Shown: positions 1 through 64,000 of the stretch, piece after piece | Numbering within the stretch: the first letter of the stretch is position 1 | How the letters are laid out: every line of letters starts with the position of its first letter | Source: Bacteroidota bacterium | GTDB lineage: Bacteria; Bacteroidota; Ignavibacteria; Kapaibacteriales; Kapaibacteriaceae | NCBI GenBank assembly: GCA_018266735.1 | Contig: JAFDZT010000002.1 | Coordinates: forward strand, 298,439 to 362,438 | Reading direction: 5' to 3' | Length of the DNA stretch: 64,000 nt | Translations under genes and position numbers: made by a program | The notes under the pieces: model-generated | The model's input: only the letters and a program-made list of their open reading frames with translations | Databases searched by the model: none | Told to the model about the DNA's origin: nothing

Positions 1-288
1 ATCAGTGCTGTGTTTCAACAGAAGGCCAGCATCAGCGACTCGCTCCCACGATTCAAAGGGTCGGTGCCGTACAGCATTGCCGTGACGGGAGCACCGAAGA
101 CGTTTCTGTATGTGGTGGTGGCGTTGCGGACCGGACCGGACTTCTTCAAGGACTGGAAGATGATCGCCGTGCATTCCGTGGTGAACGATCCGCTGCAACC
201 TTCCGCAGTGACCGTGGCGCCAGAACAAACTGTGGTGATCCCGTTCGTGGTCGACTTTTCCAACCTTCCTCCGCAACCATTCGAATGA
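1..288 (+). CDS. 3' end of an unidentified gene (partial)
   Basis: The frame is open from the first base of the window and ends at a TGA at 286-288, so about 95 C-terminal residues are visible. They contain alternating hydrophobic stretches that look like beta-strands, such as FLYVVVALRTG and VVIPFVVDF. There is no recognisable motif, and the true start lies upstream of the window. The stop overlaps the start of the TonB-dependent receptor by four bases (ATGA), so the two are probably co-transcribed and translationally coupled. That makes a periplasmic or surface role plausible, but this is inference from position only. I do not recognise the family. Confidence 0.6.
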   Translation: MSAVFQQKASISDSLPRFKGSVPYSIAVTGAPKTFLYVVVALRTGPDFFKDWKMIAVHSVVNDPLQPSAVTVAPEQTVVIPFVVDFSNLPPQPFE

Positions 289-2492
289 AGTATCTCGTCG
301 CGTTCATCCTTGTGGTTGCAGCAACCATCGGAGCACATGCCGACACCGGTGTCCTGTCTGGGCTCATCAGTGATCGAACCACCGGCTCGATGCTCATGGG
401 GGTGACCGTGCGTATCGACGGAACACAGTCCGGCGCGATCTCCGATAAGAACGGGAAGTTCCGGATCAAGAACATCCCCACGGGCAAGGTGGTCGTGGTG
501 GCATCGCTTGTCGGATACGAGATGTATCGTGGCACATTCTACGTCCGCGAGAACGAGAACAAGGACATCGTCTTCACCATGATGCCGTCAGCGATCCAGA
601 CGCAGGACGTGGTGATCTCGGCAAGCAAGCGTGTGCAAGCAGTGCAAGACGTTCCCGTGAGCGTGTCGATCGTCAAGGCCGAAGACCTGCAACAGCGCAA
701 CATCACGCGCATCGACGAGTCATTGAAGTATGTGAGTGGCGTCACGGTCGCACGCGATCAGATCAACATTCGCGGCTCGTCGGGCTTTGCCTTTGGCGTA
801 GGCTCGCGCACAATGGTCCTCCTCGATGGATTCCCGCTGCTCTCCGGCGATAACGGCGATGTGAAGTTCGATGTGATGCCCGTGGCCGATGTGGAGCGCA
901 TGGAAGTGATCAAGGGTGCAGGTAGTGCGCTGTACGGCACGGGTGCCTTGGGTGGTGTGGTGAGCATGATCACGAAAGAACCAACGGCAGCCGGTGAGTT
1001 GTCGTTGCGGACGTATGGTGGGTTATATACCCTTCCTCGCTATGATGAGTGGCAGTATCGGCAAACCATGCCCGCACAATGGGGAGCCGATGTCCGCTAT
1101 GCACGCAAGTTCCAGGACCTCTCGGTGAACATCAGTGGCGGCATTCGCAACGACGATTCGTACAGGTCGTTCGATCAGGGAACGCGCGGATTCCTGTATA
1201 CGAAGTTCGGATATCAGATCTCTGAGAACGCATCGATGAAGCTCTTCGGGCTCTATGCCAACGAAGAGAAGCAGAACTACATTTACTGGGAATCCTTGCC
1301 CCGCGCTACCTTCCCACCGCCATCGCAGAACCCTTCCGAGAAGCTGCGATCCACGAAGCTTGCAGCCGGCGTGGAGTGGTTCCAGGTACTGTCGTCCACC
1401 ACGTCGCTCATCATACGTCCGGTCATCTATCGTACGCGGTATGAGAACTTCATCGACAACGTGGTCTTGGACTCGAACTCGTCAACGGCATGGAGCGGCA
1501 ACATCGAAGCGCAGCTCACATCACGGCTTGCTGAACCATTGGTGTTGACCACGGGCATCGTGGCACGAGCCAACGTTGTGAGCAGTACCGTGTACGGCTC
1601 ACAGATCCAGTACATCGGCTCGGGATACGGTCAAGCCGAATACACACCACTCGACCGACTCATCATCACGGCCGGATTGCGGATCGACCTTGAGCAAACG
1701 AAGACCCTCTCGTCGGAACTCGAGCTAAGTCCAAAGGTCGGTGTGACGTGGAAATCCACCGATGCACTGACGATGCGTGCGTCGGCAGGACGTGGCTTCC
1801 GGGCTCCGACGATCGCCGAACGCTATGCCAACATTCGATATGGTCCGTTCCTTGTCGAACAGAATCTTGGACTTCGCTCAGAGTCCTCACTCTCCTTCGA
1901 AGTTGGCGCGCACTATTCCGGCTCAAGTGGATCGGTGCCCTTCGAACTCGACCTTGCCGTTTTCGACAACGAACTCTACAACCTGATCGAGCCACTGCTC
2001 CCATGCGGATCGCTCTCGGCACAGATCCAGTTCCAGAACATCACGCGAGCACGAATCCTGGGTGCCGAACTCACAGGCAGGGTGATGCTGGCCAAGGGAC
2101 TTGGTTTGGAAACCGGACTCACGGCCATGCTTCCGCGCGATCTCATTGAACAGGCCACGTTGAAGTATCGGAACAACATCATCTGGTATAGTCGAGCATC
2201 GTGGACGGTGTCGAAGCTCTTTGATGTGCAGATGGAGTATCGCTTCCTGAATCGTGTGGAGCGCATCGATCAGTGCATCATCGATCTGAATGTGATCCCC
2301 AACGTCGATGCACGTGTTCCGGCCCATATCGTGGACGCGCGATTGATCCACGACATGCGGTCATGGACGTCCTTGCCGATCAGGCTAACGCTCAACGCAA
2401 AGAATCTGCTCGACTATTATTACACCGAGATCATTGCCAATCTTGCACCAACACGTTCGATCGTGCTGCAGGCCGAGATCAAGTTTCAGTAA
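285..2492 (+). CDS. TonB-dependent outer-membrane receptor with carboxypeptidase-regulatory-like N-terminus
   Basis: This 735-residue outer-membrane receptor is expected to import a ligand energised by TonB-ExbBD. Residues 1-19 are a signal peptide ending AHA. Residues 22-105 form a carboxypeptidase-D regulatory-like domain ([17 protein letters not shown], then [14 protein letters not shown]), a common addition in Bacteroidota receptors. A TonB-box-like DVVISAS follows, then a plug domain at about 118-225 ([44 protein letters not shown]) and a beta-barrel to the end. The last residues are EIKFQ rather than the usual terminal Phe. The ATG at 285 overlaps the stop of the upstream gene. No ligand can be assigned: there is no riboswitch or transporter next to it. 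The 3' end overlaps convergent lptB by 7 nt. Confidence 0.92.
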
Positions 2493-3241
2493 CGCTCAAG
2501 GGTGAATGTCTCACCCAGATACCGCTTGCGCACTTCGGGGTTGGCGGCGATCTCTTCCGCCGTGCCATTGATGAACATCTGTCCGTCGATCAGGATATAG
2601 GCACGGTCTGTGATGGACAATGTCTCGTGCACGTTGTGATCGGTGATCAACACACCAATGCCGCGCTTCGTCAACCGAAGCACGATGTGCATGATCTCTT
2701 CCACGGCCAGCGGATCGATGCCGGCAAAGGGCTCGTCGAGCAATACGAACTTGGGATCCGACGCGAGTGCGCGTGCGATCTCGCAACGGCGTCGTTCACC
2801 GCCCGAGAGCATGAAGCCCTTGCTCTTGCGGATATGCGTGATGCCGAATTCTTCGAGCAGTGATTCGAGTTTGGCCTTTCGGTCGGCGCTCTTCATGCGC
2901 CGCAATTGTAGCACGGCCATGATGTTCTGTTCCACCGTCATCCGACGGAAGATGCTGGCCTCTTGCGGGAGATAGGCGATACCTTTGCGCGCACGCTTGT
3001 ACATGGCCGTCGACGTGATCTCTTCGTCATTCAGGAACACGCGTCCCTTGTTGGGCTTCACCATGCCAACGATCATGTAGAACGTCGTGGTCTTCCCGGC
3101 ACCGTTCGGCCCCAACAACCCGACGCATTCCCCTTGATGCACGGTGATCGTGGAACCGCGCACCACGGTGCGCCCCTTATAGGTCTTGACAAGGTCTTGC
3201 GCTCGTAGAACGCTTCGCTGTTCAGTTTCTGACACCACCAC
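2486..3241 (-). CDS. lptB: LptB, ATPase of the lipopolysaccharide export ABC transporter
   Basis: The 251-residue cytoplasmic ATPase powers LptFG extraction of lipopolysaccharide from the inner membrane. Visible ABC motifs are Walker A GPNGAGKT (44-51), Q-loop Q93 in [10 protein letters not shown], signature LSGGERRR (145-152), Walker B VLLDEP with E170, and H-switch H202 in ITDHNVHET. The LPQEASIFR and DHNVHETL segments are typical of LptB rather than of amino-acid transporter ATPases. The length is close to the usual 240-250. The gene starts 20 nt inside the end of the upstream htrA-like gene, so both are probably on one transcript. The partners lptA, lptC, lptF and lptG are not in the window. 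Confidence 0.93.
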
Positions 3242-4379
3242 TCCGAGGTCGTTGTTTCAAGATCATCGTCACGCTCTTCTCTGCTTCTCCCCGACGTACC
3301 TTCAAGGCAATGCTCTTTCCGACTTCGCCATCGAGGATGGCAACGTTCACATCCTCGTCGCGATGGATGCGCAGACCATCCACTTCCACGATCACGTCAC
3401 CCGGCTCGATCCCGGCCGCATCGGCCGGAGAGTCGTTGATCACGCGCTCCACGATCACGCCCGTCTTCACGGACAGACCGTAGTACTTGGCAACGCGTTC
3501 GTCGATCGAGCGGACCACCATGCCCGTCCAGAAATCCCGATTGATCACGCCGTCGGACTTGAATCGATCGATGATACGTTTCACACGATTGATCGGGATC
3601 GCAAAGCCAATGCCGATCGAACCAGCACCTCGTGAACTCTGCGCTGTGGAATAGATCACCGTGTTCATGCCGATGACTTCCCCGTTGCTGTTCACCAGCG
3701 GACCTCCGGAATTCCCGGAAGAGATCGCCGCATCCGTCTGCAACATACCTCGATACACGCGTTCTTCACCACGCTCATCCGGTTGCGTGAAATTCACACC
3801 CATGTTGCTCACCACGCCAACGGTCACCGTGGGCTTGGCATTGATGTCGAACAGACCGAACGGATTCCCGAAGGCGATCGCCCATTCTCCTACCACTACA
3901 TCGTCGCTATTGGCAAGGCGCAAGGAGGGAAGGCCCGAGGCCTCGATCTTCAACAGCGCCACGTCGGCCGTTCGATCCGTGCCGATGATCTTGGCCGGAT
4001 ACTCCTTTCCGTCCGTCATCGTCACCACGATCTTCGTTGCATTCCCCGCCACGTGGTCGTTCGTGACGATATAGCCGTCACTCGAGATCAGGAAGCCCGA
4101 ACCCAGGCCCTTGACGGTGTATTGTTCGCGGTACGGCTGTCGCTGACCGAAGAACTGCGAGAAGTACTGATCCATTCCGAACGGATCCTGATACTCCACT
4201 TGTCGCGTTTCGGTCACATTGATGCCCACTATAGCAGGCGAGCATGTTCGCACGGACCGTGTGATGGCGTTCTGACGGGACAACGAAACATCGTCCGCCT
4301 GTCCGTTCAGGGCGGCAAGCGGATGTGCGGAAAAGGCCATCATCATGGCCGCGAACACTTGTTGAATGGCTTTCTGCAT
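3222..4379 (-). CDS. HtrA/DegP-family S1C serine protease with one PDZ domain
   Basis: This is an envelope quality-control protease of 385 residues. The catalytic triad is readable: H109 in [10 protein letters not shown]139 in RTADVALLK and S224 in the GNSGGPL loop. One PDZ domain follows at about 280-375 ([24 protein letters not shown]). The N-terminus has a hydrophobic segment at residues 8-24, so it is exported or anchored. I chose the ATG at 4379 over the in-frame upstream ATG at 4394. A TATCTTTG box (4392-4399, minus) and an AGAGGA ribosome site lie directly before 4379, and the 4394 start would fall inside the box. A single PDZ places it nearer DegS or bacterial HtrA forms than DegP, which has two. 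Confidence 0.9.
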
Positions 4380-4391
4380 GGAACGTCCTCT

Positions 4392-4399
4392 CAAAGATA
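4392..4399 (-). promoter_or_regulatory. TAnnTTTG promoter box for the htrA-like gene
   Basis: On the minus strand this reads TATCTTTG, a full match to the Bacteroidota -7 consensus. It sits 12 nt before the chosen ATG at 4379, with an AGAGGA ribosome-binding-like sequence between. No matching TTTG element is seen 19-21 nt upstream. Confidence 0.5.
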
Positions 4400-4448
4400 G
4401 CGGCCTGACGATTCACCCGTCCTCTTCTTGTCTCGTATCTTGCCACTT

Positions 4449-4476
4449 GTCACTCGTCACTCGTCACTCGTCACTT
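4449..4476 (+). repeat. Four-copy 7-bp tandem repeat before priA
   Basis: Four head-to-tail copies of GTCACTY run immediately before the probable TTG start of priA. The first three copies are identical and the last ends in T. A TATCTTGC box lies just upstream at 4437-4444, so the repeat would be in the 5' leader, or in the coding sequence if translation starts at the upstream TTG at 4428. Confidence 0.75.
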
Positions 4477-6980
4477 TGTATTACTCCATCGCTCTCCCCA
4501 TTCCCGTCCGCCGCCTCTTCACGTATGTGATGGCCGCAGACCGACCTCCGGCCCCACGTGGGGCCCGGGTGCTCGTGCCGTTCGGAAAGCGTGTGATGAC
4601 GGGTGTGGTCGTGGCCTGTGATGTGGAACCCGTGGCCGACGTGAAGCAGGTGATCGAAGTTCTGGACGATGTTGCCGCCTTGCCGCCTTCCATCCTGGAC
4701 CTGACCCGTTTCCTCGCCGAATACTACATGTGTTCGTGGGGCGAGGCCATCCAGGCAGCGCTGCCCAGCGGACTAACGCCGCAAAGCGTCGTGCGTGTCG
4801 AACTCTTGCGGGACGTCACCGAGGAAGACCTTTCCACGATGGGACGTCGGGCCCCGAAGCGCGCCGCGTTGTTGGGAACACTGGTGCGACATTCGGGCGA
4901 CGTGAGCGTGGCCTATCTCCAACAGAAGCTCAAAAGCACCACCATTGCAGACCAGTTGCAGGCATTGCAGCATGCGGGGTGGGTGCGGATCACGAATTCC
5001 GTCGACGAGCAGCATGCACCGAAGACCCAGGTGGGCGTGATGATCTCGGAATCGCTTGCCTCCATGGAGACGGCATTGCGCGAGGCCTTCGACCTGCTCG
5101 ATGCAAAAGCCCCTAAGCAATCGGTTCTGCTTGGTCAGCTCTATCTGGCACGACATGCCGGACATGGTCCGGTGTTGCGCACGGCACTCCTTTCGGAGAC
5201 GGGCGCGTCGGCGTCGGCACTCGACGGACTGATCAAGCGCGGCTTCGCAGAACTACGCGACGTGGTCGTGCAACGAACGGAAACGCATGCAACGGTGATC
5301 GGAAGCAGCAAGGACGAATCCACCGTGGAGCTCACAGCAGAGCAGGCTGTGGCCGTCGATGCCATCATCGAAGGAATGCGCTCGGGCACGTACCGACCGT
5401 TCTTGCTGGATGGCGTCACAGGCTCTGGCAAGACGATCGTCTATCAGCGTGCGATCGCTCATGCCTTGGAGCAAGGTAGATCGGCATTGCTTCTTGTTCC
5501 GGAGATCTCGCTCACCCCGCAACTCATGGATCGTTTTCGGATCGTCTTCGGAGATCGCGTGGCCGTGTTGCATTCGCGCATGGGCGTGGGTGAACGTACG
5601 GACACGTGGAGGGCTATTCGCAATGGTGAACGGCCGCTCGTCATCGGTCCACGCAGCGCCCTCTTCGCTCCCCTTGAGCGTTGCGGACTGATCATCGTCG
5701 ACGAAGAACACGAGCCATCGTACAAACAGGACGATCCCGCACCGCGCTATCATGGTCGTGACGCGGCCATGATGCGAGCATCGCTCGAACAATGCGTGGT
5801 GGTCTTGGGAACGGCCACACCATCGGTCGAGACGCGCTTTGCGGCCGACAATGGCAAGATCACACGGTTGCAGCTCACGCATCGTGCCGATGGTGCCGCC
5901 ATGCCCAAGGTGCGCGTGGTCGACCTGCGAGAGGCACGCAAGTCAGGTCAGCTCCACGGTTCCTACACACGCGATCTGCTCGAATCCATCCAAGAGCGTA
6001 TCGAACGCAAGGAAGGAACGATCCTCTTCTTGAATCGACGTGGCTTTGCATCGCAACTGCAATGCATGGATTGCGGCGATGTGCCCATGTGCAAGAACTG
6101 CGATGTTGCACTCACCTATCACAAGGCTTCGTTCGCGCTTCGATGTCACTACTGCGGGTATGCAGAACCGGCACGCACGATGTGTCTGGTGTGTGGAAGT
6201 GTGGATCTGAAGGAGGCAGGGAGCGGGACGCAGCGTGTGGAAGAGGAGTTGGTGTCGTACCTGCAAGGGCGTGACGTGCAAGCTGTGGTCCATCGCATGG
6301 ACATCGACTCCACGCAACGAAAGGGTTCACACCGTGCGATCCTGCAACGATTCGCACAAGGCGAGATCGATGTGCTCATTGGAACGCAGATGATCGCCAA
6401 GGGACTCGACATCGGACGGGTGACGCTGGTGGGTGTGATCAATGCCGATGCGCAATTGCATCACAGTGACTTTCGCGCGGGTGAACGCACCGTACAGTTG
6501 CTCACGCAAGTGGCCGGTCGATCCGGTCGCACCGGAGCACGACCTGGCGAAGTGATCATCCAAACGTCATCGCCGGACCATGCCGCCATTCAAGCCTCCG
6601 TGCATCTTCAACTCGAACCATGGTATCGTGTTGAACTTACCTCGCGGCGCGAGGCACACTACCCTCCCTATACGCGATTCATTGTGGTGGAATGTTCTGG
6701 TCTTGACGAATCAACCGTTGCCCAGCACGCATCAGTGCTGGCACAACTTCTTCCTGCTGCAACGGATCATTTCGCACGACTTGATCCGGTAGCACCGCCC
6801 ATCCCGCGCATGCGCAATCGATTCCGGCAAGTGATCGTGATCAAGAACGACAAGACCGCAGATCCGAGTGGCAAGTATTGCCGAGCACATCTTCAAGCCG
6901 CACTCGATACCTATCAGGCAAAGTATGCCCATAGCAGTGTTCGTGTAACGGTCGACGTGGACGCGTCCGGCGCCTTCTAA
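4476..6980 (+). CDS. priA: PriA, primosomal replication-restart helicase
   Basis: PriA reloads the replicative helicase at stalled forks. From the TTG at 4476 the protein has 834 residues. It has an N-terminal DNA-binding domain beginning [16 protein letters not shown], helicase Walker A GVTGSGKT at about 312-319, and a DEEH box at about 408-412. A zinc-binding insert at about 529-577 carries four CxxC pairs (CMDC, CKNC, CHYC, CLVC). The C-terminal helicase motifs include [12 protein letters not shown] and QVAGRSGR. There is no ATG before the conserved N-terminus. The first ATG, near 4530, would delete it, so the start must be TTG (4476 preferred, 4428 possible). A 7-bp tandem repeat occupies the stretch between these two TTGs. 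Confidence 0.93.
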
Positions 6981-6995
6981 GGGCACGACCTTTTG

Positions 6996-7003
6996 TATGT
7001 TTG
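6996..7003 (+). promoter_or_regulatory. TAnnTTTG box 5 nt before purT
   Basis: TATGTTTG matches the Bacteroidota -7 consensus and ends 5 nt before the ATG at 7009, with no Shine-Dalgarno sequence between. The transcript would begin at or within a few bases of the ATG. Confidence 0.5.
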
Positions 7004-7008
7004 CCAGC

Positions 7009-8187
7009 ATGAAACGCATCCTTCTGCTTGGCTCCGGAGAACTCGGGAAAGAGTTCGTGATCGCTGTGAAACGCTACGGACATTTCGTCGTTGCCTGTGA
7101 TTCGTATGACAATGCTCCTGCCATGCAAGTGGCCGACGAGCGACGCATCGTGAACATGCTCAACGGGTCGGAACTCGATGCCGTTGTGAGCGATGTGCAA
7201 CCGGACATCATCGTACCCGAGATCGAGGCCATTCGAACCGAGCGCCTCTTCACGTATGAAGAGCAGTGGATCCACGTCGTTCCCAGCGCACGTGCTGCCA
7301 ACATGACGATGAATCGAAAGGCCATTCGCGATCTCGCGGCGCAAGAGCTTGGCGTCAAGACAGCACGCTACGCCTATGCAACCACAGAGCAAGAATTCGT
7401 CGACGCTGTTGATGCTGTTGGCATTCCCTGTGTGGTCAAGCCCTTGATGTCAAGCAGCGGGAAAGGACAAAGTGTCGTCCGCTCTGCCGCAGACATCCAT
7501 TCTTCGTGGACCTATGCGCTGGAAGGATCACGCGGTGACATTGCCGAAGTGATCGTGGAAGAGTTCATTCCGTTCGAATCCGAGATCACACTGCTCACCG
7601 TGACGCAACAGAACGGTCCCACGCTGTTCTGTCCACCCATCGGACACCGTCAAGAGCGCGGCGATTATCAAGAGAGCTGGCAGCCGCATACCGTTGCTCC
7701 AGCGCTTTTAACAAAGGCAGAGGCAATGGCCGATCTCGTGACGCGTGCACTGGGAGGCTCCGGCATTTGGGGTGTGGAGTTCTTTCTCACAGCGGACGAC
7801 GTCTACTTCAGCGAGCTTTCACCACGTCCACACGATACCGGCATGGTCACCCTTGCCCGATCACAAAACCTCTCCGAGTTCGAACTGCATGCACGTGCCG
7901 TGCTCGGCTATCCGATCCCTTCGATCACACTGGAGCGACATGCAGCATCGGCCGTGATCCTGGCACAGGACATCTTTGACGAGGGATTCGACTATCTCGG
8001 GATCGATCGCGCGCTCGAGCAAACATGCGTCGAGGTTCGGATCTTTGGGAAGCCAACGACGCGACGCTATCGACGTATGGGAGTTGCGTTGGCCTATGGT
8101 CCAACGACGGCCGACATCTCGGCATTGCGCGCGACGGCGATGCAGGCGGCTGCTACAGTGCAGATCGTGACCAACTCGCCAGCATGA
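7009..8187 (+). CDS. purT: PurT, formate-dependent glycinamide ribonucleotide formyltransferase
   Basis: An ATP-grasp enzyme that formylates GAR with formate and ATP in purine synthesis, independent of folate. It starts with an [15 protein letters not shown] nucleotide-binding turn. The ATP-grasp core contains [14 protein letters not shown] and [14 protein letters not shown], and the metal site region reads [24 protein letters not shown]. From the ATG at 7009 the protein has 392 residues, the same length as E. coli PurT, which supports this start over the upstream non-ATG option at 6997. A TATGTTTG box lies 5 nt before the ATG. The 3' end overlaps the convergent small membrane protein gene by 35 nt. 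Confidence 0.94.
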
Positions 8188-8515
8188 TCCCGGCGGCGAT
8201 GAGCACCATGCCGCCGATGATCTGAATGGTCAGCTCTTCTTTTTGGATCGTCGTTGTCACGATCAATGTGAGCAAGAACGTGAGTGCCGTACTGATCGGG
8301 ATGTAGGACGAGAGTTTCGCGAACGACAGCACATAGCCCATGGTGAGGAACGATCCGAACATGAGGACGATGCCCACCATTCCCTGCCATGACAGAGCGC
8401 TTTCCGTGAGCGATGCGACCGACACGCCCTTGCCATGCAGTGTGTGCGTGAGCAGGGCCGTCCCACCGACCCCAAAGATCGCTTGGATCAACGTCCACAA
8501 GAGAAGCTTCCCCAT
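8153..8515 (-). CDS. Small four-helix membrane protein, DMT/SMR-like
   Basis: The 120 residues contain four hydrophobic segments (about 5-25, 42-65, 70-88 and 96-115), the layout of small multidrug-resistance or half-size EamA (drug/metabolite) transporters. The C-terminal [19 protein letters not shown] resembles the last helix of that superfamily. The canonical SMR glutamate in helix 1 is not evident, so drug efflux is not supported. It starts 3 nt after the stop of the DUF4175 gene and would be the last gene of the rsmG-DUF4159-DUF4175 unit. It overlaps the end of purT convergently. Substrate unknown. Confidence 0.7.
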
Positions 8516-8518
8516 GTA

Positions 8519-11500
8519 CTATCGTCCGGATGGTATGGATTGCTGTTGCAGTGACTCGAAGTAGGCCCTGATCAGATTCTCATAGTCCTTCGTGTAGCCT
8601 TCGCGCAGCGTGTTCATGAGTTGACGCATCGATTGTCGACGTTCCACATCGTCGAGGTCCAATGCGCCCGGGCTCTTGCGCGACACATCGGTTCCCGACT
8701 TCGACTCGCGCTGCTTCTCATAGTCCCGATCGTTCACACTGCGCGACGCATTGAGCAAGCGCGAGAGAATGCGTTCCTGACGAAGCTTGGTCTCCGGCGT
8801 GATCGAGCCTGACTGCATATCGGTGAGCACTTCGCGCATGTCTTCGGTGATCTTCGAAAGATCTCCGATCGGCTTGCGTGTTCCGCTTGCTTCACGTTGT
8901 TCTTTTTCCAGTTCTTCCATGGCCTTGAGGGCACGACCCTGTTGCGATGCCAATCGACCGATCTCGGCGCGTTGTTGATCGTTCAACGGTTGGCCGTTCT
9001 GACCGACCTTCCCCGACCCTTCATTGATCGATTGCTGATCTCCGGCCAGTTCACCAAGGCGTTGGAACGGACTCTTGCCGCTGCCCTTGCCCATGCCCGG
9101 ATTCTGTCCTTGGCCGCCTTGCCCCTGCCCTTCGCCTTGCATCATCTGGCCCAATGCGTCCTGCATGCGAGAGACGGCGCTGTTCATGCTGCTCATTGCC
9201 TCGCCTTGTTCGCGTGCCGACATTTGACCGTTCCGATCCTGCATCTGCTGCATGGCATCCTTCATGGACTGCAAGGCATCTCCCATGTCCTGCGCCATGT
9301 CCGGCGTGACACTTGTGGATTTCTGTCCTAACTGCATCATGCTATTGGCAATGTTCTGCATGGACTCTTGCAGCTTTTGCTGACGCTGTGCCATCTGCGG
9401 GAACTGCGATGAGTTCGGATCCATGGATTGCATCTGATCGCGCAGAGCTTCTTGCTCCTTGGACAACTGCAACATGTCGTCGATGTTGCGCTGCATCTGT
9501 CGCATGGCCTCTTTCGACGAGTTGCGTTTCATCTCGCGCTTGAGGTTCTTCATCTGTTGTGCAAACCGTTGAAGATTCTTGGAGGCGTTCTGCTGCGACT
9601 TGGCCGACTGCTGCATGTCGCCCTGTTCCATGCTCTTCTCGGACTGCTCCATCTCGCTCTTCGTCTGTTCCTGCGCGAGTTCCTGCTTTGCCTTGTCCAT
9701 CTGATCCATCGGCATGTCGCCGAGCTCTTTCATGAGCTTCTCCAGATCGTTGGTCTCTTGGGCCAGCTTCTCCATGTCGTTCTGCAACTGCTCTTGTTGC
9801 TTGGCAAGGTCCTTACGTGTTTCCTTGTTCTGCGGACTGGTGTTCTCGGTCTGCTTGCGCAGTTCCTCTTGTCGACGTGCAAGTTCCTCTGCCCGCTTCG
9901 TGAGCTCGTCTGCTTTCTGCTCTGCCTGCATGCGCTTGAGCAGATTCATCGTGCGCTCGATCTGCTTCTTGAATTGCTCTTCATCGAACTTGAAGTTCTT
10001 CATCGCCTCTTTCAATTGCTCAGGCGTCATCTGCTCCATGGCCTTCTTCATCTCTTCCTGCATGCGCTGGAGCTCCGGTGTGCGGACCTCCTTCATTAGC
10101 TTCTGAAGTTCCATGTACTTCTGCAGCGTCTCGGGAGAGATGGCCTTGTTCTGCTCAAGTTTCTGCGTCATGTCCTCGAGCTTCTGCGCAACATCTTCCA
10201 TCTTCTTCGCAAGCTCTTCCTGTCGCTTCAGCAACTCCTCTGCCTGCTTCTTTTCCTTCCAGTCAACGCTCTGCTTCTGTTGCGCCTGTTCCTTCTGCAT
10301 CTCGCGTTGCAGTTGCTCTGCCTCTTTCTTGATCTCTTCCGCCTCCTTGGCAACTTCCTTGAGATCCTTCTGCACTTGGTCCTGCGTCTTGTCGGTCTCG
10401 GCGAACACTTCGTCAAGCGATGGCAGGCGTACCTTCAACGGAGACGTGCGTGCCGTCTTGGGTCCGTGGATCCGATCATTGTCCGCCACTTCCAGATAGA
10501 ACTCGAACACATCTTCCGGCGAGATCCCGGCCTTGCCGAGGTCCCATACGTACGGCACTTCGACCACGGTGCTTCCGTTGGCATTGATCGCAAGGTCGAT
10601 GTCGTGATAGACCTCTTCGGGCTGCGCATACCGTGACTTCACCAAGCGATACTTCAACTTGAGCCACGAGAATCCATAGTCATCCGAGATCGCTACGCTC
10701 ACCGGCAACAACGCCTTCTGATCGACCTCGGCATCCTGCCGTGGTTGCACCATGCTAATGGATGGAAGTCCATCGGAGAGCACGACGATCTTATGCTCGA
10801 TGGGATCGGCATTCTGCTGTCCTTCTCGATCGACACATCGAATGGCATAGGTACCGGTGAACTGCACATTGAACGATGCCGATGCTGACGAGCCACGCAC
10901 CGTCATCGGAATGCGCACGGTATCAGCAGCGACCGTATCGGCATTGCGCTTGACGAGCACGATCTCGGCGCTCTTCAGGTCCTTGTTCGACGTCATCGTC
11001 AGATCGGCGATCGAACCACTGAGCGCCGTCACGTCGGCATGATCATCGGTGATCTCGGACGGTGCCAGTCCGGTGTACGATGGCGCGATCACGCGGCCAC
11101 GCAGGGAACGGATCAATGGACGGTCGATGACGAGAATGCGACCCGTGTCCGAATACACACCGGCATCGAGCCATGCACCAACAGCATAGAATTCCACACT
11201 GGCCGTTTGCGACGGGAGCAGATACTGATACGTGTTCGCCGTATCACGTGCGATCGTGTACGGATCGAACCGTTCCTTCCCTGCCTCCTTCACGAAGAGC
11301 GTGATCGATGACGGGGCGGCGCCGTGTGCGGTGACAATGATGCGGGATGTGGAACCGCGCATGACCGAGGCCGAGCGAGGCGAGATGGTAAGGTGGTAGG
11401 GTGCAGGAGGCACGAAGGAACGATCGTACTGCCACAACCGAACGGATGCAGCACCGAGATGATCGGGAAGACCGCCGATGCAGCCGCCGGCAAGGATGAT

Positions 11501-11998
11501 GGCGGCAAGGAAGAGCAGGATCGACCGACGGAGGTTCTGCCGTTCGATTACCGCGTCGAAGTCCTTGGTGGCCGCCGTTGCGGCCACAGAGGAGAAGGCA
11601 GCCTGTGACAATGCGCCGGCACCATCGTGCACGTGCAATTGAAGCACGTTGCACAGCATATCGCCAACATCGTCATAGACCTTTCCAACGCGCAACGCCA
11701 TCTCGTCGATCGAGTACGATGCGCGAACACCAACAAGTCGAAGCACACCGGGAAGCAACCAACCAATGCCGGCCATGCCCGATGCGATCGCCCACACGGT
11801 GAACAGGATGGTGCGAAGCTGTGTGGAGCCGTGCACCCAGAACTCGATCACCGTGAAGAGCAACCACAGAGCGGATGCAACGGCAAGCGTCGAGAGGAGA
11901 CCACCGGCAAGATGCAGGAGTTCTTCTTTTCGGCGCGTGGCGGTGAGCCGTGCCGTGATCGATTCGTAGGTGCTGTTAATGGGTGAGGGCATAGACAA
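8519..11998 (-). CDS. DUF4175 family membrane protein with very long coiled coil
   Basis: This 1159-residue protein has three N-terminal membrane segments (about 27-50, 60-85 and 155-178). A beta-rich extracytoplasmic region of roughly 350 residues follows. From about residue 533 to 970 there is an extreme Lys/Glu/Gln/Met-rich helical region made of short runs such as KEAEEIKKEAEQLQREMQ. A Gly/Gln linker sits near 950-975 (GQGQGGQGQNPGMGKGSGK). The architecture matches DUF4175, whose function is unknown. It overlaps the DUF4159 gene upstream by about 20 nt, and the two families commonly occur together near MoxR/DUF58/VWA genes in Bacteroidota, which are absent here. The start could be M1 or M3. 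Confidence 0.82.
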   Translation of the reverse strand: MSMPSPINSTYESITARLTATRRKEELLHLAGGLLSTLAVASALWLLFTVIEFWVHGSTQLRTILFTVWAIASGMAGIGWLLPGVLRLVGVRASYSIDEMALRVGKVYDDVGDMLCNVLQLHVHDGAGALSQAAFSSVAATAATKDFDAVIERQNLRRSILLFLAAIILAGGCIGGLPDHLGAASVRLWQYDRSFVPPAPYHLTISPRSASVMRGSTSRIIVTAHGAAPSSITLFVKEAGKERFDPYTIARDTANTYQYLLPSQTASVEFYAVGAWLDAGVYSDTGRILVIDRPLIRSLRGRVIAPSYTGLAPSEITDDHADVTALSGSIADLTMTSNKDLKSAEIVLVKRNADTVAADTVRIPMTVRGSSASASFNVQFTGTYAIRCVDREGQQNADPIEHKIVVLSDGLPSISMVQPRQDAEVDQKALLPVSVAISDDYGFSWLKLKYRLVKSRYAQPEEVYHDIDLAINANGSTVVEVPYVWDLGKAGISPEDVFEFYLEVADNDRIHGPKTARTSPLKVRLPSLDEVFAETDKTQDQVQKDLKEVAKEAEEIKKEAEQLQREMQKEQAQQKQSVDWKEKKQAEELLKRQEELAKKMEDVAQKLEDMTQKLEQNKAISPETLQKYMELQKLMKEVRTPELQRMQEEMKKAMEQMTPEQLKEAMKNFKFDEEQFKKQIERTMNLLKRMQAEQKADELTKRAEELARRQEELRKQTENTSPQNKETRKDLAKQQEQLQNDMEKLAQETNDLEKLMKELGDMPMDQMDKAKQELAQEQTKSEMEQSEKSMEQGDMQQSAKSQQNASKNLQRFAQQMKNLKREMKRNSSKEAMRQMQRNIDDMLQLSKEQEALRDQMQSMDPNSSQFPQMAQRQQKLQESMQNIANSMMQLGQKSTSVTPDMAQDMGDALQSMKDAMQQMQDRNGQMSAREQGEAMSSMNSAVSRMQDALGQMMQGEGQGQGGQGQNPGMGKGSGKSPFQRLGELAGDQQSINEGSGKVGQNGQPLNDQQRAEIGRLASQQGRALKAMEELEKEQREASGTRKPIGDLSKITEDMREVLTDMQSGSITPETKLRQERILSRLLNASRSVNDRDYEKQRESKSGTDVSRKSPGALDLDDVERRQSMRQLMNTLREGYTKDYENLIRAYFESLQQQSIPSGR

Positions 11999-12731
11999 TG
12001 ATGTTCGTTCCGATCTTCAATGATGCTTCGCGTTTTTCGGGGGCGTCGTTGTGGACCTCGGGATCGGCCCATCCGTCGCTGGGATTTGTCTCGACGGTGT
12101 AGAAGACGCAAAGGCGCGTTCCAATGAAGAGTCCCAACCCTTGGGGCGCTTTGTTATCGTGTTCGTGGATCTTGGGAAGTCCGTTCGGGAACGAGAAGTG
12201 CGCTGAATACAGCGGATGCGAGAACGGCAGTTCCACAAGATCCTGCTCTGGGAAGACCTTCTTCAGTTCCTTGCGAATGGATGCATCCATTCCGTAATCG
12301 TCGTCGATGTAGAGAAATCCACCGTTCTCCAGATAGGAACGCAGGCGCTTCACTTCCTGTGGACTGAAGTTCACTGTTCCATGTCCGGTCATGAAGATGA
12401 GCGGATACAGGAACAGATTGTCCGTTGCAAGGTCGACGAACTCATAGGAAGCATCGACACTGATGTTGGTATGCGTGCGCACATAGTTCAGGAGATTCAC
12501 CTCGGCGCTCGGATCGTTGTACCAGTCTCCCCCGCCACCATACTTCACACGCGCCAAACGAATGGCGCTCGATGAGCCGGGTGGTTCCTGTTGAGCGGCG
12601 GGTGGGCGGACCTGCGACGTGGCGGGCGGACGTCCTGGCTGGATCACGCGCATTTGTGCGCGCACGGACGTACTGAGGGCGATGAGGGCCATCAGGACGA
12701 TCGAACCACGAACAAGGAAGGATACGGTCAT
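11976..12731 (-). CDS. DUF4159 domain protein, exported
   Basis: The 251-residue protein has an N-terminal hydrophobic signal segment (residues 2-23, ending VRAQ) and a Pro/Gln-rich linker. A DUF4159 domain from about residue 55 to the end is recognised by RVKYGGGGDWYNDPS, LIFMTGHGTVNFS and LENGGFLYIDDDYGMD. The fold is related to class I glutamine amidotransferase-like domains, but no catalytic role is established. The ATG at 12731 shares its A with the rsmG stop (TGATG), which fixes the start; an extension to 12776 would run into rsmG. It is likely co-translated with rsmG and the downstream DUF4175 gene. Confidence 0.85.
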   Translation of the reverse strand: MTVSFLVRGSIVLMALIALSTSVRAQMRVIQPGRPPATSQVRPPAAQQEPPGSSSAIRLARVKYGGGGDWYNDPSAEVNLLNYVRTHTNISVDASYEFVDLATDNLFLYPLIFMTGHGTVNFSPQEVKRLRSYLENGGFLYIDDDYGMDASIRKELKKVFPEQDLVELPFSHPLYSAHFSFPNGLPKIHEHDNKAPQGLGLFIGTRLCVFYTVETNPSDGWADPEVHNDAPEKREASLKIGTNIIVYALTH

Positions 12732-13354
12732 CACATCGTACACACAACGATCTTCTTGTCTTCTTGCTTGAACCACGGCGCTCCCAATAGATCGATCTTG
12801 ACCTCTTGCACGGTAAGACCAGGATGCGTCTGGAGCGCCTCCGAGATCTCTTCCTGCAGATCGCCACCTTTCAAGAAATAACAGACGGCCGAGGGTCGCA
12901 TGAGCGGAAGGGCCCAGTCCAGAAGCACCGACACGCGAGCAACGGCCCGAGAGACGATAACGTCGAAGTGCTGTCGGTAGTGCTTCTCGGCCCAGAGATC
13001 TTCAACGCGACAGCAGCGCGCCTGCACGTCCTTCAGTCCGGTGTGTTGCGCGAACATCTCCGTGCACGTGATCTTCTTGCGGATCGAGTCCACCATGAGC
13101 ATGTGGATGTCCGGACGGGCGATCTTGAGCGGGATTCCCGGTAGTCCGCCACCGGTGCCGATATCGAGCACACGCGCCTTCGGAGGGAGTTTCACATACT
13201 TCAGCATCGCAAGCGAGTGCAGGATATGTCGGTCCCAGATATGCATCGTGTCCTTGCGCGAGATCATGTTGATCCGCTCGTTCCAATACAGCAATTCGTT
13301 GTGATACCGCTCAAGGGCATCCATCTGCTCTTTGTCGAGCACAATGGAATTCAT
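12731..13354 (-). CDS. rsmG: RsmG, 16S rRNA (guanine-527-N7) methyltransferase
   Basis: A SAM-dependent methyltransferase that modifies G527 of 16S rRNA. The SAM loop reads VLDIGTGGGLPGIPLKIA, followed by HMLMVDSIRKKI and VIVSRAVARVSVLLDWALPL, all typical of RsmG/GidB. From the ATG at 13354 the protein has 207 residues, the same as the E. coli protein. The frame stays open to 13510, but that extension would overlap the leader of the divergent GT2 gene and lacks family similarity, so I reject it. It is first gene of an apparent four-gene unit with DUF4159, DUF4175 and the small membrane protein. Confidence 0.92.
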   Translation of the reverse strand: MNSIVLDKEQMDALERYHNELLYWNERINMISRKDTMHIWDRHILHSLAMLKYVKLPPKARVLDIGTGGGLPGIPLKIARPDIHMLMVDSIRKKITCTEMFAQHTGLKDVQARCCRVEDLWAEKHYRQHFDVIVSRAVARVSVLLDWALPLMRPSAVCYFLKGGDLQEEISEALQTHPGLTVQEVKIDLLGAPWFKQEDKKIVVCTM

Positions 13355-13388
13355 ACCACAGGCCGTCCACATGGACAGTTTGTCCATG

Positions 13389-13396
13389 TATCTTTG
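13389..13396 (+). promoter_or_regulatory. TAnnTTTG box upstream of the GT2 gene
   Basis: TATCTTTG matches the -7 consensus fully and lies 22 nt before the ATG at 13419, in the 64-nt gap between the divergent rsmG and GT2 starts. Confidence 0.45.
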
Positions 13397-13418
13397 TTCT
13401 TCTTCCAGGCCATCCATC

Positions 13419-14117
13419 ATGTCAGACATTACCACCTCTTCGGCGTCTTCGCCAGTTCTACCGCTTGTACACAAGGTTGTGCGACCGTTCTTCTCTGTGA
13501 TCATCTGCACCTATAATCGTGCATCCTTGCTTCCTCGTGCGCTCGATTCTCTCCTTGACCAATCGGAACGCGATTGGGAGGCGGTGATCGTTGATGATGG
13601 AAGCACGGATTCCACGTGGCAGGTCATACAAAGGTACGCAGAGGCACACTCTCAAATACGGTCGGTGTATCACTCCAATCGAGGTATTCCCCGCTCACGC
13701 AATGCCGGCGTCCTCGCGGCGGCCGGTCTGTTCGTGACGTTCCTGGATTCCGACGATGCGTATCGGTGGGACCACCTTTCGGCACGCAAGCAGATGTTCC
13801 TCGAGTTTCCGACGGTGGAGTTCCTGCATGGTGGCGTGGAGATCATCGGTGAACCGTATGTGCCCGACAAGAACGAGCCATCACGTCAGATCCATCTGAA
13901 GGACTGCGTGATCGGCGGCACCTTCGTGATCCGCAAGGACACGGTGCTCCGTCTGGGTGGCTTCGATGCCGTGGACTATGCCGATGATGCACTCCTCTAC
14001 GAACGTGCGATGCGTGCCGGCATCTCGATCGCTCGCACCGATCATCCTTCGTACAAATACTATCGCGACACACCGGACTCCATATGCAACACACAGAGCG
14101 TGTCACCAAGATCCTGA
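13419..14117 (+). CDS. GT2 family glycosyltransferase
   Basis: A 232-residue GT-A fold transferase, probably adding a sugar to an envelope glycan. After a short variable N-terminus it shows PFFSVIICTYNRASLLPRALDSL, then VDDGSTDSTWQV and the metal-binding FLDSDDAY. A later acceptor-side Asp pair lies in DAVDYADDALLYERA. No membrane segment is present. The start at 13419 is chosen because an in-frame start at 13332 would read through the leader and overlap rsmG. The length is at the low end for the family. It overlaps nth by 34 nt. The acceptor and sugar cannot be inferred. Confidence 0.85.
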   Translation: MSDITTSSASSPVLPLVHKVVRPFFSVIICTYNRASLLPRALDSLLDQSERDWEAVIVDDGSTDSTWQVIQRYAEAHSQIRSVYHSNRGIPRSRNAGVLAAAGLFVTFLDSDDAYRWDHLSARKQMFLEFPTVEFLHGGVEIIGEPYVPDKNEPSRQIHLKDCVIGGTFVIRKDTVLRLGGFDAVDYADDALLYERAMRAGISIARTDHPSYKYYRDTPDSICNTQSVSPRS

Positions 14118-14728
14118 CACGATTGGCGGAGGCCTATCCCGATGCGCGTGTCGGATTGGACTTCACCTCGCCCTTCGAACTGCTCATTGCCACCATCCTC
14201 TCTGCACAGTGCACCGACGAGCGCGTCAACATCGTCACGCGAGATCTGTTCGCCAAGTATCACGGTCCGGCCGATTATGTGGCAACACCGCAAGAAGAAT
14301 TGGAGGTCGACATCCGATCGACGGGATTCTACAAGAACAAGGCCAAGAACATTCGCGCATGCTGTGCGGCTCTCATCGAACGATATCATGGTGAGGTGCC
14401 ACGCACCATCGAGGAGCTCATCACCCTACCAGGAGTGGGACGGAAGACGGCAAACTGTGTCTTGAGCAATTGCTTCGACATTCCGGCGCTGACGGTGGAC
14501 ACGCATGTGACGCGCATCGCAAATCTCTTGGGATTTGTGCAGACCACCGATGCGGTGAAGATCGAGTTCGCCTTGATGGATATCGTTCCCAAGGAACAAT
14601 GGAACGACTTCGATCGGCTGATCATCACGCACGGTCGACGCACGTGCATCGCCCGTCGACCGAAGTGCGATGTCTGTCCGATCCGCGACCTCTGTCCGGT
14701 AACCGATCCCGACGTGTCACGTTATTGA
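14084..14728 (+). CDS. nth: Endonuclease III, base-excision DNA glycosylase/AP lyase
   Basis: Removes oxidised pyrimidines and cleaves the resulting abasic site. The 214-residue protein carries the helix-hairpin-helix LPGVGRKTAN with catalytic Lys121 and catalytic Asp139 in TVDTHVTR. Four cysteines at 188, 195, 198 and 204 (spacing C-x6-C-x2-C-x5-C) bind the 4Fe-4S cluster. Length matches E. coli Nth (211). The gene begins inside the end of the GT2 gene, 34 nt before its stop, suggesting coupled expression although the functions are unrelated. Confidence 0.95.
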   Translation: MQHTERVTKILTRLAEAYPDARVGLDFTSPFELLIATILSAQCTDERVNIVTRDLFAKYHGPADYVATPQEELEVDIRSTGFYKNKAKNIRACCAALIERYHGEVPRTIEELITLPGVGRKTANCVLSNCFDIPALTVDTHVTRIANLLGFVQTTDAVKIEFALMDIVPKEQWNDFDRLIITHGRRTCIARRPKCDVCPIRDLCPVTDPDVSRY

Positions 14729-14774
14729 GCGACATGCACCCTATGGAATTCGAAGCATGTACCTCTTGACCAAG

Positions 14775-14782
14775 TATATTGC
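14775..14782 (+). promoter_or_regulatory. TAnnTT box 7 nt before the first OmpA-family gene
   Basis: TATATTGC agrees with the TAnnTT core seen before other genes here and ends 7 nt before the ATG at 14790. No Shine-Dalgarno sequence is visible. Confidence 0.4.
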
Positions 14783-14789
14783 GCCACCT

Positions 14790-16823
14790 ATGAAGCAACG
14801 ACTCCTTAGCGTCCTCGCCGCCCTGCTCCTTTCCGCAGGCCTTCTTCCTGTCCATGCACAAGACGCACGTCCCGAGTATGGCATCATGGGTCAATGGCTC
14901 ATGAATCAGCATACGGGAGACTTCAAGAAACTTGGCTCCTATCCTTCGTGCTGTCCGGAATTCACAACGGGTTCCGGTAGTGGCCCGGGACTGGGCGCAT
15001 GGGTCGGCTTCCCGCTCTCGCCGTCGCTACGATTGCTCACGCGCCTCACCTATACCACCGAGAGTGGCGTCCTGCAAGACGATGAACGCTCCTTCGTGGC
15101 CGATCTTCGCGACACGAACAACCCCAAGGTCGTCGATGCGACGTTTCACCACGAGCTCACGGCCACGCTCTCCAGCATCGGTATTCAGCCCATGGTGGCA
15201 TGGCGAGCAGTGGGCGGGCTGGATCTTATGGGCGGCCTGCGTCTTGGATTCGTGACCACGTCCACGTTCCGTCAAACCGAAGTGCTCACACAGCCCGAGG
15301 ACTTTGGTGCCTATCTCGGCGCGGGGCGCACGTGGGTGGACACAGGCGGAGCCATTCCCGATGCCTCGTCGATCCGCGCCACTCTGAGCATCGGGGCACG
15401 TTATGTACTGCCACTTAATGCCGACCATTCCTTGTTCCTAGCGCCCGAGTTCACCTATCAGTACGCGCTGACCGGCGTCACGTCGTCGGTGAACTGGAAC
15501 GTCCACCAACTCAGTGCCGGACTCGGACTGGCCTGGTCGCCCGTCCCCGCGGCAGTTGTTGCACCACCCGTCCGCGATACCATCCCCCCACCGCCACCAC
15601 CCCCCATACGTCCGTTGCTTGCCGGTTCGGTCCGCATGGTCGGAGTGGAGGAAGGCGGCAAGGAAGCACCCGATGTGACCATTCGCATCGAAGAGGTGAT
15701 CGCCAGTGACCTCCGTCCGCTCTTGAACCATGTCTACTTCGACGAAGGATCTGCCCGCATTCCCGATCGGTACGTGGTCCTCGCACCATCGTCCACGTCG
15801 TCCTTCAGCGAAGACGGTTTGTATTCGACGACGACCATGGACACCTATCACACGATGTTGAACATCATCGGCAAGCGGCTCAGCGCCACGCCGGCGGCCA
15901 GCATCACGTTGACGGGATGTACATCGGAAGACGGATCGGATCGTGGCAACGACCTTGCGCGCAAGCGTGCCGAGGCGGTGCGCACCTACCTCACATCAGT
16001 GTGGGGCATCAGTGCAGATCGGATCTCCATCATGGCTCGCACGTTGCCGTCAAAGCCAACGCGCTCGAGCGCTGCGGCCGATGTGCAGATCGCATCGGAA
16101 GAGAACAGACGTGTGGAGATCGAGTCCAACAATGAGGCCATCCTCATGCCGGTTCGAACCACCGACACCGTACGGACGGCCAATCCGCCTGCCCTTCGCG
16201 TCTACACCGAGTCGAAGGCCCAGGCTGGTGTGAGGCGGTGGAACATCGACATCACGCAAGACGGAAAGAACCTCTATTCCACGTCGTCGGCACTCGTTGG
16301 CAGCACGACCGTACCCCTAAGCGTGGACTGGCGAGTGACGTCGGAACGCACCCTCGTACCGCGCACAGAGTCTCCCGTGGAAGCTCGGCTGACCATAGAG
16401 GATTCGAGCGGCGGCCTCTTGATCTCGCTTCCCGCGAAGGTTCCGGTACGTCAGCTCACCATTCAAAAGAAGCGTGTGGAGCGCATCGAAGACCGAGAGA
16501 TCGACCGATACAGCTTGATCCTCTTCGACTTCAACGATGCGAGCGTGAAGGGCCAGAACAGTGGCATCGTGCGACTGATCAAGGATCGCATCACGCCGAG
16601 CTCGACGGTGAAGATCAACGGCTATACGGACGTTCTTGGTACGGAGTCCTACAACGAGGAACTCTCACGAAATCGCGCCACCGAAACGGCCAGGTCGCTC
16701 GGTCTGCCTCCCACGTCAGCACAAGGACTTGGTGAGCAGCGACCACTCTATCCGAACACCCTTCCGGAAGGGAGGGCCTATAACAGAACTGTTACCGTAA
16801 CTGTGGAAACTCCTATCAAATAA
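14790..16823 (+). CDS. OmpA-family outer-membrane protein, paralogue 1, with two OmpA-like domains
   Basis: The 677-residue protein has a signal peptide (1-23, LLPVHAQ). A beta-barrel region runs to about residue 260 and contains a CCPEF motif at 54-58. A proline-run linker (about 263-275) leads to a divergent OmpA-like domain at about 309-450 (HVYFDEGSARIPDRY, LTGCTSEDGSDRGNDLARKRA). A second, more canonical OmpA domain lies at about 573-677 (LILFDFNDASVKG, INGYTDVLGTESYNEELSRNRA). OmpA domains bind peptidoglycan. The ATG at 14790 is preferred over the in-frame upstream ATG at 14757, because it starts a clean signal peptide and the upstream option overlaps the promoter box. A paralogue lies at 21233, with the VWA/WD40 gene between them. 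Confidence 0.88.
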   Translation: MKQRLLSVLAALLLSAGLLPVHAQDARPEYGIMGQWLMNQHTGDFKKLGSYPSCCPEFTTGSGSGPGLGAWVGFPLSPSLRLLTRLTYTTESGVLQDDERSFVADLRDTNNPKVVDATFHHELTATLSSIGIQPMVAWRAVGGLDLMGGLRLGFVTTSTFRQTEVLTQPEDFGAYLGAGRTWVDTGGAIPDASSIRATLSIGARYVLPLNADHSLFLAPEFTYQYALTGVTSSVNWNVHQLSAGLGLAWSPVPAAVVAPPVRDTIPPPPPPPIRPLLAGSVRMVGVEEGGKEAPDVTIRIEEVIASDLRPLLNHVYFDEGSARIPDRYVVLAPSSTSSFSEDGLYSTTTMDTYHTMLNIIGKRLSATPAASITLTGCTSEDGSDRGNDLARKRAEAVRTYLTSVWGISADRISIMARTLPSKPTRSSAAADVQIASEENRRVEIESNNEAILMPVRTTDTVRTANPPALRVYTESKAQAGVRRWNIDITQDGKNLYSTSSALVGSTTVPLSVDWRVTSERTLVPRTESPVEARLTIEDSSGGLLISLPAKVPVRQLTIQKKRVERIEDREIDRYSLILFDFNDASVKGQNSGIVRLIKDRITPSSTVKINGYTDVLGTESYNEELSRNRATETARSLGLPPTSAQGLGEQRPLYPNTLPEGRAYNRTVTVTVETPIK

Positions 16824-16895
16824 AGGCCTTAACTTTTCGCATATTGTTCGGTCTTTTGCGTGCCGTACGACTATGTAGAATTGAAAGAAGGCCTT

Positions 16896-19800
16896 ATGAA
16901 GCATCGACCTCGTTTTGCAGTAGTGGTCCTGTTCATCGTCCTGTTGGGCGTTGCAACACTGGACAGTTGGGCACAGGCCTTCGTTGTGCCGCGCCTCGTT
17001 ACCACCGCCTACCCCACGATGACAGCGGAGTGTTACAACTTCGACGCTCAGGGAGCCTTTGTTGCGCTTGGCGCAAAAGAGGTGACGGTGAAGGAGAACG
17101 GTGCGAACATGACCGTGACCACAACGTGTGGGAACGGACAGAGCACGCCTGCCTCCATCATGGTGGCCGTGGACCGATCCAGTGAAACGCTCACAAAGGC
17201 GAAGGCCGGCGCAGCGTCTGTGATCTCCGGCGTGGTCGGTCAGACCGATGAACTGGGGCTGATCTCGTTCAATCAAGCTCCCTCCCTCGAACAGGGGCTC
17301 ACGGTCAACAAAACGCAATACGCGTCACGCGTCTCGGCGATCACCGCAGGCACGAATGGCACTGCGATCAACATCGACTCCCTCTTTCACAATGCGCCGT
17401 TGGGTGCCTTCGCACAGCTCAAGAATGCACGGAACTTCCGCGCACTCGTGATCTTCGTGAGCGGAAACCCGTCGTTCGATGCGGCTCTGGCACGCAAGGT
17501 CGCAAAGCAGTATGCCATCAAGGTCTACGTGGTAGGGATCAACCTTCCGATCTCTGCACAACTGCGCGAACTCTGCGACAGCACCGGTGGTGCATGGATC
17601 GACGGCCTCATAAGTGATGACGACATCAAGGCCTATGCGTGGGCATTCGTTGCCCATGCGCGAGGCGTTCAACCATGCGCGGCCGTCTGGACGTCCACAC
17701 CTTCGTGTGCGTTGGAGCGTACGATCGAGGTGAAGCATGCGTCCACCACACGATCCTTCACCATACCCGCGCCGATCGGTTCACGTATCGTTCTCGAACT
17801 CAGTGAACCCGGAATTGCCTTTGGTGAAGTTGCTCCCCCGCAGACCGTCACGAAGTCGGTGATCCTCACCGTCCGCAACGGTTTTGCGCGGGTGACCGCC
17901 TACACCAGTTCGAATCCGCGCTTCGCGGTAACGCTGCCAACAGGACCGGTGGACATGGTCCCCGGCGCCAGCCAAGAAGTAAAGGTCAAGTTCACACCAA
18001 CCGACAGTAGCGGACAGTTCGGAACGATCACCTTTGTCTCTGCCGACGCGTGCGACACGACCGTGCTCTATGTACGCGGCGGTTTCCGGAACAAGGACAA
18101 CAACCTGAAGGTGCTCTCCCCGAATGGCGGCGAGAAGTATGTTGCCGGGATCGACACGCTGATCCGATGGACCGGTACGTTGCCGCAAGACATCGTGCGC
18201 ATCGATGGCTCTGAAGACGATGGCGCAACGTGGAGTTCGATCACGGAAGCGGCGTCCGGAAATGAATACGTCTACACGCCCGGACCCAATGCCACGAAGA
18301 AGGCGCTCATTCGCATTCAACGCACACTGCTCGACCCCTCTGATATCATCGTCCTTTCCGGTTCTGAGAAGCCCATCTACACAGCCGCACTTTCGAACGA
18401 CAGTAAGACGGCCTATACGGGCGGACACGATGGAACGGTGCGCGTATGGGATGCAGAAACAGGTCTGCAACGGCGCGTGATGACCGGACATTCCGACTGG
18501 GTATGGGGTCTTGCCGTCCACCCTTCGGCGAACATGATCGCCAGCGCAAGTCACGATGGTACGGTCCGTTTCTGGGACCCCACAACGGGAACACAACTTG
18601 GTGCCGTGCCGGTGACGGGTCGTGCCTGGTCCGTGGCTTTCAATGCGAATGGGGATTCGCTCTATGTCTCTTCGGATGCAGGCATTATCATCATCGACCC
18701 TGCCTCCTTCACCATCGTTCAGAATGTTCCGACCACCGATGGCGCCATCGTCTATTCGGTGCGAGTATCACAAGACGGAACGCAGCTCGTCACGTGCGAA
18801 GGCAACACGGTTCGTTTGCGCGAAGCAACGGGTGACCTTGCCATCAAGCGCTCCTTCGTCGGACACGTTGGACCGGTCTACAGTGCCGATGTGAACGTGA
18901 ACGGTCAAGTGGTGGTCTCCGGTGGTGCAGACCTCATGCTCCGTCGGTGGGATGCCTCGAATGGCACGCAGACGGGATCCACACCAGCCATGACGGGTTC
19001 GTTGCTCTCGGTTCAATTCAATCGCGGCGGCGGGCAGGTGTTGACAGGCTCGGGAGATGGTACGGCAAAGTTCTTCGAGACCAATACACTGAATGAACTC
19101 AATGCCTTGGCCGGACACACCGGACTCGTCTACAGTGCACGGTACAACTCCGCCGGCGACAAGGTCATCACGTCATCCACGGACTTCACAGCACGTGTCT
19201 GGAACATCTCGGGCATCCGACTGGATGAAGACAAGAGCGATGCAGTGTTCGAGATCCAGGGATCGACGGCAACAACGCAAGACGTGGAGTTCACGCCGGC
19301 CATTGAAGTTGGCGGTAGTGCCCGACAAACAGCCGTTGTGTTCCGGAATACCGGCGCAACGCCGATCGTAGTACAGGGCGCACGCTTCACGACTGGCGAC
19401 CAAGGCGACTTCAATATCATCTCGCCGGTGTTTCCGGTGACCGTCGCTCCCGGCGCTACATCGTCGCTCACACTCACCTTCCAACCAACGCAGGTTGGTG
19501 ACCGTTCGACGACACTGTTGTTGCAAACGGGAACAGGTCCGCGCACCCTTACTGTTCGCGGTACCGGCAAGCTTCCGGTGCTGAACGTGATCTCGGTGAT
19601 CGACTACGGTCGCCGCATCGCCAACCTTGCACAGATCGACACGAATGTTCGCGTGGCATTGCCCATCGGCGTCACGAGTCCGGTGCAAGTGAAGTCAACG
19701 GCCATTGTCGGACCCGATCAAGCACAGTTCTCCATCGTCAGTGGTGGCGCACCGTTCACGGTTTCGAACAATGGCACGCAGACCATTGTGGTTCGATTCG

Positions 19801-21230
19801 CACCATCGCAAAACGGACGTGCTGCTGCAGATCTGGTGATCACCTCAACGGACGATCGCACGGTGACCGTGCATCTCTACGGAGAAGGTACCGGCGACGC
19901 ACGGTTCCAAACCGTTGCACCGGTGGTCTTCCCGCTCGATGTGTGTAGCAGCGATCCGGTGGCAGAGACCTTTAACGTGACCAACATCGGTAACTCGACA
20001 CTCATCCTCTACAGTGGGATCATCGATGGAACCGATGCCGTTGACTATACGCTTGAACGCGTTGGCGCACCGCTCACCTTCCCCATCGAAGTCGAGGCAA
20101 GCAAGAGCGTGCAGTTCCGCGTGATCTTCGCGCCGAAGTCGATCGGCGCGAAGAGCGCTCGTGTGGTGTTCAGCTCGAATGCCATCAATGCATCGAACGG
20201 ACTCACGGCTGTCACCCTTGTTGGCCGAAAAGACTCCGTCGCCTTCGAACTCTCTCGTTCTTCTGTGACCTATGCAGATGTAGCGCAGGGCGAAACTCCG
20301 GTGGAGACGGTGTACCTGATCAACCGAGGATCCATCATCCTGCGTTGGCCCAAGACACCGATCGATCTCGGTGATTTCGTGATCGAGAAGATCACGCCGG
20401 ACATCGTCCAACCCAACCAACAGTCGGAAGTGACGATACGGTTCAAGGGCGGCAAGGAAGGAAGTGTGTACACGACATCCTTTGTGTTCACAACACAGGA
20501 CACGGCATGTGGCAGACGGGATACGCTGCAACTGACGGCCTTCGTGAATGCCGTTGTAAGTGTGACACTTCGCATGGACACGATCCGTTCGCACACGGGT
20601 GCCATCGTCTCGGTCCCGCTGTATGTGACGAACAAGCAGCACTTGGATCGGACAACTGTTCGCATCATCCACGCCGATCTGCTCGTCAATGCCTCCATCC
20701 TCCAACCGAGCGGTTCATTGCCCATGGGTCAGTTGGACTCTACCGGAAAGATCCGTCGTATTCCCGTGGTGATCCCGATCCCCGAGGGCTCGGACTCTCT
20801 GGCCATGACATTGCAATTCTCGACCACGTGGGGCAACGACACGATGTCGGTGATCAACGTGGCCAACTTCACCGAGATCGACACGATGCGTGTATTGGTA
20901 CGCCAAGGTGGAGTGATCCTCGACGATCTATGCACGCAAGGTGGCGTGCGACTCTTCCAGCTGCAGCCAAATGCCGCAGGCATCGTCGCCTCACCACAAC
21001 CGTCAACCGGTGCGACCGTGCTTGACATGGAAGTGGTGGAGAAGGGTATGACCACTGTGGAACTCGTCGACATGCAAGGACGAACCCTTGCCACCCTCGT
21101 CCAACGTTCCCTTGCTCCCGGCTCGTATCGCGTTCCGATGAATGTCTCGCAACTCCCTGCCGGAGTGTACTTCCTGCAGATGACCACGCCAACAGAGCAC
21201 AAGAGTGTACGATTCGAGAGAGCTAAGTAA
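16896..21230 (+). CDS. Secreted VWA / seven-blade WD40 / choice-of-anchor protein with T9SS C-terminal domain
   Basis: A 1444-residue protein. A signal peptide (residues 2-27, DSWAQA) is followed by a von Willebrand A-like domain at about 88-260, whose MIDAS is degenerate (DRSSE instead of DxSxS; VSGNPS where a DG motif is usual). Then come an immunoglobulin-like anchor domain, a WD40 propeller at about 485-776 with seven countable blades (GGHDGTVRVWD, SHDGTVRFWD, GGADLMLRRWD, GSGDGTAKFFE, SSTDFTARVWN and two weak ones), and more choice-of-anchor repeats. A T9SS type A-like sorting domain ends the protein at about 1362-1444 (VELVDMQGRTLATL, LPAGVYFLQM). The ATG at 16896 has an AAAGAAGG site before it. 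Two nt separate it from the second OmpA gene. Probably a surface or secreted protein; the partner is unknown. Confidence 0.88.
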   Translation: MKHRPRFAVVVLFIVLLGVATLDSWAQAFVVPRLVTTAYPTMTAECYNFDAQGAFVALGAKEVTVKENGANMTVTTTCGNGQSTPASIMVAVDRSSETLTKAKAGAASVISGVVGQTDELGLISFNQAPSLEQGLTVNKTQYASRVSAITAGTNGTAINIDSLFHNAPLGAFAQLKNARNFRALVIFVSGNPSFDAALARKVAKQYAIKVYVVGINLPISAQLRELCDSTGGAWIDGLISDDDIKAYAWAFVAHARGVQPCAAVWTSTPSCALERTIEVKHASTTRSFTIPAPIGSRIVLELSEPGIAFGEVAPPQTVTKSVILTVRNGFARVTAYTSSNPRFAVTLPTGPVDMVPGASQEVKVKFTPTDSSGQFGTITFVSADACDTTVLYVRGGFRNKDNNLKVLSPNGGEKYVAGIDTLIRWTGTLPQDIVRIDGSEDDGATWSSITEAASGNEYVYTPGPNATKKALIRIQRTLLDPSDIIVLSGSEKPIYTAALSNDSKTAYTGGHDGTVRVWDAETGLQRRVMTGHSDWVWGLAVHPSANMIASASHDGTVRFWDPTTGTQLGAVPVTGRAWSVAFNANGDSLYVSSDAGIIIIDPASFTIVQNVPTTDGAIVYSVRVSQDGTQLVTCEGNTVRLREATGDLAIKRSFVGHVGPVYSADVNVNGQVVVSGGADLMLRRWDASNGTQTGSTPAMTGSLLSVQFNRGGGQVLTGSGDGTAKFFETNTLNELNALAGHTGLVYSARYNSAGDKVITSSTDFTARVWNISGIRLDEDKSDAVFEIQGSTATTQDVEFTPAIEVGGSARQTAVVFRNTGATPIVVQGARFTTGDQGDFNIISPVFPVTVAPGATSSLTLTFQPTQVGDRSTTLLLQTGTGPRTLTVRGTGKLPVLNVISVIDYGRRIANLAQIDTNVRVALPIGVTSPVQVKSTAIVGPDQAQFSIVSGGAPFTVSNNGTQTIVVRFAPSQNGRAAADLVITSTDDRTVTVHLYGEGTGDARFQTVAPVVFPLDVCSSDPVAETFNVTNIGNSTLILYSGIIDGTDAVDYTLERVGAPLTFPIEVEASKSVQFRVIFAPKSIGAKSARVVFSSNAINASNGLTAVTLVGRKDSVAFELSRSSVTYADVAQGETPVETVYLINRGSIILRWPKTPIDLGDFVIEKITPDIVQPNQQSEVTIRFKGGKEGSVYTTSFVFTTQDTACGRRDTLQLTAFVNAVVSVTLRMDTIRSHTGAIVSVPLYVTNKQHLDRTTVRIIHADLLVNASILQPSGSLPMGQLDSTGKIRRIPVVIPIPEGSDSLAMTLQFSTTWGNDTMSVINVANFTEIDTMRVLVRQGGVILDDLCTQGGVRLFQLQPNAAGIVASPQPSTGATVLDMEVVEKGMTTVELVDMQGRTLATLVQRSLAPGSYRVPMNVSQLPAGVYFLQMTTPTEHKSVRFERAK

Positions 21231-21232
21231 CC

Positions 21233-23263
21233 ATGAGAACCATGACACGACTTCCCCACTTCGCATCTGCACTGTTCCTGATCGTTGCCACAACGACCGT
21301 TGCACAAGTCCCGAACGACCCATTGCTCCGTCCGCGTATCGGTCTGTTCTTTGACTACGCTCTTGGCATTCATGCCGCTTCCTTCACGCAACTGCCTGAT
21401 GTGGCCAATTGCTGTCCGGAATTCCAGACCACCATGGGAACGGGCTTCTTCGCGGGTCTGCAGTATGAGCAACCATTCAACAAGGATCTCGCTCTGTATA
21501 TGCGTTTGCACTACGGTTCCTATGGCGTGGACTTTTCGCAGACGGAGTCCAAGCCCGTTGCGTTGGCGGATGGATCCACCACCAATGCAACGATCCGTCA
21601 CGACCTCAATGGTTCATTCGGTCAGATCAGTGTAGAGCCACTCTTGGCCTATCACGTCTCGCCGGAGTTCATGGTTCGCGGTGGACTGACGGCGGGCTAT
21701 GTGTTCAGTGCGACCTACGATCAGAAGGAAGTACTGGAGACGCCGGCCAACGCAACGTTCGTTGGCGGATCGCGCATGCGCAACGCATCGAGCGGCGATA
21801 TCAAGAATGCCTCGTCCGTTGCCGTAGGCATCACGGTGGGCGCATCGTATGAACTTGCCTTGAATGCCGATCGAACGATCTTCCTCACACCCGAAGTGCT
21901 CTTCACGTATTCACCCATTCCGGTGGTGAGCGGGCTGTCGTGGAATGCCCATCAGATCCGTGCCGGTTTGGCACTATCGTTCATTCCGCCCGAGGTCGAG
22001 GATACGCTTTCCGACATCGAACTCTACAACTTCGCAACGGCCATCACACCACCAAAGACCGTGTCGGCATCGGTTCCGTTCACATCCGACATCACGGCCA
22101 GCGGTATCGGCACAACTGGCGAACGTCTTCCGGCCGAACGCATCAGAATGGAAGAGTTCTCATCGACGCGGGTCCGTCCGGTGTTGCCCTACGTGTTCTT
22201 CGACAAGAATTCGTCGGAGATCCCGGCCCGGTATACCGAGCTCAATCAGGATCAACGCGACGTGTTCGCCATCGAGAACTTCTACAATCTCGATGCCATG
22301 ATCACTTACCATCACGTGCTCAACATCATCGGCAAGCGCATGCAGGATGATGCGAATGCAACGATCACGCTCACCGGTTGTGTTGACAACACGGATGCAG
22401 AATTGAACAACACGGCATTGGCGCAAGCACGGGTGAATGCGGTTCGCTCCTACCTCGTCGACAAATGGGGCGTCGCCCCAGCACGCGTCCAAACCGCAAC
22501 ACGACTGCTTCCGGAGCAGGCCTCGAACTCTGCCGAGCTTGATGGTCAGGCAGAGAATCGTCGTGTGGAGATCTCAGCCACCAGCGATGCGATCCTCGCG
22601 CCGATCATGTCGCGCGACACGATGCGTTCGTTCACGCCGGCCGGTCTTCGCTTCGCACCTGCCGTTACACCTCGTGTTCCGGTGAAGTCGTGGACGATCT
22701 TCGTCACAGCGGATGATCGCATCATCAAGACCTTCCATGCCGGCGACCCTGTACCGGCATCGGTGGATTGGCGCATCGACGAAGCACAGCTCGCCATCCC
22801 GAGCGACGTTGAGAAGCTCGGCTACTTGTTCGTCGCACGCGATTCGGCCGGACTGGTCATTCCTTCGGAGTCGAAGAAGATCCAAGTGGAAGCGGTCACG
22901 CTCGCATCGAAGAAGCAAGGCGGCATGGCGGACAAGGCCGTGGATCGTTATTCGCTGATCCTGTTCGGCTTCGACAAGTCAGACCTCACGCCCGCAAATG
23001 CTGCCTTCGTGAACCAGATCAAGGCGAACATTCAACCAACATCGCAAGTGAAGGTGATCGGCTATACGGATCGGAGCGGATCGGATGATTACAATCAACG
23101 TCTGAGCCAGTCACGCGCATCAACGGTCGCACGCGCGCTCGGCTTGCCTGAGTCGCAGGCCACGGGCGTTGGTGAACGTGCTCCGCTCTATAACAACGAT
23201 ACACCGGAAGGTCGCTTCTACTCACGAACAGTAGAAGTTCTTGTCGAGACACCGAAGAAATAA
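21233..23263 (+). CDS. OmpA-family outer-membrane protein, paralogue 2, with two OmpA-like domains
   Basis: 676 residues with the same plan as the gene at 14790. It has a signal peptide (ending TTVAQ), a barrel region with CCPEF at 60-64, a divergent OmpA-like domain from about 316 (YVFFDKNSSEIPARY, LTGCVDNTDAE) and a canonical OmpA domain from about 573 (LILFGFDKSDLTPANA, VIGYTDRSGSDDYNQRLSQSRA). Both paralogues end in the same style (RTVEVLVETPKK here, RTVTVTVETPIK there). It starts 2 nt after the VWA/WD40 gene stop, and its own stop overlaps the next ATG (TAATG), so the four genes look like one transcript. It presumably anchors the outer membrane to peptidoglycan. Confidence 0.88.
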   Translation: MRTMTRLPHFASALFLIVATTTVAQVPNDPLLRPRIGLFFDYALGIHAASFTQLPDVANCCPEFQTTMGTGFFAGLQYEQPFNKDLALYMRLHYGSYGVDFSQTESKPVALADGSTTNATIRHDLNGSFGQISVEPLLAYHVSPEFMVRGGLTAGYVFSATYDQKEVLETPANATFVGGSRMRNASSGDIKNASSVAVGITVGASYELALNADRTIFLTPEVLFTYSPIPVVSGLSWNAHQIRAGLALSFIPPEVEDTLSDIELYNFATAITPPKTVSASVPFTSDITASGIGTTGERLPAERIRMEEFSSTRVRPVLPYVFFDKNSSEIPARYTELNQDQRDVFAIENFYNLDAMITYHHVLNIIGKRMQDDANATITLTGCVDNTDAELNNTALAQARVNAVRSYLVDKWGVAPARVQTATRLLPEQASNSAELDGQAENRRVEISATSDAILAPIMSRDTMRSFTPAGLRFAPAVTPRVPVKSWTIFVTADDRIIKTFHAGDPVPASVDWRIDEAQLAIPSDVEKLGYLFVARDSAGLVIPSESKKIQVEAVTLASKKQGGMADKAVDRYSLILFGFDKSDLTPANAAFVNQIKANIQPTSQVKVIGYTDRSGSDDYNQRLSQSRASTVARALGLPESQATGVGERAPLYNNDTPEGRFYSRTVEVLVETPKK

Positions 23264-24378
23264 TGCGACTGCTCGTTCTGAACTGGCAGGATCGCACGCA
23301 TCCGCAAGCGGGCGGTGCGGAAGTACACCTGCATGAGATCTTTTCGCGCATGGTAGAGCGTGGCCACGAGGTCACGCTCTACTGTTGTGCCTATCCCGGT
23401 GCTCCGGAGACCGAAGTGTTGGACGGGATCACGGTCATTCGCCATGGTTCGCGCGCAACGTTCAACTGGACCGTGCGGGGCGCCTACAAGAAACGGTTCG
23501 CGAACGAACGGTTCGATATCGTGATCGATGACATCAACAAGATCCCGTTCTTCACACCGCGGTTCGTGAAGAGACCGTTGTTGGCCATCGTGCATCACTT
23601 CTTTGGCACCAGCATCTTTCACGAGGCCGGCCGGCTTGCCGGACTCTATGTGAAGTATTTCGAGGACAAGATCGGGCGCGTTTATCGGAACACCCCTATC
23701 TGTGTTGTTTCCGACTCAACGCGGAAAGAGTGTATCGAACGCGGCATCCCTGCTGCGAACCTCACCGTCATCCACAATGCCATCGACCATACGCACTTCC
23801 CGATGAAGGTGGGCGAGAAGGATGCACGTCCGACGATCGCGTATTTCGGTCGACTCAAGCGCTACAAATCGGTCGACCACTTGCTTCGTGCCGTCGCCAT
23901 GGTCGTAAAGACCATTCCTACCGTACAGGTGCATATTCTGGGAACCGGCGATGGAAGGGACGAATTGGAGCGACTCGTGTCGATGCTTGGACTGCAAGAC
24001 CACGTGCGTTTCTTTGGCTTTGTAACCGATGCACAGAAAGTGGAATTGTTGTCCCAAGCTCACGTCGTTGTCAACACGTCGATCAAAGAAGGCTGGGGCA
24101 TCACCAACATCGAAGCCAATGCCTGTGGTACGCCGGTGATCTCTGCAGATGTTCCGGGTCTGCGAGACTCTGTGCGCGATGGTGAATCCGGTCTGCTGTA
24201 TCCCTATGGCAACATCGACGTCCTCGCCGCGCATATCGTCCGCGTATTGGTGGATCGCCCGGAACGCGAACGCCTGTCTGCAGGCGCACTGCGTTGGGCC
24301 AGCACCTTCACATGGGAACGGTCCAGCCGTGAGATGCAAGATCTTTGCGAGCGAGTGATCGCACACTATCGTCCATAG
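23263..24378 (+). CDS. GT4 family glycosyltransferase
   Basis: A 371-residue GT-B fold retaining glycosyltransferase. The N-terminal acceptor lobe begins MRLLVLNWQDRTHPQAGGAEVH. The C-terminal lobe includes IAYFGRLKRYKSVDHLL and the donor-binding segment EGWGITNIEANACGTPVIS, where the two glutamates are spaced as in GT4 (E-x7-E). The start codon shares its A with the upstream stop (TAATG). Its position behind two OmpA proteins and before another exported protein raises the possibility that it glycosylates a surface protein, but this is inference; a lipid-linked glycan is equally possible. Confidence 0.88.
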   Translation: MRLLVLNWQDRTHPQAGGAEVHLHEIFSRMVERGHEVTLYCCAYPGAPETEVLDGITVIRHGSRATFNWTVRGAYKKRFANERFDIVIDDINKIPFFTPRFVKRPLLAIVHHFFGTSIFHEAGRLAGLYVKYFEDKIGRVYRNTPICVVSDSTRKECIERGIPAANLTVIHNAIDHTHFPMKVGEKDARPTIAYFGRLKRYKSVDHLLRAVAMVVKTIPTVQVHILGTGDGRDELERLVSMLGLQDHVRFFGFVTDAQKVELLSQAHVVVNTSIKEGWGITNIEANACGTPVISADVPGLRDSVRDGESGLLYPYGNIDVLAAHIVRVLVDRPERERLSAGALRWASTFTWERSSREMQDLCERVIAHYRP

Positions 24379-24383
24379 GCGTC

Positions 24384-26444
24384 ATGACGCGTCGACTCTC
24401 CATCATCGTCCTTCTTCTCCTTGCCACCCTCCCATTGGCGTCGGCTCCGTTGAAGGACAGCAAGGGGAAGGATTTCTGGATCGCCTTCATGCCGAATGCG
24501 CATTCGTTCAGTGTCGGAACGCTGATCGTCTTCGTCACGGCAGAACAGCCAACGACGGGCACCATCACGTATGTGAACCGACGCGGACAGACGATCAACG
24601 TGCCGTTCTCGATCGCAACCGCCAACGCTGAGTATCGCCTCTCGATCGCATACCAAGACCTCGAGCTGGACGGATACGACTACAATCTGCGACGTCAGAA
24701 CGATGAAGAAACAGCCGTGCGTTACTCCATGCATGTGGTGTCGAATGAAGAAGTGACGGTCTACGCGGAAGCGCGTGAGCAGACGAGCACCGATGCATGG
24801 CTTGTCTATCCGACCGACGTGCTCGGCACGGACCATATCGTGCTGTGTTACTCTTCCGACGGCGAGTACGGGCGCTTGCGAGGCGGAGGCTTTGGGATCA
24901 CGCGTGACTATCCGAGTCAGTTCTGCGTGATCGCCACTCAGAACAACACGCGCGTGACCATTACGAATTCGGCCGGAAGATCTCCCACGGGAACGTGGAA
25001 GGAGAAGACCATCACTCTCCAGGCCGGTCAAGTGTACCTCGTGCAGGCCGAGATACGACAAGGGATCTTGAACGACGATCTTACCGGGTCACGTGTGAGT
25101 GCCACGAAGCCCGTGGCCGTGATCGCAGGTGTCGTGCGCACGGAACTACCACGCTTGGATGAGAACAATGCATCGCGAGATTGTTTGATCGAGCAGATGC
25201 CGCCCACGTCGACGTGGGGCTTGAACTCCATCATCATTCCGCCAAAGCCGGCAAACGATCAACAACTCATGGGCCCAACAGATGGGCCACGCTACCGCAT
25301 CATTGCTGCCGAGAACAACACGTCGATCACGATCAACGCTACACAGCGCTTAACGTTGTCGTCCGGACAGTACTACGAGGGCATCCTTTCCGATCCGAAG
25401 GTGGTGGAGGCCGACAAGCCGATCCTCGTTGCATCCTATCTGCGAACATCGCAGCGAGCTGGTGCGGCCAATGGCGATCCGTCGATGTTCCTGAATCCGC
25501 CCACGGAGCAGTTCCTCAACACGTACACGGTGATCAACATCGAACCCGATGATAGGTCACCCTACTACACCCAACACTTGATCACGCTGATCGTTCGCAC
25601 GGCCGACACCAATGCGGTACGGATCGATGGGATCCAGCCCGCGTCGACCTTTGTGCCGGTTGCAGGCACCAGCTATTCGTACACGCATGTGAGCGTGCAA
25701 CGAGGTCCTCACACGCTGACGTGTCCCACCGGCTTCGGCGTCTACATCTATGGCTATGGTGTTGCAGAGTCGTACGGCTACATTGGCGGCATGGCCTTCG
25801 AGCGACTGCGTATCCCTCGCGTTCAACTCGTCGTGCACGATACGACGGCCGCCCCGGGTGACAGTGCGGCCATTGTGGTGACGTATCAAGGCGTGAGCGA
25901 TTCCGCATCGTTCTTTGCCTTGGGCATTCACACCATGAAGGGCGAACTCGCATGGAATGCCACGCAGTTCATTCCGCTTCCTGTGGAAGGTCGTCACACT
26001 CGATCGGACACACTACTGCTCCCGATCGACGTCAACTTCGACACACTGAAGATCGGCGATACGTTGTATCGGCTCCCCGGACGGATCGTTCTTGGGAATA
26101 CAAGTATGGACTCGGTGTATTTGCGCTCGACATCGTGGTATGATGCTGCCGGCGATTCGATGGACATCGTTACCGACGTCGACAACGGCGCGATCACACT
26201 CTCGAAGATCTGTCGCGATACGGCTGCTCGTCTCTTCGATCCGGATGTTGCCATGCAGTCCATGATGATCGACGTCGTCGACGTTACCGGTCGCGCCTTC
26301 ACGACATTCTCGGTGGAACCACCGGCTGCATCTCGTGACGTGGCAGTGCTGTTACGCCAGCACGGTGTTCCCGCCGGACTGTGGTTCGCCATCGAGCGTC
26401 GCACGACGAGCCATGTGGTTCACCGCATCGCATTGCAAGAATGA
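24384..26444 (+). CDS. IgGFN-binding-domain-like exported protein with T9SS-like C-terminus
   Basis: 686 residues with a clear signal peptide (MTRRLSIIVLLLLATLPLASA). The region after it (GKDFWIAFMPNAHS, then repeated motifs such as WLVYPTDVLGTDHIV and CVIATQNNTRVTITNS) resembles the IgGFN-binding family, found in secreted adhesin-like proteins. The final 70 or so residues (IDVVDVTGRAFTTF, VPAGLWFAIERR) look like a T9SS sorting domain. The ATG at 24384 is 5 nt after the glycosyltransferase stop; an upstream in-frame start inside that gene would spoil the signal peptide. The stop overlaps the next ATG by four bases. It is likely a cell-surface protein; ligand unknown. Confidence 0.78.
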   Translation: MTRRLSIIVLLLLATLPLASAPLKDSKGKDFWIAFMPNAHSFSVGTLIVFVTAEQPTTGTITYVNRRGQTINVPFSIATANAEYRLSIAYQDLELDGYDYNLRRQNDEETAVRYSMHVVSNEEVTVYAEAREQTSTDAWLVYPTDVLGTDHIVLCYSSDGEYGRLRGGGFGITRDYPSQFCVIATQNNTRVTITNSAGRSPTGTWKEKTITLQAGQVYLVQAEIRQGILNDDLTGSRVSATKPVAVIAGVVRTELPRLDENNASRDCLIEQMPPTSTWGLNSIIIPPKPANDQQLMGPTDGPRYRIIAAENNTSITINATQRLTLSSGQYYEGILSDPKVVEADKPILVASYLRTSQRAGAANGDPSMFLNPPTEQFLNTYTVINIEPDDRSPYYTQHLITLIVRTADTNAVRIDGIQPASTFVPVAGTSYSYTHVSVQRGPHTLTCPTGFGVYIYGYGVAESYGYIGGMAFERLRIPRVQLVVHDTTAAPGDSAAIVVTYQGVSDSASFFALGIHTMKGELAWNATQFIPLPVEGRHTRSDTLLLPIDVNFDTLKIGDTLYRLPGRIVLGNTSMDSVYLRSTSWYDAAGDSMDIVTDVDNGAITLSKICRDTAARLFDPDVAMQSMMIDVVDVTGRAFTTFSVEPPAASRDVAVLLRQHGVPAGLWFAIERRTTSHVVHRIALQE

Positions 26445-26998
26445 TCATTGCCTTTTACAAGCCGTACGGCGTCCTCTCGCAGTTCACGCCGGAACGCGGG
26501 AGTGCCTATCGAACGCTTGCCGACTTTGCCTTTCCGCCGGAGGTCTATCCGATCGGCCGACTTGATGCCGACTCCGAAGGTCTTCTCTTGCTGAGCAATG
26601 AACGTGATCTCACGTCGGCCATCCTCGACCCAACGCAAGGTCATGCGCGCACATACTGGGCACAAGTAGAGGGCGTTCCAACTCCGGAAGCATTGGCAAG
26701 GTTGAAGGGCGGCGTGGAGATCGGCGGCTATCGAACGCGTCCGTGTACAGCGCGGATCCTGGAACCGCAACCCGACGTGCCACCTCGCATCCCTCCTATC
26801 CGAGAGCGCAAGAGTATCCCGACCACATGGATCGAATTGGAACTCACCGAGGGCAAGAACCGCCAAGTGCGCAAGATGACGGCGGCTGTGGGCTATCCGA
26901 CGCTACGTCTGCTCCGCGTTCGTGTGGCAGGAGTATCGCTCGATCTCGTGACCGAGGGTATGTGGATCGAAGTGAAGCGGGAACTCCTTCTACCATAG
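26441..26998 (+). CDS. 23S rRNA pseudouridine synthase, RluE-like
   Basis: 185 residues of the RsuA/RluB/E/F family, without the N-terminal S4 domain, which matches RluE (pseudouridine 2457 of 23S rRNA in E. coli). It begins MIIAFYKPYGVLSQF. The catalytic motif GRLDADSEGLLLLSN contains the active Asp, and ELTEGKNRQVRKM is the conserved RNA-contact segment. The ATG at 26441 overlaps the preceding stop (ATGA). The exact target nucleotide is inferred only from the lack of S4. Confidence 0.88.
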   Translation: MIIAFYKPYGVLSQFTPERGSAYRTLADFAFPPEVYPIGRLDADSEGLLLLSNERDLTSAILDPTQGHARTYWAQVEGVPTPEALARLKGGVEIGGYRTRPCTARILEPQPDVPPRIPPIRERKSIPTTWIELELTEGKNRQVRKMTAAVGYPTLRLLRVRVAGVSLDLVTEGMWIEVKRELLLP

Positions 26999-27017
26999 GG
27001 TGAAGCGTAAAAGTTGC

Positions 27018-27025
27018 TAGATTGA
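27018..27025 (+). promoter_or_regulatory. TAnnTT box upstream of the small Thr-rich gene
   Basis: TAGATTGA fits the TAnnTT core and lies 44 nt before the ATG at 27070, leaving a short leader. The gene before 37031 has a box in the same TTGCTAGnTT context, which strengthens both. Confidence 0.4.
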
Positions 27026-27069
27026 CCCACGGGTTCTCTACTCTTTTTTCATCTATGAGGGGTGTTTCG

Positions 27070-27444
27070 ATGAAGAACAAGGTCCAGCGTTTTCTCGTCA
27101 CCGCAGGATTAGCGGTGTTCGTGATCTTCTTTACGGTGAAGTGTCCGTCGCACGACACGACCTTCACCACGCTCAGACAGCCGCTTCCTGCGAGCATTGC
27201 TGTGACGACCGGAACCACGACCACCGTCTTTGGGTTGGACACGACCATCATTACCGGTACGACGGCCAGCGGCAACATCACCGGTACTACCATGGCGGCA
27301 AGATCTACATGCCAGGTGACCGGTGTTTCGTTTACAACTGGTCTTGGTGGTCAGTCCTTTAACCCACCGGTAAATGGTGTTGTTGGTGATCAGCCGATCC
27401 AAGTGAACATGGTCACTCCCGAAGCAGACAAACCAAAGCCATGA
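27070..27444 (+). CDS. Small exported Thr-rich protein, unrecognised
   Basis: 124 residues starting MKNKVQRF and followed by one hydrophobic segment (about 8-24) that ends TVKCPSHD. The Cys could be a lipidation site, but Lys at the preceding position is not a normal lipobox. The rest is rich in Thr, Ser and Gly (TTGTTTTVFGLDTTI) with no known motif. A GAGGGG ribosome site lies before the ATG at 27070, so I prefer it over the ATG at 27055 and the TTG at 27022. The stop codon directly abuts that of the convergent cyclase gene. Function unknown. Confidence 0.55.
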   Translation: MKNKVQRFLVTAGLAVFVIFFTVKCPSHDTTFTTLRQPLPASIAVTTGTTTTVFGLDTTIITGTTASGNITGTTMAARSTCQVTGVSFTTGLGGQSFNPPVNGVVGDQPIQVNMVTPEADKPKP

Positions 27445-29325
27445 TCAAGGTCGTAGCGAGGACACCCAATACGTCACCATGGGACCTTTCCCACGGACGT
27501 CAATGGGTTCGCGCTGCATGACGACAATGTCCGGAATGTCAGAGATCCTCTGCGCTACCTCGGTGGTGCAGAGGATCCTGCCCGGTAACGAGTATTGTTC
27601 CATCCTCGCGGCAACGTTCACCGTGTCTCCCCACACGTCGTAGGAAAGCCGGTCCCCGCTCATCACACCGGCGATCACCGCACCGCAATGAATGCCGATC
27701 CGAAGTCTCGAGGGATCGATCGGGAGGGGTACAGCGCCTCGCATGATGTCGAGCGCAACTCGCACAAGATCTTCCGTTTGACGGGATGCATCGTTCCCCG
27801 TCTTGCTAATGGCCATGTAGGAATCGCCAATGGTCTTGATGCGTTCGCAGTTGTGCTGGGCACATACGGAGTCAAAGGCGCGGAAGAGATCTTCCAGCAT
27901 CGTGATCAGATCTTCCGGTTCCGTTTCTGCGGCAAGCGTCGTGAAGCCAACGATGTCGGCGAAGAGGATCGTTACGTCAGGGATGCGGTCGGCGATGTGC
28001 GTTTCGCCATTCATGAGGCGATCGGCGATATGGATCGGGAGTACAGATTGAAGCACTCTCGTTCGTTCTTCTTCACGCGTACGGAGTTGCTCACGATCGC
28101 TCTCAAGCTGAGCACGCGCCTTCGTGATCTGGATGGTGTGTTCCATCTCACGTTCGACAACGGATGCTTGAAGACGACCGCATTCCTTCTGGATCTCAAC
28201 AGCCTCTCGATATCGCTCGTCTTCGACGAGCCAGTCCACGAGCATGGCCCCGATCTGAACAGCGCGACGAATGTTCGACGCGTCCACAAAGAGCCGAAGG
28301 ACGCGTTGCAATGTGCTGATGGCTTGTGGCAAGTTTCCTTGTTGCTTTTCCAGCGACGCGACTGCGGCCAGTGCCTCTCCCATGAGTGGTTGTGCCTCGG
28401 CAGCAGCAGCTCGACGAACGGCGTCGTTGGCAAAGGTGGCGCCGCGGTCCAGGTCGCCGATCGCTTCGCACACATAGGCCAACCCGATCAGCGCTCGGAT
28501 CTGCAACTCGACATGGTCGTTGTCGTCGGCAAATCGAAGCACGGCCTGATAACTCTCGCCTGCATCAGCTGCGAGACCAAGATTACGCTGTGCGATCGCT
28601 TTATTGAGTTGTACGATGGCATTGAATTGAGGGTCTCCAGTTCCGCCATTCTCGCGTTGATACGTTTCATATTCACGCAGGGCTTCTGCATCACGTCCAA
28701 GGCCTTGATAGACCGACGCCAAGTTCATTCTGATCTTCGTCACAAACTCCCGCGTCGACGCATTCAAAGGCAATGAGAGAAGCGAACGTTCATACATCAT
28801 CACGGCCTTGATATCATCCCCCATTGCCGATGTCACCGATGCCATATCGGCATGGATATAGGCAGCCACTTCGAGGAGCCCTAGTTCTGTTGCTCGATCG
28901 TGTGCCGCTGTGAACGCCAACATTGCGTCGGGCAGTCGACCAAGCGTCCGATACAGTGCCCCACGCCTCCACGCTATGGCAAGTTTCTCGATCGGTCGAT
29001 GGTCATCTTGTTCGATCGATGCGAGAAGACGGAGTCCATCTTCAATGAGATGGAGTCGCGGGAGCACGATGGTCTTCATCACCACAGCGTGCACGTGATA
29101 CAGCGCTGCCTGCATGTCCGTTCGTTCTAGCAGGACTGTAAGCGTGTCCAAGGCCAACTGATTATCGTTACCATAGAAGGCACGAAGCGCAGTGCAGAGG
29201 AGGATCTCTTCCTCCGTCATTTCATCGTCTGTGGTTTGGGAACGACGTTCAAGGAGCAACTGCCCCGCAGCTTTGTCAGCGCAGAGAAAGGCTCGATCGA
29301 TCAGCGTGCTACGAGGGACTTCCAT
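27445..29325 (-). CDS. Class III adenylate cyclase with TPR-like N-terminal region
   Basis: 626 residues. The first 380 or so are helical repeats consistent with TPRs (blocks such as LGLAADAGESYQAVLRFADDN). A coiled coil follows (about 385-430, EREEERTRVLQSV style), then a C-terminal class III nucleotidyl cyclase domain at about 443-620. The metal-binding Asp are in ILFADIVGFT and RIKTIGDSYMA; the adenine-selecting Lys in IKTIGD and Asp in SYDVWGDTVN point to ATP rather than GTP; the transition-state Arg is in NVAARME. It is soluble. It overlaps the end of ccmF by 17 nt, making it the last gene of the ccm operon. Confidence 0.88.
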   Translation of the reverse strand: MEVPRSTLIDRAFLCADKAAGQLLLERRSQTTDDEMTEEEILLCTALRAFYGNDNQLALDTLTVLLERTDMQAALYHVHAVVMKTIVLPRLHLIEDGLRLLASIEQDDHRPIEKLAIAWRRGALYRTLGRLPDAMLAFTAAHDRATELGLLEVAAYIHADMASVTSAMGDDIKAVMMYERSLLSLPLNASTREFVTKIRMNLASVYQGLGRDAEALREYETYQRENGGTGDPQFNAIVQLNKAIAQRNLGLAADAGESYQAVLRFADDNDHVELQIRALIGLAYVCEAIGDLDRGATFANDAVRRAAAAEAQPLMGEALAAVASLEKQQGNLPQAISTLQRVLRLFVDASNIRRAVQIGAMLVDWLVEDERYREAVEIQKECGRLQASVVEREMEHTIQITKARAQLESDREQLRTREEERTRVLQSVLPIHIADRLMNGETHIADRIPDVTILFADIVGFTTLAAETEPEDLITMLEDLFRAFDSVCAQHNCERIKTIGDSYMAISKTGNDASRQTEDLVRVALDIMRGAVPLPIDPSRLRIGIHCGAVIAGVMSGDRLSYDVWGDTVNVAARMEQYSLPGRILCTTEVAQRISDIPDIVVMQREPIDVRGKGPMVTYWVSSLRP

Positions 29326-31612
29326 CTTGCACTCTCGCCATTCGTGACCAACGTACGATGGAGAAGAAGAAGCCCAGCACCATGGTGATCACACCGATCC
29401 ACACAAGGGAGATGAGAGGCTTCACCGAGAGTTCGATCGTGAAGATCTCCTTCGGAACGGGCGTTGGCTTCGTTCCGTCGCGGAAGGCGAACTCGCCTTT
29501 CGACTTTGTCGGATCTGCGTTGTTGCGCTCGATGCGTGTGAGGGCCACATCGTAATGCGTACCCGGGATGGTTGTCCAGACAGGATCGAATGACGGTCCG
29601 CCGGCTCCGGTCCCAATGCGCGTGAGCGCCTTGAAGGACGGTGCTGGAGCGCTCTGTGACGGCACCGATAGCATGGCGGCCATCTGCATGCGACCATCGG
29701 GGGTCTGCCCTTCTTCCATTGGCATCGTGAATCGCTCAAGTTGCAACGAGATCGTTGTATCAAGTGGCATCACGAACGTGGAGCCACGTTGGACCGTTGT
29801 CTTGTGGAAGACGTTCTCATACTCCGTGGCCTTCGGCGACACGTAGAGATCGTTCAAGATGCCCCAGCGAATGCCCGGTTCGAGGAAGGGACTCATTCGA
29901 CGATTGAAGTCACTAAAGTACAAGATCGGATGAAGCACGGCCGTTTCACCATTGCGTTCCACGGTCACCGAATAGGCGAACTTCTCTCTGTCCTTGAACT
30001 GCAATTCGATCTGTTCCTTGCCATTGAACGTCACCGTCATCCCTGCCACCTTCACCGGCTTGCCGATCTCCATGATGACGTGGTGCATCTCTGTGTAGAG
30101 CGACGACGTGATCACACCAAAGACCAGTATGGCAATGCCGACGTGCGAGATGTAGGCGCCCATCATGGACGGACTCTTGCGCATGAAGGACCATCCCATT
30201 TGCACGTTCACCACGAGGGAGAACCATGCACAGAAGGCCAACGTCACGGAGAGGGCATCGCGGATGCCGAGCACCACGGTGATGATGGTCGTGCCGACAG
30301 AAATGGCAACGGCCCAGAGAATGCGGTTCTGCAAGAGATGCCGTGGAGTGGAACGCCACTGCACGATCAGGGCCAATGCATTGGTGATCAAGATCAGTGG
30401 CAACAGGATCGCATGGACCTTGTTGTAGAAGTCGATGTTGACGGCAACCTTGGGTTGACCGATCACTTCCATGATCACGGGCCACGATGTGCCGATGGTC
30501 ACGAAGATGGCGCTGGCCATGATGAGGGCACCACCGATCGACAGCATGAACTCACGCGTCGTCACGCTGAACTCTTCACGTCGAATGTTCATGTCGGCAC
30601 GTCTCTTCAAGATCAACACCGCACCAAGCACACTGAAGGTGAGCATGAAGGCGAGCAGGATCCAGAAGGCGAACTTGCCGGGGTCGACGAAGGAGTGCAC
30701 GGACGTGTCGCCCAACACTCCGCTTCGCGTGAGGAACGTGGAGTACAAGACCATGACGAAGGCCGTCACGGCGAGCACCATGTTCGTCTTCACAAGTCCG
30801 TGCGTGCGTTTCTGAACGAGCATCGTATGCACGAGCGCAACAGAGACCAGCCATGGGATCAGCGATGAGTTCTCGACCGGATCCCATCCCCAGAAGCCGC
30901 CCCAGCCCAGTGTTTCATAGGCCCAGAAGCCGCCGAGCATGATACCGAAGCCAAGCACGGCCGTCCCGAAGAGCGTCCACGGAAGAGCGATGTTGATCCA
31001 CCGATGATAGTCCTTGCGCACCAATCCGGCCATGGCAAAGGCAAAGCTCACGCTCATCGATGCAAAGCCCGTGAAGAGGATCGGTGGGTGGATCGTGATC
31101 CATGCGTTGTGCAACAGTGGATTCAATCCACGCCCGTTCGCCGGAATGAATCCGTTGGCGATTCCGTCGCGTGCATACGTCTCCCACACAAAGGCAAAGG
31201 GATTCTTCGCAACAAGCAGCAAGGCAAGGAAGGTGAGGATAAGTCCGTAGAAGCTCATCACCTGTGCTTCATAGCGATGCTTGCGCGCATAGGGCATAAG
31301 TGCAAGACCGATCAGCGCCACGAGCGTCGTCCACAACAGGAAGCTTCCCTCTTGTCCGGAATAGAACGAGGCGATGAGCAAATGCAACGGGAGTTCGCGA
31401 GAGGAATAGCTCTGCACGTACGTGTACTCGAAACGGTGCTGCACGACGTTGATCACCAGCATACCGATGGCCGCTAGCAATCCGAACGTGAGCACTTGAT
31501 ACAGCACGCGTGCAGTTGGCATCACGTCGTCGCGTTTATAGCCTGCAAAGAAGAGAAGGCTTGTAAGGGCGGCAAGGCCCAACAACACGTGAATGACGAT
31601 CTGGCCGATCAT
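29309..31612 (-). CDS. ccmF: CcmF-type cytochrome c heme lyase
   Basis: A 767-residue polytopic membrane protein that attaches heme to apocytochrome c. The tryptophan-rich WWD heme-handling segment GWGGFWGWDPVENSSLIPWL is present, followed by many membrane helices. Conserved histidines lie in NAWITIHPPILFTG and nearby. A large periplasmic loop precedes the last C-terminal helix (VWIGVITMVLGFFFSI). It is longer than E. coli CcmF (about 650). It overlaps the stop of the CcmE-like gene by four bases, and its own stop lies inside the cyclase gene. CcmG/H-type thioredoxin partners are not in the window. Confidence 0.92.
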   Translation of the reverse strand: MIGQIVIHVLLGLAALTSLLFFAGYKRDDVMPTARVLYQVLTFGLLAAIGMLVINVVQHRFEYTYVQSYSSRELPLHLLIASFYSGQEGSFLLWTTLVALIGLALMPYARKHRYEAQVMSFYGLILTFLALLLVAKNPFAFVWETYARDGIANGFIPANGRGLNPLLHNAWITIHPPILFTGFASMSVSFAFAMAGLVRKDYHRWINIALPWTLFGTAVLGFGIMLGGFWAYETLGWGGFWGWDPVENSSLIPWLVSVALVHTMLVQKRTHGLVKTNMVLAVTAFVMVLYSTFLTRSGVLGDTSVHSFVDPGKFAFWILLAFMLTFSVLGAVLILKRRADMNIRREEFSVTTREFMLSIGGALIMASAIFVTIGTSWPVIMEVIGQPKVAVNIDFYNKVHAILLPLILITNALALIVQWRSTPRHLLQNRILWAVAISVGTTIITVVLGIRDALSVTLAFCAWFSLVVNVQMGWSFMRKSPSMMGAYISHVGIAILVFGVITSSLYTEMHHVIMEIGKPVKVAGMTVTFNGKEQIELQFKDREKFAYSVTVERNGETAVLHPILYFSDFNRRMSPFLEPGIRWGILNDLYVSPKATEYENVFHKTTVQRGSTFVMPLDTTISLQLERFTMPMEEGQTPDGRMQMAAMLSVPSQSAPAPSFKALTRIGTGAGGPSFDPVWTTIPGTHYDVALTRIERNNADPTKSKGEFAFRDGTKPTPVPKEIFTIELSVKPLISLVWIGVITMVLGFFFSIVRWSRMARVQDGSPS

Positions 31613-31983
31613 TGATATACCTGCGTAGCGTGGAAGTACCCGGCAAGACCACCATGGACGTGTCCTACGAAGCGAAGCTCCTGTCCCGCAGTGAACGGTG
31701 TGGTGGGCGTTGAACCGGTATAGGAAATGTGGAACTCTTTCCCGGTCGCATCGCGTGCAAGGATGGGAGCTTGTTCCCCACCATCCTCCTGATCGGTATC
31801 GAGCGGGTTGACGATGGTGACACGAACGAGCACCTTTGGTGCCTGATCGCCTTCGGTGGCAGACTCGGCCTTTGCGGCGGCCTGCGTGAAGGTGACCTCT
31901 TCCAGGGAGCCGTACGTTGAGGCCACATAGATCCCGAGCGGGATACAGATGACGGCGGCGATGATGATGAGCGTGCGCAGCAT
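31609..31983 (-). CDS. CcmE-like OB-fold membrane protein lacking the heme-binding tail
   Basis: 124 residues with one N-terminal membrane helix (about 3-22, TLIIIAAVICIPLGIYV) and a small beta-rich periplasmic domain ending FVGHVHGGLAGYFHATQVYQ. That pattern parallels the core of the neighbouring CcmE (KGRVENGRFVATDCLTKC), but this protein stops where the heme-attachment segment would be. It lies between ccmE (5-nt gap) and ccmF (four-base overlap). I interpret it as a duplicated CcmE core or an accessory subunit of the heme lyase; no name can be assigned. The ATG at 31983 is preferred, because the longer frame would overlap ccmE. Confidence 0.65.
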   Translation of the reverse strand: MLRTLIIIAAVICIPLGIYVASTYGSLEEVTFTQAAAKAESATEGDQAPKVLVRVTIVNPLDTDQEDGGEQAPILARDATGKEFHISYTGSTPTTPFTAGQELRFVGHVHGGLAGYFHATQVYQ

Positions 31984-31988
31984 GGGAC

Positions 31989-32378
31989 CTACGTGCCTCG
32001 CTTCAGATCGCCGGCATTGCCTTCGTACTTGGACGGACATTTTGTCAAACAATCCGTGGCAACGAATCTGCCGTTCTCCACGCGTCCTTTGACAACGATG
32101 CTCTCGGCGATCTCGAAATTGTTCGGCTTGGGTCCGTGCAGCACCACCGGGATCACAGCATTGTTCTCATCACGCATCACGAACGTGAATTCATTGGTTG
32201 CGCTGTTGTACTTCGACCCTTCCTCCTTCACCCAATGCCCTACCACCTGTACGGTCTTCCCGAGTTGTTCGGCCTTGCCAAGGTTGGCGTACTCGATGGA
32301 AGATGACGAGAGCGAGAAGATCCCGATGACCACGCAGGCCAGGGCAATGATGCCGCCGATCAAATAGCGCTTGTTCAT
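31989..32378 (-). CDS. ccmE: CcmE heme chaperone, cysteine (CxxxY) type
   Basis: 129 residues: an N-terminal membrane anchor (about 5-24) and a periplasmic OB-fold (VQVVGHWVKEEGSKYN, FTFVMRDENNAVIPVVLHGPKPNNF). The chaperone accepts heme from CcmABC and delivers it to CcmF. In E. coli the covalent heme ligand is His in HxxxY. Here the segment is CPSKY, with Cys114 and Tyr118, the variant described for archaeal and some sulfate-reducer CcmE proteins. An extra Cys110 is nearby (CLTKC). The start overlaps the stop of the ccmD-like gene (ATGA). Confidence 0.9.
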   Translation of the reverse strand: MNKRYLIGGIIALACVVIGIFSLSSSSIEYANLGKAEQLGKTVQVVGHWVKEEGSKYNSATNEFTFVMRDENNAVIPVVLHGPKPNNFEIAESIVVKGRVENGRFVATDCLTKCPSKYEGNAGDLKRGT

Positions 32379-32515
32379 CGTTTGGATCCGATCGATCGTT
32401 CAAGGGTGCGGAGTCGATGCTCGATGCGTGTGAGATACCATGCAATGCCCGCCCAAATGATCAGCGCCGTTGCAAGGACCACATACGTTGGGTTCTGTGT
32501 GAGGAAATCCATCAT
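32375..32515 (-). CDS. CcmD-like small membrane protein
   Basis: 46 residues: one membrane helix (about 11-28, YVVLATALIIWAGIAWYL) followed by a basic tail (RIEHRLRTLERS). This is the size, topology and position of CcmD, which helps release heme-loaded CcmE from CcmABC. The sequence is too short for firm homology. It fits the gap between ccmC and ccmE exactly, with four-base ATGA overlaps at both ends. The second Met (32512) is an alternative start. Confidence 0.75.
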   Translation of the reverse strand: MMDFLTQNPTYVVLATALIIWAGIAWYLTRIEHRLRTLERSIGSKR

Positions 32516-33528
32516 GCTTGATCCTCCTTGATGGTCCGCTCTGCGATCGACGTGCGATAGCGCAGATTCGTCAACCAGAAATAGACGAGAGTGAACGAGA
32601 ACAGCGAGAGTGCGAAGAGCACTTGTTTGGTGGGGTTGATCGCATCGGACTTCGGACTCAGGAGCGGACCTGCATTCGTGTCGTCCGAACTTCCGGGATG
32701 AAGACCCGGAAGGAGGCGAGGTAGCACGAACATCAAGAACGGAACGGTCACAAAGGCTACAATGCTGTACACACTGCTCAATCGAGCGCGACGTTCGGCA
32801 TCGGCAATGCTGTTGCGCAAGAGGAAGTAGGCGGCGTAGATGAGCAGGAGGACCAAGATCGAGCTTTCGCGCGGGTCCCAGTTCCAGAACGATCCCCAGT
32901 TGAACTTTGCCCACACGGCGCCGGTAACGGTGGCCAGGACGCAATAGAGGGTGCCGAGACTGGCGGCGGCGGCTGACATGGCGTCGAGGTTCAGATCGCG
33001 CGACCGAAGGTAGCGGATGCCGAAGATCATGCTGATCATGTAGGCGCACAAGGCAACCCACGACATGGGCACATGGAAGAAGATGATCCGAGCACGCTCT
33101 TCGAGCCCCATGATGTAGGGCAACGTCACGGCCGGATCAACGCTCGAGACCGCTCGTTCGCCAACACTGCGCACGATGCGATCGTGCTGTCCGCGTGTCA
33201 CGTTGATGATCACATGGTGACCGGCGAGATCACGAACTCCCCCGCCCTCAAGGGCGACGGTAAGGTCGTCGATGCGTGCATCGCGCAAGGTCGAGTCGTC
33301 GACCACCACGCAATAGAATGGAACAACCTTGGACGAGTCGGCACGCGAGGCCATGATCACGTCCGTGAGGGTACCGCCGATCGGAGGTGCGATGGCCGCG
33401 ATCACGGTCACCGTCACGCTCAAGAGCGTGAGAACGATCCACCATCGCGGCTTCGGCGCACGCAGCGACGGAAGGAAGCCCAGCAGCAGGCCTAGGCCAA
33501 CTCCACCGAGCATAAGAGCGAACTTCAT
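32512..33528 (-). CDS. ccmC: CcmC-type heme exporter with N-terminal extension
   Basis: 338 residues. The core (about 146-325) has six membrane helices, heme-ligand His152 in FFHVPMSWVA, the WWD motif WGSFWNWDPRES (about 211-222) and a second His in LPGLHPGSSD. The core handles heme for transfer to CcmE. Unlike E. coli CcmC (about 245 residues), it carries roughly 95 extra N-terminal residues: one or two hydrophobic segments (about 3-20 and 30-48) and a small extracytoplasmic domain (about 60-130). A minus-strand TAATTTAG box sits 6 nt before the ATG but is shared with the upstream stop codon, so it may be chance. Confidence 0.9.
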   Translation of the reverse strand: MKFALMLGGVGLGLLLGFLPSLRAPKPRWWIVLTLLSVTVTVIAAIAPPIGGTLTDVIMASRADSSKVVPFYCVVVDDSTLRDARIDDLTVALEGGGVRDLAGHHVIINVTRGQHDRIVRSVGERAVSSVDPAVTLPYIMGLEERARIIFFHVPMSWVALCAYMISMIFGIRYLRSRDLNLDAMSAAAASLGTLYCVLATVTGAVWAKFNWGSFWNWDPRESSILVLLLIYAAYFLLRNSIADAERRARLSSVYSIVAFVTVPFLMFVLPRLLPGLHPGSSDDTNAGPLLSPKSDAINPTKQVLFALSLFSFTLVYFWLTNLRYRTSIAERTIKEDQA

Positions 33529-33539
33529 AGGGGGCTAAA

Positions 33540-33980
33540 TTACGCAGTACGACGCTTCGTCAGGACGAGCATGTTTCTGTTCGAGGTGGGGCCGCACGGA
33601 ACGTAGTCGATCATGTCCATCACACGGCGCATGATCAGAATGCCAAGACCACCGTTTCGACGTTCTTGCAGATACGTGGGCATATCCGGGACCTCTGCAC
33701 TGCTCGGATCGAATGGTGTGGCCGTATCGCAGATGCGGACGGTAACAGCATCCGATTCGATGGCCAAGGACACTTCCACACTCTGCGTGGGGTCGTTGTG
33801 ATAGGCATGCCGGATCAGGTTCGAACAGGCTTCGTCGACGGCAAGCACGATACCATTCTCTTCGAACTCGCTGAATCCTGCGGCGCGGATGCGCTCGCGC
33901 AGGAATTCGCGGATCTCATGAAGATGGTCCGTGGTTGCCGGCACGTTGATCGTGCCACTATGGGAGGCGTTGAACGTCAT
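33540..33980 (-). CDS. Anti-sigma factor-type serine kinase (HATPase, RsbW/SpoIIAB-like)
   Basis: 146 residues of the GHKL ATPase fold. N-box LAVDEACSNLIRHAY contains the catalytic Glu and metal-binding Asn. The G1 region is ICDTATPFDP and G2 is NGGLGILIMRRVMD. Such kinases phosphorylate a STAS protein and bind a sigma factor or other target. The STAS partner is encoded immediately upstream with a four-base overlap. The sigma factor itself is not in the window, so the output is unknown. It ends 11 nt before ccmC. Confidence 0.9.
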   Translation of the reverse strand: MTFNASHSGTINVPATTDHLHEIREFLRERIRAAGFSEFEENGIVLAVDEACSNLIRHAYHNDPTQSVEVSLAIESDAVTVRICDTATPFDPSSAEVPDMPTYLQERRNGGLGILIMRRVMDMIDYVPCGPTSNRNMLVLTKRRTA

Positions 33981-34336
33981 GCCTCCAGACTCGGAAATGC
34001 CTGTTTTGCTTCTTCCACGGTCGGATAGATCTCGAACAGCACGGGAAATCCGAGCAGGTCGAAGACCGTGAACACCTTCGGCTTCATCGCCGCCAACTTG
34101 ATATCGCCACCGTCGGAACGGATCGATTCGATAAAGACCATAAACACTCCTAGACCGGCACTACTGATGTATTCGAGGTCTGCGAAGTTCACCACGATGC
34201 GTCGACATCCATTGGTGATGGCCGCACTCATGATCGATTCGAGTTCCGTGGCCGTGTGTGCATCAAGATATCCAGCAAGGTCGATGCAACAGATCCCACG
34301 TTCGTCCTGTTGCGTCAATGCCGTGAATTGATTCAT
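33977..34336 (-). CDS. STAS-domain anti-sigma factor antagonist
   Basis: 119 residues covering a single STAS domain. The likely phosphorylation site is in DLEYISSAGLGVFMVF, where Ser-Ser precedes AGLG as in SpoIIAA and RsbV. It is expected to be phosphorylated by the HATPase encoded downstream (33540) and dephosphorylated by the PP2C phosphatase encoded upstream (34333). Both neighbours overlap it by four bases, so the three proteins are made from one coupled message. Confidence 0.92.
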   Translation of the reverse strand: MNQFTALTQQDERGICCIDLAGYLDAHTATELESIMSAAITNGCRRIVVNFADLEYISSAGLGVFMVFIESIRSDGGDIKLAAMKPKVFTVFDLLGFPVLFEIYPTVEEAKQAFPSLEA

Positions 34337-36486
34337 GAGAGAACTCCGTAGATCGGTCGTATACGTTCGTCGTCAACGGTGGTTTCAGCAACCCCGTTCA
34401 CGACCATCGATACAATGGTGATATCGTCGTGTTGGTCTGTCCCGTTTCCATGCATGTGCAAGAGCTCGAGGGTCTTGGTGATCACCGTCGAGGCTGTTGT
34501 CGTCCCGATGTTCGCCAGCATCTCGCAGACCGGTTCGATCCCGATCTCCCCGAGCGCCGCATCGCGTCGCTCATTGACGCCGTCGGTGGTGAGCATGATG
34601 ATGTCGTGCGACTCCACCGGAAACTCGATCTCTTCCGTCACCCGATCGAACGTGGCCGGTGCCACGAGGCCAATGGCAATGCCCTTCGGTGTATACGTCC
34701 GAATGGTCGAGCCCGACCGCAACAGCAGCGGCGTATGCCCCGCACGGGCCATGCGCATGGTCATCGTTGCGACATCGTAGTCGACGGCCGTCATCGTGAT
34801 GTAGGTCTGCTTCTCCATCGATCCCATCAATGCTGCATTCACTCGGCGGAGGAGATCGGCCGGACCATTCGACGAACGCATCTCTGCGAGGACAACACCT
34901 TTGAGCGTGGCCATGTAGAGTGCCGCCGGGATCCCCTTCCCTGACACATCGGCAATGATAACACCGGGACGTCCATTTGCGAAGCGTACGTAGTCGTAGT
35001 AATCCCCACCGATCTCTTCCGCAGGGATGGTGATGGCGGCAAGGCCCAAGGAGGGAATGTCGGGCGCGGAGATGGGAAGCAACGAGGATTGGATCCGTCG
35101 AGCCACATCGAATTCCTTCTGCAGACGTTCCTTCTCGATGGCCATTTCCATCAACCGTGTCTGGTCCAATGCGATCGAGATCGTATCACCGAAGGCCGTG
35201 AGCAATCGCAGATCATCGGCCTCGAATCCATACTCGATCGTGCTGAACATCACGAGCGTGCCCGTCCGACGATGCTCGCGGATGAGCGGCACCGTGATCA
35301 CCGAACGGATCGGCAACGTTGCGTCGGCACCAAGTATATCGGGGAGCGAATCGATCAAGGCCGGACGTGCATTGTCCATGAACATCCGGTGAAGCGCACG
35401 GTCGCGATGCAGTACTCGCACATAGTCGGCGTGGACGTTCTTCGAGGCGACCACACGGATCGATCCGTCGTCGTCGTACAACTCGCACCATGCCCCATGT
35501 GCTCTGCATACTTGCAAGGCGAACTGCGTCACCGAAGAGAGCAGCGTGTCGACATCGGCTGTTTCCGCCATCATGCGTGTCAGATGGGCGAGCGACTCCA
35601 CTTCGCTCGACCGCCGGTCGACGATGCCGCTATTGGGCAGGGAGGCAAGGACGGCAAAGAAGAGACGTGCAAAGAACACGAAGCCGAAGAGATTGATGGC
35701 ACCGGGAAGAATGGCCCCGCTGCGAACGAACATGGCCGCTGACTGCGTCACGAAGGCATCACCATTGAAGGCATGCCAACTGGCAAGGAGTCCGGCAGCA
35801 AAGGCCGCACATGTTGTCAGCCACAGCAATCGGATCTTCTTGTCCATGGTGAGCGTGGCAAGCCAGTTCAGGCGCTTGATGCTCATGAGCATGACAATGC
35901 TGCCGATCACGACGAGCGTGATGCTCAGACCACTGAAGACGCTGGCCACAGAACCAAGGGCCGACAGCAACCAAACGCCGAACAGAATGATCATGAGCAG
36001 GATCAGATACCGACCCGTGCGCTCATGTCGGCGCATCTGCATGAACCATGCGAGGAAGCCCGCAAGACCGATCGATACGATGAAGGTGCCAAGGGCAAGG
36101 ATGTGGGACGTGACGACGGTGGTGATGTTCGTCGGCACACCTTCGACAACATCACTTGGCAACAATGCTCCCAGCAAGAGCAAGGCCAAGGCACTGATGG
36201 CATACGTCGTCAGTGCGCCGGCGAGGACCTCATAGGAGACCTCTTTTCCGGTACGTTTCGTGTAGGTAAGGAAGACAACGCCGATCACACAGACCAGGAT
36301 CAGGTCGCTGGCCACCGTGAGCAATACCTCGACCATGAACGTGTCGGTAAGGGTATGCCCACCATACACGGCCCAAAAGGTGACCACGACCATGCGTGCC
36401 ACGAGGAGGACGATGCCGGTGATGACGAAGATCGTCGTGAGCGTCCGTTTCTGTTGATCTGTCGGAGAGAGGAACGTTGAGGTCAT
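34333..36486 (-). CDS. Membrane PP2C (SpoIIE-type) phosphatase with GAF domain
   Basis: 717 residues. About eight membrane helices occupy residues 15-285 and could be a membrane sensor. A GAF-like domain follows (about 300-445, VDTLLSSVTQFALQVCRAHGAWCELY). A PP2C/SpoIIE phosphatase domain lies at about 470-700. Metal-binding acids are visible in EEIGGDYYDYVRF, IIADVSGKGIPAALYM and LTTDGVNERRD. It should dephosphorylate the STAS protein encoded next and so switch the partner-binding kinase. It overlaps the upstream DUF4920 lipoprotein gene by four bases. The signal sensed is unknown. Confidence 0.9.
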   Translation of the reverse strand: MTSTFLSPTDQQKRTLTTIFVITGIVLLVARMVVVTFWAVYGGHTLTDTFMVEVLLTVASDLILVCVIGVVFLTYTKRTGKEVSYEVLAGALTTYAISALALLLLGALLPSDVVEGVPTNITTVVTSHILALGTFIVSIGLAGFLAWFMQMRRHERTGRYLILLMIILFGVWLLSALGSVASVFSGLSITLVVIGSIVMLMSIKRLNWLATLTMDKKIRLLWLTTCAAFAAGLLASWHAFNGDAFVTQSAAMFVRSGAILPGAINLFGFVFFARLFFAVLASLPNSGIVDRRSSEVESLAHLTRMMAETADVDTLLSSVTQFALQVCRAHGAWCELYDDDGSIRVVASKNVHADYVRVLHRDRALHRMFMDNARPALIDSLPDILGADATLPIRSVITVPLIREHRRTGTLVMFSTIEYGFEADDLRLLTAFGDTISIALDQTRLMEMAIEKERLQKEFDVARRIQSSLLPISAPDIPSLGLAAITIPAEEIGGDYYDYVRFANGRPGVIIADVSGKGIPAALYMATLKGVVLAEMRSSNGPADLLRRVNAALMGSMEKQTYITMTAVDYDVATMTMRMARAGHTPLLLRSGSTIRTYTPKGIAIGLVAPATFDRVTEEIEFPVESHDIIMLTTDGVNERRDAALGEIGIEPVCEMLANIGTTTASTVITKTLELLHMHGNGTDQHDDITIVSMVVNGVAETTVDDERIRPIYGVLS

Positions 36487-36920
36487 TCTGTGTACTCGAT
36501 ACCCGTGGTCGTCATCAATGGAATGCGTTGATCGCCACGCATCGCCTGCACAGTTGCATCCGTCAGACCGATGGTGGGACCGATGTCCCGTGCGGTTTCC
36601 TCGTCAACGAGTTCTTCCTGCACGACGCCTTCTACGACCACCTCTCCCAGAAGTGACAGTGGGACGGTAAATGCCTCTTGTTTGAATGTCATCCGCAACG
36701 AATTCGAACCGTCCGTGATCACCATCCAGCAGCCTTCCTCCTGACAGACATTGCGGACGGTCCCTTTGATCGTCACCGTTCGCCCGAAGGAGCGCGGATC
36801 GAGCGCCTGCGACACCGTGAGCACGGTGGTCGTGGACGGGGGTGTTCCGAGGACCTTGGTGCGACTGCAAGAACTCAGAAGGAATGCCGAAAGGGCGACG
36901 ATGACAAGGATGGTTTTCAT
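36483..36920 (-). CDS. DUF4920 lipoprotein
   Basis: 145 residues with a lipoprotein signal peptide ending LLSSC (Cys18), so it is anchored in an envelope membrane. The mature part has the DUF4920 pattern VTIKGTVRNVCQEEGCWMVITDG, an OB-like fold with two conserved Cys that could bind a metal or form a disulfide. The ATG at 36920 is preferred over the one at 36962, because it begins the signal peptide. It is the first gene of the partner-switching unit and overlaps the phosphatase gene by four bases, so it may feed a signal to that phosphatase; this is inference. Confidence 0.8.
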   Translation of the reverse strand: MKTILVIVALSAFLLSSCSRTKVLGTPPSTTTVLTVSQALDPRSFGRTVTIKGTVRNVCQEEGCWMVITDGSNSLRMTFKQEAFTVPLSLLGEVVVEGVVQEELVDEETARDIGPTIGLTDATVQAMRGDQRIPLMTTTGIEYTE

Positions 36921-36984
36921 GGTCTGCAAACTACCATTGTTGTCGCTCATGACGAATCTCACACAGGCATTCCACCCGTATTGC

Positions 36985-36992
36985 TAGCTTCG
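36985..36992 (+). promoter_or_regulatory. TAnnTT box upstream of the small membrane protein
   Basis: TAGCTTCG lies 38 nt before the ATG at 37031 in the context TTGCTAGCTT, almost the same as the box before 27070 (TTGCTAGATT). It is in the gap between two divergent genes. Confidence 0.4.
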
Positions 36993-37030
36993 CACAGTTC
37001 TCGAACCAACGCATTCAATTGGAGTTCGCC

Positions 37031-37507
37031 ATGGACCTTGCCCACGTCCACCTCATGCTCAACCACGTCCCGTTGATCGGCACCTTCACGGCGGCCTGCG
37101 TCATCGCTTGGGCCCTTCTCAGAAAGAGCGACACGTTCAAACGATTCGGCATGGTCGTTTTGGTCATCTCCGCTCTGGTCACGCTTCCCACCTACTTCAC
37201 GGGCGAGCCTGCAGAGGAGCGCGTGGAGCACTTCCCAGGGGTCGAGCGCGCTGTGATCCACGAACACGAAGAGGCGGGCGAGGCGGGCATCATCGTGATG
37301 AGCATTGCGGGCACCATTGCCCTTGCCGCCTTGATCCTTACCAACAAGCGTCCCACCACACTTCATCGGTGGTCCATCGTCATCCTGCTGATCTCGCTGT
37401 TCTCGTTCTCGGTGATGTCGCGGGTGGCCTATCTGGGCGGACAGGTGATGCATCCGGAACTTCGAGGCGTCGCCTCCCCTGCCGCTCCCGGTGCCCACGA
37501 CGAGTGA
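37031..37507 (+). CDS. Small polytopic membrane protein, DUF2231-like
   Basis: 158 residues with four hydrophobic helices (about 13-31, 40-58, 90-108 and 118-136). The N-terminus LAHVHLMLNHVPLIGT has paired histidines on the periplasmic or cytoplasmic edge, and more His and Glu lie between helices 2 and 3 (VIHEHEEAGEAG), which could bind metal or heme. This resembles DUF2231-type membrane proteins, but the assignment is weak. A GGAG site is placed 6 nt before the ATG at 37031, which favours it over the TTG at 37019. A hairpin terminator follows. Confidence 0.65.
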   Translation: MDLAHVHLMLNHVPLIGTFTAACVIAWALLRKSDTFKRFGMVVLVISALVTLPTYFTGEPAEERVEHFPGVERAVIHEHEEAGEAGIIVMSIAGTIALAALILTNKRPTTLHRWSIVILLISLFSFSVMSRVAYLGGQVMHPELRGVASPAAPGAHDE

Positions 37508-37533
37508 CCCTCCAACAGCCCATGAAAACGAAA

Positions 37534-37568
37534 ACGGCCCGCTCGAAGTTCGAACGGGCCGTCTTTTT
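37534..37568. terminator. Bidirectional hairpin terminator
   Basis: The arms ACGGCCCG (37534-37541) and CGGGCCGT (37555-37562) are perfect complements, and the inner bases TCGAA/TTCGA extend the stem. A T-run follows on the plus strand (37564-37568), and on the minus strand the hairpin is followed by TTTTCGTTTTC. It can end both the 37031 gene and the tRNA transcript. Confidence 0.88.
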
Positions 37569-37570
37569 CC

Positions 37571-37646
37571 TGGAGCCAATGACCGGACTTGAACCGGTGA
37601 CCTGCTCATTACGAATGAGCTGCTCTACCAGCTGAGCTACATTGGC
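37571..37646 (-). tRNA. tRNA-Thr, anticodon CGT
   Basis: The minus strand folds into a standard cloverleaf. The acceptor arm GCCAATG pairs with CATTGGC over seven base pairs, the T-arm contains GGTTCAAGTCC, and the anticodon arm has stem GCTCA/TGAGC around loop TTCGTAA, so the anticodon is CGT (37611-37613), reading ACG. The CCA end is encoded (TCCA at 37571-37574). It follows the SMUG2-like gene on the same strand and precedes the bidirectional terminator. Confidence 0.97.
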
Positions 37647-37706
37647 AGGAGATCACAAACTTACGCTTTCAGTCGAAAATCACCAAAGCGAAAAGTGAAG
37701 GTGCGT

Positions 37707-38393
37707 TCACGGCTCGGCTGTGAATCGCTGGAGCGTGCGCACATACTCCTGTACGTAGCGCTCCATCTCCCGCCTGCGGTACTGCATCACATAACGGGGA
37801 TGATCGAGATAGACCACGGTGTCGAAACGGATGTGCGGGCGAATGTGCTTTTCGAAGAACGTTTTCAATGCGCCTGATCCAAGAAGGACCGTCGCATCGG
37901 TCCGCAAACCGGCCTTGATCATCGTCCGCATCGAGTCGAGCACGAACGGGACGATGTCTGTCTTCAACCGTGCATCGTCGTAGAAGTTGATGTTCTTTCC
38001 GTCTTTGACGAAGCCGAGTGGACTGAGCGCCGACATGAAGATGTCGCGATAGAATGCCTTGGGTCCGCCATACGCATCGATCACCGACGAGATGAACTCT
38101 GCCGATGGCTCCCGTCGTCCCGTCAAAGTGGACTTCAATCCCAATTGATGCGTGAGTGCATACGGATCCGTGAACGATAGTCCCGTCACACCTGCACCGA
38201 ACCTGCCGGGATTGATGCCCCACACAGAAAGCCGTGCATGCGTTCCTGTGTAGTACGTCGCACAGAACTGGTGGATCACCGAACGCACATCGTCAGAACG
38301 GTATGGGTCTAACACAGAAAAACCGTCGGGCAACGTCACATCAAGCGTAAGCGAGGTGAGGAGTTGCTCGACGGTCCTTCCGAATGCTGCCAT
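37707..38393 (-). CDS. SMUG2-like uracil-DNA glycosylase (DUF4918 family)
   Basis: 228 residues of the uracil-DNA glycosylase superfamily. The first active-site block reads LSVWGINPGRFGAGVTGLSFTDP. A later block, VVYLDHPRYVMQY, contains the His that ends the second catalytic motif. The arrangement fits the SMUG2/DUF4918 branch, which probably removes uracil or related lesions from DNA. The start at 38393 is 2 nt after the M32 carboxypeptidase stop. The frame stays open another 300 nt upstream, but that part lies inside the carboxypeptidase gene and is not conserved sequence. Confidence 0.82.
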   Translation of the reverse strand: MAAFGRTVEQLLTSLTLDVTLPDGFSVLDPYRSDDVRSVIHQFCATYYTGTHARLSVWGINPGRFGAGVTGLSFTDPYALTHQLGLKSTLTGRREPSAEFISSVIDAYGGPKAFYRDIFMSALSPLGFVKDGKNINFYDDARLKTDIVPFVLDSMRTMIKAGLRTDATVLLGSGALKTFFEKHIRPHIRFDTVVYLDHPRYVMQYRRREMERYVQEYVRTLQRFTAEP

Positions 38394-38395
38394 GC

Positions 38396-39889
38396 TTAGA
38401 AGCCGTACACGCGTGCCGCTCGTGCGCCCACATAGTCCAGGAAGTCCACTTCCGTGAGCTCCCGTCCAGTGATGCGCTTGATGATCTCCGTCGGCAATTC
38501 CGTACGGCCGTACTGGTGGATGTTCTCGCGCAACCATGCACGGATCGGTGCAAAGTTCCCGCGAGCGATCTGCTCCGTCACGTCGGGCATGGCCACCTTC
38601 AACGCATTCCACTCCATGGCCGCATAGAGCTTGCCAAGTGTGTACGATGGGAAGTAGCCGATCCCACCGAAGGACCAGTGCACATCCTGCAAACATCCTT
38701 CGGCATCGTTCGGCGGTGTGATGCCCAGCGAGGCCTGCATCTTCTCATTCCAGATGCGAGGAATATCGGCGACCTCGATCACGCCCGCCACAAGGTCACG
38801 TTCGATCTCGAAGCGCAAGATGATGTGCAGGTTGTACGTGAGCTCATCGCTCTCGACGCGGTTCATCGATGGTGCCATCTTGTTGATGGCCTTGAAGAAC
38901 GATTCTGCGGTCTGGTCGGCAAGCTGCGTCGGGAAGGCGGCACGGAGGCGCGGGAAGGCCCACGTCCAGAATGCCTCACTGCGTGCGATCACATTCTCCC
39001 AGAAGAGCGACTGTGATTCGTGGATGCCCATGCTCGCACCTTGTGCACTTGGAGTGCGCGCCAGGTCTTCGCCGATCCCCTGCTCATACATACCGTGGCC
39101 GGCCTCGTGAATGAGTCCGAACAGACAGGAACGCAGATCGTTCTCGCGAATGCGCGTCGTCAGTCGCACGTCCGTTGCACCGAACGATGTGCAGAACGGA
39201 TGCGCCGAGAGATCGACACGACCGATGTGCATGTCGAATCCAAGTGCCTGCACGATCTCGCGGGCCACGTCAAGTTGCGTCGACGTGTCGTACGAACGAT
39301 GCAGCACATCGTCATTGGCCTGTGCAAGGTTGGGCTGGATCTTGGCCAGCAGCGCCGTTGTTCCCACGCGCAAGCGATCGAAGATCGGCGTGATCACGTC
39401 CACCGTCAGACCCGGCTCGTATTGATCGAGCAGCAGATCGTAGGGATGGGCGCAGGCGCCGAGATAGGATACTTCCTGACGCTTGAGTTCGACCGTGCGT
39501 TGCAGCAAGGGCGCGAAGATGCTGAAGTCCGATGCATCCTTGGCACGCTTCCATGCATCCTGCGCAAGCGAGGCCACACGCGACTGTTCCTCGACGAGTT
39601 CTGCCGGGAGTTGCACGGCGCGATCGTGATCGCGAATGAACATCTCGGCCACACGACGCTCACGCTCGGGCATGGTGGCCAGTTGCGGCTTCACAGCAGC
39701 AACGGCGGCCTTTGCCGCATCGTTCGTCATGAACGTATGGATCAGGGACGACAGCGTAGCAAGCTGTTCGGATCGTCCGATCACAGCACCATCCGGCATG
39801 TAGGTCTCTTGATCCCAGCCTAGCACGGCTGCCGCTTGCCCAAGGTCCGTGACCGTGTGCATGATCTTCTTCAGGGTGTCGTAGCTCAT
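38396..39889 (-). CDS. M32 family metallocarboxypeptidase
   Basis: A 497-residue cytoplasmic zinc carboxypeptidase (Taq/Pfu carboxypeptidase family) that trims C-terminal amino acids. The zinc site HEAGH is at 261-265 (LIHEAGHGMYEQG), with the third ligand Glu291 in GIHESQSLFWEN, the family signature. Length is typical (about 500). Its start overlaps the queA stop by four bases, and the SMUG2-like gene follows after 2 nt. Confidence 0.93.
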   Translation of the reverse strand: MSYDTLKKIMHTVTDLGQAAAVLGWDQETYMPDGAVIGRSEQLATLSSLIHTFMTNDAAKAAVAAVKPQLATMPERERRVAEMFIRDHDRAVQLPAELVEEQSRVASLAQDAWKRAKDASDFSIFAPLLQRTVELKRQEVSYLGACAHPYDLLLDQYEPGLTVDVITPIFDRLRVGTTALLAKIQPNLAQANDDVLHRSYDTSTQLDVAREIVQALGFDMHIGRVDLSAHPFCTSFGATDVRLTTRIRENDLRSCLFGLIHEAGHGMYEQGIGEDLARTPSAQGASMGIHESQSLFWENVIARSEAFWTWAFPRLRAAFPTQLADQTAESFFKAINKMAPSMNRVESDELTYNLHIILRFEIERDLVAGVIEVADIPRIWNEKMQASLGITPPNDAEGCLQDVHWSFGGIGYFPSYTLGKLYAAMEWNALKVAMPDVTEQIARGNFAPIRAWLRENIHQYGRTELPTEIIKRITGRELTEVDFLDYVGARAARVYGF

Positions 39890-40932
39890 ATGATCATCAT
39901 GGCGTCGCCATAGGCAAAGAAGCGATAGTCGCTCTTCATGGCGCGCTTATAGGCCTTGAACAGCGTCTCCTTGTTGCCCAGATAGGCAGTGGCAAGGAGG
40001 AGGGCCGGCGAGGCGGGAAGGTGAAGGTTCGTGATGAATCGATTGGCGATCTTGAATTCGTACGGAGGGTGGATGAACTTGTCCGTCCATCCCTTATTCG
40101 GCTTGACGATGCCGCTCGTGAGCACGCTGGACTCAAGGGCACGAACAACGCTGCTGCCAACGGCATAGACGTTCTTCTTGGCCTTGAGGGCCTTGTTGAT
40201 CACGTCAGCAGAGTCCTTCGTGATCTCGAAGTACTCGGAATACATGCGGTGCTTGGTGAGGTCCTCCACTTCGATCTGCTCGAAGATCCCTTGACCGATG
40301 TTGAGGGTGACCTTGGCGATCTTCACGCCTTTCTTCTCTGCCGCCTTCAAGATCTTCTCCGAGAAGTGCAGACCGGCCGTGGGCGGTGCGATGGAGCCGA
40401 CCTTGCTGTCGTTGGCGAACACGCACTGATAGGTCTCCTTATCGTGCTCTGTCGGCTCGCGCTTGATGTACTCGGGTAGCGGCATTTGGCCGATGCGCTC
40501 GATCACCTTGTGCAGGTCGCCGTCATACGAGAAGCGCACCGTGCGACCACGCGACGTGGTGTTGTCGATGATCTCGCAATAGAACTTGTTGTTGTCGAAG
40601 TAGATCTTGTTGCCGATGCGGACCTTGCGGGCGGGCTCGACGAGCACGTCCCAGATGCGCTCTTGGGCCTTCAGCTCGCGCAGCAACATCACTTCGATCT
40701 TGGCATTCGTCTTTTCCTTCTTGCCGAACAGACGGGCCGGAAAGACCTTGGTCTCGTTGACCACGATCACATCGCCCTTGTCCATGTAGTTGACGATATC
40801 CTTGAAGTGCTTGTCTTCGATCTCACCGGTTTCCTTGTTGATGACCATCAACTTGGCGCTCTCACGAGGATCGGCTGGGAACTTCGCTACAGCATTTTTA
40901 GGTACGGTGAATTTGAATTCTGACAACTTCAT
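39886..40932 (-). CDS. queA: QueA, S-adenosylmethionine:tRNA ribosyltransferase-isomerase
   Basis: Transfers and isomerises the ribosyl group of SAM onto preQ1-tRNA to give epoxyqueuosine. The 348-residue sequence shows family blocks VVNETKVFPARLFG, SIAPPTAGLHFSEKIL and AVGSSVVRALESS. Composition is richer in Lys than its neighbours. The start codon has AGGA about 7 nt upstream, and a good promoter pair (TTGA, 20-nt spacer, TATTTTTG) lies in the 111-nt AT-rich gap shared with divergent uvrB. It is probably the first gene of a queA-carboxypeptidase-glycosylase unit. Confidence 0.95.
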   Translation of the reverse strand: MKLSEFKFTVPKNAVAKFPADPRESAKLMVINKETGEIEDKHFKDIVNYMDKGDVIVVNETKVFPARLFGKKEKTNAKIEVMLLRELKAQERIWDVLVEPARKVRIGNKIYFDNNKFYCEIIDNTTSRGRTVRFSYDGDLHKVIERIGQMPLPEYIKREPTEHDKETYQCVFANDSKVGSIAPPTAGLHFSEKILKAAEKKGVKIAKVTLNIGQGIFEQIEVEDLTKHRMYSEYFEITKDSADVINKALKAKKNVYAVGSSVVRALESSVLTSGIVKPNKGWTDKFIHPPYEFKIANRFITNLHLPASPALLLATAYLGNKETLFKAYKRAMKSDYRFFAYGDAMMII

Positions 40933-40965
40933 GGGGTATCCTTACGTGGCCGAGAAAAAAGAGTG

Positions 40966-40997
40966 CAAAAATAAGGATTTCATGACCCTCAGGTCAA
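40966..40997 (-). promoter_or_regulatory. Promoter of queA
   Basis: On the minus strand TTGA (40994-40997) and TATTTTTG (40966-40973) are separated by 20 nt, close to the Bacteroidota TTTG/TAnnTTTG pattern. The box is 33 nt before the queA ATG. The divergent uvrB promoter is probably in the same gap, but I cannot place it. Confidence 0.6.
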
Positions 40998-41043
40998 TCA
41001 AAATCGTTACTTTTTAAGGTTATGGTCAATTTTAGCGCCTAGA

Positions 41044-43068
41044 ATGTCTCAATTCGCCCTTCACACGAAGTATCAGCCCGACGGTGACCAGCCTCGGGCC
41101 ATTGCTGAACTGCTCTCTGCCATCCATGCGGGTGAGAAGCATCAAACCTTGCTGGGGGTGACCGGTTCCGGAAAGACGTTCACGATCTCGAATGTGATCA
41201 AGGAGATCAACCGCCCCACCCTGGTGATCTCGCCTAACAAGACCCTTGCGGCCCAGTTATACGGCGAATTCAAGTCGTTCTTTCCCGAGAATGCCGTCGA
41301 GTTCTTCATCTCGTACTACGACTACTACCAACCCGAGGCCTATGTTCCTTCGACGGACGTGTTCATCGAGAAGGACTTCGCCATCAACGACGAGATCGAT
41401 CGCCTTCGCTTGCGTGCAACAAGTGCCTTGGTCGAAGGTCGACGGGATGTGATCGTCGTCGCCTCCGTATCGTGCATCTACGGGATCGGCACGCGCGAGG
41501 AATTCGCGGCGCAGTTGTTCACGATCCAGGAAGGCATGCAGATCACGCGACAGACGTTGCTGTATCGCTTGACGAACATCCACTATTCACGCAATGACTT
41601 CGAGTTCCAGCGTGGGACGTTCCGAGTGCGTGGTGACGTGGTGGACATCGTACCGGCATACGAAGAGGACCGTGCGATCCGCATCGAGTTCTTCGGCGAC
41701 GAGATCGAAAAGGTATCGTGGATCAATCGGGTGGACGGGACCCTGATCGAGCGTTGTGGTTTTGTGACGCTCACTCCTGCACGTCTGTTCGTGACGTCGG
41801 CAGAGAACATGGCCAAGGCCATGATCAACATCAAGGAAGAACTCATCGATCGGTTGAAGGAGTTGCGTGCGAATGAGCGCTATCTCGAAGCACAACGTCT
41901 TGAACAACGCACGCTCTTCGATCTGGAGATGATGAAGGAAGTAGGCTACTGTTCGGGCATCGAGAACTATTCGATGCATATGACAGGTCGACAGCCCGGC
42001 GATCGACCGGCCTGTTTGTTCGACTACTTCCCTGAGGATTACTTGCTTGTGGTCGACGAGAGTCACGTGACATTGCCGCAGGTACGCGGCATGTACAACG
42101 GTGATCGCGCTCGCAAGATGACGTTGGTGGAGCACGGATTCCGCCTCCCTTCCGCCTTGGAGAACCGTCCGATGCGCTTCGAGGAGTTCGAGGGCATGGT
42201 GAACCAGGCGATCTATGTGAGTGCGACGCCCGGACCGTATGAGCTGGAGAAGTGCATGGGCGTTGTTGTGGAACAAGTGATCCGTCCAACGGGATTGTTG
42301 GATCCGAAGATCGATGTACGTCCGGTGGCGAATCAGATCGACGATCTCATTGGCGAGATCCGCGCACGCACCGAGAAGAAGGAGCGCGTGTTGGTGACAA
42401 CGCTCACGAAACGCATGGCCGAGGACCTGACCGACTATCTCCATAACCTGAAGATCAGCGTAGCCTACATTCACAGTGACGTGGATTCGCTGGAACGTGT
42501 CGACATCATTCGCAACCTTCGCCTCGGCAACTTCGATGTGCTGATCGGTGTGAACCTGTTGCGCGAAGGACTGGATATGCCGGAAGTGTCGCTCGTGGCC
42601 ATCCTGGATGCCGACAAAGAAGGGTTCCTGCGCAGTGAACGCTCGCTGATGCAGACAGCGGGCCGAACCGCACGGAATTCGAACGGACTTGTGATCTTCT
42701 ATGCCGACAAAATCACGGCAAGCATGCGAGCCGTGATGGATGAGACGAATCGACGTCGACAACTCCAAGAGGAGTACAATGCCGAGCGTGGCATCAATCC
42801 GACAACGGTCTACAAGTCGATCGAAGAGATCCTGGAATCAACGTCCGTTGCCGACATGCAAGGCAATCGCCTCGCACGTCGTGCCGAAGCCGAACAGTCC
42901 AAGATGAAGCGTGCTGCAGAGCCGATGGCGAAATATCTCACGAGCGACCAGCGTGCAGAGATGGTCGAACAGATGTTCGTGGAAATGAAGAAGGCCGCAC
43001 GGGATCTGGACTTCGAGCGCGCTGCCCAATTGCGCGATCAGATCACGGCGCTGCAGGCTATGGCGTGA
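41044..43068 (+). CDS. uvrB: UvrB, excinuclease ABC subunit B
   Basis: Damage-verification helicase of nucleotide excision repair. The 674 residues include Walker A GVTGSGKT (38-45), the beta-hairpin region [16 protein letters not shown], the [14 protein letters not shown] block, the helicase motif GRTARNSNG and a C-terminal UVR domain (about 637-668) for UvrA/UvrC contacts. Length is normal. No Shine-Dalgarno is visible before the ATG. The 3' end overlaps the convergent GT4 gene by 11 nt. uvrA and uvrC are not in the window. Confidence 0.97.
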
Positions 43069-44311
43069 GCACGCGCTTGTAGAACGACAGCAACTCATCC
43101 ATCCGTGCCGTCCATGTGAAGGATCGCCGGATCAATTCCCTACCGCGTTCTCCCAGCGCTGTCGCTTCATCTCGCTGTGCAAGCAATTCGCAACAGGCGT
43201 TCGCAAAGCTCGCCGCATCATCGGCGATCCGCACATGCGTGCCATCGAGCACGGGCAAGCCTTCAGCACCGATCGTTGTCGTCACCAGCGGACATGCGGC
43301 ACCAAGCGCTTCAAGGATCTTGATGCGAACGCCGCTTCCACTGAAGAGCGGCACGATGCTCACGGCCGCGTCGAGGCGGAACGCCAGCGGATCCTCGATC
43401 TCTCCATGCACGATGACGTTCGATCCATTGTGCAGTCCGGTGATCGCCGTCCCGGGATTCCGTCCCGCAATGTGCACCACGGCTGACGGACGCTGTTGTA
43501 GGATCAAGGGCATGACCTGTCGTACGAACCACAACGTGCCTTCGACATTCGGTGCCCATTCCATACTGGCGAGCAGACAGATCGTGTCGGCGCGTCGCTG
43601 TGCCGACGCCAGCATCGCATCCGATGGTATGCTGATCCCGGGCGGAACCGACTCGATCGCGCCACTAGGATCGATGCCGCGATACACATCTGCATCATCC
43701 TCCGAGAGCGTAGCACACGCATCCGATAACAGCAGCGCTTCTTCTTCGAACCGTTTCGTTCTTCGTGCAAGCAGCGTGCGATACCATCGCTCGATGCTCG
43801 AGCGACCACGCTCAACGGACATGCGTTCCTGGATCCGATACTCGACGTTGTGCGAACGATAGATGACGAGCGGAACAGGTCGCTTCTTCAACGTGAGCTC
43901 TGTACGAACATGCAGACCGAGTTCCAGCGTGAAGAGCTGTTCGCAATGCATGATGTCGAACGGTCCGTACGTCTCTGCCGCACTCACGGCCGCCGCAAGC
44001 GTAGCAGGCGTAATGAACCGTTCCAGCCAGTACGAGTGACGGATCGAACGATCGATCACGGAACGACGTGGCATGAGCAGATTGCGAATGGCACCAAACG
44101 GTGTGGGATGCGTCTCGACGTCGACAGCGACGATGTTGGTACAGAGATGTCGAAGCGTTGCAACGTCGGCACGATGCTTCGATGTATTGAGTGCGAGGAT
44201 GGTGATGTCAACACCGGCGGCATGCATGGCCTCGAGTGACTCGAGCATGACGATCGCACCACCATCGCGTGCAGGGACCGGAATGCGCGGGAGGATGACG
44301 AGGATCTTCAT
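43058..44311 (-). CDS. GT4 family glycosyltransferase
   Basis: 417 residues, GT-B fold. It begins [21 protein letters not shown], a nucleotide-sugar transferase N-terminus. The C-terminal lobe contains [18 protein letters not shown] and the donor site region [23 protein letters not shown], where Lys-Glu takes the place of the usual GT4 Glu pair start. It overlaps the upstream GT gene by four bases (ATGA), which sets the start at 44311 rather than 44359. Part of the polysaccharide island. Confidence 0.88.
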
Positions 44312-45459
44312 CGTACACCCGACGTGATACGAACAATGTCGGCCGCGGCACGGTCCCACGAGTAATACGCTGCTACGTCCGATGCCTGCTCGGCAACACG
44401 ACGACGCATCGCATCATCCGTCAGGATGTGCAGCAGTGCGGCTGCACAGGCGTCGGCATCATCCGATTCGATGAGCATGCCATTGTCGCCATGACGTACA
44501 TACTCGGCCATGGCATAGGCATTGCGCGCCAACACCGGTACACCTGCTGCAAGCGCTTCCAGCGGAGCGATACCGTACGCTTCGAAGCGCGACGGCATGG
44601 CGAACACATCTGCCGTTGCGAGTTCTGCCCGCAAGCGCTCATGCGAGGCATCGCCGAGAAAGTCCACCCATTCAGGAATGCTGCCATCTTCCGGCCATTC
44701 TTGCGGACCGGCCACGATGAATCGTATGGGGAAGGGTGCAGAGGGAAGCAAGGCTCGAATGGCGCGAAGGACGACGTCACCTGCCTTGCGATGCCAGTCA
44801 CGACCGATGAAGACCACACGGCGTTCTGATCTCTCCCCTCTTGGGAGAGCTCGCTCTGCAGTTGGAGGAGCCACGGCAACGTGAATGCCGGGTGGGACCA
44901 CGTGGACGCGATCTTCCTTCACCAATCCGCGTTCAACGAGGAATCGAGCATTCCACGCACTCATCGAGATCACACCGGCAGCCTTTCGAAACGAGGCTCG
45001 CTCGCGTGCAACACGTGTTTGCAACATCTCTTCCGAGTAGGACTCGAATGACGGCAAGACCATACCCGACTCTCGCATGGTGGCAACAGCGTGCGAGAAG
45101 CTGTGATCCTGGTAGAAGAACGTGGGTGCCGTCGCAATGCCATGTTCACCAATGGAGAGCACGGCATCAAGTCCCGGTGCACGTTGCACCGCTTTCACGA
45201 AGGCGCGCTCATGCGCTGCAGCACTCAGTGGACTATAGCGCCAACCACTCACGAAGCGACCATGGAGTCGTCGAATGTAGAGAAGGCGTGCCACAGCGAT
45301 CGCCAATGGTGATACGTGCATGGGCACATCCACAACACGCACATCCGCTCTTCGCTGCAAGGCCTCGAAGAGCGACAACGGAGTGTGCGACCACGTGCGA
45401 CGTCTGTCGGCGTCCCAAGCGCATGCAAACCCAAGGTTCAGTGGTGATGACGGCTGCAT
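44308..45459 (-). CDS. GT4 family glycosyltransferase, divergently transcribed
   Basis: 383 residues from the ATG at 45459. The frame is open to 45501, with alternative ATGs at 45468, 45498 and 45501. The GT-B C-terminal lobe is clear: VVFIGRDWHRKAGDVVL and PSRFEAYGIAPLEALAAGVPVLA, with the E-x7-E pair. I prefer 45459 because a minus-strand TATATTCA box ends 8 nt before it and the longer forms overlap the divergent GT start. It is coupled to the next GT gene by a four-base overlap. It probably adds one sugar of the surface glycan. Confidence 0.85.
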   Translation of the reverse strand: MQPSSPLNLGFACAWDADRRRTWSHTPLSLFEALQRRADVRVVDVPMHVSPLAIAVARLLYIRRLHGRFVSGWRYSPLSAAAHERAFVKAVQRAPGLDAVLSIGEHGIATAPTFFYQDHSFSHAVATMRESGMVLPSFESYSEEMLQTRVARERASFRKAAGVISMSAWNARFLVERGLVKEDRVHVVPPGIHVAVAPPTAERALPRGERSERRVVFIGRDWHRKAGDVVLRAIRALLPSAPFPIRFIVAGPQEWPEDGSIPEWVDFLGDASHERLRAELATADVFAMPSRFEAYGIAPLEALAAGVPVLARNAYAMAEYVRHGDNGMLIESDDADACAAALLHILTDDAMRRRVAEQASDVAAYYSWDRAAADIVRITSGVR

Positions 45460-45467
45460 AGAGCACA

Positions 45468-45475
45468 TGAATATA
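45468..45475 (-). promoter_or_regulatory. TAnnTT box 8 nt before the leftward GT4 gene
   Basis: Minus strand TATATTCA, 8 nt before the ATG at 45459. It mirrors the rightward box at 45484-45491, which lies the same distance from its own ATG. Confidence 0.45.
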
Positions 45476-45483
45476 ACCCCCCG

Positions 45484-45491
45484 TATATTCG
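45484..45491 (+). promoter_or_regulatory. TAnnTT box 8 nt before the rightward GT4 gene
   Basis: Plus strand TATATTCG, 8 nt before the ATG at 45500, with no ribosome-binding site between. Only 8 nt separate it from the opposing box, so the two promoters must overlap. Confidence 0.45.
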
Positions 45492-45499
45492 CCGCCATC

Positions 45500-46669
45500 A
45501 TGCGTATCCTCTTCGTTTCGTTTTCCTCTGTTGTTGACGTCTATCAAGACAAGCTCCGCTACCTTGCCGCCATGCCCGATGTTGAGCTCTTTGTGTTGCT
45601 ACCAACACACTTCAAAGAGGGCGGACGTGTGGTTGCGGCACACCTCGGAGACGGATCGTATACGGTGATCACCCGTCCCGCGCCGATGGCGAACAAAGGA
45701 CACTACAATCGTTTCTTCTTCCGAGACCTGCGATCGGTGTTTCGCGAAGTGAAGCCGGACCTTGTGCATATCGAGGCCGAGCCCGAGAGTGTGGTGACCG
45801 TGCAGGTGGTGCGACATGCCTTGCGCCTCAAGCGTACACCGGCCATGGTCTGCTTCACATGGCGCAACATGCCATTCCCGCTTGAACACTGGCCCATGTG
45901 GCATCCGAAGACCATCTTCTTCACGTTATCGCAACTCACGACCATTCCACATTTCGATGCCATCATCTCGGGGACGCATGAGGCAGAGGCAGATCTGCGA
46001 CGTCGTGGCTTCGAAGGCCCCATGCCCATCATTCCGCAGTATGGGATCGATCCGCAGACGTATCACCGACCTGAGAACCGAGATGCCTTGCGTGCCGCGC
46101 ACGGCATGTCGGGCTTCGTCGTTGGCTTTGCCGGACGTTTGTTGAAGATGAAGGGTCTCGATGTGCTCGTCGATGCCATCGCTCGCGTCGATCGACCGGA
46201 CGTACAGTGCGTGATCCTTGGTAGCGGCGAGTATGCCGAGGCCGTGATGCAGCGCGCTTCCGAGCGTGGCGTGGCCGATCGGATCCGCATCGTGAACGGC
46301 GTTCCCGTGCGCGAAGTACCGCAGATCCTTGCATGTTTTGATGTCTTGGCCGTTCCGTCGCTCACGTATCCGCACTGGAAGGAACAGTTCGGTCGCGTCA
46401 TCCCCGAGGCCATGGCATGCGGTGTCCCCGTGATCGGCTCCGACTCGGGCGAGATCCCGCATGTGGTGGGCGAGGCAGGCATTATCACGCCGGAAGGCGA
46501 TGCCGAAGCCTTGGCATCAGCGATCCGTCAGTTGCATGATGATCGGACCTTGTTGCAGACGTTGAGCGAAAAAGGCGTTGATCGTGTACGCACGATGTAC
46601 ACGAACAAGCATATCGCCGAACAGATCTATGCAACGTGGCTCAGCGTGCTCCCCGCACCACGTCCGTGA
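45500..46669 (+). CDS. GT4 family glycosyltransferase
   Basis: 389 residues beginning MRILFVSFSSVVDVYQDKLR. The donor-binding lobe shows VGFAGRLLKMKGLDVLVDAI and FGRVIPEAMACGVPVIGSDSGEIP, with the GT4 Glu in IPEAMACG. An upstream open frame to 45320 would run through the opposite gene and is rejected. The ATG is preceded by a TATATTCG box 8 nt away. The 3' end overlaps the convergent GT gene by 29 nt. It stands apart from the leftward pair and is the single plus-strand GT4 here. Confidence 0.87.
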   Translation: MRILFVSFSSVVDVYQDKLRYLAAMPDVELFVLLPTHFKEGGRVVAAHLGDGSYTVITRPAPMANKGHYNRFFFRDLRSVFREVKPDLVHIEAEPESVVTVQVVRHALRLKRTPAMVCFTWRNMPFPLEHWPMWHPKTIFFTLSQLTTIPHFDAIISGTHEAEADLRRRGFEGPMPIIPQYGIDPQTYHRPENRDALRAAHGMSGFVVGFAGRLLKMKGLDVLVDAIARVDRPDVQCVILGSGEYAEAVMQRASERGVADRIRIVNGVPVREVPQILACFDVLAVPSLTYPHWKEQFGRVIPEAMACGVPVIGSDSGEIPHVVGEAGIITPEGDAEALASAIRQLHDDRTLLQTLSEKGVDRVRTMYTNKHIAEQIYATWLSVLPAPRP

Positions 46670-47747
46670 TGCACTGCCAAAGGATCTCTGCTGTACGATC
46701 CCACGAATACGTGGCCGCTTGACGGATCCCCTTTGCACGCAGCTCATCACAGAGTTGATCATCCGTGATAATGCGCTCCATCGCATGCGCGATCGCCGAC
46801 ACATCGAGCGGGTCGACAAGAAGTGCCGCAGAGCCTGCCACTTCCGGAAGTGACGAGACATTCGAGGCGATCACGGGCGTTCCCACGGCCATGGCCTCGA
46901 TCACCGGGACACCAAAACCCTCGAACAGCGGCACCTGCACCACGGCACGCGCTCCCTTGTACAAGGCCACGAGCTCTTCATCGGTCACATAACCGGTGAA
47001 CCACACATCGCCTGCATGCGTCATGCTTGCAAGCGCGGCGTCTACATCGGCATCCTTCCAGCCTCGCCGCCCTGCCACGACCAATTGCACAGCAGAGCCC
47101 GTTGTGGTCTTCATAACGTCGAACGCCTTGAGCAGGCGCACCACGTTCTTGCGCGGTTGAATGGTGCCCACGAACAAGAGGTAGGAAGGCGGAGGGGTGG
47201 TATGTACCGGATCGCGAAAGATCGGACGTGGGGCGTTGGGCGCCACGGTGATCGACGAGGTCTGGATCCCGGTGCGCATCGCAATATCGGCCCGTGCAAA
47301 GTCCGACACGGTCACAAGCCTCGCAGCCGCTCGCGCACCACGCGGAAAGAACCGTCGATAATACCGCAACACCAGTGGGTCCACCTGTTCGGGCACGGCC
47401 TCGTAGCCCATGTCGTGGAGCACCGAGACCATGGGAACGGGCGGACGTGATGGAACGAGGCCTTCGGGGGAATAGAACACGTCGCAGTGATGGGCTCGGA
47501 GGGCGGCAGGGAGCCGCAGTTCGAACCAGAGGTACCAAAGGAAGGGGTGACGGGTGGGCGGACCGAAGACAACGGTGCGGACGTTGGGACCGAAGTTGAA
47601 CTCCGCATGGACCGGGCGATCGAAGAACAGGACGAACGAAACATCCGGGTGCGAGGCCGTCAGCCGCTTGATCGTCTCATAGGCATACCAGCCGATCCCG
47701 TCCAGCTTTCCGGAGAGCAACGTCCGCGCATTCACGCCCACTATCAT
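46641..47747 (-). CDS. GT4 family glycosyltransferase, mannosyltransferase-like
   Basis: 368 residues. It begins MIVGVNARTLLSGKLDGIGWYAYETI, an opening common to WbaZ/MtfB-type mannosyltransferases. LLFVGTIQPRKNVVRLLKAFDVM and PLFEGFGVPVIEAMAVGTPVIAS (E-x7-E) mark the donor lobe. It overlaps convergent GT4 by 29 nt and is divergent from the Wzz-like gene, with 75 nt between starts. The sugar is not certain; mannose is inferred from the opening motif only. Confidence 0.87.
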   Translation of the reverse strand: MIVGVNARTLLSGKLDGIGWYAYETIKRLTASHPDVSFVLFFDRPVHAEFNFGPNVRTVVFGPPTRHPFLWYLWFELRLPAALRAHHCDVFYSPEGLVPSRPPVPMVSVLHDMGYEAVPEQVDPLVLRYYRRFFPRGARAAARLVTVSDFARADIAMRTGIQTSSITVAPNAPRPIFRDPVHTTPPPSYLLFVGTIQPRKNVVRLLKAFDVMKTTTGSAVQLVVAGRRGWKDADVDAALASMTHAGDVWFTGYVTDEELVALYKGARAVVQVPLFEGFGVPVIEAMAVGTPVIASNVSSLPEVAGSAALLVDPLDVSAIAHAMERIITDDQLCDELRAKGIRQAATYSWDRTAEILWQCITDVVRGAR

Positions 47748-47809
47748 AAAGTCTCCATCCCTGCGTCACAAACCGCGGCAGACGGCAGAATCCACGACCT
47801 CGTGTAACG

Positions 47810-47817
47810 TATCTTTG
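47810..47817 (+). promoter_or_regulatory. TAnnTTTG box 5 nt before the Wzz-like gene
   Basis: TATCTTTG, a full consensus match ending 5 nt before the ATG at 47823, the same spacing as at purT. It would start transcription of the wzz-like/wzy-like/PBP2/SBP unit at or near the ATG. Confidence 0.5.
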
Positions 47818-47822
47818 TACCC

Positions 47823-48953
47823 ATGTCCGAACAACCATTTCCGAGTGCGCAGATCATTGCGCTGCTCTTTCGTAAAAAGTGGATCATCGTGGCCGTGAGC
47901 ATCGTGGCAGCCGTTGGTGCCTATGCCTATGCGCTCACGTTGCCATCGTACTTCCGTTCCACTGTGAACTGTGTTCCTCCGAAGGCCGATCAGTCGGCGC
48001 TCGGCGGTGCCCTTGGCGGACTTTCGTCGACGCTCAAGGACATCGGTCTTACAAAGATGACAGGAAAAAGTGGTGATGCCTACGACTTCATCGTCATCCT
48101 CTACGCACGGTCCTTGCGCGACTCCATGATCAAGCGCTTCGATCTCGTCTCCGAGTACAAGTTGGAGAAGGCCACGGCCCAGGAGCAGCGCGATGAGTTC
48201 GAGGGCAACCTCGAGATCAACCTGCATAATGAGGGCAACTACGAGATCACCATCTACGATCAGGACCCAGTGAAGGCGGCAGAGATGTGCACCACGTTCG
48301 TCTCCTATGCCAATGCCCTCTCCAATCGCATCGCACGCGAAGAGGCCGTCAAGGCCACTGCGTATCTCGAGAATCGCATGCGACTGATGGATTCGACGAT
48401 GTTCGCTTTGGCCGACTCTCTGTCCGCCTATTCCAAGAAGTACATGATGTTCTCGCCGCTGGATCAGGCCAAAGCCTCGGCCACGGCGATCACGGAAGTG
48501 CAGGCCAACATCATGAAACAAGAGACGATCCTTGGTTTGCTCGAGGCCAACTACGGCGCGTCTGATCCGCAGGTCCAAGCGCAACGCTCCATGGTGGCCA
48601 GCCTTCGCACGCAATTCCAGGACATGCAGAACAAGCCAGGATTCGCCGGGAACTTTGCCTTGTCTGATGCCGCCGGTGTTGGTGCGCGATACATGAAGAT
48701 GTATGCCGAGTATGAGGCATCGATGAAGGTCAAGGCCTTCATGATGCCGACGCTGGAGCAAATGCGTCTCGACCAACAGAAGAGCGCACCAAGTCTGCTC
48801 GTCGTGGATCCACCGCTGGTTTCCGAAAAGAAGGCCCGTCCACGTCGTTCCCTCATCGCCGCCGGTACCGGTGTTGGCGCCGGGATCCTCTCCGTGCTGA
48901 TCATCCTTCTTTCCTTTGCCTACCGCACGCTCAAGGCACAGATCAATTCGTGA
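47823..48953 (+). CDS. Wzz/Etk-type polysaccharide chain-length or co-polymerase protein
   Basis: 376 residues. Two membrane helices (about 20-38 and 342-364) flank a long periplasmic, mostly helical region with the coiled-coil segment TAYLENRMRLMDSTMFALAD, the Wzz/FepE topology. The C-terminal Pro-rich segment before helix 2 (VVDPPLVSEKKARPRRS) is characteristic of polysaccharide co-polymerases. No kinase domain is attached. It controls O-antigen or exopolysaccharide length. Its stop overlaps the GTG start of the next gene by four bases (GTGA). Confidence 0.87.
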   Translation: MSEQPFPSAQIIALLFRKKWIIVAVSIVAAVGAYAYALTLPSYFRSTVNCVPPKADQSALGGALGGLSSTLKDIGLTKMTGKSGDAYDFIVILYARSLRDSMIKRFDLVSEYKLEKATAQEQRDEFEGNLEINLHNEGNYEITIYDQDPVKAAEMCTTFVSYANALSNRIAREEAVKATAYLENRMRLMDSTMFALADSLSAYSKKYMMFSPLDQAKASATAITEVQANIMKQETILGLLEANYGASDPQVQAQRSMVASLRTQFQDMQNKPGFAGNFALSDAAGVGARYMKMYAEYEASMKVKAFMMPTLEQMRLDQQKSAPSLLVVDPPLVSEKKARPRRSLIAAGTGVGAGILSVLIILLSFAYRTLKAQINS

Positions 48954-50278
48954 CGCAGATCGGTCCATTCATTCCCCTGCTTGTCGCACTTGCGCTTGGC
49001 TTCATCGTGGCCATGATCAAGTGGCCGAAAGTGTGGCTAGCAACATTCCTGCTCTCGTTGCCGATCTTCCTGACCGATTCGGGGAAAGGCCTGAGCGCGC
49101 AGGAGCTCGCCATGGGCGGACTCTTCACGCTCTCGATCACGGTGTGGATCGTGTGGCGCATTGCCGCCGACCCACGTCCGCTCGTTCGCACATGGATGGA
49201 CTTCCTCATCCTGCTGTTCATCGCCCTTTCCTCGTTGAACATCGTCGTCGCCATGATGAACCATGTCGACCCTGTCGGTTGGCTCTCCGAATGGGCCTTG
49301 TTCTTCCTCATCCTGTACTACTTCCCCATCCGCGAGTACTTCGGTGATGAGCGCGGACTCAAGCAGTTCATGACCTTGTCGGCCATTAGCGCTGTTGGAC
49401 AGGCTCTCTATTCGATGTATCTGTACAAGCAACGCATGGCAACCGGATTGGTCTATGCGTTCCAGCTCACGGCATCGCGCAGTGTCTTGCTTGGTCCCAT
49501 CTTCCTTGTCGCCATCGTCTTCTGCATACTCTTCATCTTTGCCGTGCGGTGGCGTCACAAGCTCGTCCTGTTCGGCATCATCGGCATTCAAGTGGCCGCC
49601 CTGGTCCTCACGTTCACACGGACGTTATGGGCCTTCTTCTTTGTCTGCGCGGCCATTGTCATGGTCTTCCTTTCCATGCGTCAGCGCGTCCAGCTCGTGG
49701 CCGCCGGCATTGCCTTGTCCGTGATCGCCGTGGGTGGACTCAGCGTCTACAATCCGAAGCTGGCCGATATCGGTCTGCGCATCGTCAAGGCCCGCTTCGC
49801 CTCGTCCACGCAGTTGAGCGGCGGCGACTATTCGTTCGAAACACGGGTGGTCGAAGCGCAGGCAGCATGGGCCGCCACGAAAGAGTCACCCCTTGGTGGC
49901 AACGGCCTCCGCGCTACCTTTCTGACGTATTCTCCGCTGGACAAGCAGCACTTCACAACGTCGTTCATTCACTTCGGCTACGTGGGGCTCATCTTCAAAC
50001 TCGGCATACCGCTGGCACTGCTCATGGTGGCCATCCTGCTCGTCCACGGGACGTATACCATTGGCGATGCCTTGCGTCTGCGTCGAGATCCTGCCACGAA
50101 CATCTACCGATCCGTTGCCGCGGCCACGGCCGCCTTCTTGCCCGCGTTGTACGTTACCATTTTCATGACGGGCTTCTTCGACCAGCGATTTGGGAATGTT
50201 ATGTTTGCATTCGTCTTCGCCTGCACGTCGATCACCCACGATCACTGTCTCAAGCGCACCGCTCCTAGATCCTTATGA
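48950..50278 (+). CDS. O-antigen ligase/Wzy-type polymerase, polytopic membrane protein
   Basis: 442 residues with about 11-12 membrane helices and a larger periplasmic loop (about 285-345) containing SFETRVVEAQAAWAATKESPLGGNG, which matches the RxxxxxxAxxxxxxxPLxGxG pattern of the Wzy/WaaL (O-antigen ligase) family. It polymerises or ligates polysaccharide repeat units. It starts at GTG (48950), four bases inside the Wzz-like stop; an ATG start would lose the first helix. The 3' end overlaps the PBP2 start (ATGA). Confidence 0.86.
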   Translation: MTQIGPFIPLLVALALGFIVAMIKWPKVWLATFLLSLPIFLTDSGKGLSAQELAMGGLFTLSITVWIVWRIAADPRPLVRTWMDFLILLFIALSSLNIVVAMMNHVDPVGWLSEWALFFLILYYFPIREYFGDERGLKQFMTLSAISAVGQALYSMYLYKQRMATGLVYAFQLTASRSVLLGPIFLVAIVFCILFIFAVRWRHKLVLFGIIGIQVAALVLTFTRTLWAFFFVCAAIVMVFLSMRQRVQLVAAGIALSVIAVGGLSVYNPKLADIGLRIVKARFASSTQLSGGDYSFETRVVEAQAAWAATKESPLGGNGLRATFLTYSPLDKQHFTTSFIHFGYVGLIFKLGIPLALLMVAILLVHGTYTIGDALRLRRDPATNIYRSVAAATAAFLPALYVTIFMTGFFDQRFGNVMFAFVFACTSITHDHCLKRTAPRSL

Positions 50279-52218
50279 CCCAGTTCGCCGGTGATGCCCA
50301 ATTCGGCTCACCAAATCGTCAGCGCATCCTTACCTATCTCGTGCTCGGCATGGCCGTGCTCTATATCGGTCGACTCGGCTATCTCCAGATCATTCAGGGA
50401 AACGTCTATCGATTGAAGGCCGAAACGCAGGCGATCAAGCAATTGAAGGTGGAACCGTTCCGTGGGAACATGATCGATCGGAACGGACGCTACATCGTGC
50501 AAAATGCTCCGGGCTTCACGGTCACCATCACGCCCTACGAGTTCACCGATGCATCGTGTACGCGGCTCTCGCACATCATCGGTGTGCCCGACTCGCTCAT
50601 CTGGCAAGAAGTGCGCAAGGCCGCGGCCAACAACAAGTTCGCACCACTCAAGCTTGTGTATGCACGCGATGTCGGGTTCGATGTGATCAGTGCCATCGAG
50701 GAACAATCGGATGCATTGCCCGGCGTTGCTGTGATCATCGATCCGAAACGACTTTATGCATTCGAAGGGAATGGTGCCCACCTGTTCGGTTATGCGCGCG
50801 AAGTGAGCGAGGCCCAACTCAAAGCGCTCGGTGATGCGTATGAGCCGGGTGACATGACGGGACAGTCCGGACTTGAGAAATCCTACGAGCCCTTCGTGCG
50901 TGGCACCAAAGGCTATCAATTCGTTGCCGTGAACAAAAGCGGTCAACGCGTATCGAGCTTCAACGATGGAATGAGCGATCTGCAATCACTCGAAGGCGAC
51001 GATCTCTACCTCGGACTCGATGCCGGTCTGCAAGAGCTCACCGAAAAGTTGATGACAGGGCGGCGAGGCGGCGCGGTGGCCATCGATCCGTCGACGGGTG
51101 AGATCCTGTGCTATGTGAGCAAGCCCGACTACGACCTTCGCAAGTTCGCCGGGAAGACGGCGCGCACCTACTACGGTGAATTGCACGACGATCCGCAGAT
51201 CCCGCTGCTGAATCGCGTAAGTCAGTCCAACTACTCTCCCGGCTCCACCTTCAAACCCTTCATGGCCCTGGCCTGTTTGCAGGAAGGGTTGATCACGGAC
51301 AAGACCCGATTGATGTGCAACGGCGGATATTCCTATGGTGGACGATTCGCGAAGTGTCACGGCGGTGTACACGGACCGATCAACATGACCGAGGCCATGC
51401 AGCATTCTTGCAATGCCTACTTCTATCAACTCGGTCTGAAGCTCGGCGTGGACAAATTCGGATACTACGGCACGCAGTTCGGATTCGGACAGAAGACGCG
51501 CGCCGACGTGACAGAAGAGGCCAAGGGCATTCTTCCAACGCGTGAGTGGATGAACAAGCGCTACGGTGTGCGCGGGTGGACGAACTATGCCTTGATGAAC
51601 TGGGGCATCGGACAAGGTGAAGTGAATGTGACGCCGTTGCAGATGGTGGCCTATATCGGCGCTATTGCGAACGAGGGCACGTTGTATCAACCACATGCCG
51701 TGCGTGCCACGTACAACAAGGTCCTGAAGAAGAAACAACTCCTCTCCTACTACTCGCGCAAGTTGCCCGTGGAGCAGAAGTACTTCCAGATGGTGAAAGA
51801 GGCCATGCGTCAAGTAGTGGTCGCGGGAACAGGTCGTGTGGTCGACATGCCCGAAGTGGAAGTATGCGGTAAGACAGGAACGGCACAAACAGGCGGCAAG
51901 GACCAATCGTGGTTCGTCTGTTTCGCACCAAAGGTCAACCCGACCATTGCCATTGTCGTCACAGCGGAAGAAGGCGGATTTGGTGCGGCAACGGCCGGAC
52001 CGATCGTGCGCAAGATGCTTGACTATTTCTTCTTGAAGAAGTGGCCTGTTGATGTGAAGCGCGACACGCTGTACACGAAGGTGGGCATGACGCCGAATGG
52101 CGCGTCCCTGGCAGATTCAACGAAGCCCGTGCAAGATCAGCCAGTGCAACGAGGTCCGTTCATGAAGGACCCTGCCCATGCATCACCACGCAAAGTGGTG
52201 GCCACGGTTGCACGATGA
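50275..52218 (+). CDS. mrdA: Penicillin-binding protein 2, peptidoglycan transpeptidase
   Basis: 647 residues. An N-terminal membrane anchor (about 17-37) is followed by the PBP dimerisation region (VEPFRGNMIDRNGRYIVQN) and a transpeptidase domain. The active site has Ser324 in SPGSTFKP (SxxK), S378-C-N380 (SxN) and K533-T-G. It cross-links peptidoglycan during elongation. Typical partners (mreBCD, rodA) are not adjacent. Instead it lies between a polysaccharide polymerase and a solute-binding lipoprotein, each joined by four-base overlaps. Confidence 0.93.
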   Translation: MTQFAGDAQFGSPNRQRILTYLVLGMAVLYIGRLGYLQIIQGNVYRLKAETQAIKQLKVEPFRGNMIDRNGRYIVQNAPGFTVTITPYEFTDASCTRLSHIIGVPDSLIWQEVRKAAANNKFAPLKLVYARDVGFDVISAIEEQSDALPGVAVIIDPKRLYAFEGNGAHLFGYAREVSEAQLKALGDAYEPGDMTGQSGLEKSYEPFVRGTKGYQFVAVNKSGQRVSSFNDGMSDLQSLEGDDLYLGLDAGLQELTEKLMTGRRGGAVAIDPSTGEILCYVSKPDYDLRKFAGKTARTYYGELHDDPQIPLLNRVSQSNYSPGSTFKPFMALACLQEGLITDKTRLMCNGGYSYGGRFAKCHGGVHGPINMTEAMQHSCNAYFYQLGLKLGVDKFGYYGTQFGFGQKTRADVTEEAKGILPTREWMNKRYGVRGWTNYALMNWGIGQGEVNVTPLQMVAYIGAIANEGTLYQPHAVRATYNKVLKKKQLLSYYSRKLPVEQKYFQMVKEAMRQVVVAGTGRVVDMPEVEVCGKTGTAQTGGKDQSWFVCFAPKVNPTIAIVVTAEEGGFGAATAGPIVRKMLDYFFLKKWPVDVKRDTLYTKVGMTPNGASLADSTKPVQDQPVQRGPFMKDPAHASPRKVVATVAR

Positions 52219-53294
52219 TGATGCGGCTTGTGCTCATGTGCTGTCTGTGCTGCTTCGTGTTGGGATGCACGAAGGACAACAATGAAGGTCAATCGACGAT
52301 TCGATTCTGGCACTTTTGGTCAGAACCCGCACAACGCAAGGCACTTGAAGCGATCGTGAGACGCTTTGAGGAGACGCATCCGGGAGTCCATGTTGAACTC
52401 ACGGCACTCCAGTGGTCAGACGGCAAATCAAAACTGCATCTCGCCTTCAATGCAGGCACACAACCGGATGTGCTTCACCTCGGATCTGATTGGCTCGCAG
52501 AATTCGCGGAGGCCGGTGTCCTGGATACGATCAGTAGTGGTGTCGATACGGATATTCAGTTCGGTCCGTATGCGATCCCCTGGTTCGTGAATGCACGGGC
52601 ACTTGTGCAGTGGACGGGATCACATCCAACCTACAAATGGGGACTCTGCGCAACGGATCCACATAACGTCATAAAAAGAACGTTGCCTCTCTTGTGGAGG
52701 TGGGGCGCGCCGCAGTTCTATACGCGCATGCCACTACAGTCAGACATGGACGAAAAGCTTGTCTATGCGCTCGACTCACTGCGTCTAGTGGCGCACGACC
52801 ATGCGTTGATCGTACCATCTCGTGACCTCGATCAAAGTTTTCTTCGTGGTGAGGTATATCAGATGTACACCGGGTCGTGGATCATGGGCATGGCAAAGGA
52901 ACAAGGTATTACGTCGTACAGGGTCGAGCCGACGGTCTCGATCTTGAATGGTGACGTTCTTTGCGCAACGAAGAAAAGTACCAACAAGAAACTCGGGCAT
53001 GCGCTTGCGCGATTCCTAGCGTCGAGGGGCATTGCCAATATGTTTACCGATTCGGTGGTTGACGCCGGTCTGTCCGTTCAGGAGATCGATAGATACTGGG
53101 TGGACCATTCGGAGGATGGAATCCCGTGGTTTGGGTTCTTCGACACATTGAAAGAGTCTGTGCCTGTGGCAACATCGGCCACCTTGCTCGATGCAGAGCC
53201 GATCATCGAAGACATGATCGTTCGATGCTATGACGCAACGTCGATCGACGATGTACGTCGCATCGTGCGCGATGCGCGATCACGCCTCCAGTAG
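52215..53294 (+). CDS. Extracellular solute-binding lipoprotein (ABC importer family 1), orphan
   Basis: 359 residues. The signal peptide ends VLGC (Cys18), a lipoprotein. The mature part IRFWHFWSEPAQRKALEAIV and GTQPDVLHLGSDWLAEF match sugar-type solute-binding proteins (family 1). Four Cys occur in the signal region itself (MCCLCC). There is no permease or ATPase gene near it. It starts at three consecutive ATG codons overlapping the PBP2 stop, so it is probably co-expressed with the envelope genes. It may serve as a binding protein for a cell-wall glycan or a permease encoded elsewhere. Confidence 0.82.
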   Translation: MMMRLVLMCCLCCFVLGCTKDNNEGQSTIRFWHFWSEPAQRKALEAIVRRFEETHPGVHVELTALQWSDGKSKLHLAFNAGTQPDVLHLGSDWLAEFAEAGVLDTISSGVDTDIQFGPYAIPWFVNARALVQWTGSHPTYKWGLCATDPHNVIKRTLPLLWRWGAPQFYTRMPLQSDMDEKLVYALDSLRLVAHDHALIVPSRDLDQSFLRGEVYQMYTGSWIMGMAKEQGITSYRVEPTVSILNGDVLCATKKSTNKKLGHALARFLASRGIANMFTDSVVDAGLSVQEIDRYWVDHSEDGIPWFGFFDTLKESVPVATSATLLDAEPIIEDMIVRCYDATSIDDVRRIVRDARSRLQ

Positions 53295-53726
53295 TTCTTT
53301 CGTGCATTGTTGTCGGTAGGCGAACATCGACGAGATCTGCCGCCGAACGAACAGAGTATGAGCTAGTGCACCGAAGATGCCGAACGGCAGTGCATAGTCC
53401 ACGGAATCGGTAAGCTCCGTGCCGCCCTCCACCTCCTTGAATTCCCTTCGCTGGATCCATGTGCGAAACGGACCGCGCACCTGCTCATCGGTGAAGCGGA
53501 ACGGCGCAACATACTCGGTGATGCGAACCTTCCACGTCGACGTGAAGATGCCGAACTGCGTCACACGCAGCGTGATCTCGTTGCCAACGCCGGGGTTGCC
53601 GCTTGCGAGCACGCTCACCGACGTGTTGGGTGGCGTGATGCGAAGGAGGTTCGACGTGTCATCGTGAAAATGAAAGACACGGTCGATCGGAGCGTCAATG
53701 CGGACTGTTCGAGAGTAACTGTACAT
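53280..53726 (-). CDS. SRPBCC (START-like) ligand-binding protein
   Basis: 148 residues in the polyketide-cyclase/dehydrase SRPBCC fold: YSRTVRIDAPIDRVFHFHDD at the start, then alternating beta-strands (ITLRVTQFGIFTSTWKVRITEY) and a C-terminal helix. Proteins of this fold bind hydrophobic ligands; no catalytic role can be read. The ATG at 53726 is chosen because longer frames overlap the Nudix gene more deeply. It overlaps the Nudix gene by 32 nt and the convergent solute-binding gene by 15 nt. Confidence 0.78.
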   Translation of the reverse strand: MYSYSRTVRIDAPIDRVFHFHDDTSNLLRITPPNTSVSVLASGNPGVGNEITLRVTQFGIFTSTWKVRITEYVAPFRFTDEQVRGPFRTWIQRREFKEVEGGTELTDSVDYALPFGIFGALAHTLFVRRQISSMFAYRQQCTKELLEA

Positions 53727-54252
53727 GTTTGTGTGCCATGCGAAGCATGGATCCTTCCGTGGTGTAATCGGCGATCTTGGAGATTGGAACCCATGCAAGG
53801 TCGTGCGACTCGTCGCTCACAATGTGATCGGTGTGTGCTGCTCGTAGAACAAACCGCACATCGTAGTGAAAATGTTCCGGTTCGGTGCCGCGAGCCGGGA
53901 TCACGTGAATATCGACGTCGAAGATCTCCGTCGACATTGGTGCTACTTCGTCGACGCCGGACTCTTCCCGCGCCTCACGGATGGCCACCGCCAGCACATC
54001 GGGATCACCATCGGCATGTCCGCCCAGTTGCAGCCATTTGTCGAGCTTTCGATGATGCGTCAGCAGAACACGCGTCCCCGTGGGATCGACGATCCACGCC
54101 GAACCCGTGATATGTCCTTCCACCGTGGTCCGCTCAAAGCAGTTCGGCTCCCTCTCCACGAAGGCTACTAGCCGATCCACCATGTCGGCCTCTTCGGGAT
54201 ATCGCTCTCGATATCGACCCAACGCATACAACAACATCATACGTTCGTTCAT
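53695..54252 (-). CDS. Nudix hydrolase
   Basis: 185 residues. The Nudix box is GGHADGDPDVLAVAIREAREESG, which keeps the REAREESG catalytic helix. The Glu usually 6 residues after the first Gly is replaced by Asp/Pro, a mild departure. Substrate is unknown: the family hydrolyses nucleoside diphosphates linked to another moiety. It starts 31 nt from the divergent truA ATG, so promoters must overlap the coding ends. Downstream SRPBCC gene overlaps by 32 nt. Confidence 0.88.
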   Translation of the reverse strand: MNERMMLLYALGRYRERYPEEADMVDRLVAFVEREPNCFERTTVEGHITGSAWIVDPTGTRVLLTHHRKLDKWLQLGGHADGDPDVLAVAIREAREESGVDEVAPMSTEIFDVDIHVIPARGTEPEHFHYDVRFVLRAAHTDHIVSDESHDLAWVPISKIADYTTEGSMLRMAHKHVQLLSNSPH

Positions 54253-54272
54253 CGGTGAGGCTCCTCATTGCC

Positions 54273-54280
54273 TAATTTGC
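54273..54280 (+). promoter_or_regulatory. TAnnTT box 3 nt before truA
   Basis: TAATTTGC, ending 3 nt before the truA ATG at 54284. It is a weaker match than the boxes at purT and the Wzz-like gene, but it fits the TAnnTT core. Confidence 0.35.
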
Positions 54281-54283
54281 GAC

Positions 54284-55060
54284 ATGGCTCGCTTCAAAAT
54301 AACCCTCGAATACGAAGGCACACGCTATTCCGGATGGCAAGTGCAAAAGAACGCTCGGACCGTCCAGGGCGAATTGATCGGCGCATTTGCCGATGCACTG
54401 GGATCGCGTGACTTCGAGCTCATGGGCTCCGGGCGCACCGATGCCGGTGTTCACGCCCTCATGCAAGTGGCACATATCGAGGCGCGCACACAGCTCGCAC
54501 CGCATATTCTGCGTATGAAGGTGAACGACAAGCTGCCGGCTGATGTGAATGTGATCGACATCGTCAAGGTCGAACCCAAGTTCCATGCTCGCCATGATGC
54601 CACGTCACGCACGTATCTGTATCAGATCAGCCGCCGTCGCACCTCGTTCGGAAAACGCTATGTATGGTGGGTGAAGGACACGCTCAGTGCCGACGCAATG
54701 CGCGCTGCCTGTGCGGCCTTCGAGGGATTTCATGATTTCCGCTCGTTCACCAAGGACGACCCCGAAGAGAAGTCCACCACGGTGGAGATGCAGGAATGCT
54801 CGCTCCACGAGTTCGGCGATCTCATCGTGCTTCGCATCCAGGGCTCTCACTTCCTGTGGAAGATGGTCCGTCAGATGGTGGGCATCATCGTCGAGGCAGG
54901 ACGCGGGGCCATGTCGCCCGCTCAAATAACGCAGATGCTTCGCACGTCCACCACGATACCGGCCACGACCACAGCGCCGCCATCGGGTCTGTTCCTCGAA
55001 CACGTTCGATACAAGGGCGACGGGCCGGCACCACCAGTTCGACCAACTTTCAGGATGTGA
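54284..55060 (+). CDS. truA: TruA, tRNA pseudouridine(38-40) synthase
   Basis: 258 residues. It begins MARFKITLEYEGTRYSGWQVQ, with the catalytic Asp in GSGRTDAGVHALMQVAH and conserved HARHDATSRTYLY, the TruA family markers. It forms pseudouridine at positions 38-40 of the tRNA anticodon arm. The long open frame upstream to 54080 is antisense to Nudix and is not used. msrB follows after 2 nt. Confidence 0.95.
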   Translation: MARFKITLEYEGTRYSGWQVQKNARTVQGELIGAFADALGSRDFELMGSGRTDAGVHALMQVAHIEARTQLAPHILRMKVNDKLPADVNVIDIVKVEPKFHARHDATSRTYLYQISRRRTSFGKRYVWWVKDTLSADAMRAACAAFEGFHDFRSFTKDDPEEKSTTVEMQECSLHEFGDLIVLRIQGSHFLWKMVRQMVGIIVEAGRGAMSPAQITQMLRTSTTIPATTTAPPSGLFLEHVRYKGDGPAPPVRPTFRM

Positions 55061-55062
55061 CC

Positions 55063-55590
55063 ATGACATCACGATGGGTACTTCCCCTGCTCTTTGTTGC
55101 AGCAGTTGGGATGGCCTGCGGCGGGAACCCGCCGCAGAAGGCGGCAGGGCCGTCAAAGATCAAGATCTACGATCCACGAACAAAGGAGACCACGATGGTC
55201 GACAAAGTGATCAAATCAGAAGAAGAATGGAAGAAGGAACTCACGCCCGAAGAGTATCGCATTGCGCGCCAAGCAGGCACGGAACGCGCCTTCGCCAATG
55301 CCTATTGGGACAATCACGACAAAGGCATGTACTACTGCAAGTGCTGTGGCACAGCATTGTTCGCATCGGACACGAAGTTCGACAGCGGAACGGGATGGCC
55401 GTCGTTCTTTGATGCCGTCTCCAAGGACAATGTGAAGCTCGTCTCGGACCACTCGCTCATGATGGAGCGCATCGAGGTGCGCTGCGCCAAATGCGATGCT
55501 CACCTTGGACATTTGTTCGACGATGGACCGAAGCCGACCGGACAGCGGTACTGCATGAACAGTGCGTCGATGCAGTTCAAGAAACAGTGA
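55063..55590 (+). CDS. msrB: Peptide-methionine (R)-S-oxide reductase, predicted lipoprotein
   Basis: 175 residues. An N-terminal lipoprotein-type signal (LLFVAAVGMAC, Cys19) precedes the MsrB domain. Zinc ligands are Cys92/Cys95 (YCKCCG) and Cys141/Cys144 (CAKC). The catalytic Cys164 is in RYCMNSASM, and the FDSGTGWPSF block is intact. It reduces methionine-R-sulfoxide in proteins. The leader suggests it works in the periplasm or outer membrane, unlike cytosolic MsrB. It is followed by a strong terminator. Confidence 0.92.
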   Translation: MTSRWVLPLLFVAAVGMACGGNPPQKAAGPSKIKIYDPRTKETTMVDKVIKSEEEWKKELTPEEYRIARQAGTERAFANAYWDNHDKGMYYCKCCGTALFASDTKFDSGTGWPSFFDAVSKDNVKLVSDHSLMMERIEVRCAKCDAHLGHLFDDGPKPTGQRYCMNSASMQFKKQ

Positions 55591-55607
55591 TCGACCCCAC
55601 AACACAC

Positions 55608-55643
55608 AAAAGCCCGTCAACGCGAACGTTGACGGGCTTTTTT
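55608..55643. terminator. Bidirectional terminator between msrB and the efflux operon
   Basis: Perfect 12-bp arms AGCCCGTCAACG and CGTTGACGGGCT (55611-55638) with a CGAA tetraloop. Six Ts follow on plus (55638-55643), and AAAA before the 5' arm gives TTTT on minus. CACACAA/TTGTGTG flanks extend the symmetry further. It ends both msrB and the RND gene. Confidence 0.92.
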
Positions 55644-55661
55644 CTTGTGTGCATTGGTGCA

Positions 55662-58600
55662 TCAATGCGATGATGTCATGAGTCCTTCGCGCAATTGTCG
55701 ACGGTGCTTGCGTCGGCTGATCCGCAGTTGTACCCGATACAGGATCAGATACATACACGGTACCACCACCAACGTCAAGAACGTGGCAAAGCTGAGTCCG
55801 AAGATGATCGAGTAGGCCAGCGGTCCCCAGAAGGCAACGCTATCGCTTCCAAAGTGGATGTGCGGATTGCGCAGGTTCAACATCTCGAAGAAGTCGATGT
55901 TGAAGCCAACGGCCAAGGGGATCAAGCCGAGGATCGTTGCACCGGCCGTCAGGATCACCGGGTTGAAGCGGATGGCTCCCCCTTCGATGATGGCCCGACG
56001 GGTCTTCCAGCCTTGCTTCTTGAGCACGTCCGTGAAGTCCACCAGCACGATACCGTTTCGTACCACGATACCACCGAGGGCAATGATACCGACCCCCGTG
56101 ATAGCGATGGAGAACGTCAATCGGAAGAGCATGAAGCCAAGGAGCACGCCGATCACAGAGAACAACACGGTCGACATGATCAGCAACGGCTTGGCAACCG
56201 AGTTGAACTGAGTCACCATGATGAAGAAGATCAACATGGCAGCAATACCGAAGGCTAGGCCAAGGAAGTCCGAGGTCTCCTTCTGATCTTCCTGTGCACC
56301 GGTCTGCTTGATCTCATAGCCTTCAGGCAGGTCCATGCGATCGAGCGCCTTCTTGATCGAAGCATTGATCTGGTTCGCATTGAAGCCTTGGAGCACGTTG
56401 GACGAGAGCGTCACCACACGTTTGTTGTTCTTGCGGTTGATACCGGCGAATGTGGAGTGGTACTCGACCTTTGCTACCGACGAGATCGGCACTTGACGGA
56501 AGTTGCCACTGCTCATTTCGCGGAACGTCAGCGGAATGTCGAGCAAGGCATCGACGTTCTTCCGCATATCCTCCTTCACGCGCAATTGGACCTTGTACTC
56601 ATCTTCACCTTCACGGTACTTGGTGGCCTCGGCTCCGTAGAGCTCGTTGCGCAATGCCATACCGATCTGGGCCGACGAGATACCTTCGCGGTTCGCCTTC
56701 TCGCGATCGACCTTCACGAGGATCTCCGGCTTACTGCGCTCAAGATCGCTCTTGAGCTTTTCGATCCCGGGGATGCGCAAACTGTCGACGAGCAACAGCT
56801 TCACGCGTGAGGAGATCGCAACGAGCGAGTCGAAGTCGTCTCCGCTCAACTCGATGTTGATCTCTTTCCCGGTCGGTGGACCATTGCTCTCCTTGTTCAC
56901 CACGATCTCGGCTCCGGGAATGTCCTTCAACGCTTCGCGGAACTTGGTGAGATACGTGCTGGTGAGCGCACCATGACGGTACTGGAATTCCACAAAGGCA
57001 ACGGTCACCTTACCCTTATGCGGCGTCACGGTACGATCCGGTTGTTGCGGATCTCCCGCTCCGATACCCACGTTGGAGATCACGGACTTCACAAGCGGAT
57101 TGTTCTCTCCGAGCACGTTGGACACGCGCTTCTCCACAATGCGGAGCAACGAGTCTGTTTCCACTGCATCGGTTCCGATCGGCGTCTGCACATAGATGTA
57201 GGCGTAGTTCGGCTCGGCCGATGGGAAGAAGACCACTTCTGGTGCGAAGACCGACATCAGTCCGAAGGTCGTGAAGAGCAAGACGACGATGCCCGTTACC
57301 ACATAGATGGGTCGACGTCCATACAACACATAGCGTAGCGTTGCACGATACTTCTCCATCACCCACGGAAGCCCGCGTTCCTGGAACGGGATGATGAGCT
57401 TTGGTGTGATGAAGTAGTGATTGAGTAACCAGAAGGCGATCGTGAACACGGTGAGCGATGCGACCCAGATCATGCTCGTGGCAATGCCAAGAAGAACGAT
57501 CAGAGCACCCATGATCAGACGCGTGATCAGACGACGCATCGTGATACCACGGACCGGCTTGTCCATGAAGTCGACGGCGAACACCGGATTCATGATATAC
57601 GCAACGATGAGCGATGCCGTGAGCGTGATGATCAGCACGGCCGGTAGGTAGCGCATGAACTCGCCCACCAGACCCGGCCAGAACAGCAGCGGGAAGAATG
57701 GCGCCAGCGTTGTGAGCGTTCCTGCCACCACCGGTGCGAACACTTCTGCGGCCGCGTACTTGGCCGCCGTCTTCACATCGATCTTCTCCTTGACGTGCAG
57801 TCGGTGCGTGTTCTCGATCACCACAATGGCATCGTCAACGATGATACCGAGTGCAAGGAGGAAGGCGAACGTCACCACGATGTTGAAGGTGAATCCAAGT
57901 CCGGGCATCACGATGAAGGCCAGGAAGGAGGAAAGAGGCGTGGCCAGTCCGATGAAGAGCGCATTCTGCACTCCCATGAAGAACATGAGCACGGCCGTCA
58001 CCAGCAAGAATCCGATGATGATGGAGTTGATAAGGTCTGCAAGGTTGATCCGCGTTGCCTGCGACTGATCGTTCGTGATCACCACATCGATGTTCGGCGG
58101 CAGCTTCTTGGCCTTGTATTCCTTGATGATGTCCTGGATCTGATCGGAGGCATTGATGAGGTTCTCTCCAGCCTTCTTCAGCACCGACAACGTCACAACG
58201 CTCTTCCCGTTCAGACGGGCAAAGCTCTGTTGTTCTTCGTTCGTGTACATAACGTTGGCAACGTCGCGCACGTAGACGGTGTTGCCGCGACCCGACTTCA
58301 CAACAATGCGATTGATCTGCTCGGGATCGGTGAACTCACCGCTCACTTGCAGGTTCCAACGCACGCCGCCGGAGACCACGTCACCACCAGAGATGTTCAC
58401 GTTCTCCGAGCCGATGGCACGGGACACATCATCGAAGGAAAGTCCAAGGGCTTGAAGGCGGTAGGGATCCACGTCCACGCGGACTTCCTTGGTCAGTGCG
58501 CCAATGATATCGACCCGACGGATCTCCTTCAATCCTTCGATCTTGTCCTGCAGATCTTCGCCGTACTTCTTGAGGACGTCGAGACCGACATTCCCGGCGA

Positions 58601-59048
58601 TGTTGATGGCCATGATCGGGAACTCCGAGAAGTCCACTTCCTGGACCTCCGGCTCCTTCGTCAGGTTGTTTGGAAGCTCGGCGCGAGCCTTGTCGACGGC
58701 ATCGGTCACCCGTTGCTTCGCCAAGGCCGGCTTGACCTTCGTGGTGAACTCCACCGTGATGATGGAGGCATTTTGAATGGACTTCGAGATGACGCGCTTC
58801 ACATCGGAAACGCTCTTCACTTGCTTTTCGATCTTTCGCGTGATCAGGTTCTCGACGTCGGTTGGCGACGTACCGGCATTGATCGTCACGATCGAGATCG
58901 TAGGGACGACGATGTCCGGGAACTGCTCCTTCGGCAATCGCACATAGGAGACGATACCGATGATCGAGACGATCAGCGTGAGCACGTAGACCGTGACCTT
59001 GTTGTCGACGGCCCACGCAGTGATGGGAAATGATTTGTGGTGTTGCAT
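55662..59048 (-). CDS. RND efflux pump permease (AcrB/HAE1-like)
   Basis: 1128 residues, longer than AcrB (1049). The proton-relay acids are in TM4 (LGIIVDDAIVVIEN), as in AcrB D407/D408. The Lys of AcrB TM10 (K940) corresponds to Arg here (VVRNGIVLVDF). Between TM6 and TM7 an extra stretch of about 45 hydrophobic residues (IMGALIVLLGIATSMIW, then SLTVFTIAFWLLNHYF) could form two added helices. It exports drugs, lipids or metabolites across the envelope with the MFP encoded 9 nt upstream and TolC encoded first in the operon. Confidence 0.9.
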   Translation of the reverse strand: MQHHKSFPITAWAVDNKVTVYVLTLIVSIIGIVSYVRLPKEQFPDIVVPTISIVTINAGTSPTDVENLITRKIEKQVKSVSDVKRVISKSIQNASIITVEFTTKVKPALAKQRVTDAVDKARAELPNNLTKEPEVQEVDFSEFPIMAINIAGNVGLDVLKKYGEDLQDKIEGLKEIRRVDIIGALTKEVRVDVDPYRLQALGLSFDDVSRAIGSENVNISGGDVVSGGVRWNLQVSGEFTDPEQINRIVVKSGRGNTVYVRDVANVMYTNEEQQSFARLNGKSVVTLSVLKKAGENLINASDQIQDIIKEYKAKKLPPNIDVVITNDQSQATRINLADLINSIIIGFLLVTAVLMFFMGVQNALFIGLATPLSSFLAFIVMPGLGFTFNIVVTFAFLLALGIIVDDAIVVIENTHRLHVKEKIDVKTAAKYAAAEVFAPVVAGTLTTLAPFFPLLFWPGLVGEFMRYLPAVLIITLTASLIVAYIMNPVFAVDFMDKPVRGITMRRLITRLIMGALIVLLGIATSMIWVASLTVFTIAFWLLNHYFITPKLIIPFQERGLPWVMEKYRATLRYVLYGRRPIYVVTGIVVLLFTTFGLMSVFAPEVVFFPSAEPNYAYIYVQTPIGTDAVETDSLLRIVEKRVSNVLGENNPLVKSVISNVGIGAGDPQQPDRTVTPHKGKVTVAFVEFQYRHGALTSTYLTKFREALKDIPGAEIVVNKESNGPPTGKEINIELSGDDFDSLVAISSRVKLLLVDSLRIPGIEKLKSDLERSKPEILVKVDREKANREGISSAQIGMALRNELYGAEATKYREGEDEYKVQLRVKEDMRKNVDALLDIPLTFREMSSGNFRQVPISSVAKVEYHSTFAGINRKNNKRVVTLSSNVLQGFNANQINASIKKALDRMDLPEGYEIKQTGAQEDQKETSDFLGLAFGIAAMLIFFIMVTQFNSVAKPLLIMSTVLFSVIGVLLGFMLFRLTFSIAITGVGIIALGGIVVRNGIVLVDFTDVLKKQGWKTRRAIIEGGAIRFNPVILTAGATILGLIPLAVGFNIDFFEMLNLRNPHIHFGSDSVAFWGPLAYSIIFGLSFATFLTLVVVPCMYLILYRVQLRISRRKHRRQLREGLMTSSH

Positions 59049-59057
59049 GGCTGTTCC

Positions 59058-60170
59058 TTATTGGATCACTCGTACGTGTTGACCAGCAGCCACATCGAGC
59101 ATGCCCTTCACAATGACGTTCTCGCCCACCTGCAGGCCGCTCACCACTTCAACAAGCGAGCCGGAGATCTGGCCCACTTTGATGTCGCGACGGACAACAT
59201 GACCCTTTACATCAACGGTATAGCAGTAGGTAGCATCATTCTCGCGCAGAACGGCCGTGAGTGGCAACGTGATCGCCTTCGGAATGGTCACGTCGTTGAT
59301 CAGCACGTTGCACGTCATGTTCGGACGGATCGAGGCCAGGGTCGATCGGATCGGGATCTCGACACGGATCGTACGGTTCACCACGTTCACGTTCTTCGAG
59401 ACAATGCCCACCGTGGCCTTCAACGTGTCGCCCGACTCTCCAAAGATGATCGTTGCGCGATCGCCAACATTGACGCTGTTGATGTAGGATTCGGCCAGGT
59501 CTGCGATCACCCGCATGTCCGATGTGTTCACGACCGTGAGGATCGGCATACCGGGTGCGATGTTCTCGCCAAGCTTCGGAACGAGGTTGTCGATGTACCC
59601 GGACGTTGGCGCATAGATGCGCGAGAGTTCAAGTTGCTCCATCAGGGAGGAAAGGCGGCGCTCCAGCGATTCCTTCTGATTCTTGGCAGAGAGGAACTGT
59701 ACTTCGCTTCCGGCCTTTTGCTCATAGATGCGCTGTTGCTTCTCGTACAACGTGGTCGCGAAGTCGAGTTGTGTCTTCACTTCGTCGATCCCGCGCTTCG
59801 TGATCTCGGCATCGAGTTCGACAAGGAGCTGACCCTTCTTCACCATCTGTCCATTCGAGACCGTGAGCTTGGCAATGGTACCGGCCATCTTTGCCGTGAC
59901 CATCACGCTGCTGCGGGAGTCGACAGACCCCTTGACGTCGATGACGTGCTCGAAGTCGCGCTGCGACGTTGTGATCGTCGACACGGGTATACCTTCGTTG
60001 GTCCCTGCCGCCTTGCCAAGATCCCGTTCTAGCACGGAGATCTTCTCGTCGATGGCCGTGCGCTCCTTCTTGAGTTGTTCAAGGAGCTTGTCTTTCGGAA
60101 GGTCGCCTTCCTTGGAGCACGACATCAGCGTGAGTGCTGCGGCAATGCCCGTGAGTAGTATGATTCGCAT
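59058..60170 (-). CDS. RND periplasmic adaptor (membrane fusion protein), lipoprotein
   Basis: 370 residues. The lipobox ends LTLMSC (Cys18). A short coiled-coil begins the mature part (KDKLLEQLKKERTAIDEKIS), then the two lipoyl halves (VMVTAKMAGTIAKLTVSNGQMV and IYAPTSGYIDNLVPKLGE) flank an alpha-hairpin (TQLDFATTLYEKQQRIYE). It joins the RND permease to TolC. The ATG at 60170 is chosen because the frame upstream to 60221 would overlap tetR and disrupts the signal peptide. It starts 47 nt after the tetR stop. Confidence 0.9.
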   Translation of the reverse strand: MRIILLTGIAAALTLMSCSKEGDLPKDKLLEQLKKERTAIDEKISVLERDLGKAAGTNEGIPVSTITTSQRDFEHVIDVKGSVDSRSSVMVTAKMAGTIAKLTVSNGQMVKKGQLLVELDAEITKRGIDEVKTQLDFATTLYEKQQRIYEQKAGSEVQFLSAKNQKESLERRLSSLMEQLELSRIYAPTSGYIDNLVPKLGENIAPGMPILTVVNTSDMRVIADLAESYINSVNVGDRATIIFGESGDTLKATVGIVSKNVNVVNRTIRVEIPIRSTLASIRPNMTCNVLINDVTIPKAITLPLTAVLRENDATYCYTVDVKGHVVRRDIKVGQISGSLVEVVSGLQVGENVIVKGMLDVAAGQHVRVIQ

Positions 60171-60217
60171 GGGGATGTGTACCCTTGTAGTTGTTAGTGA
60201 GTTCGCGTTGTTCGTGT

Positions 60218-60868
60218 TCATTGTGCTTGTTGACGTCTGAGCCCCTTGATCAGAAGTGTTGCAACGTCATGAATGATCTTCTCATCGGATGGACGTTTGA
60301 GCGTCACGGGGATCATGTTGTTCTTGAGAACGACCATCGTTCCCTTCATGGCCACCGTCAACTGCATGACGACGTAGTGGATGGGATGATCGAGCTGGAA
60401 GACCTTCGTGTCGACGCCCTCTTGCAACACCTGCGAGAGCAAGGCCATCAGTCGCTCGTTCTGTTCCTGGAACTGCGTGATCGTGGCCGTGCTCGGCTGA
60501 TTCATCAGACACTCCGGTTTGAAGTGCAACTGCGTCATGAGCTGATAGAAGAATTGATTGTCTTGCGAGAATCGATAGAAGGCCGTCGTACAATGCAAGA
60601 GTTTCTTATCGGACGGTTCCTTTCTTTTCACGGTCTGTTCGATCATCTCCAGCAATTCCTCGAAGTCGTCACCGATAAGGGCCATCAGGAGTTCCTCTCT
60701 GTTCTTGAAGTACAGATAGAGGGTTCCCTTTGCGAGCTCGGCGGCTTGCGCGATCCGGTCCATCGAGGTCTGCTCGAAGCCATGCTTGAGGAAGACGGCA
60801 CGGGCCGACGTCAGGATGTCCTGGCGTCGCTGCTCGCGTTCTTTCTCTCTGCGTTCGCGGACTCCCAT
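60218..60868 (-). CDS. TetR family transcriptional regulator of the efflux operon
   Basis: 216 residues. The N-terminal helix-turn-helix MDRIAQAAELAKGTLYLYFKNREELL is typical TetR; the C-terminal 150 residues form the ligand-binding dimer domain. It is the second gene of the tolC-tetR-MFP-RND unit, starting 1 nt after the tolC stop, so it would be co-transcribed with and autoregulate the pump. The probable operators are the palindromic sites at 62269-62319 before tolC. The inducer is unknown. Confidence 0.9.
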   Translation of the reverse strand: MGVRERREKEREQRRQDILTSARAVFLKHGFEQTSMDRIAQAAELAKGTLYLYFKNREELLMALIGDDFEELLEMIEQTVKRKEPSDKKLLHCTTAFYRFSQDNQFFYQLMTQLHFKPECLMNQPSTATITQFQEQNERLMALLSQVLQEGVDTKVFQLDHPIHYVVMQLTVAMKGTMVVLKNNMIPVTLKRPSDEKIIHDVATLLIKGLRRQQAQ

Positions 60869-60869
60869 C

Positions 60870-62216
60870 TTACTTCACCTGCAAGAAATACTTGGGATCG
60901 AATCCGGCGATGAGCTTCTCGTAGTCGGCGCGCGCTGCATAGTAGTCGTGAATGGACTGTACGCGATTCACCTTTGCGCGAGCAAAGGCGAGTTCCGCAT
61001 CGTTGATCTCGAGAAGATTGCCCGTTCCCTCGCGGTAGCGAATGAGAGCGATATCATATCCGCGCGACGCTTGCTGGACCGTCGACGTCTGTGCTTCGAT
61101 GCGCTGCACGGCCGAACGAAGGTTGTTCATCACCGTGAGCATCTGCAGCTTGACGTAGTCCTTCAGTTGCGCGTACTGAGTGCGTGCGCTTTCGTAGTCG
61201 GCCTTGGACTGCTCGACCTTTGCATTTGTCTTGAGTCCGTTGAAGATGTTCCATGAAAGCGACAGACCGACGTTCGATGTTGTGGCGGAGAGGAAGTTCT
61301 TGAAGGAGTCGCTTTGACCAATGTTGTTATAGTTCCCAAAGGCCGAGAGCGTTGGATAGTAATCCGAGCGATAGACCTTGGTGAACTCGTCCTGCACTTC
61401 GACGGCCAATTGGGCGGCCTTGAGTTCGAAGTTGTTCTTGAAGGCCAGCGACAGTGCTTCCGATTCATCCGGAATGGCCTGAATGGCCTCGATGAAACTG
61501 CCCGACACACCAATGGAATCCAGTGCATCTGCACCGATCTGCGTTTGGAGTGCATTCAATGCGTTGTTGAACTGTGCATGCGATTCCGTGACCGTTGGCT
61601 TGATATTGTCGACGAGCACCTGCGCACGGATGTAGTCATACTCCGCCACAAGACCTTCGTCGAACAATGCTTTGATGTTCTTCAGGTTGTTCTCGCCGTT
61701 GCGGAGCGTGCTCACCGAGATCGTGTCGTAGGCTTGAGCGAGCATAGCTCGGTAGAAGCTCTTCTTGGTCTCTGCAATGGTGGTGGCAACAACACTGTTA
61801 TAGCGTTGTTGTGCTGCACGATAGTAGATCTGCGATGCACCGATACCGGTGAAGACGGCGGAATTGAAGAGGATCTGCGTCAGACCGAGTCCGGCCGAGT
61901 ACTGATTGTCGAGACCGATCCGGAACGGTACCACGCCGGCGGCGGGGTCGGAGGGATTCGGGAAGAAGATCACCGGCAATTGGATGTTGCGCGTGTATTG
62001 TGCGGAGAGGTTCAGCGATGGCAGTGCATTGCCCAACGCCTCACTCACCTGCGCATCGGCCTTATCGATGCCGTACCGTGCGATCTGTACGTTCTTGTTC
62101 TTCTGAAGTGCGATGTCGATCGCCTCGTCGAGCGTGAGGATATGCGGCGCAGCCTGCAACCCCATCATGCCCATCACAAGGAGTAATAGCGACAACGCAA
62201 GAGTGCGTTTGGCCAT
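60870..62216 (-). CDS. TolC-family outer-membrane efflux channel
   Basis: 448 residues. It has a signal peptide (to about residue 22, GLQAAPH) and two OEP repeats with the long helices of TolC proteins (IDIALQKNKNVQIARYGI, YEKLIAGFDPKYFLQVK at the end). It forms the outer-membrane exit duct for the RND pump. It is the first gene of the operon. The promoter lies at 62282-62313 (minus) and the leader is about 60 nt. The frame is open only to this ATG. Confidence 0.92.
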   Translation of the reverse strand: MAKRTLALSLLLLVMGMMGLQAAPHILTLDEAIDIALQKNKNVQIARYGIDKADAQVSEALGNALPSLNLSAQYTRNIQLPVIFFPNPSDPAAGVVPFRIGLDNQYSAGLGLTQILFNSAVFTGIGASQIYYRAAQQRYNSVVATTIAETKKSFYRAMLAQAYDTISVSTLRNGENNLKNIKALFDEGLVAEYDYIRAQVLVDNIKPTVTESHAQFNNALNALQTQIGADALDSIGVSGSFIEAIQAIPDESEALSLAFKNNFELKAAQLAVEVQDEFTKVYRSDYYPTLSAFGNYNNIGQSDSFKNFLSATTSNVGLSLSWNIFNGLKTNAKVEQSKADYESARTQYAQLKDYVKLQMLTVMNNLRSAVQRIEAQTSTVQQASRGYDIALIRYREGTGNLLEINDAELAFARAKVNRVQSIHDYYAARADYEKLIAGFDPKYFLQVK

Positions 62217-62268
62217 GGATTCGGTCCTTCAAGTTGTAATTGATCTTGTTCTTCGGTTCGGAAGCGCC

Positions 62269-62319
62269 TGACTAACGGTCACAAATATGACCAATGGTCA
62301 TTTACTATGCAAATGGTCA
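62269..62319. promoter_or_regulatory. Three related operator-like sites at a 19 bp period (TetR-binding candidate)
   Basis: Site 1 TGACTAACGGTCA (62269-62281), site 2 TGACCAATGGTCA (62288-62300, arms TGACC/GGTCA are perfect complements), and site 3 ATGCAAATGGTCA (62307-62319, right half intact, 9 of 13 matching site 2). Centres are 62275, 62294 and 62313. Site 2 overlaps the -7 box, site 3 the -33 element and site 1 the start-site region. It fits repression by the operon's own TetR. Confidence 0.75.
62282..62313 (-). promoter_or_regulatory. Promoter of the tolC-tetR-MFP-RND operon
   Basis: Minus strand TTTG (62310-62313), a 20-nt spacer, then CATATTTG (62282-62289). This matches TTTG/TAnnTTTG with one mismatch. 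The tolC ATG is about 66 nt downstream. It is the best two-element promoter in the window. Confidence 0.7.
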
Positions 62320-62400
62320 CCGACGACGGGCGTGTGTACGTAGTATTGTTCGGGAAGTTTCAACGCCCCGAAGATGAGGAATGGGACGTCGAACCTGACG

Positions 62401-62925
62401 TCAGGAATGCGTTTGAAAGAGCCCAAGGGGCACGTCGGCCAGCGTTGGAACCACGATGGTGGCCGCGTCGGGGGGAAAGCTACCGACAAGGATCGTACGT
62501 ACTCCGGCAGCCTGACCTGCCTGATGGTCCGTGATACTATCGCCAAGGAACCACGATCTGGCAAGGTCGATGGAGAGGTCGCGCTGCGCCTCGAGCAGCA
62601 TGCCGGGCTCCGGTTTCCGGCGAGTACTGCCGGTTCCGGCGAGGTCGGTGCAGACGTACATGGCATCAAGTCCGAAGCCCAAACGTTCCGCAAGTTGCAC
62701 TTGCATATGACCATGGACAAGGTCGAGATCGCCTTGCCCCATGATGCCTTTCCCTACCCCTTGCTGATTGGTGATGAGCACGAGCAGATACCCTGCCTCA
62801 TGCGCAGCACGCAGGATCGGAAGCACATCCGCAAGCAGAATGAACTCATCCGTATTCCGCACATAGCCATCCATGATGCGCACGTTGATGATGCCATCAC
62901 GATCGAGAAAGAGGGCGGGTTTCAT
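62401..62925 (-). CDS. HAD-family histidinol-phosphatase/GmhB-like phosphatase
   Basis: 174 residues. HAD motif I is LFLDRDGIIN (Asp8/Asp10), motif II LITNQQGVGKG, a Lys in TRRKPEPGM and motif III FLGDSITDHQAG. This is the HAD-IIIA group that includes GmhB (heptose bisphosphate phosphatase in LPS synthesis) and HisB. The Cys-rich zinc loop of typical GmhB is absent (only one Cys, in YVCTDLAG), so the substrate is open. It starts four bases inside the upstream GT4 gene (ATGA at 62922-62925), which sets this start and supports an envelope sugar role. Confidence 0.8.
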   Translation of the reverse strand: MKPALFLDRDGIINVRIMDGYVRNTDEFILLADVLPILRAAHEAGYLLVLITNQQGVGKGIMGQGDLDLVHGHMQVQLAERLGFGLDAMYVCTDLAGTGSTRRKPEPGMLLEAQRDLSIDLARSWFLGDSITDHQAGQAAGVRTILVGSFPPDAATIVVPTLADVPLGLFQTHS

Positions 62926-64000
62926 GATGCGGAGGGTTGCGGGGTGGCAGGGGTCGGAATGTCGACGGGGGTCGTGGTCGGAAGGACAGAGGCGATTACA
63001 CCGTCCATCTGCTCGAACACATGCGACCAAGAATGCGTGTCCACCATGAGCTGTCGCGCATTGCGCGCCAACGTTGCACGCAGGTCTTCATCACGCAGGA
63101 TCGTGATCACGTGCGCGGCCAGTTCTTCCGGTGTGGTGCCGATCATGGCGTGGACGCCATGCGTTGCCTCGATGCCTTGCAGGCCGCTGGGCGTGGTGAC
63201 CACAGGACAGCCCGTGGCCATAGCCTCGAGCACCTTGTTCTGAATGCCCGAGCCACCATGATGCGGATGGACGAAGACGGCGGCGCGATGGAAGTACGGG
63301 ACAAGGTCCGGCACATCGGCATCGATGCGAATGCCGGTCGTGGCGAGCGCGCGGAGGGCTCTGCGCGGACCTGCGCCGGCAATGGTGAGCGTGGTGTTCG
63401 GCACGGCCTCGCGCACCGAAGGAAGGATGCGACGGATGATCGTGGTGGCCATGAGATGGTTGGCCAGCACGTCGAGCTTGCCCGCGAAGAGAAGACCGTG
63501 ACGCTCGGCATGTCCCTCGTGAAAGGCAAAGCGATCCATGTCGACACCGTTCGTGACGAGCGCATACGTGGCTCGTTCATTCAAGCCGGTGGACGCGGTG
63601 ATGTCTTCCGGACTCACGAACGTTGTCACATCGAACTCTTCGATCACCACCGGTTCATAACGCAGGAGTTGTCGTGTCTCCCACCACCGCACGAGTTTCT
63701 GGATGGGCGACCGTGCGGCCTCGGTGGAACGGGTTTGATATTCGACGCGACAGTCTTCGGCGATCAGGATCTTCGGCAATGCAGGATAGGGTCGCAAATA
63801 CTCGGCCGTTCGCATGAAGAACGAGATACCGAGATCGATACCGCGATGAGCTACGAGGTTGTCGACGATGGCACGAAAGTCCGGTCGCGTATAGAACGTG
63901 ATCTCCAACGGCAGATCGGTCGTGAAGGTACGAGCGGAAGCAAGGGCGGCATGGAGTGGCGCAAGCGGTACGGCATGCACTTCAACGCCCAGCCCTTCGA
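62922..64000 (-). CDS. GT4 family glycosyltransferase (partial, N-terminus beyond window)
   Basis: The frame remains open to the window end (reading EGLGVEVHAVPL upstream of a GTG at 63980), so the start is missing. Visible are VSPEDITASTGLNERA, LLFAGKLDVLANHL and a donor lobe PHHGGSGIQNKVLEAMATGCPVV. Like the GT4 at 43058, the first donor-loop residue differs from the usual GT4 Glu (Lys-Val-Leu-Glu here), and the two look like paralogues. The C-terminal tail is Pro/Thr-rich. It is coupled to the HAD phosphatase gene downstream. Confidence 0.85.
   Translation of the reverse strand, partial: EGLGVEVHAVPLAPLHAALASARTFTTDLPLEITFYTRPDFRAIVDNLVAHRGIDLGISFFMRTAEYLRPYPALPKILIAEDCRVEYQTRSTEAARSPIQKLVRWWETRQLLRYEPVVIEEFDVTTFVSPEDITASTGLNERATYALVTNGVDMDRFAFHEGHAERHGLLFAGKLDVLANHLMATTIIRRILPSVREAVPNTTLTIAGAGPRRALRALATTGIRIDADVPDLVPYFHRAAVFVHPHHGGSGIQNKVLEAMATGCPVVTTPSGLQGIEATHGVHAMIGTTPEELAAHVITILRDEDLRATLARNARQLMVDTHSWSHVFEQMDGVIASVLPTTTPVDIPTPATPQPSAS

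Follow-up and report, generated by a model that had tools for sequence, protein, structure and literature searches.

Two routes of T9SS cargo retention have been described, from P. gingivalis and F. johnsoniae: linkage to A-LPS, and binding by PorP-like proteins. Type A CTD cargos of P. gingivalis, which end in a tail of the TIGR04183 type, are attached to A-LPS by PorU. In the SprB-SprF and PG1035-PorP-PorE systems, a cargo with a type B CTD is matched to a cognate outer-membrane barrel of the 14-strand FadL type, often encoded by an adjacent gene, with several cargo-specific paralogs per genome and a PorE-type link to peptidoglycan (PMC9143113). The T9SS also furnishes a precedent for disulfide bonding through twin cysteines: in SprF-GldK and PorG-GldK, the cysteines lie in a periplasmic tail of a T9SS-associated barrel (PorG also being described as 8-stranded) and are bonded to a moving track (PMC12635249). 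Permanent intermolecular disulfides among periplasmic proteins are described as almost unknown (PMC12635249), so that an envelope family using intermolecular disulfides repeatedly would be notable. Finally, in the OmpA and OprF tethers an 8-strand barrel precedes an OmpA domain in which an Asp and an Arg are conserved. For T9SS surface systems of Kapabacteria, a search of the open-access literature returned nothing relevant.

Gene order and domain make-up of the locus

The locus considered here lies in a 64,000-nucleotide stretch of DNA (‘the window’), in which genes were called as simple longest ORFs, so that start positions are approximate. Its features are as follows:

14084..14728, +, nth (endonuclease III), kept upstream neighbour (Pfam HhH-GPD)
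14790..16823, +, P1, 677-aa barrel protein carrying two OmpA domains
14949..14954, +, P1 twin cysteines C54-C55 (SCCPEF) in loop 1, read from sequence; aligned with P3 C60-C61
16896..21230, +, P2, T9SS cargo (predicted), 1444 aa
17157..17582, +, P2 VWA domain, residues 88-229, with a degenerate metal site (PF00092 30.0 bits; ortholog alignment)
18345..19208, +, P2 WD40 propeller, residues about 484-771 (PF00400 and related models)
19248..20915, +, P2 ASH / choice-of-anchor D domains, residues about 785-1340 (NF012200 93 bits; PF22544, PF15780)
20931..20933, +, P2 Cys1346, candidate disulfide partner, within the pre-CTD motif DLCTQGGVRLF (invariant in orthologs)
20994..21227, +, P2 T9SS sorting domain, residues 1367-1444 (TIGR04183; seven predicted strands)
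21233..23263, +, P3, 676-aa barrel protein carrying two OmpA domains, putative cognate of P2 (AF2 model)
21323..21988, +, P3 8-strand barrel, residues 31-252 (structure matches NspA, OprF, OmpA)
21410..21415, +, P3 twin cysteines C60-C61 (NCCPEF), located in loop 1, which joins strands 1 and 2 (AF2 model; covariation)
22172..22579, +, P3 first OmpA domain, residues about 314-449 (PF00691; Pal-like fold)
22928..23257, +, P3 second OmpA domain, residues about 566-675, containing D613 and R628 (PF00691; 3td5 match)
23263..24378, +, GT4 glycosyltransferase, conserved operon member (PF00534)
24384..26444, +, P4, IgGFc_binding protein whose CTD-like end is shortened (PF17517 221 bits)
26211..26213, +, P4 Cys in KICRDTAARLFDP, the same pre-CTD motif as in P2 (ortholog alignment)

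The order nth-P1-P2-P3-GT4-(IgGFc protein), 1-nt overlaps included, is kept in at least 10 diverged relatives at 36-55% identity, which argues that the arrangement is not due to chance. Where a relative's contig extends far enough, P1 is in most cases preceded by an nth ortholog (66-75% identical). GT4 (51-68% identical in relatives) directly follows P3. The original prediction had singled out P1, P2 and P3 as a trio, with gaps of 72 nt (P1/P2) and 2 nt (P2/P3) and a TAATG overlap from P3 into GT4; the gene coordinates agree with both gaps, the overlap comprises one shared base, and the trio is linked in relatives as well.

The description of P1 and P3 as paralogous barrels, each with a CCPEF motif and two OmpA-like domains, was borne out, the motif being present in both proteins and PF00691 matching twice in each (67 and 77 bits, cut-off 27). 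P3 also has an OMP_b-brl_2 match (Pfam), and its AF2 model (mean pLDDT 91.9) is an 8-strand barrel that matches NspA (Z 16.9), the OprF barrel (Z 15.9) and the OmpA barrel (Z 15.6). The second OmpA domain of P3 matches 3td5, an OmpA domain with peptidoglycan peptide, at Z 14.3, and its D613 and R628, the peptidoglycan-binding Asp/Arg residues, are kept in 52 of 52 relatives. With eight strands and an Asp/Arg OmpA domain predicted to bind, P3 is probably, as judged from sequence and model, an OmpA-type tether between outer membrane and peptidoglycan; loop 1, which bears CCPEF, is predicted from the barrel topology to be extracellular. Unlike OmpA and OprF, P1 and P3 possess two OmpA domains, a CC motif in a loop and linkage to a T9SS cargo.

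Membership of P3 in PorP/SprF was rejected: one trait of that family is present (a T9SS cargo encoded alongside), but the barrel, with 8 strands, falls short of the 14 that mark the FadL type and matches no TIGR03519. That model is missing from the best 25 NCBIfam matches of P1 and P3, so that any hidden match would be far below cut-off, and it found nothing in the genome at E 0.001, where control genomes were likewise silent. A comparison with PorE, drawn earlier, stands at the level of the shared OmpA domain, which alone is common, but not as homology (NF052230, whose cut-off is 600 bits, gives 30 for P1 and 39 for P3).

P2 comprises a signal peptide, a VWA domain, choice-of-anchor domains, a WD40 propeller, further choice-of-anchor domains and a CTD, and profile matches upheld the make-up first proposed for it (VWA, WD40, choice-of-anchor, T9SS tail). 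The VWA-like domain is real (PF00092, 30.0 bits against a cut-off of 23.8), with MIDAS residues that are degenerate in P2 itself (DRSSE, without TDG); in the alignment several orthologs retain an intact metal site (DxSxS plus TDG). Foldseek matched the C-terminal half mainly to generic Ig-like / ASH arrays. The tail, originally called T9SS-like, passes the type A model (TIGR04183, 27.6 bits, cut-off 23), while the type B model TIGR04131 is not among the NCBIfam matches of P2 and has no match in the genome at E 0.001, control genomes again being silent. Given this tail and profile matches in the same genome to SprA (820 bits), PorU (820 bits) and the PorV family (306 bits), P2 is a predicted T9SS type A CTD substrate, whose CTD PorU may cleave.

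By analogy, the P2-P3 system would work like SprF-SprB without being a member. It shares with SprB-SprF and PG1035-PorP-PorE the cognate barrel beside its cargo gene and the several cargo-specific paralogs per genome, and its OmpA domains resemble the PorE-type peptidoglycan link; in contrast to those systems, its barrels are 8-stranded and carry the OmpA domains on the same polypeptide, the tail of P2 matches the type A model, and a disulfide between cargo and anchor is proposed. Tail type, PorU and PorV recall the type A system of P. gingivalis, whereas the attachment proposed for P2 relies on a cysteine ahead of the CTD and on a partner barrel rather than on A-LPS. The twin cysteines recall SprF and PorG (the latter also in strand number), but those of P3 lie in a predicted extracellular loop, with the cargo as proposed partner.

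Cargo-barrel pairs and their cysteines

The genome holds about 17 P1/P3-type barrels, about 11 of which sit a few bases downstream of, or overlap, a gene with a T9SS tail, and most barrels in relatives do likewise; barrels with no cargo directly upstream are the P1-type, L034, L039, L041 and several in relatives. The cargos carry a lone cysteine in the motif CxxGGxRL, about 21 residues ahead of the sorting domain (20-22 residues in 35 of 42 cargos, a linear spacing that has no bearing on contact). In P2 this is Cys1346, which is invariant in 11 of 11 orthologs, occurs also in A4 and opens a disordered linker in the P2 model (pLDDT under 50). Most motif genes (47/57) lie immediately 5' of a barrel, and the remaining 10 fall within a barrel cluster with a single exception; the strict motif occurred in 0 of 79 other T9SS cargo tails from the genome (80 were taken from 137 matches, 79 being usable).

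Loci were drawn from two genome collections, partly redundant, and clustered at 50% barrel identity. Among the resulting 68 non-redundant pairs, a Cys-cargo lies beside 48 of 50 Cys-barrels versus 0 of 18 Cys-less barrels (p 1.5e-14). Among barrel columns, C60 ranks first for the cargo cysteine, with the next best (2.5e-9) about five orders of magnitude behind; associations of other columns at p about 1e-9 are attributed to ancestry. Barrel cysteines past residue 300 bear no relation to the cargo cysteine, and a control window farther upstream in the cargo shows no association with the barrel cysteine. Cys and Cys-less pairs coexist in single genomes (the source genome and JANYIG), so the covariation is not a genome-wide trend; these coexisting pair types, together with the null control window, rule out genome-wide cysteine richness as its cause.

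Cys-less barrels and Cys-less cargos still occur as pairs, and thus a disulfide is not required for pairing; several such cargos retain the motif but have N, S or W at the cysteine position (GLNHAGGTRL, ISYAGGARL, VWRYQDGRSRL). One clade (L040, L267) is exceptional in combining a CC barrel with a cargo that has no motif cysteine, and a further apparent exception, L311, was dismissed as masked sequence (N). Barrels with a single loop cysteine (L032, L089/L092, L330) are still paired with Cys-cargos. On trees, 5-6 (about 5) independent changes back the covariation, and on the best trees each of the 5-6 loop-cysteine changes has a counterpart in the cargo. A tree-aware test, run on a quick tree with poorly resolved deep branches, was not significant, because independent changes are few and only 1-2 fall on well-supported branches. 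As a separate observation, cysteines within the CTD tend weakly in the opposite direction relative to the barrel cysteine.

Proposed disulfide anchoring and its alternatives

From what was computed directly (gene pairing, cysteine covariation, the fold and loop position of the model, and the conserved peptidoglycan-binding residues) we infer secretion and surface location of P2, its direct contact with P3 and the disulfide itself. The probability that P3, and possibly P1, is a dedicated anchor that fastens P2 by a surface disulfide and grips peptidoglycan is put at roughly 60%. P2 would be exported first by the Sec system and next by the T9SS, and P3 (possibly P1) would serve as its outer-membrane anchor, with the 8-strand barrel embedded in the membrane, the C-terminal OmpA domain holding peptidoglycan and loop 1 displaying the twin cysteines at the cell surface. 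After export, the cysteine of the pre-CTD linker would attack or pair with a barrel cysteine to give an intermolecular disulfide, so that the cargo would be held covalently by a barrel with its own hold on the cell wall. This arrangement, with other cargos, would recur through genome and lineage. Matched retention and loss of cysteines suggests such a bond between a surface propeller protein and a barrel in uncultured Kapabacteria-type bacteria. The odds lean slightly towards a lineage-wide display system in which this disulfide forms a third T9SS attachment, besides A-LPS and non-covalent PorP-type binding.

Were the barrels cognate anchors or receptors of a non-covalent kind, the three cysteines would have another role, for instance binding a metal jointly or forming separate structural bonds. 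Pairing does survive in Cys-less pairs, C60 and C61 could bond each other, and a C-C plus C set could hold a metal; this reading is nevertheless rather unlikely, as covariation of C60 with the cargo cysteine stands far above every other column, and the single-loop-cysteine barrels, which keep their Cys-cargos, fit 1:1 bonding better than three ligands. It is quite improbable that the barrels are carriers to which SprA hands over the cargo, on the model of SprF and SprB, and that they are needed for export rather than anchoring: they have 8 strands against 14 in PorV and PorP (PMC9143113), the genome has PorV-family proteins, the tail of P2 is type A-like, and the OmpA domains point to wall tethering. 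Such carriers would, on the other hand, explain the adjacency of cargo and barrel genes, which parallels sprB and sprF (PMC9143113), and the cargo-specific barrel paralogs, and would suit a genome with no TIGR03519 or TIGR04131 match (control genomes being equally silent).

An operon of unrelated envelope proteins, with a cysteine match that merely reflects the shared ancestry of co-inherited pairs, would account for the scarcity of independent changes, for the poorly resolved deep branches and for the further associated columns. We consider it very improbable, since the loop-cysteine changes on the best trees are all mirrored in the cargo, the signal at C60 stands about five orders of magnitude above the background due to ancestry, and the motif is almost restricted to barrel neighbours.

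Disulfide fastening of P2 to P3 would be a form of attachment so far undescribed for the T9SS, and the three cysteines offer a concrete, mutable prediction for a further retention route in a little-studied lineage; CxxGGxRL and the barrel CC together provide a sequence signature that matches cargos to anchors. The original prediction of an outer-membrane display apparatus is supported in part: it agrees with the gene linkage, with the tail of P2 and the T9SS machinery of the genome, and with the barrel and its peptidoglycan-binding architecture. Of the two outcomes named in advance as contradicting it, genes unlinked in relatives and a tail foreign to the T9SS, neither was obtained. The adhesion role that it also offered is conjectural, as is modification of P2 by GT4, which is conserved in the operon. 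It overlooked the roughly 17 barrel loci, the cysteine covariation and the presence of the same motif in P4. The latter, correctly recognized as an IgGFc_binding match (221 bits) following GT4, has the motif cysteine in every ortholog displayed in its alignment.

Gene order and its recurrence

The genes of the locus are as follows.
P1, 14790-16823: barrel protein with OmpA domains
P2, 16896-21230: T9SS cargo
P3, 21233-23263: second barrel protein with OmpA domains
GT4, 23263-24378: glycosyltransferase
P4, 24384-26444: IgGFc_binding protein

Gene and domain checks bore out the original prediction for the first three genes, their gaps, their domains and the sorting tail: P1 and P3 carry two OmpA domains each, and P2 combines a VWA domain (PF00092, 30.0 bits) with choice-of-anchor D domains, a WD40 propeller and a tail that scores above the TIGR04183 cut-off. 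P3 and GT4 overlap by one base, and P4 is the next gene. The VWA metal site (window 17157-17582) is lost in P2 here and intact in several orthologs. Five cysteines, an odd count, are invariant among P2 orthologs; a separate pair (C78/C261) is present or absent jointly.

A genome-collection scan with four family members as queries found 79 loci, nearly all of them in entries named Candidatus Kapaibacterium, Ignavibacteria, Chlorobiota or Bacteroidetes MAGs. The order nth (the endonuclease III gene), P1, WD40 cargo of about 1440 residues, P3 and GT4 is repeated in at least 10 genomes (allowing for contig ends), where P3 orthologs share 47-55% identity; one-base overlaps of cargo with P3 and of P3 with GT4 are kept in nearly all of these genomes, and P4 usually follows. 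Every family of the order that was sampled has full-length barrel relatives, as do a few other families of the class; in the remaining families only weak matches were obtained, chiefly to the OmpA domain.

The 3.35 Mb genome of the window encodes about 17 barrel relatives, approximately 11 of which start no more than about 25 bases from where a T9SS-type gene on the same strand ends, or overlap that end (chance probability of the order of 1e-11 or less, where the underlying per-gene probability of 3-5% is a guess). The neighbouring cargos vary in type (WD40, kelch-like, SBBP or choice-of-anchor proteins), and the P1-P2-P3 trio is therefore one instance of a recurrent cargo-then-barrel arrangement. 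With 137 T9SS-tail and 36 OmpA-domain matches, this set appears large for the size of the genome. Among the barrel loci, L036:3009-9003 holds a 1700-residue DUF7948/SBBP T9SS cargo followed by a 293-residue barrel with a CC motif and without OmpA domains, and L034:1067-12777 holds two barrels in divergent orientation without an upstream cargo, one adjoining three tandem genes for products of about 523 residues.

Paired cysteine motifs

Most barrels hold twin cysteines in the motif LPGxPNCCPxF, and their cargos hold a single cysteine (as in DICREGGPRLF), typically 20-22 residues ahead of the sorting domain (CTD). Among 79 further T9SS tails drawn as a sample from the window's genome, none has the strict cargo motif and four have a loosely similar cysteine placement; a TP[TSN] signature near the CTD end marks 22/43 Cys-partner cargos versus 0/79 others. 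Directly upstream of a barrel lie 47 of the 57 motif-bearing genes. One of the others is an antisense false positive; the rest are P4 orthologs or else cargos placed in tandem or downstream within a barrel cluster.

Across 121 pairs of cargo and neighbouring barrel, the cargo cysteine accompanies 96 of 98 barrels with the loop cysteine versus 0 of 23 without it; one of the two exceptions is a masked sequence, and the real one is the L040/L267 clade. After clustering at 50% identity, with the masked row dropped and L040 strictly scored as motif-less, the counts are 48/50 versus 0/18 (p 1.5e-14). C60 of P3 tops all barrel columns for covariation with the cargo cysteine, and the runner-up columns (the best at 2.5e-9) are the background set by ancestry. 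Barrel cysteines beyond residue 300 show no association with it (p 0.3); C383 taken alone shows a weak one (p 0.001). This residue (window 22379-22381), a lone cysteine (TLTGC) in the first, periplasmic OmpA domain, is kept in 36/52 relatives and might form a further disulfide.

Phylogeny is the weak point of this covariation: trees give only 5-6 changes of each cysteine trait, with only 1-2 on well-supported branches. Wherever pairs differ in loop cysteine, their cargos differ in the same direction, and Cys and Cys-less pairs are both present in the window's genome and in MAG JANYIG. Several Cys-less cargos retain a discernible motif, with N, S or W replacing the cysteine. In the Cys-less barrel clade L042:7359-11121 and its orthologs (L275-L283, L289), most cargos carry Trp or Tyr in that position or beside it (for example, NVWRYQDGRSRLVN).

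A proposed surface anchor

The AlphaFold2 model of P3 contains an eight-strand barrel (mean pLDDT 91.9), with C60-C61 in the ordered loop joining strands 1 and 2; this loop is extracellular if the N-terminus and OmpA domains are periplasmic. Solved structures matching the barrel include those of NspA, OprF and OmpA (Z about 16-17), and OmpA/Pal domains also match P3, one with a bound peptidoglycan peptide. D613 and R628, which we take to be the peptidoglycan-binding Asp and Arg positions of OmpA domains, are kept in 52/52 relatives; the Asp is often missing from the first OmpA domain. In the model of the P2 C-terminus, the cysteine opens a low-confidence linker from the last Ig-like domain to the seven-strand CTD.

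SprA, PorU and PorV are all encoded in the window's genome, so a working T9SS is likely. Cargo exported by this route would be caught by its cognate barrel, itself held to the wall via its second OmpA domain, and the linker cysteine would then form a disulfide with loop 1. A chemical precedent is offered by SprF-GldK, in which a twin-cysteine motif with an internal disulfide is attacked by a partner thiol (PMC12635249). In its working, the proposed system resembles PorP-like anchoring of type B cargos (PMC9143113); it is nonetheless not a member of that group, differing in the size of the barrel, in the fusion of OmpA domains to it and in the type A-like tail of the cargo.

Some barrels have a further Cys-motif cargo two or three genes upstream or directly downstream (L066:2-4756, L067:367-4413, L089:11135-16297 and L092:11092-16248), and one barrel may thus serve two cargos. 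P4 bears the same cysteine motif ahead of a shortened tail, so that two barrels and two cargos may be joined in the P1-P4 operon. P4 and its orthologs (window 24384-26444) keep the pre-CTD cysteine before a shortened CTD-like end, from which the PNP motif is absent in most orthologs.
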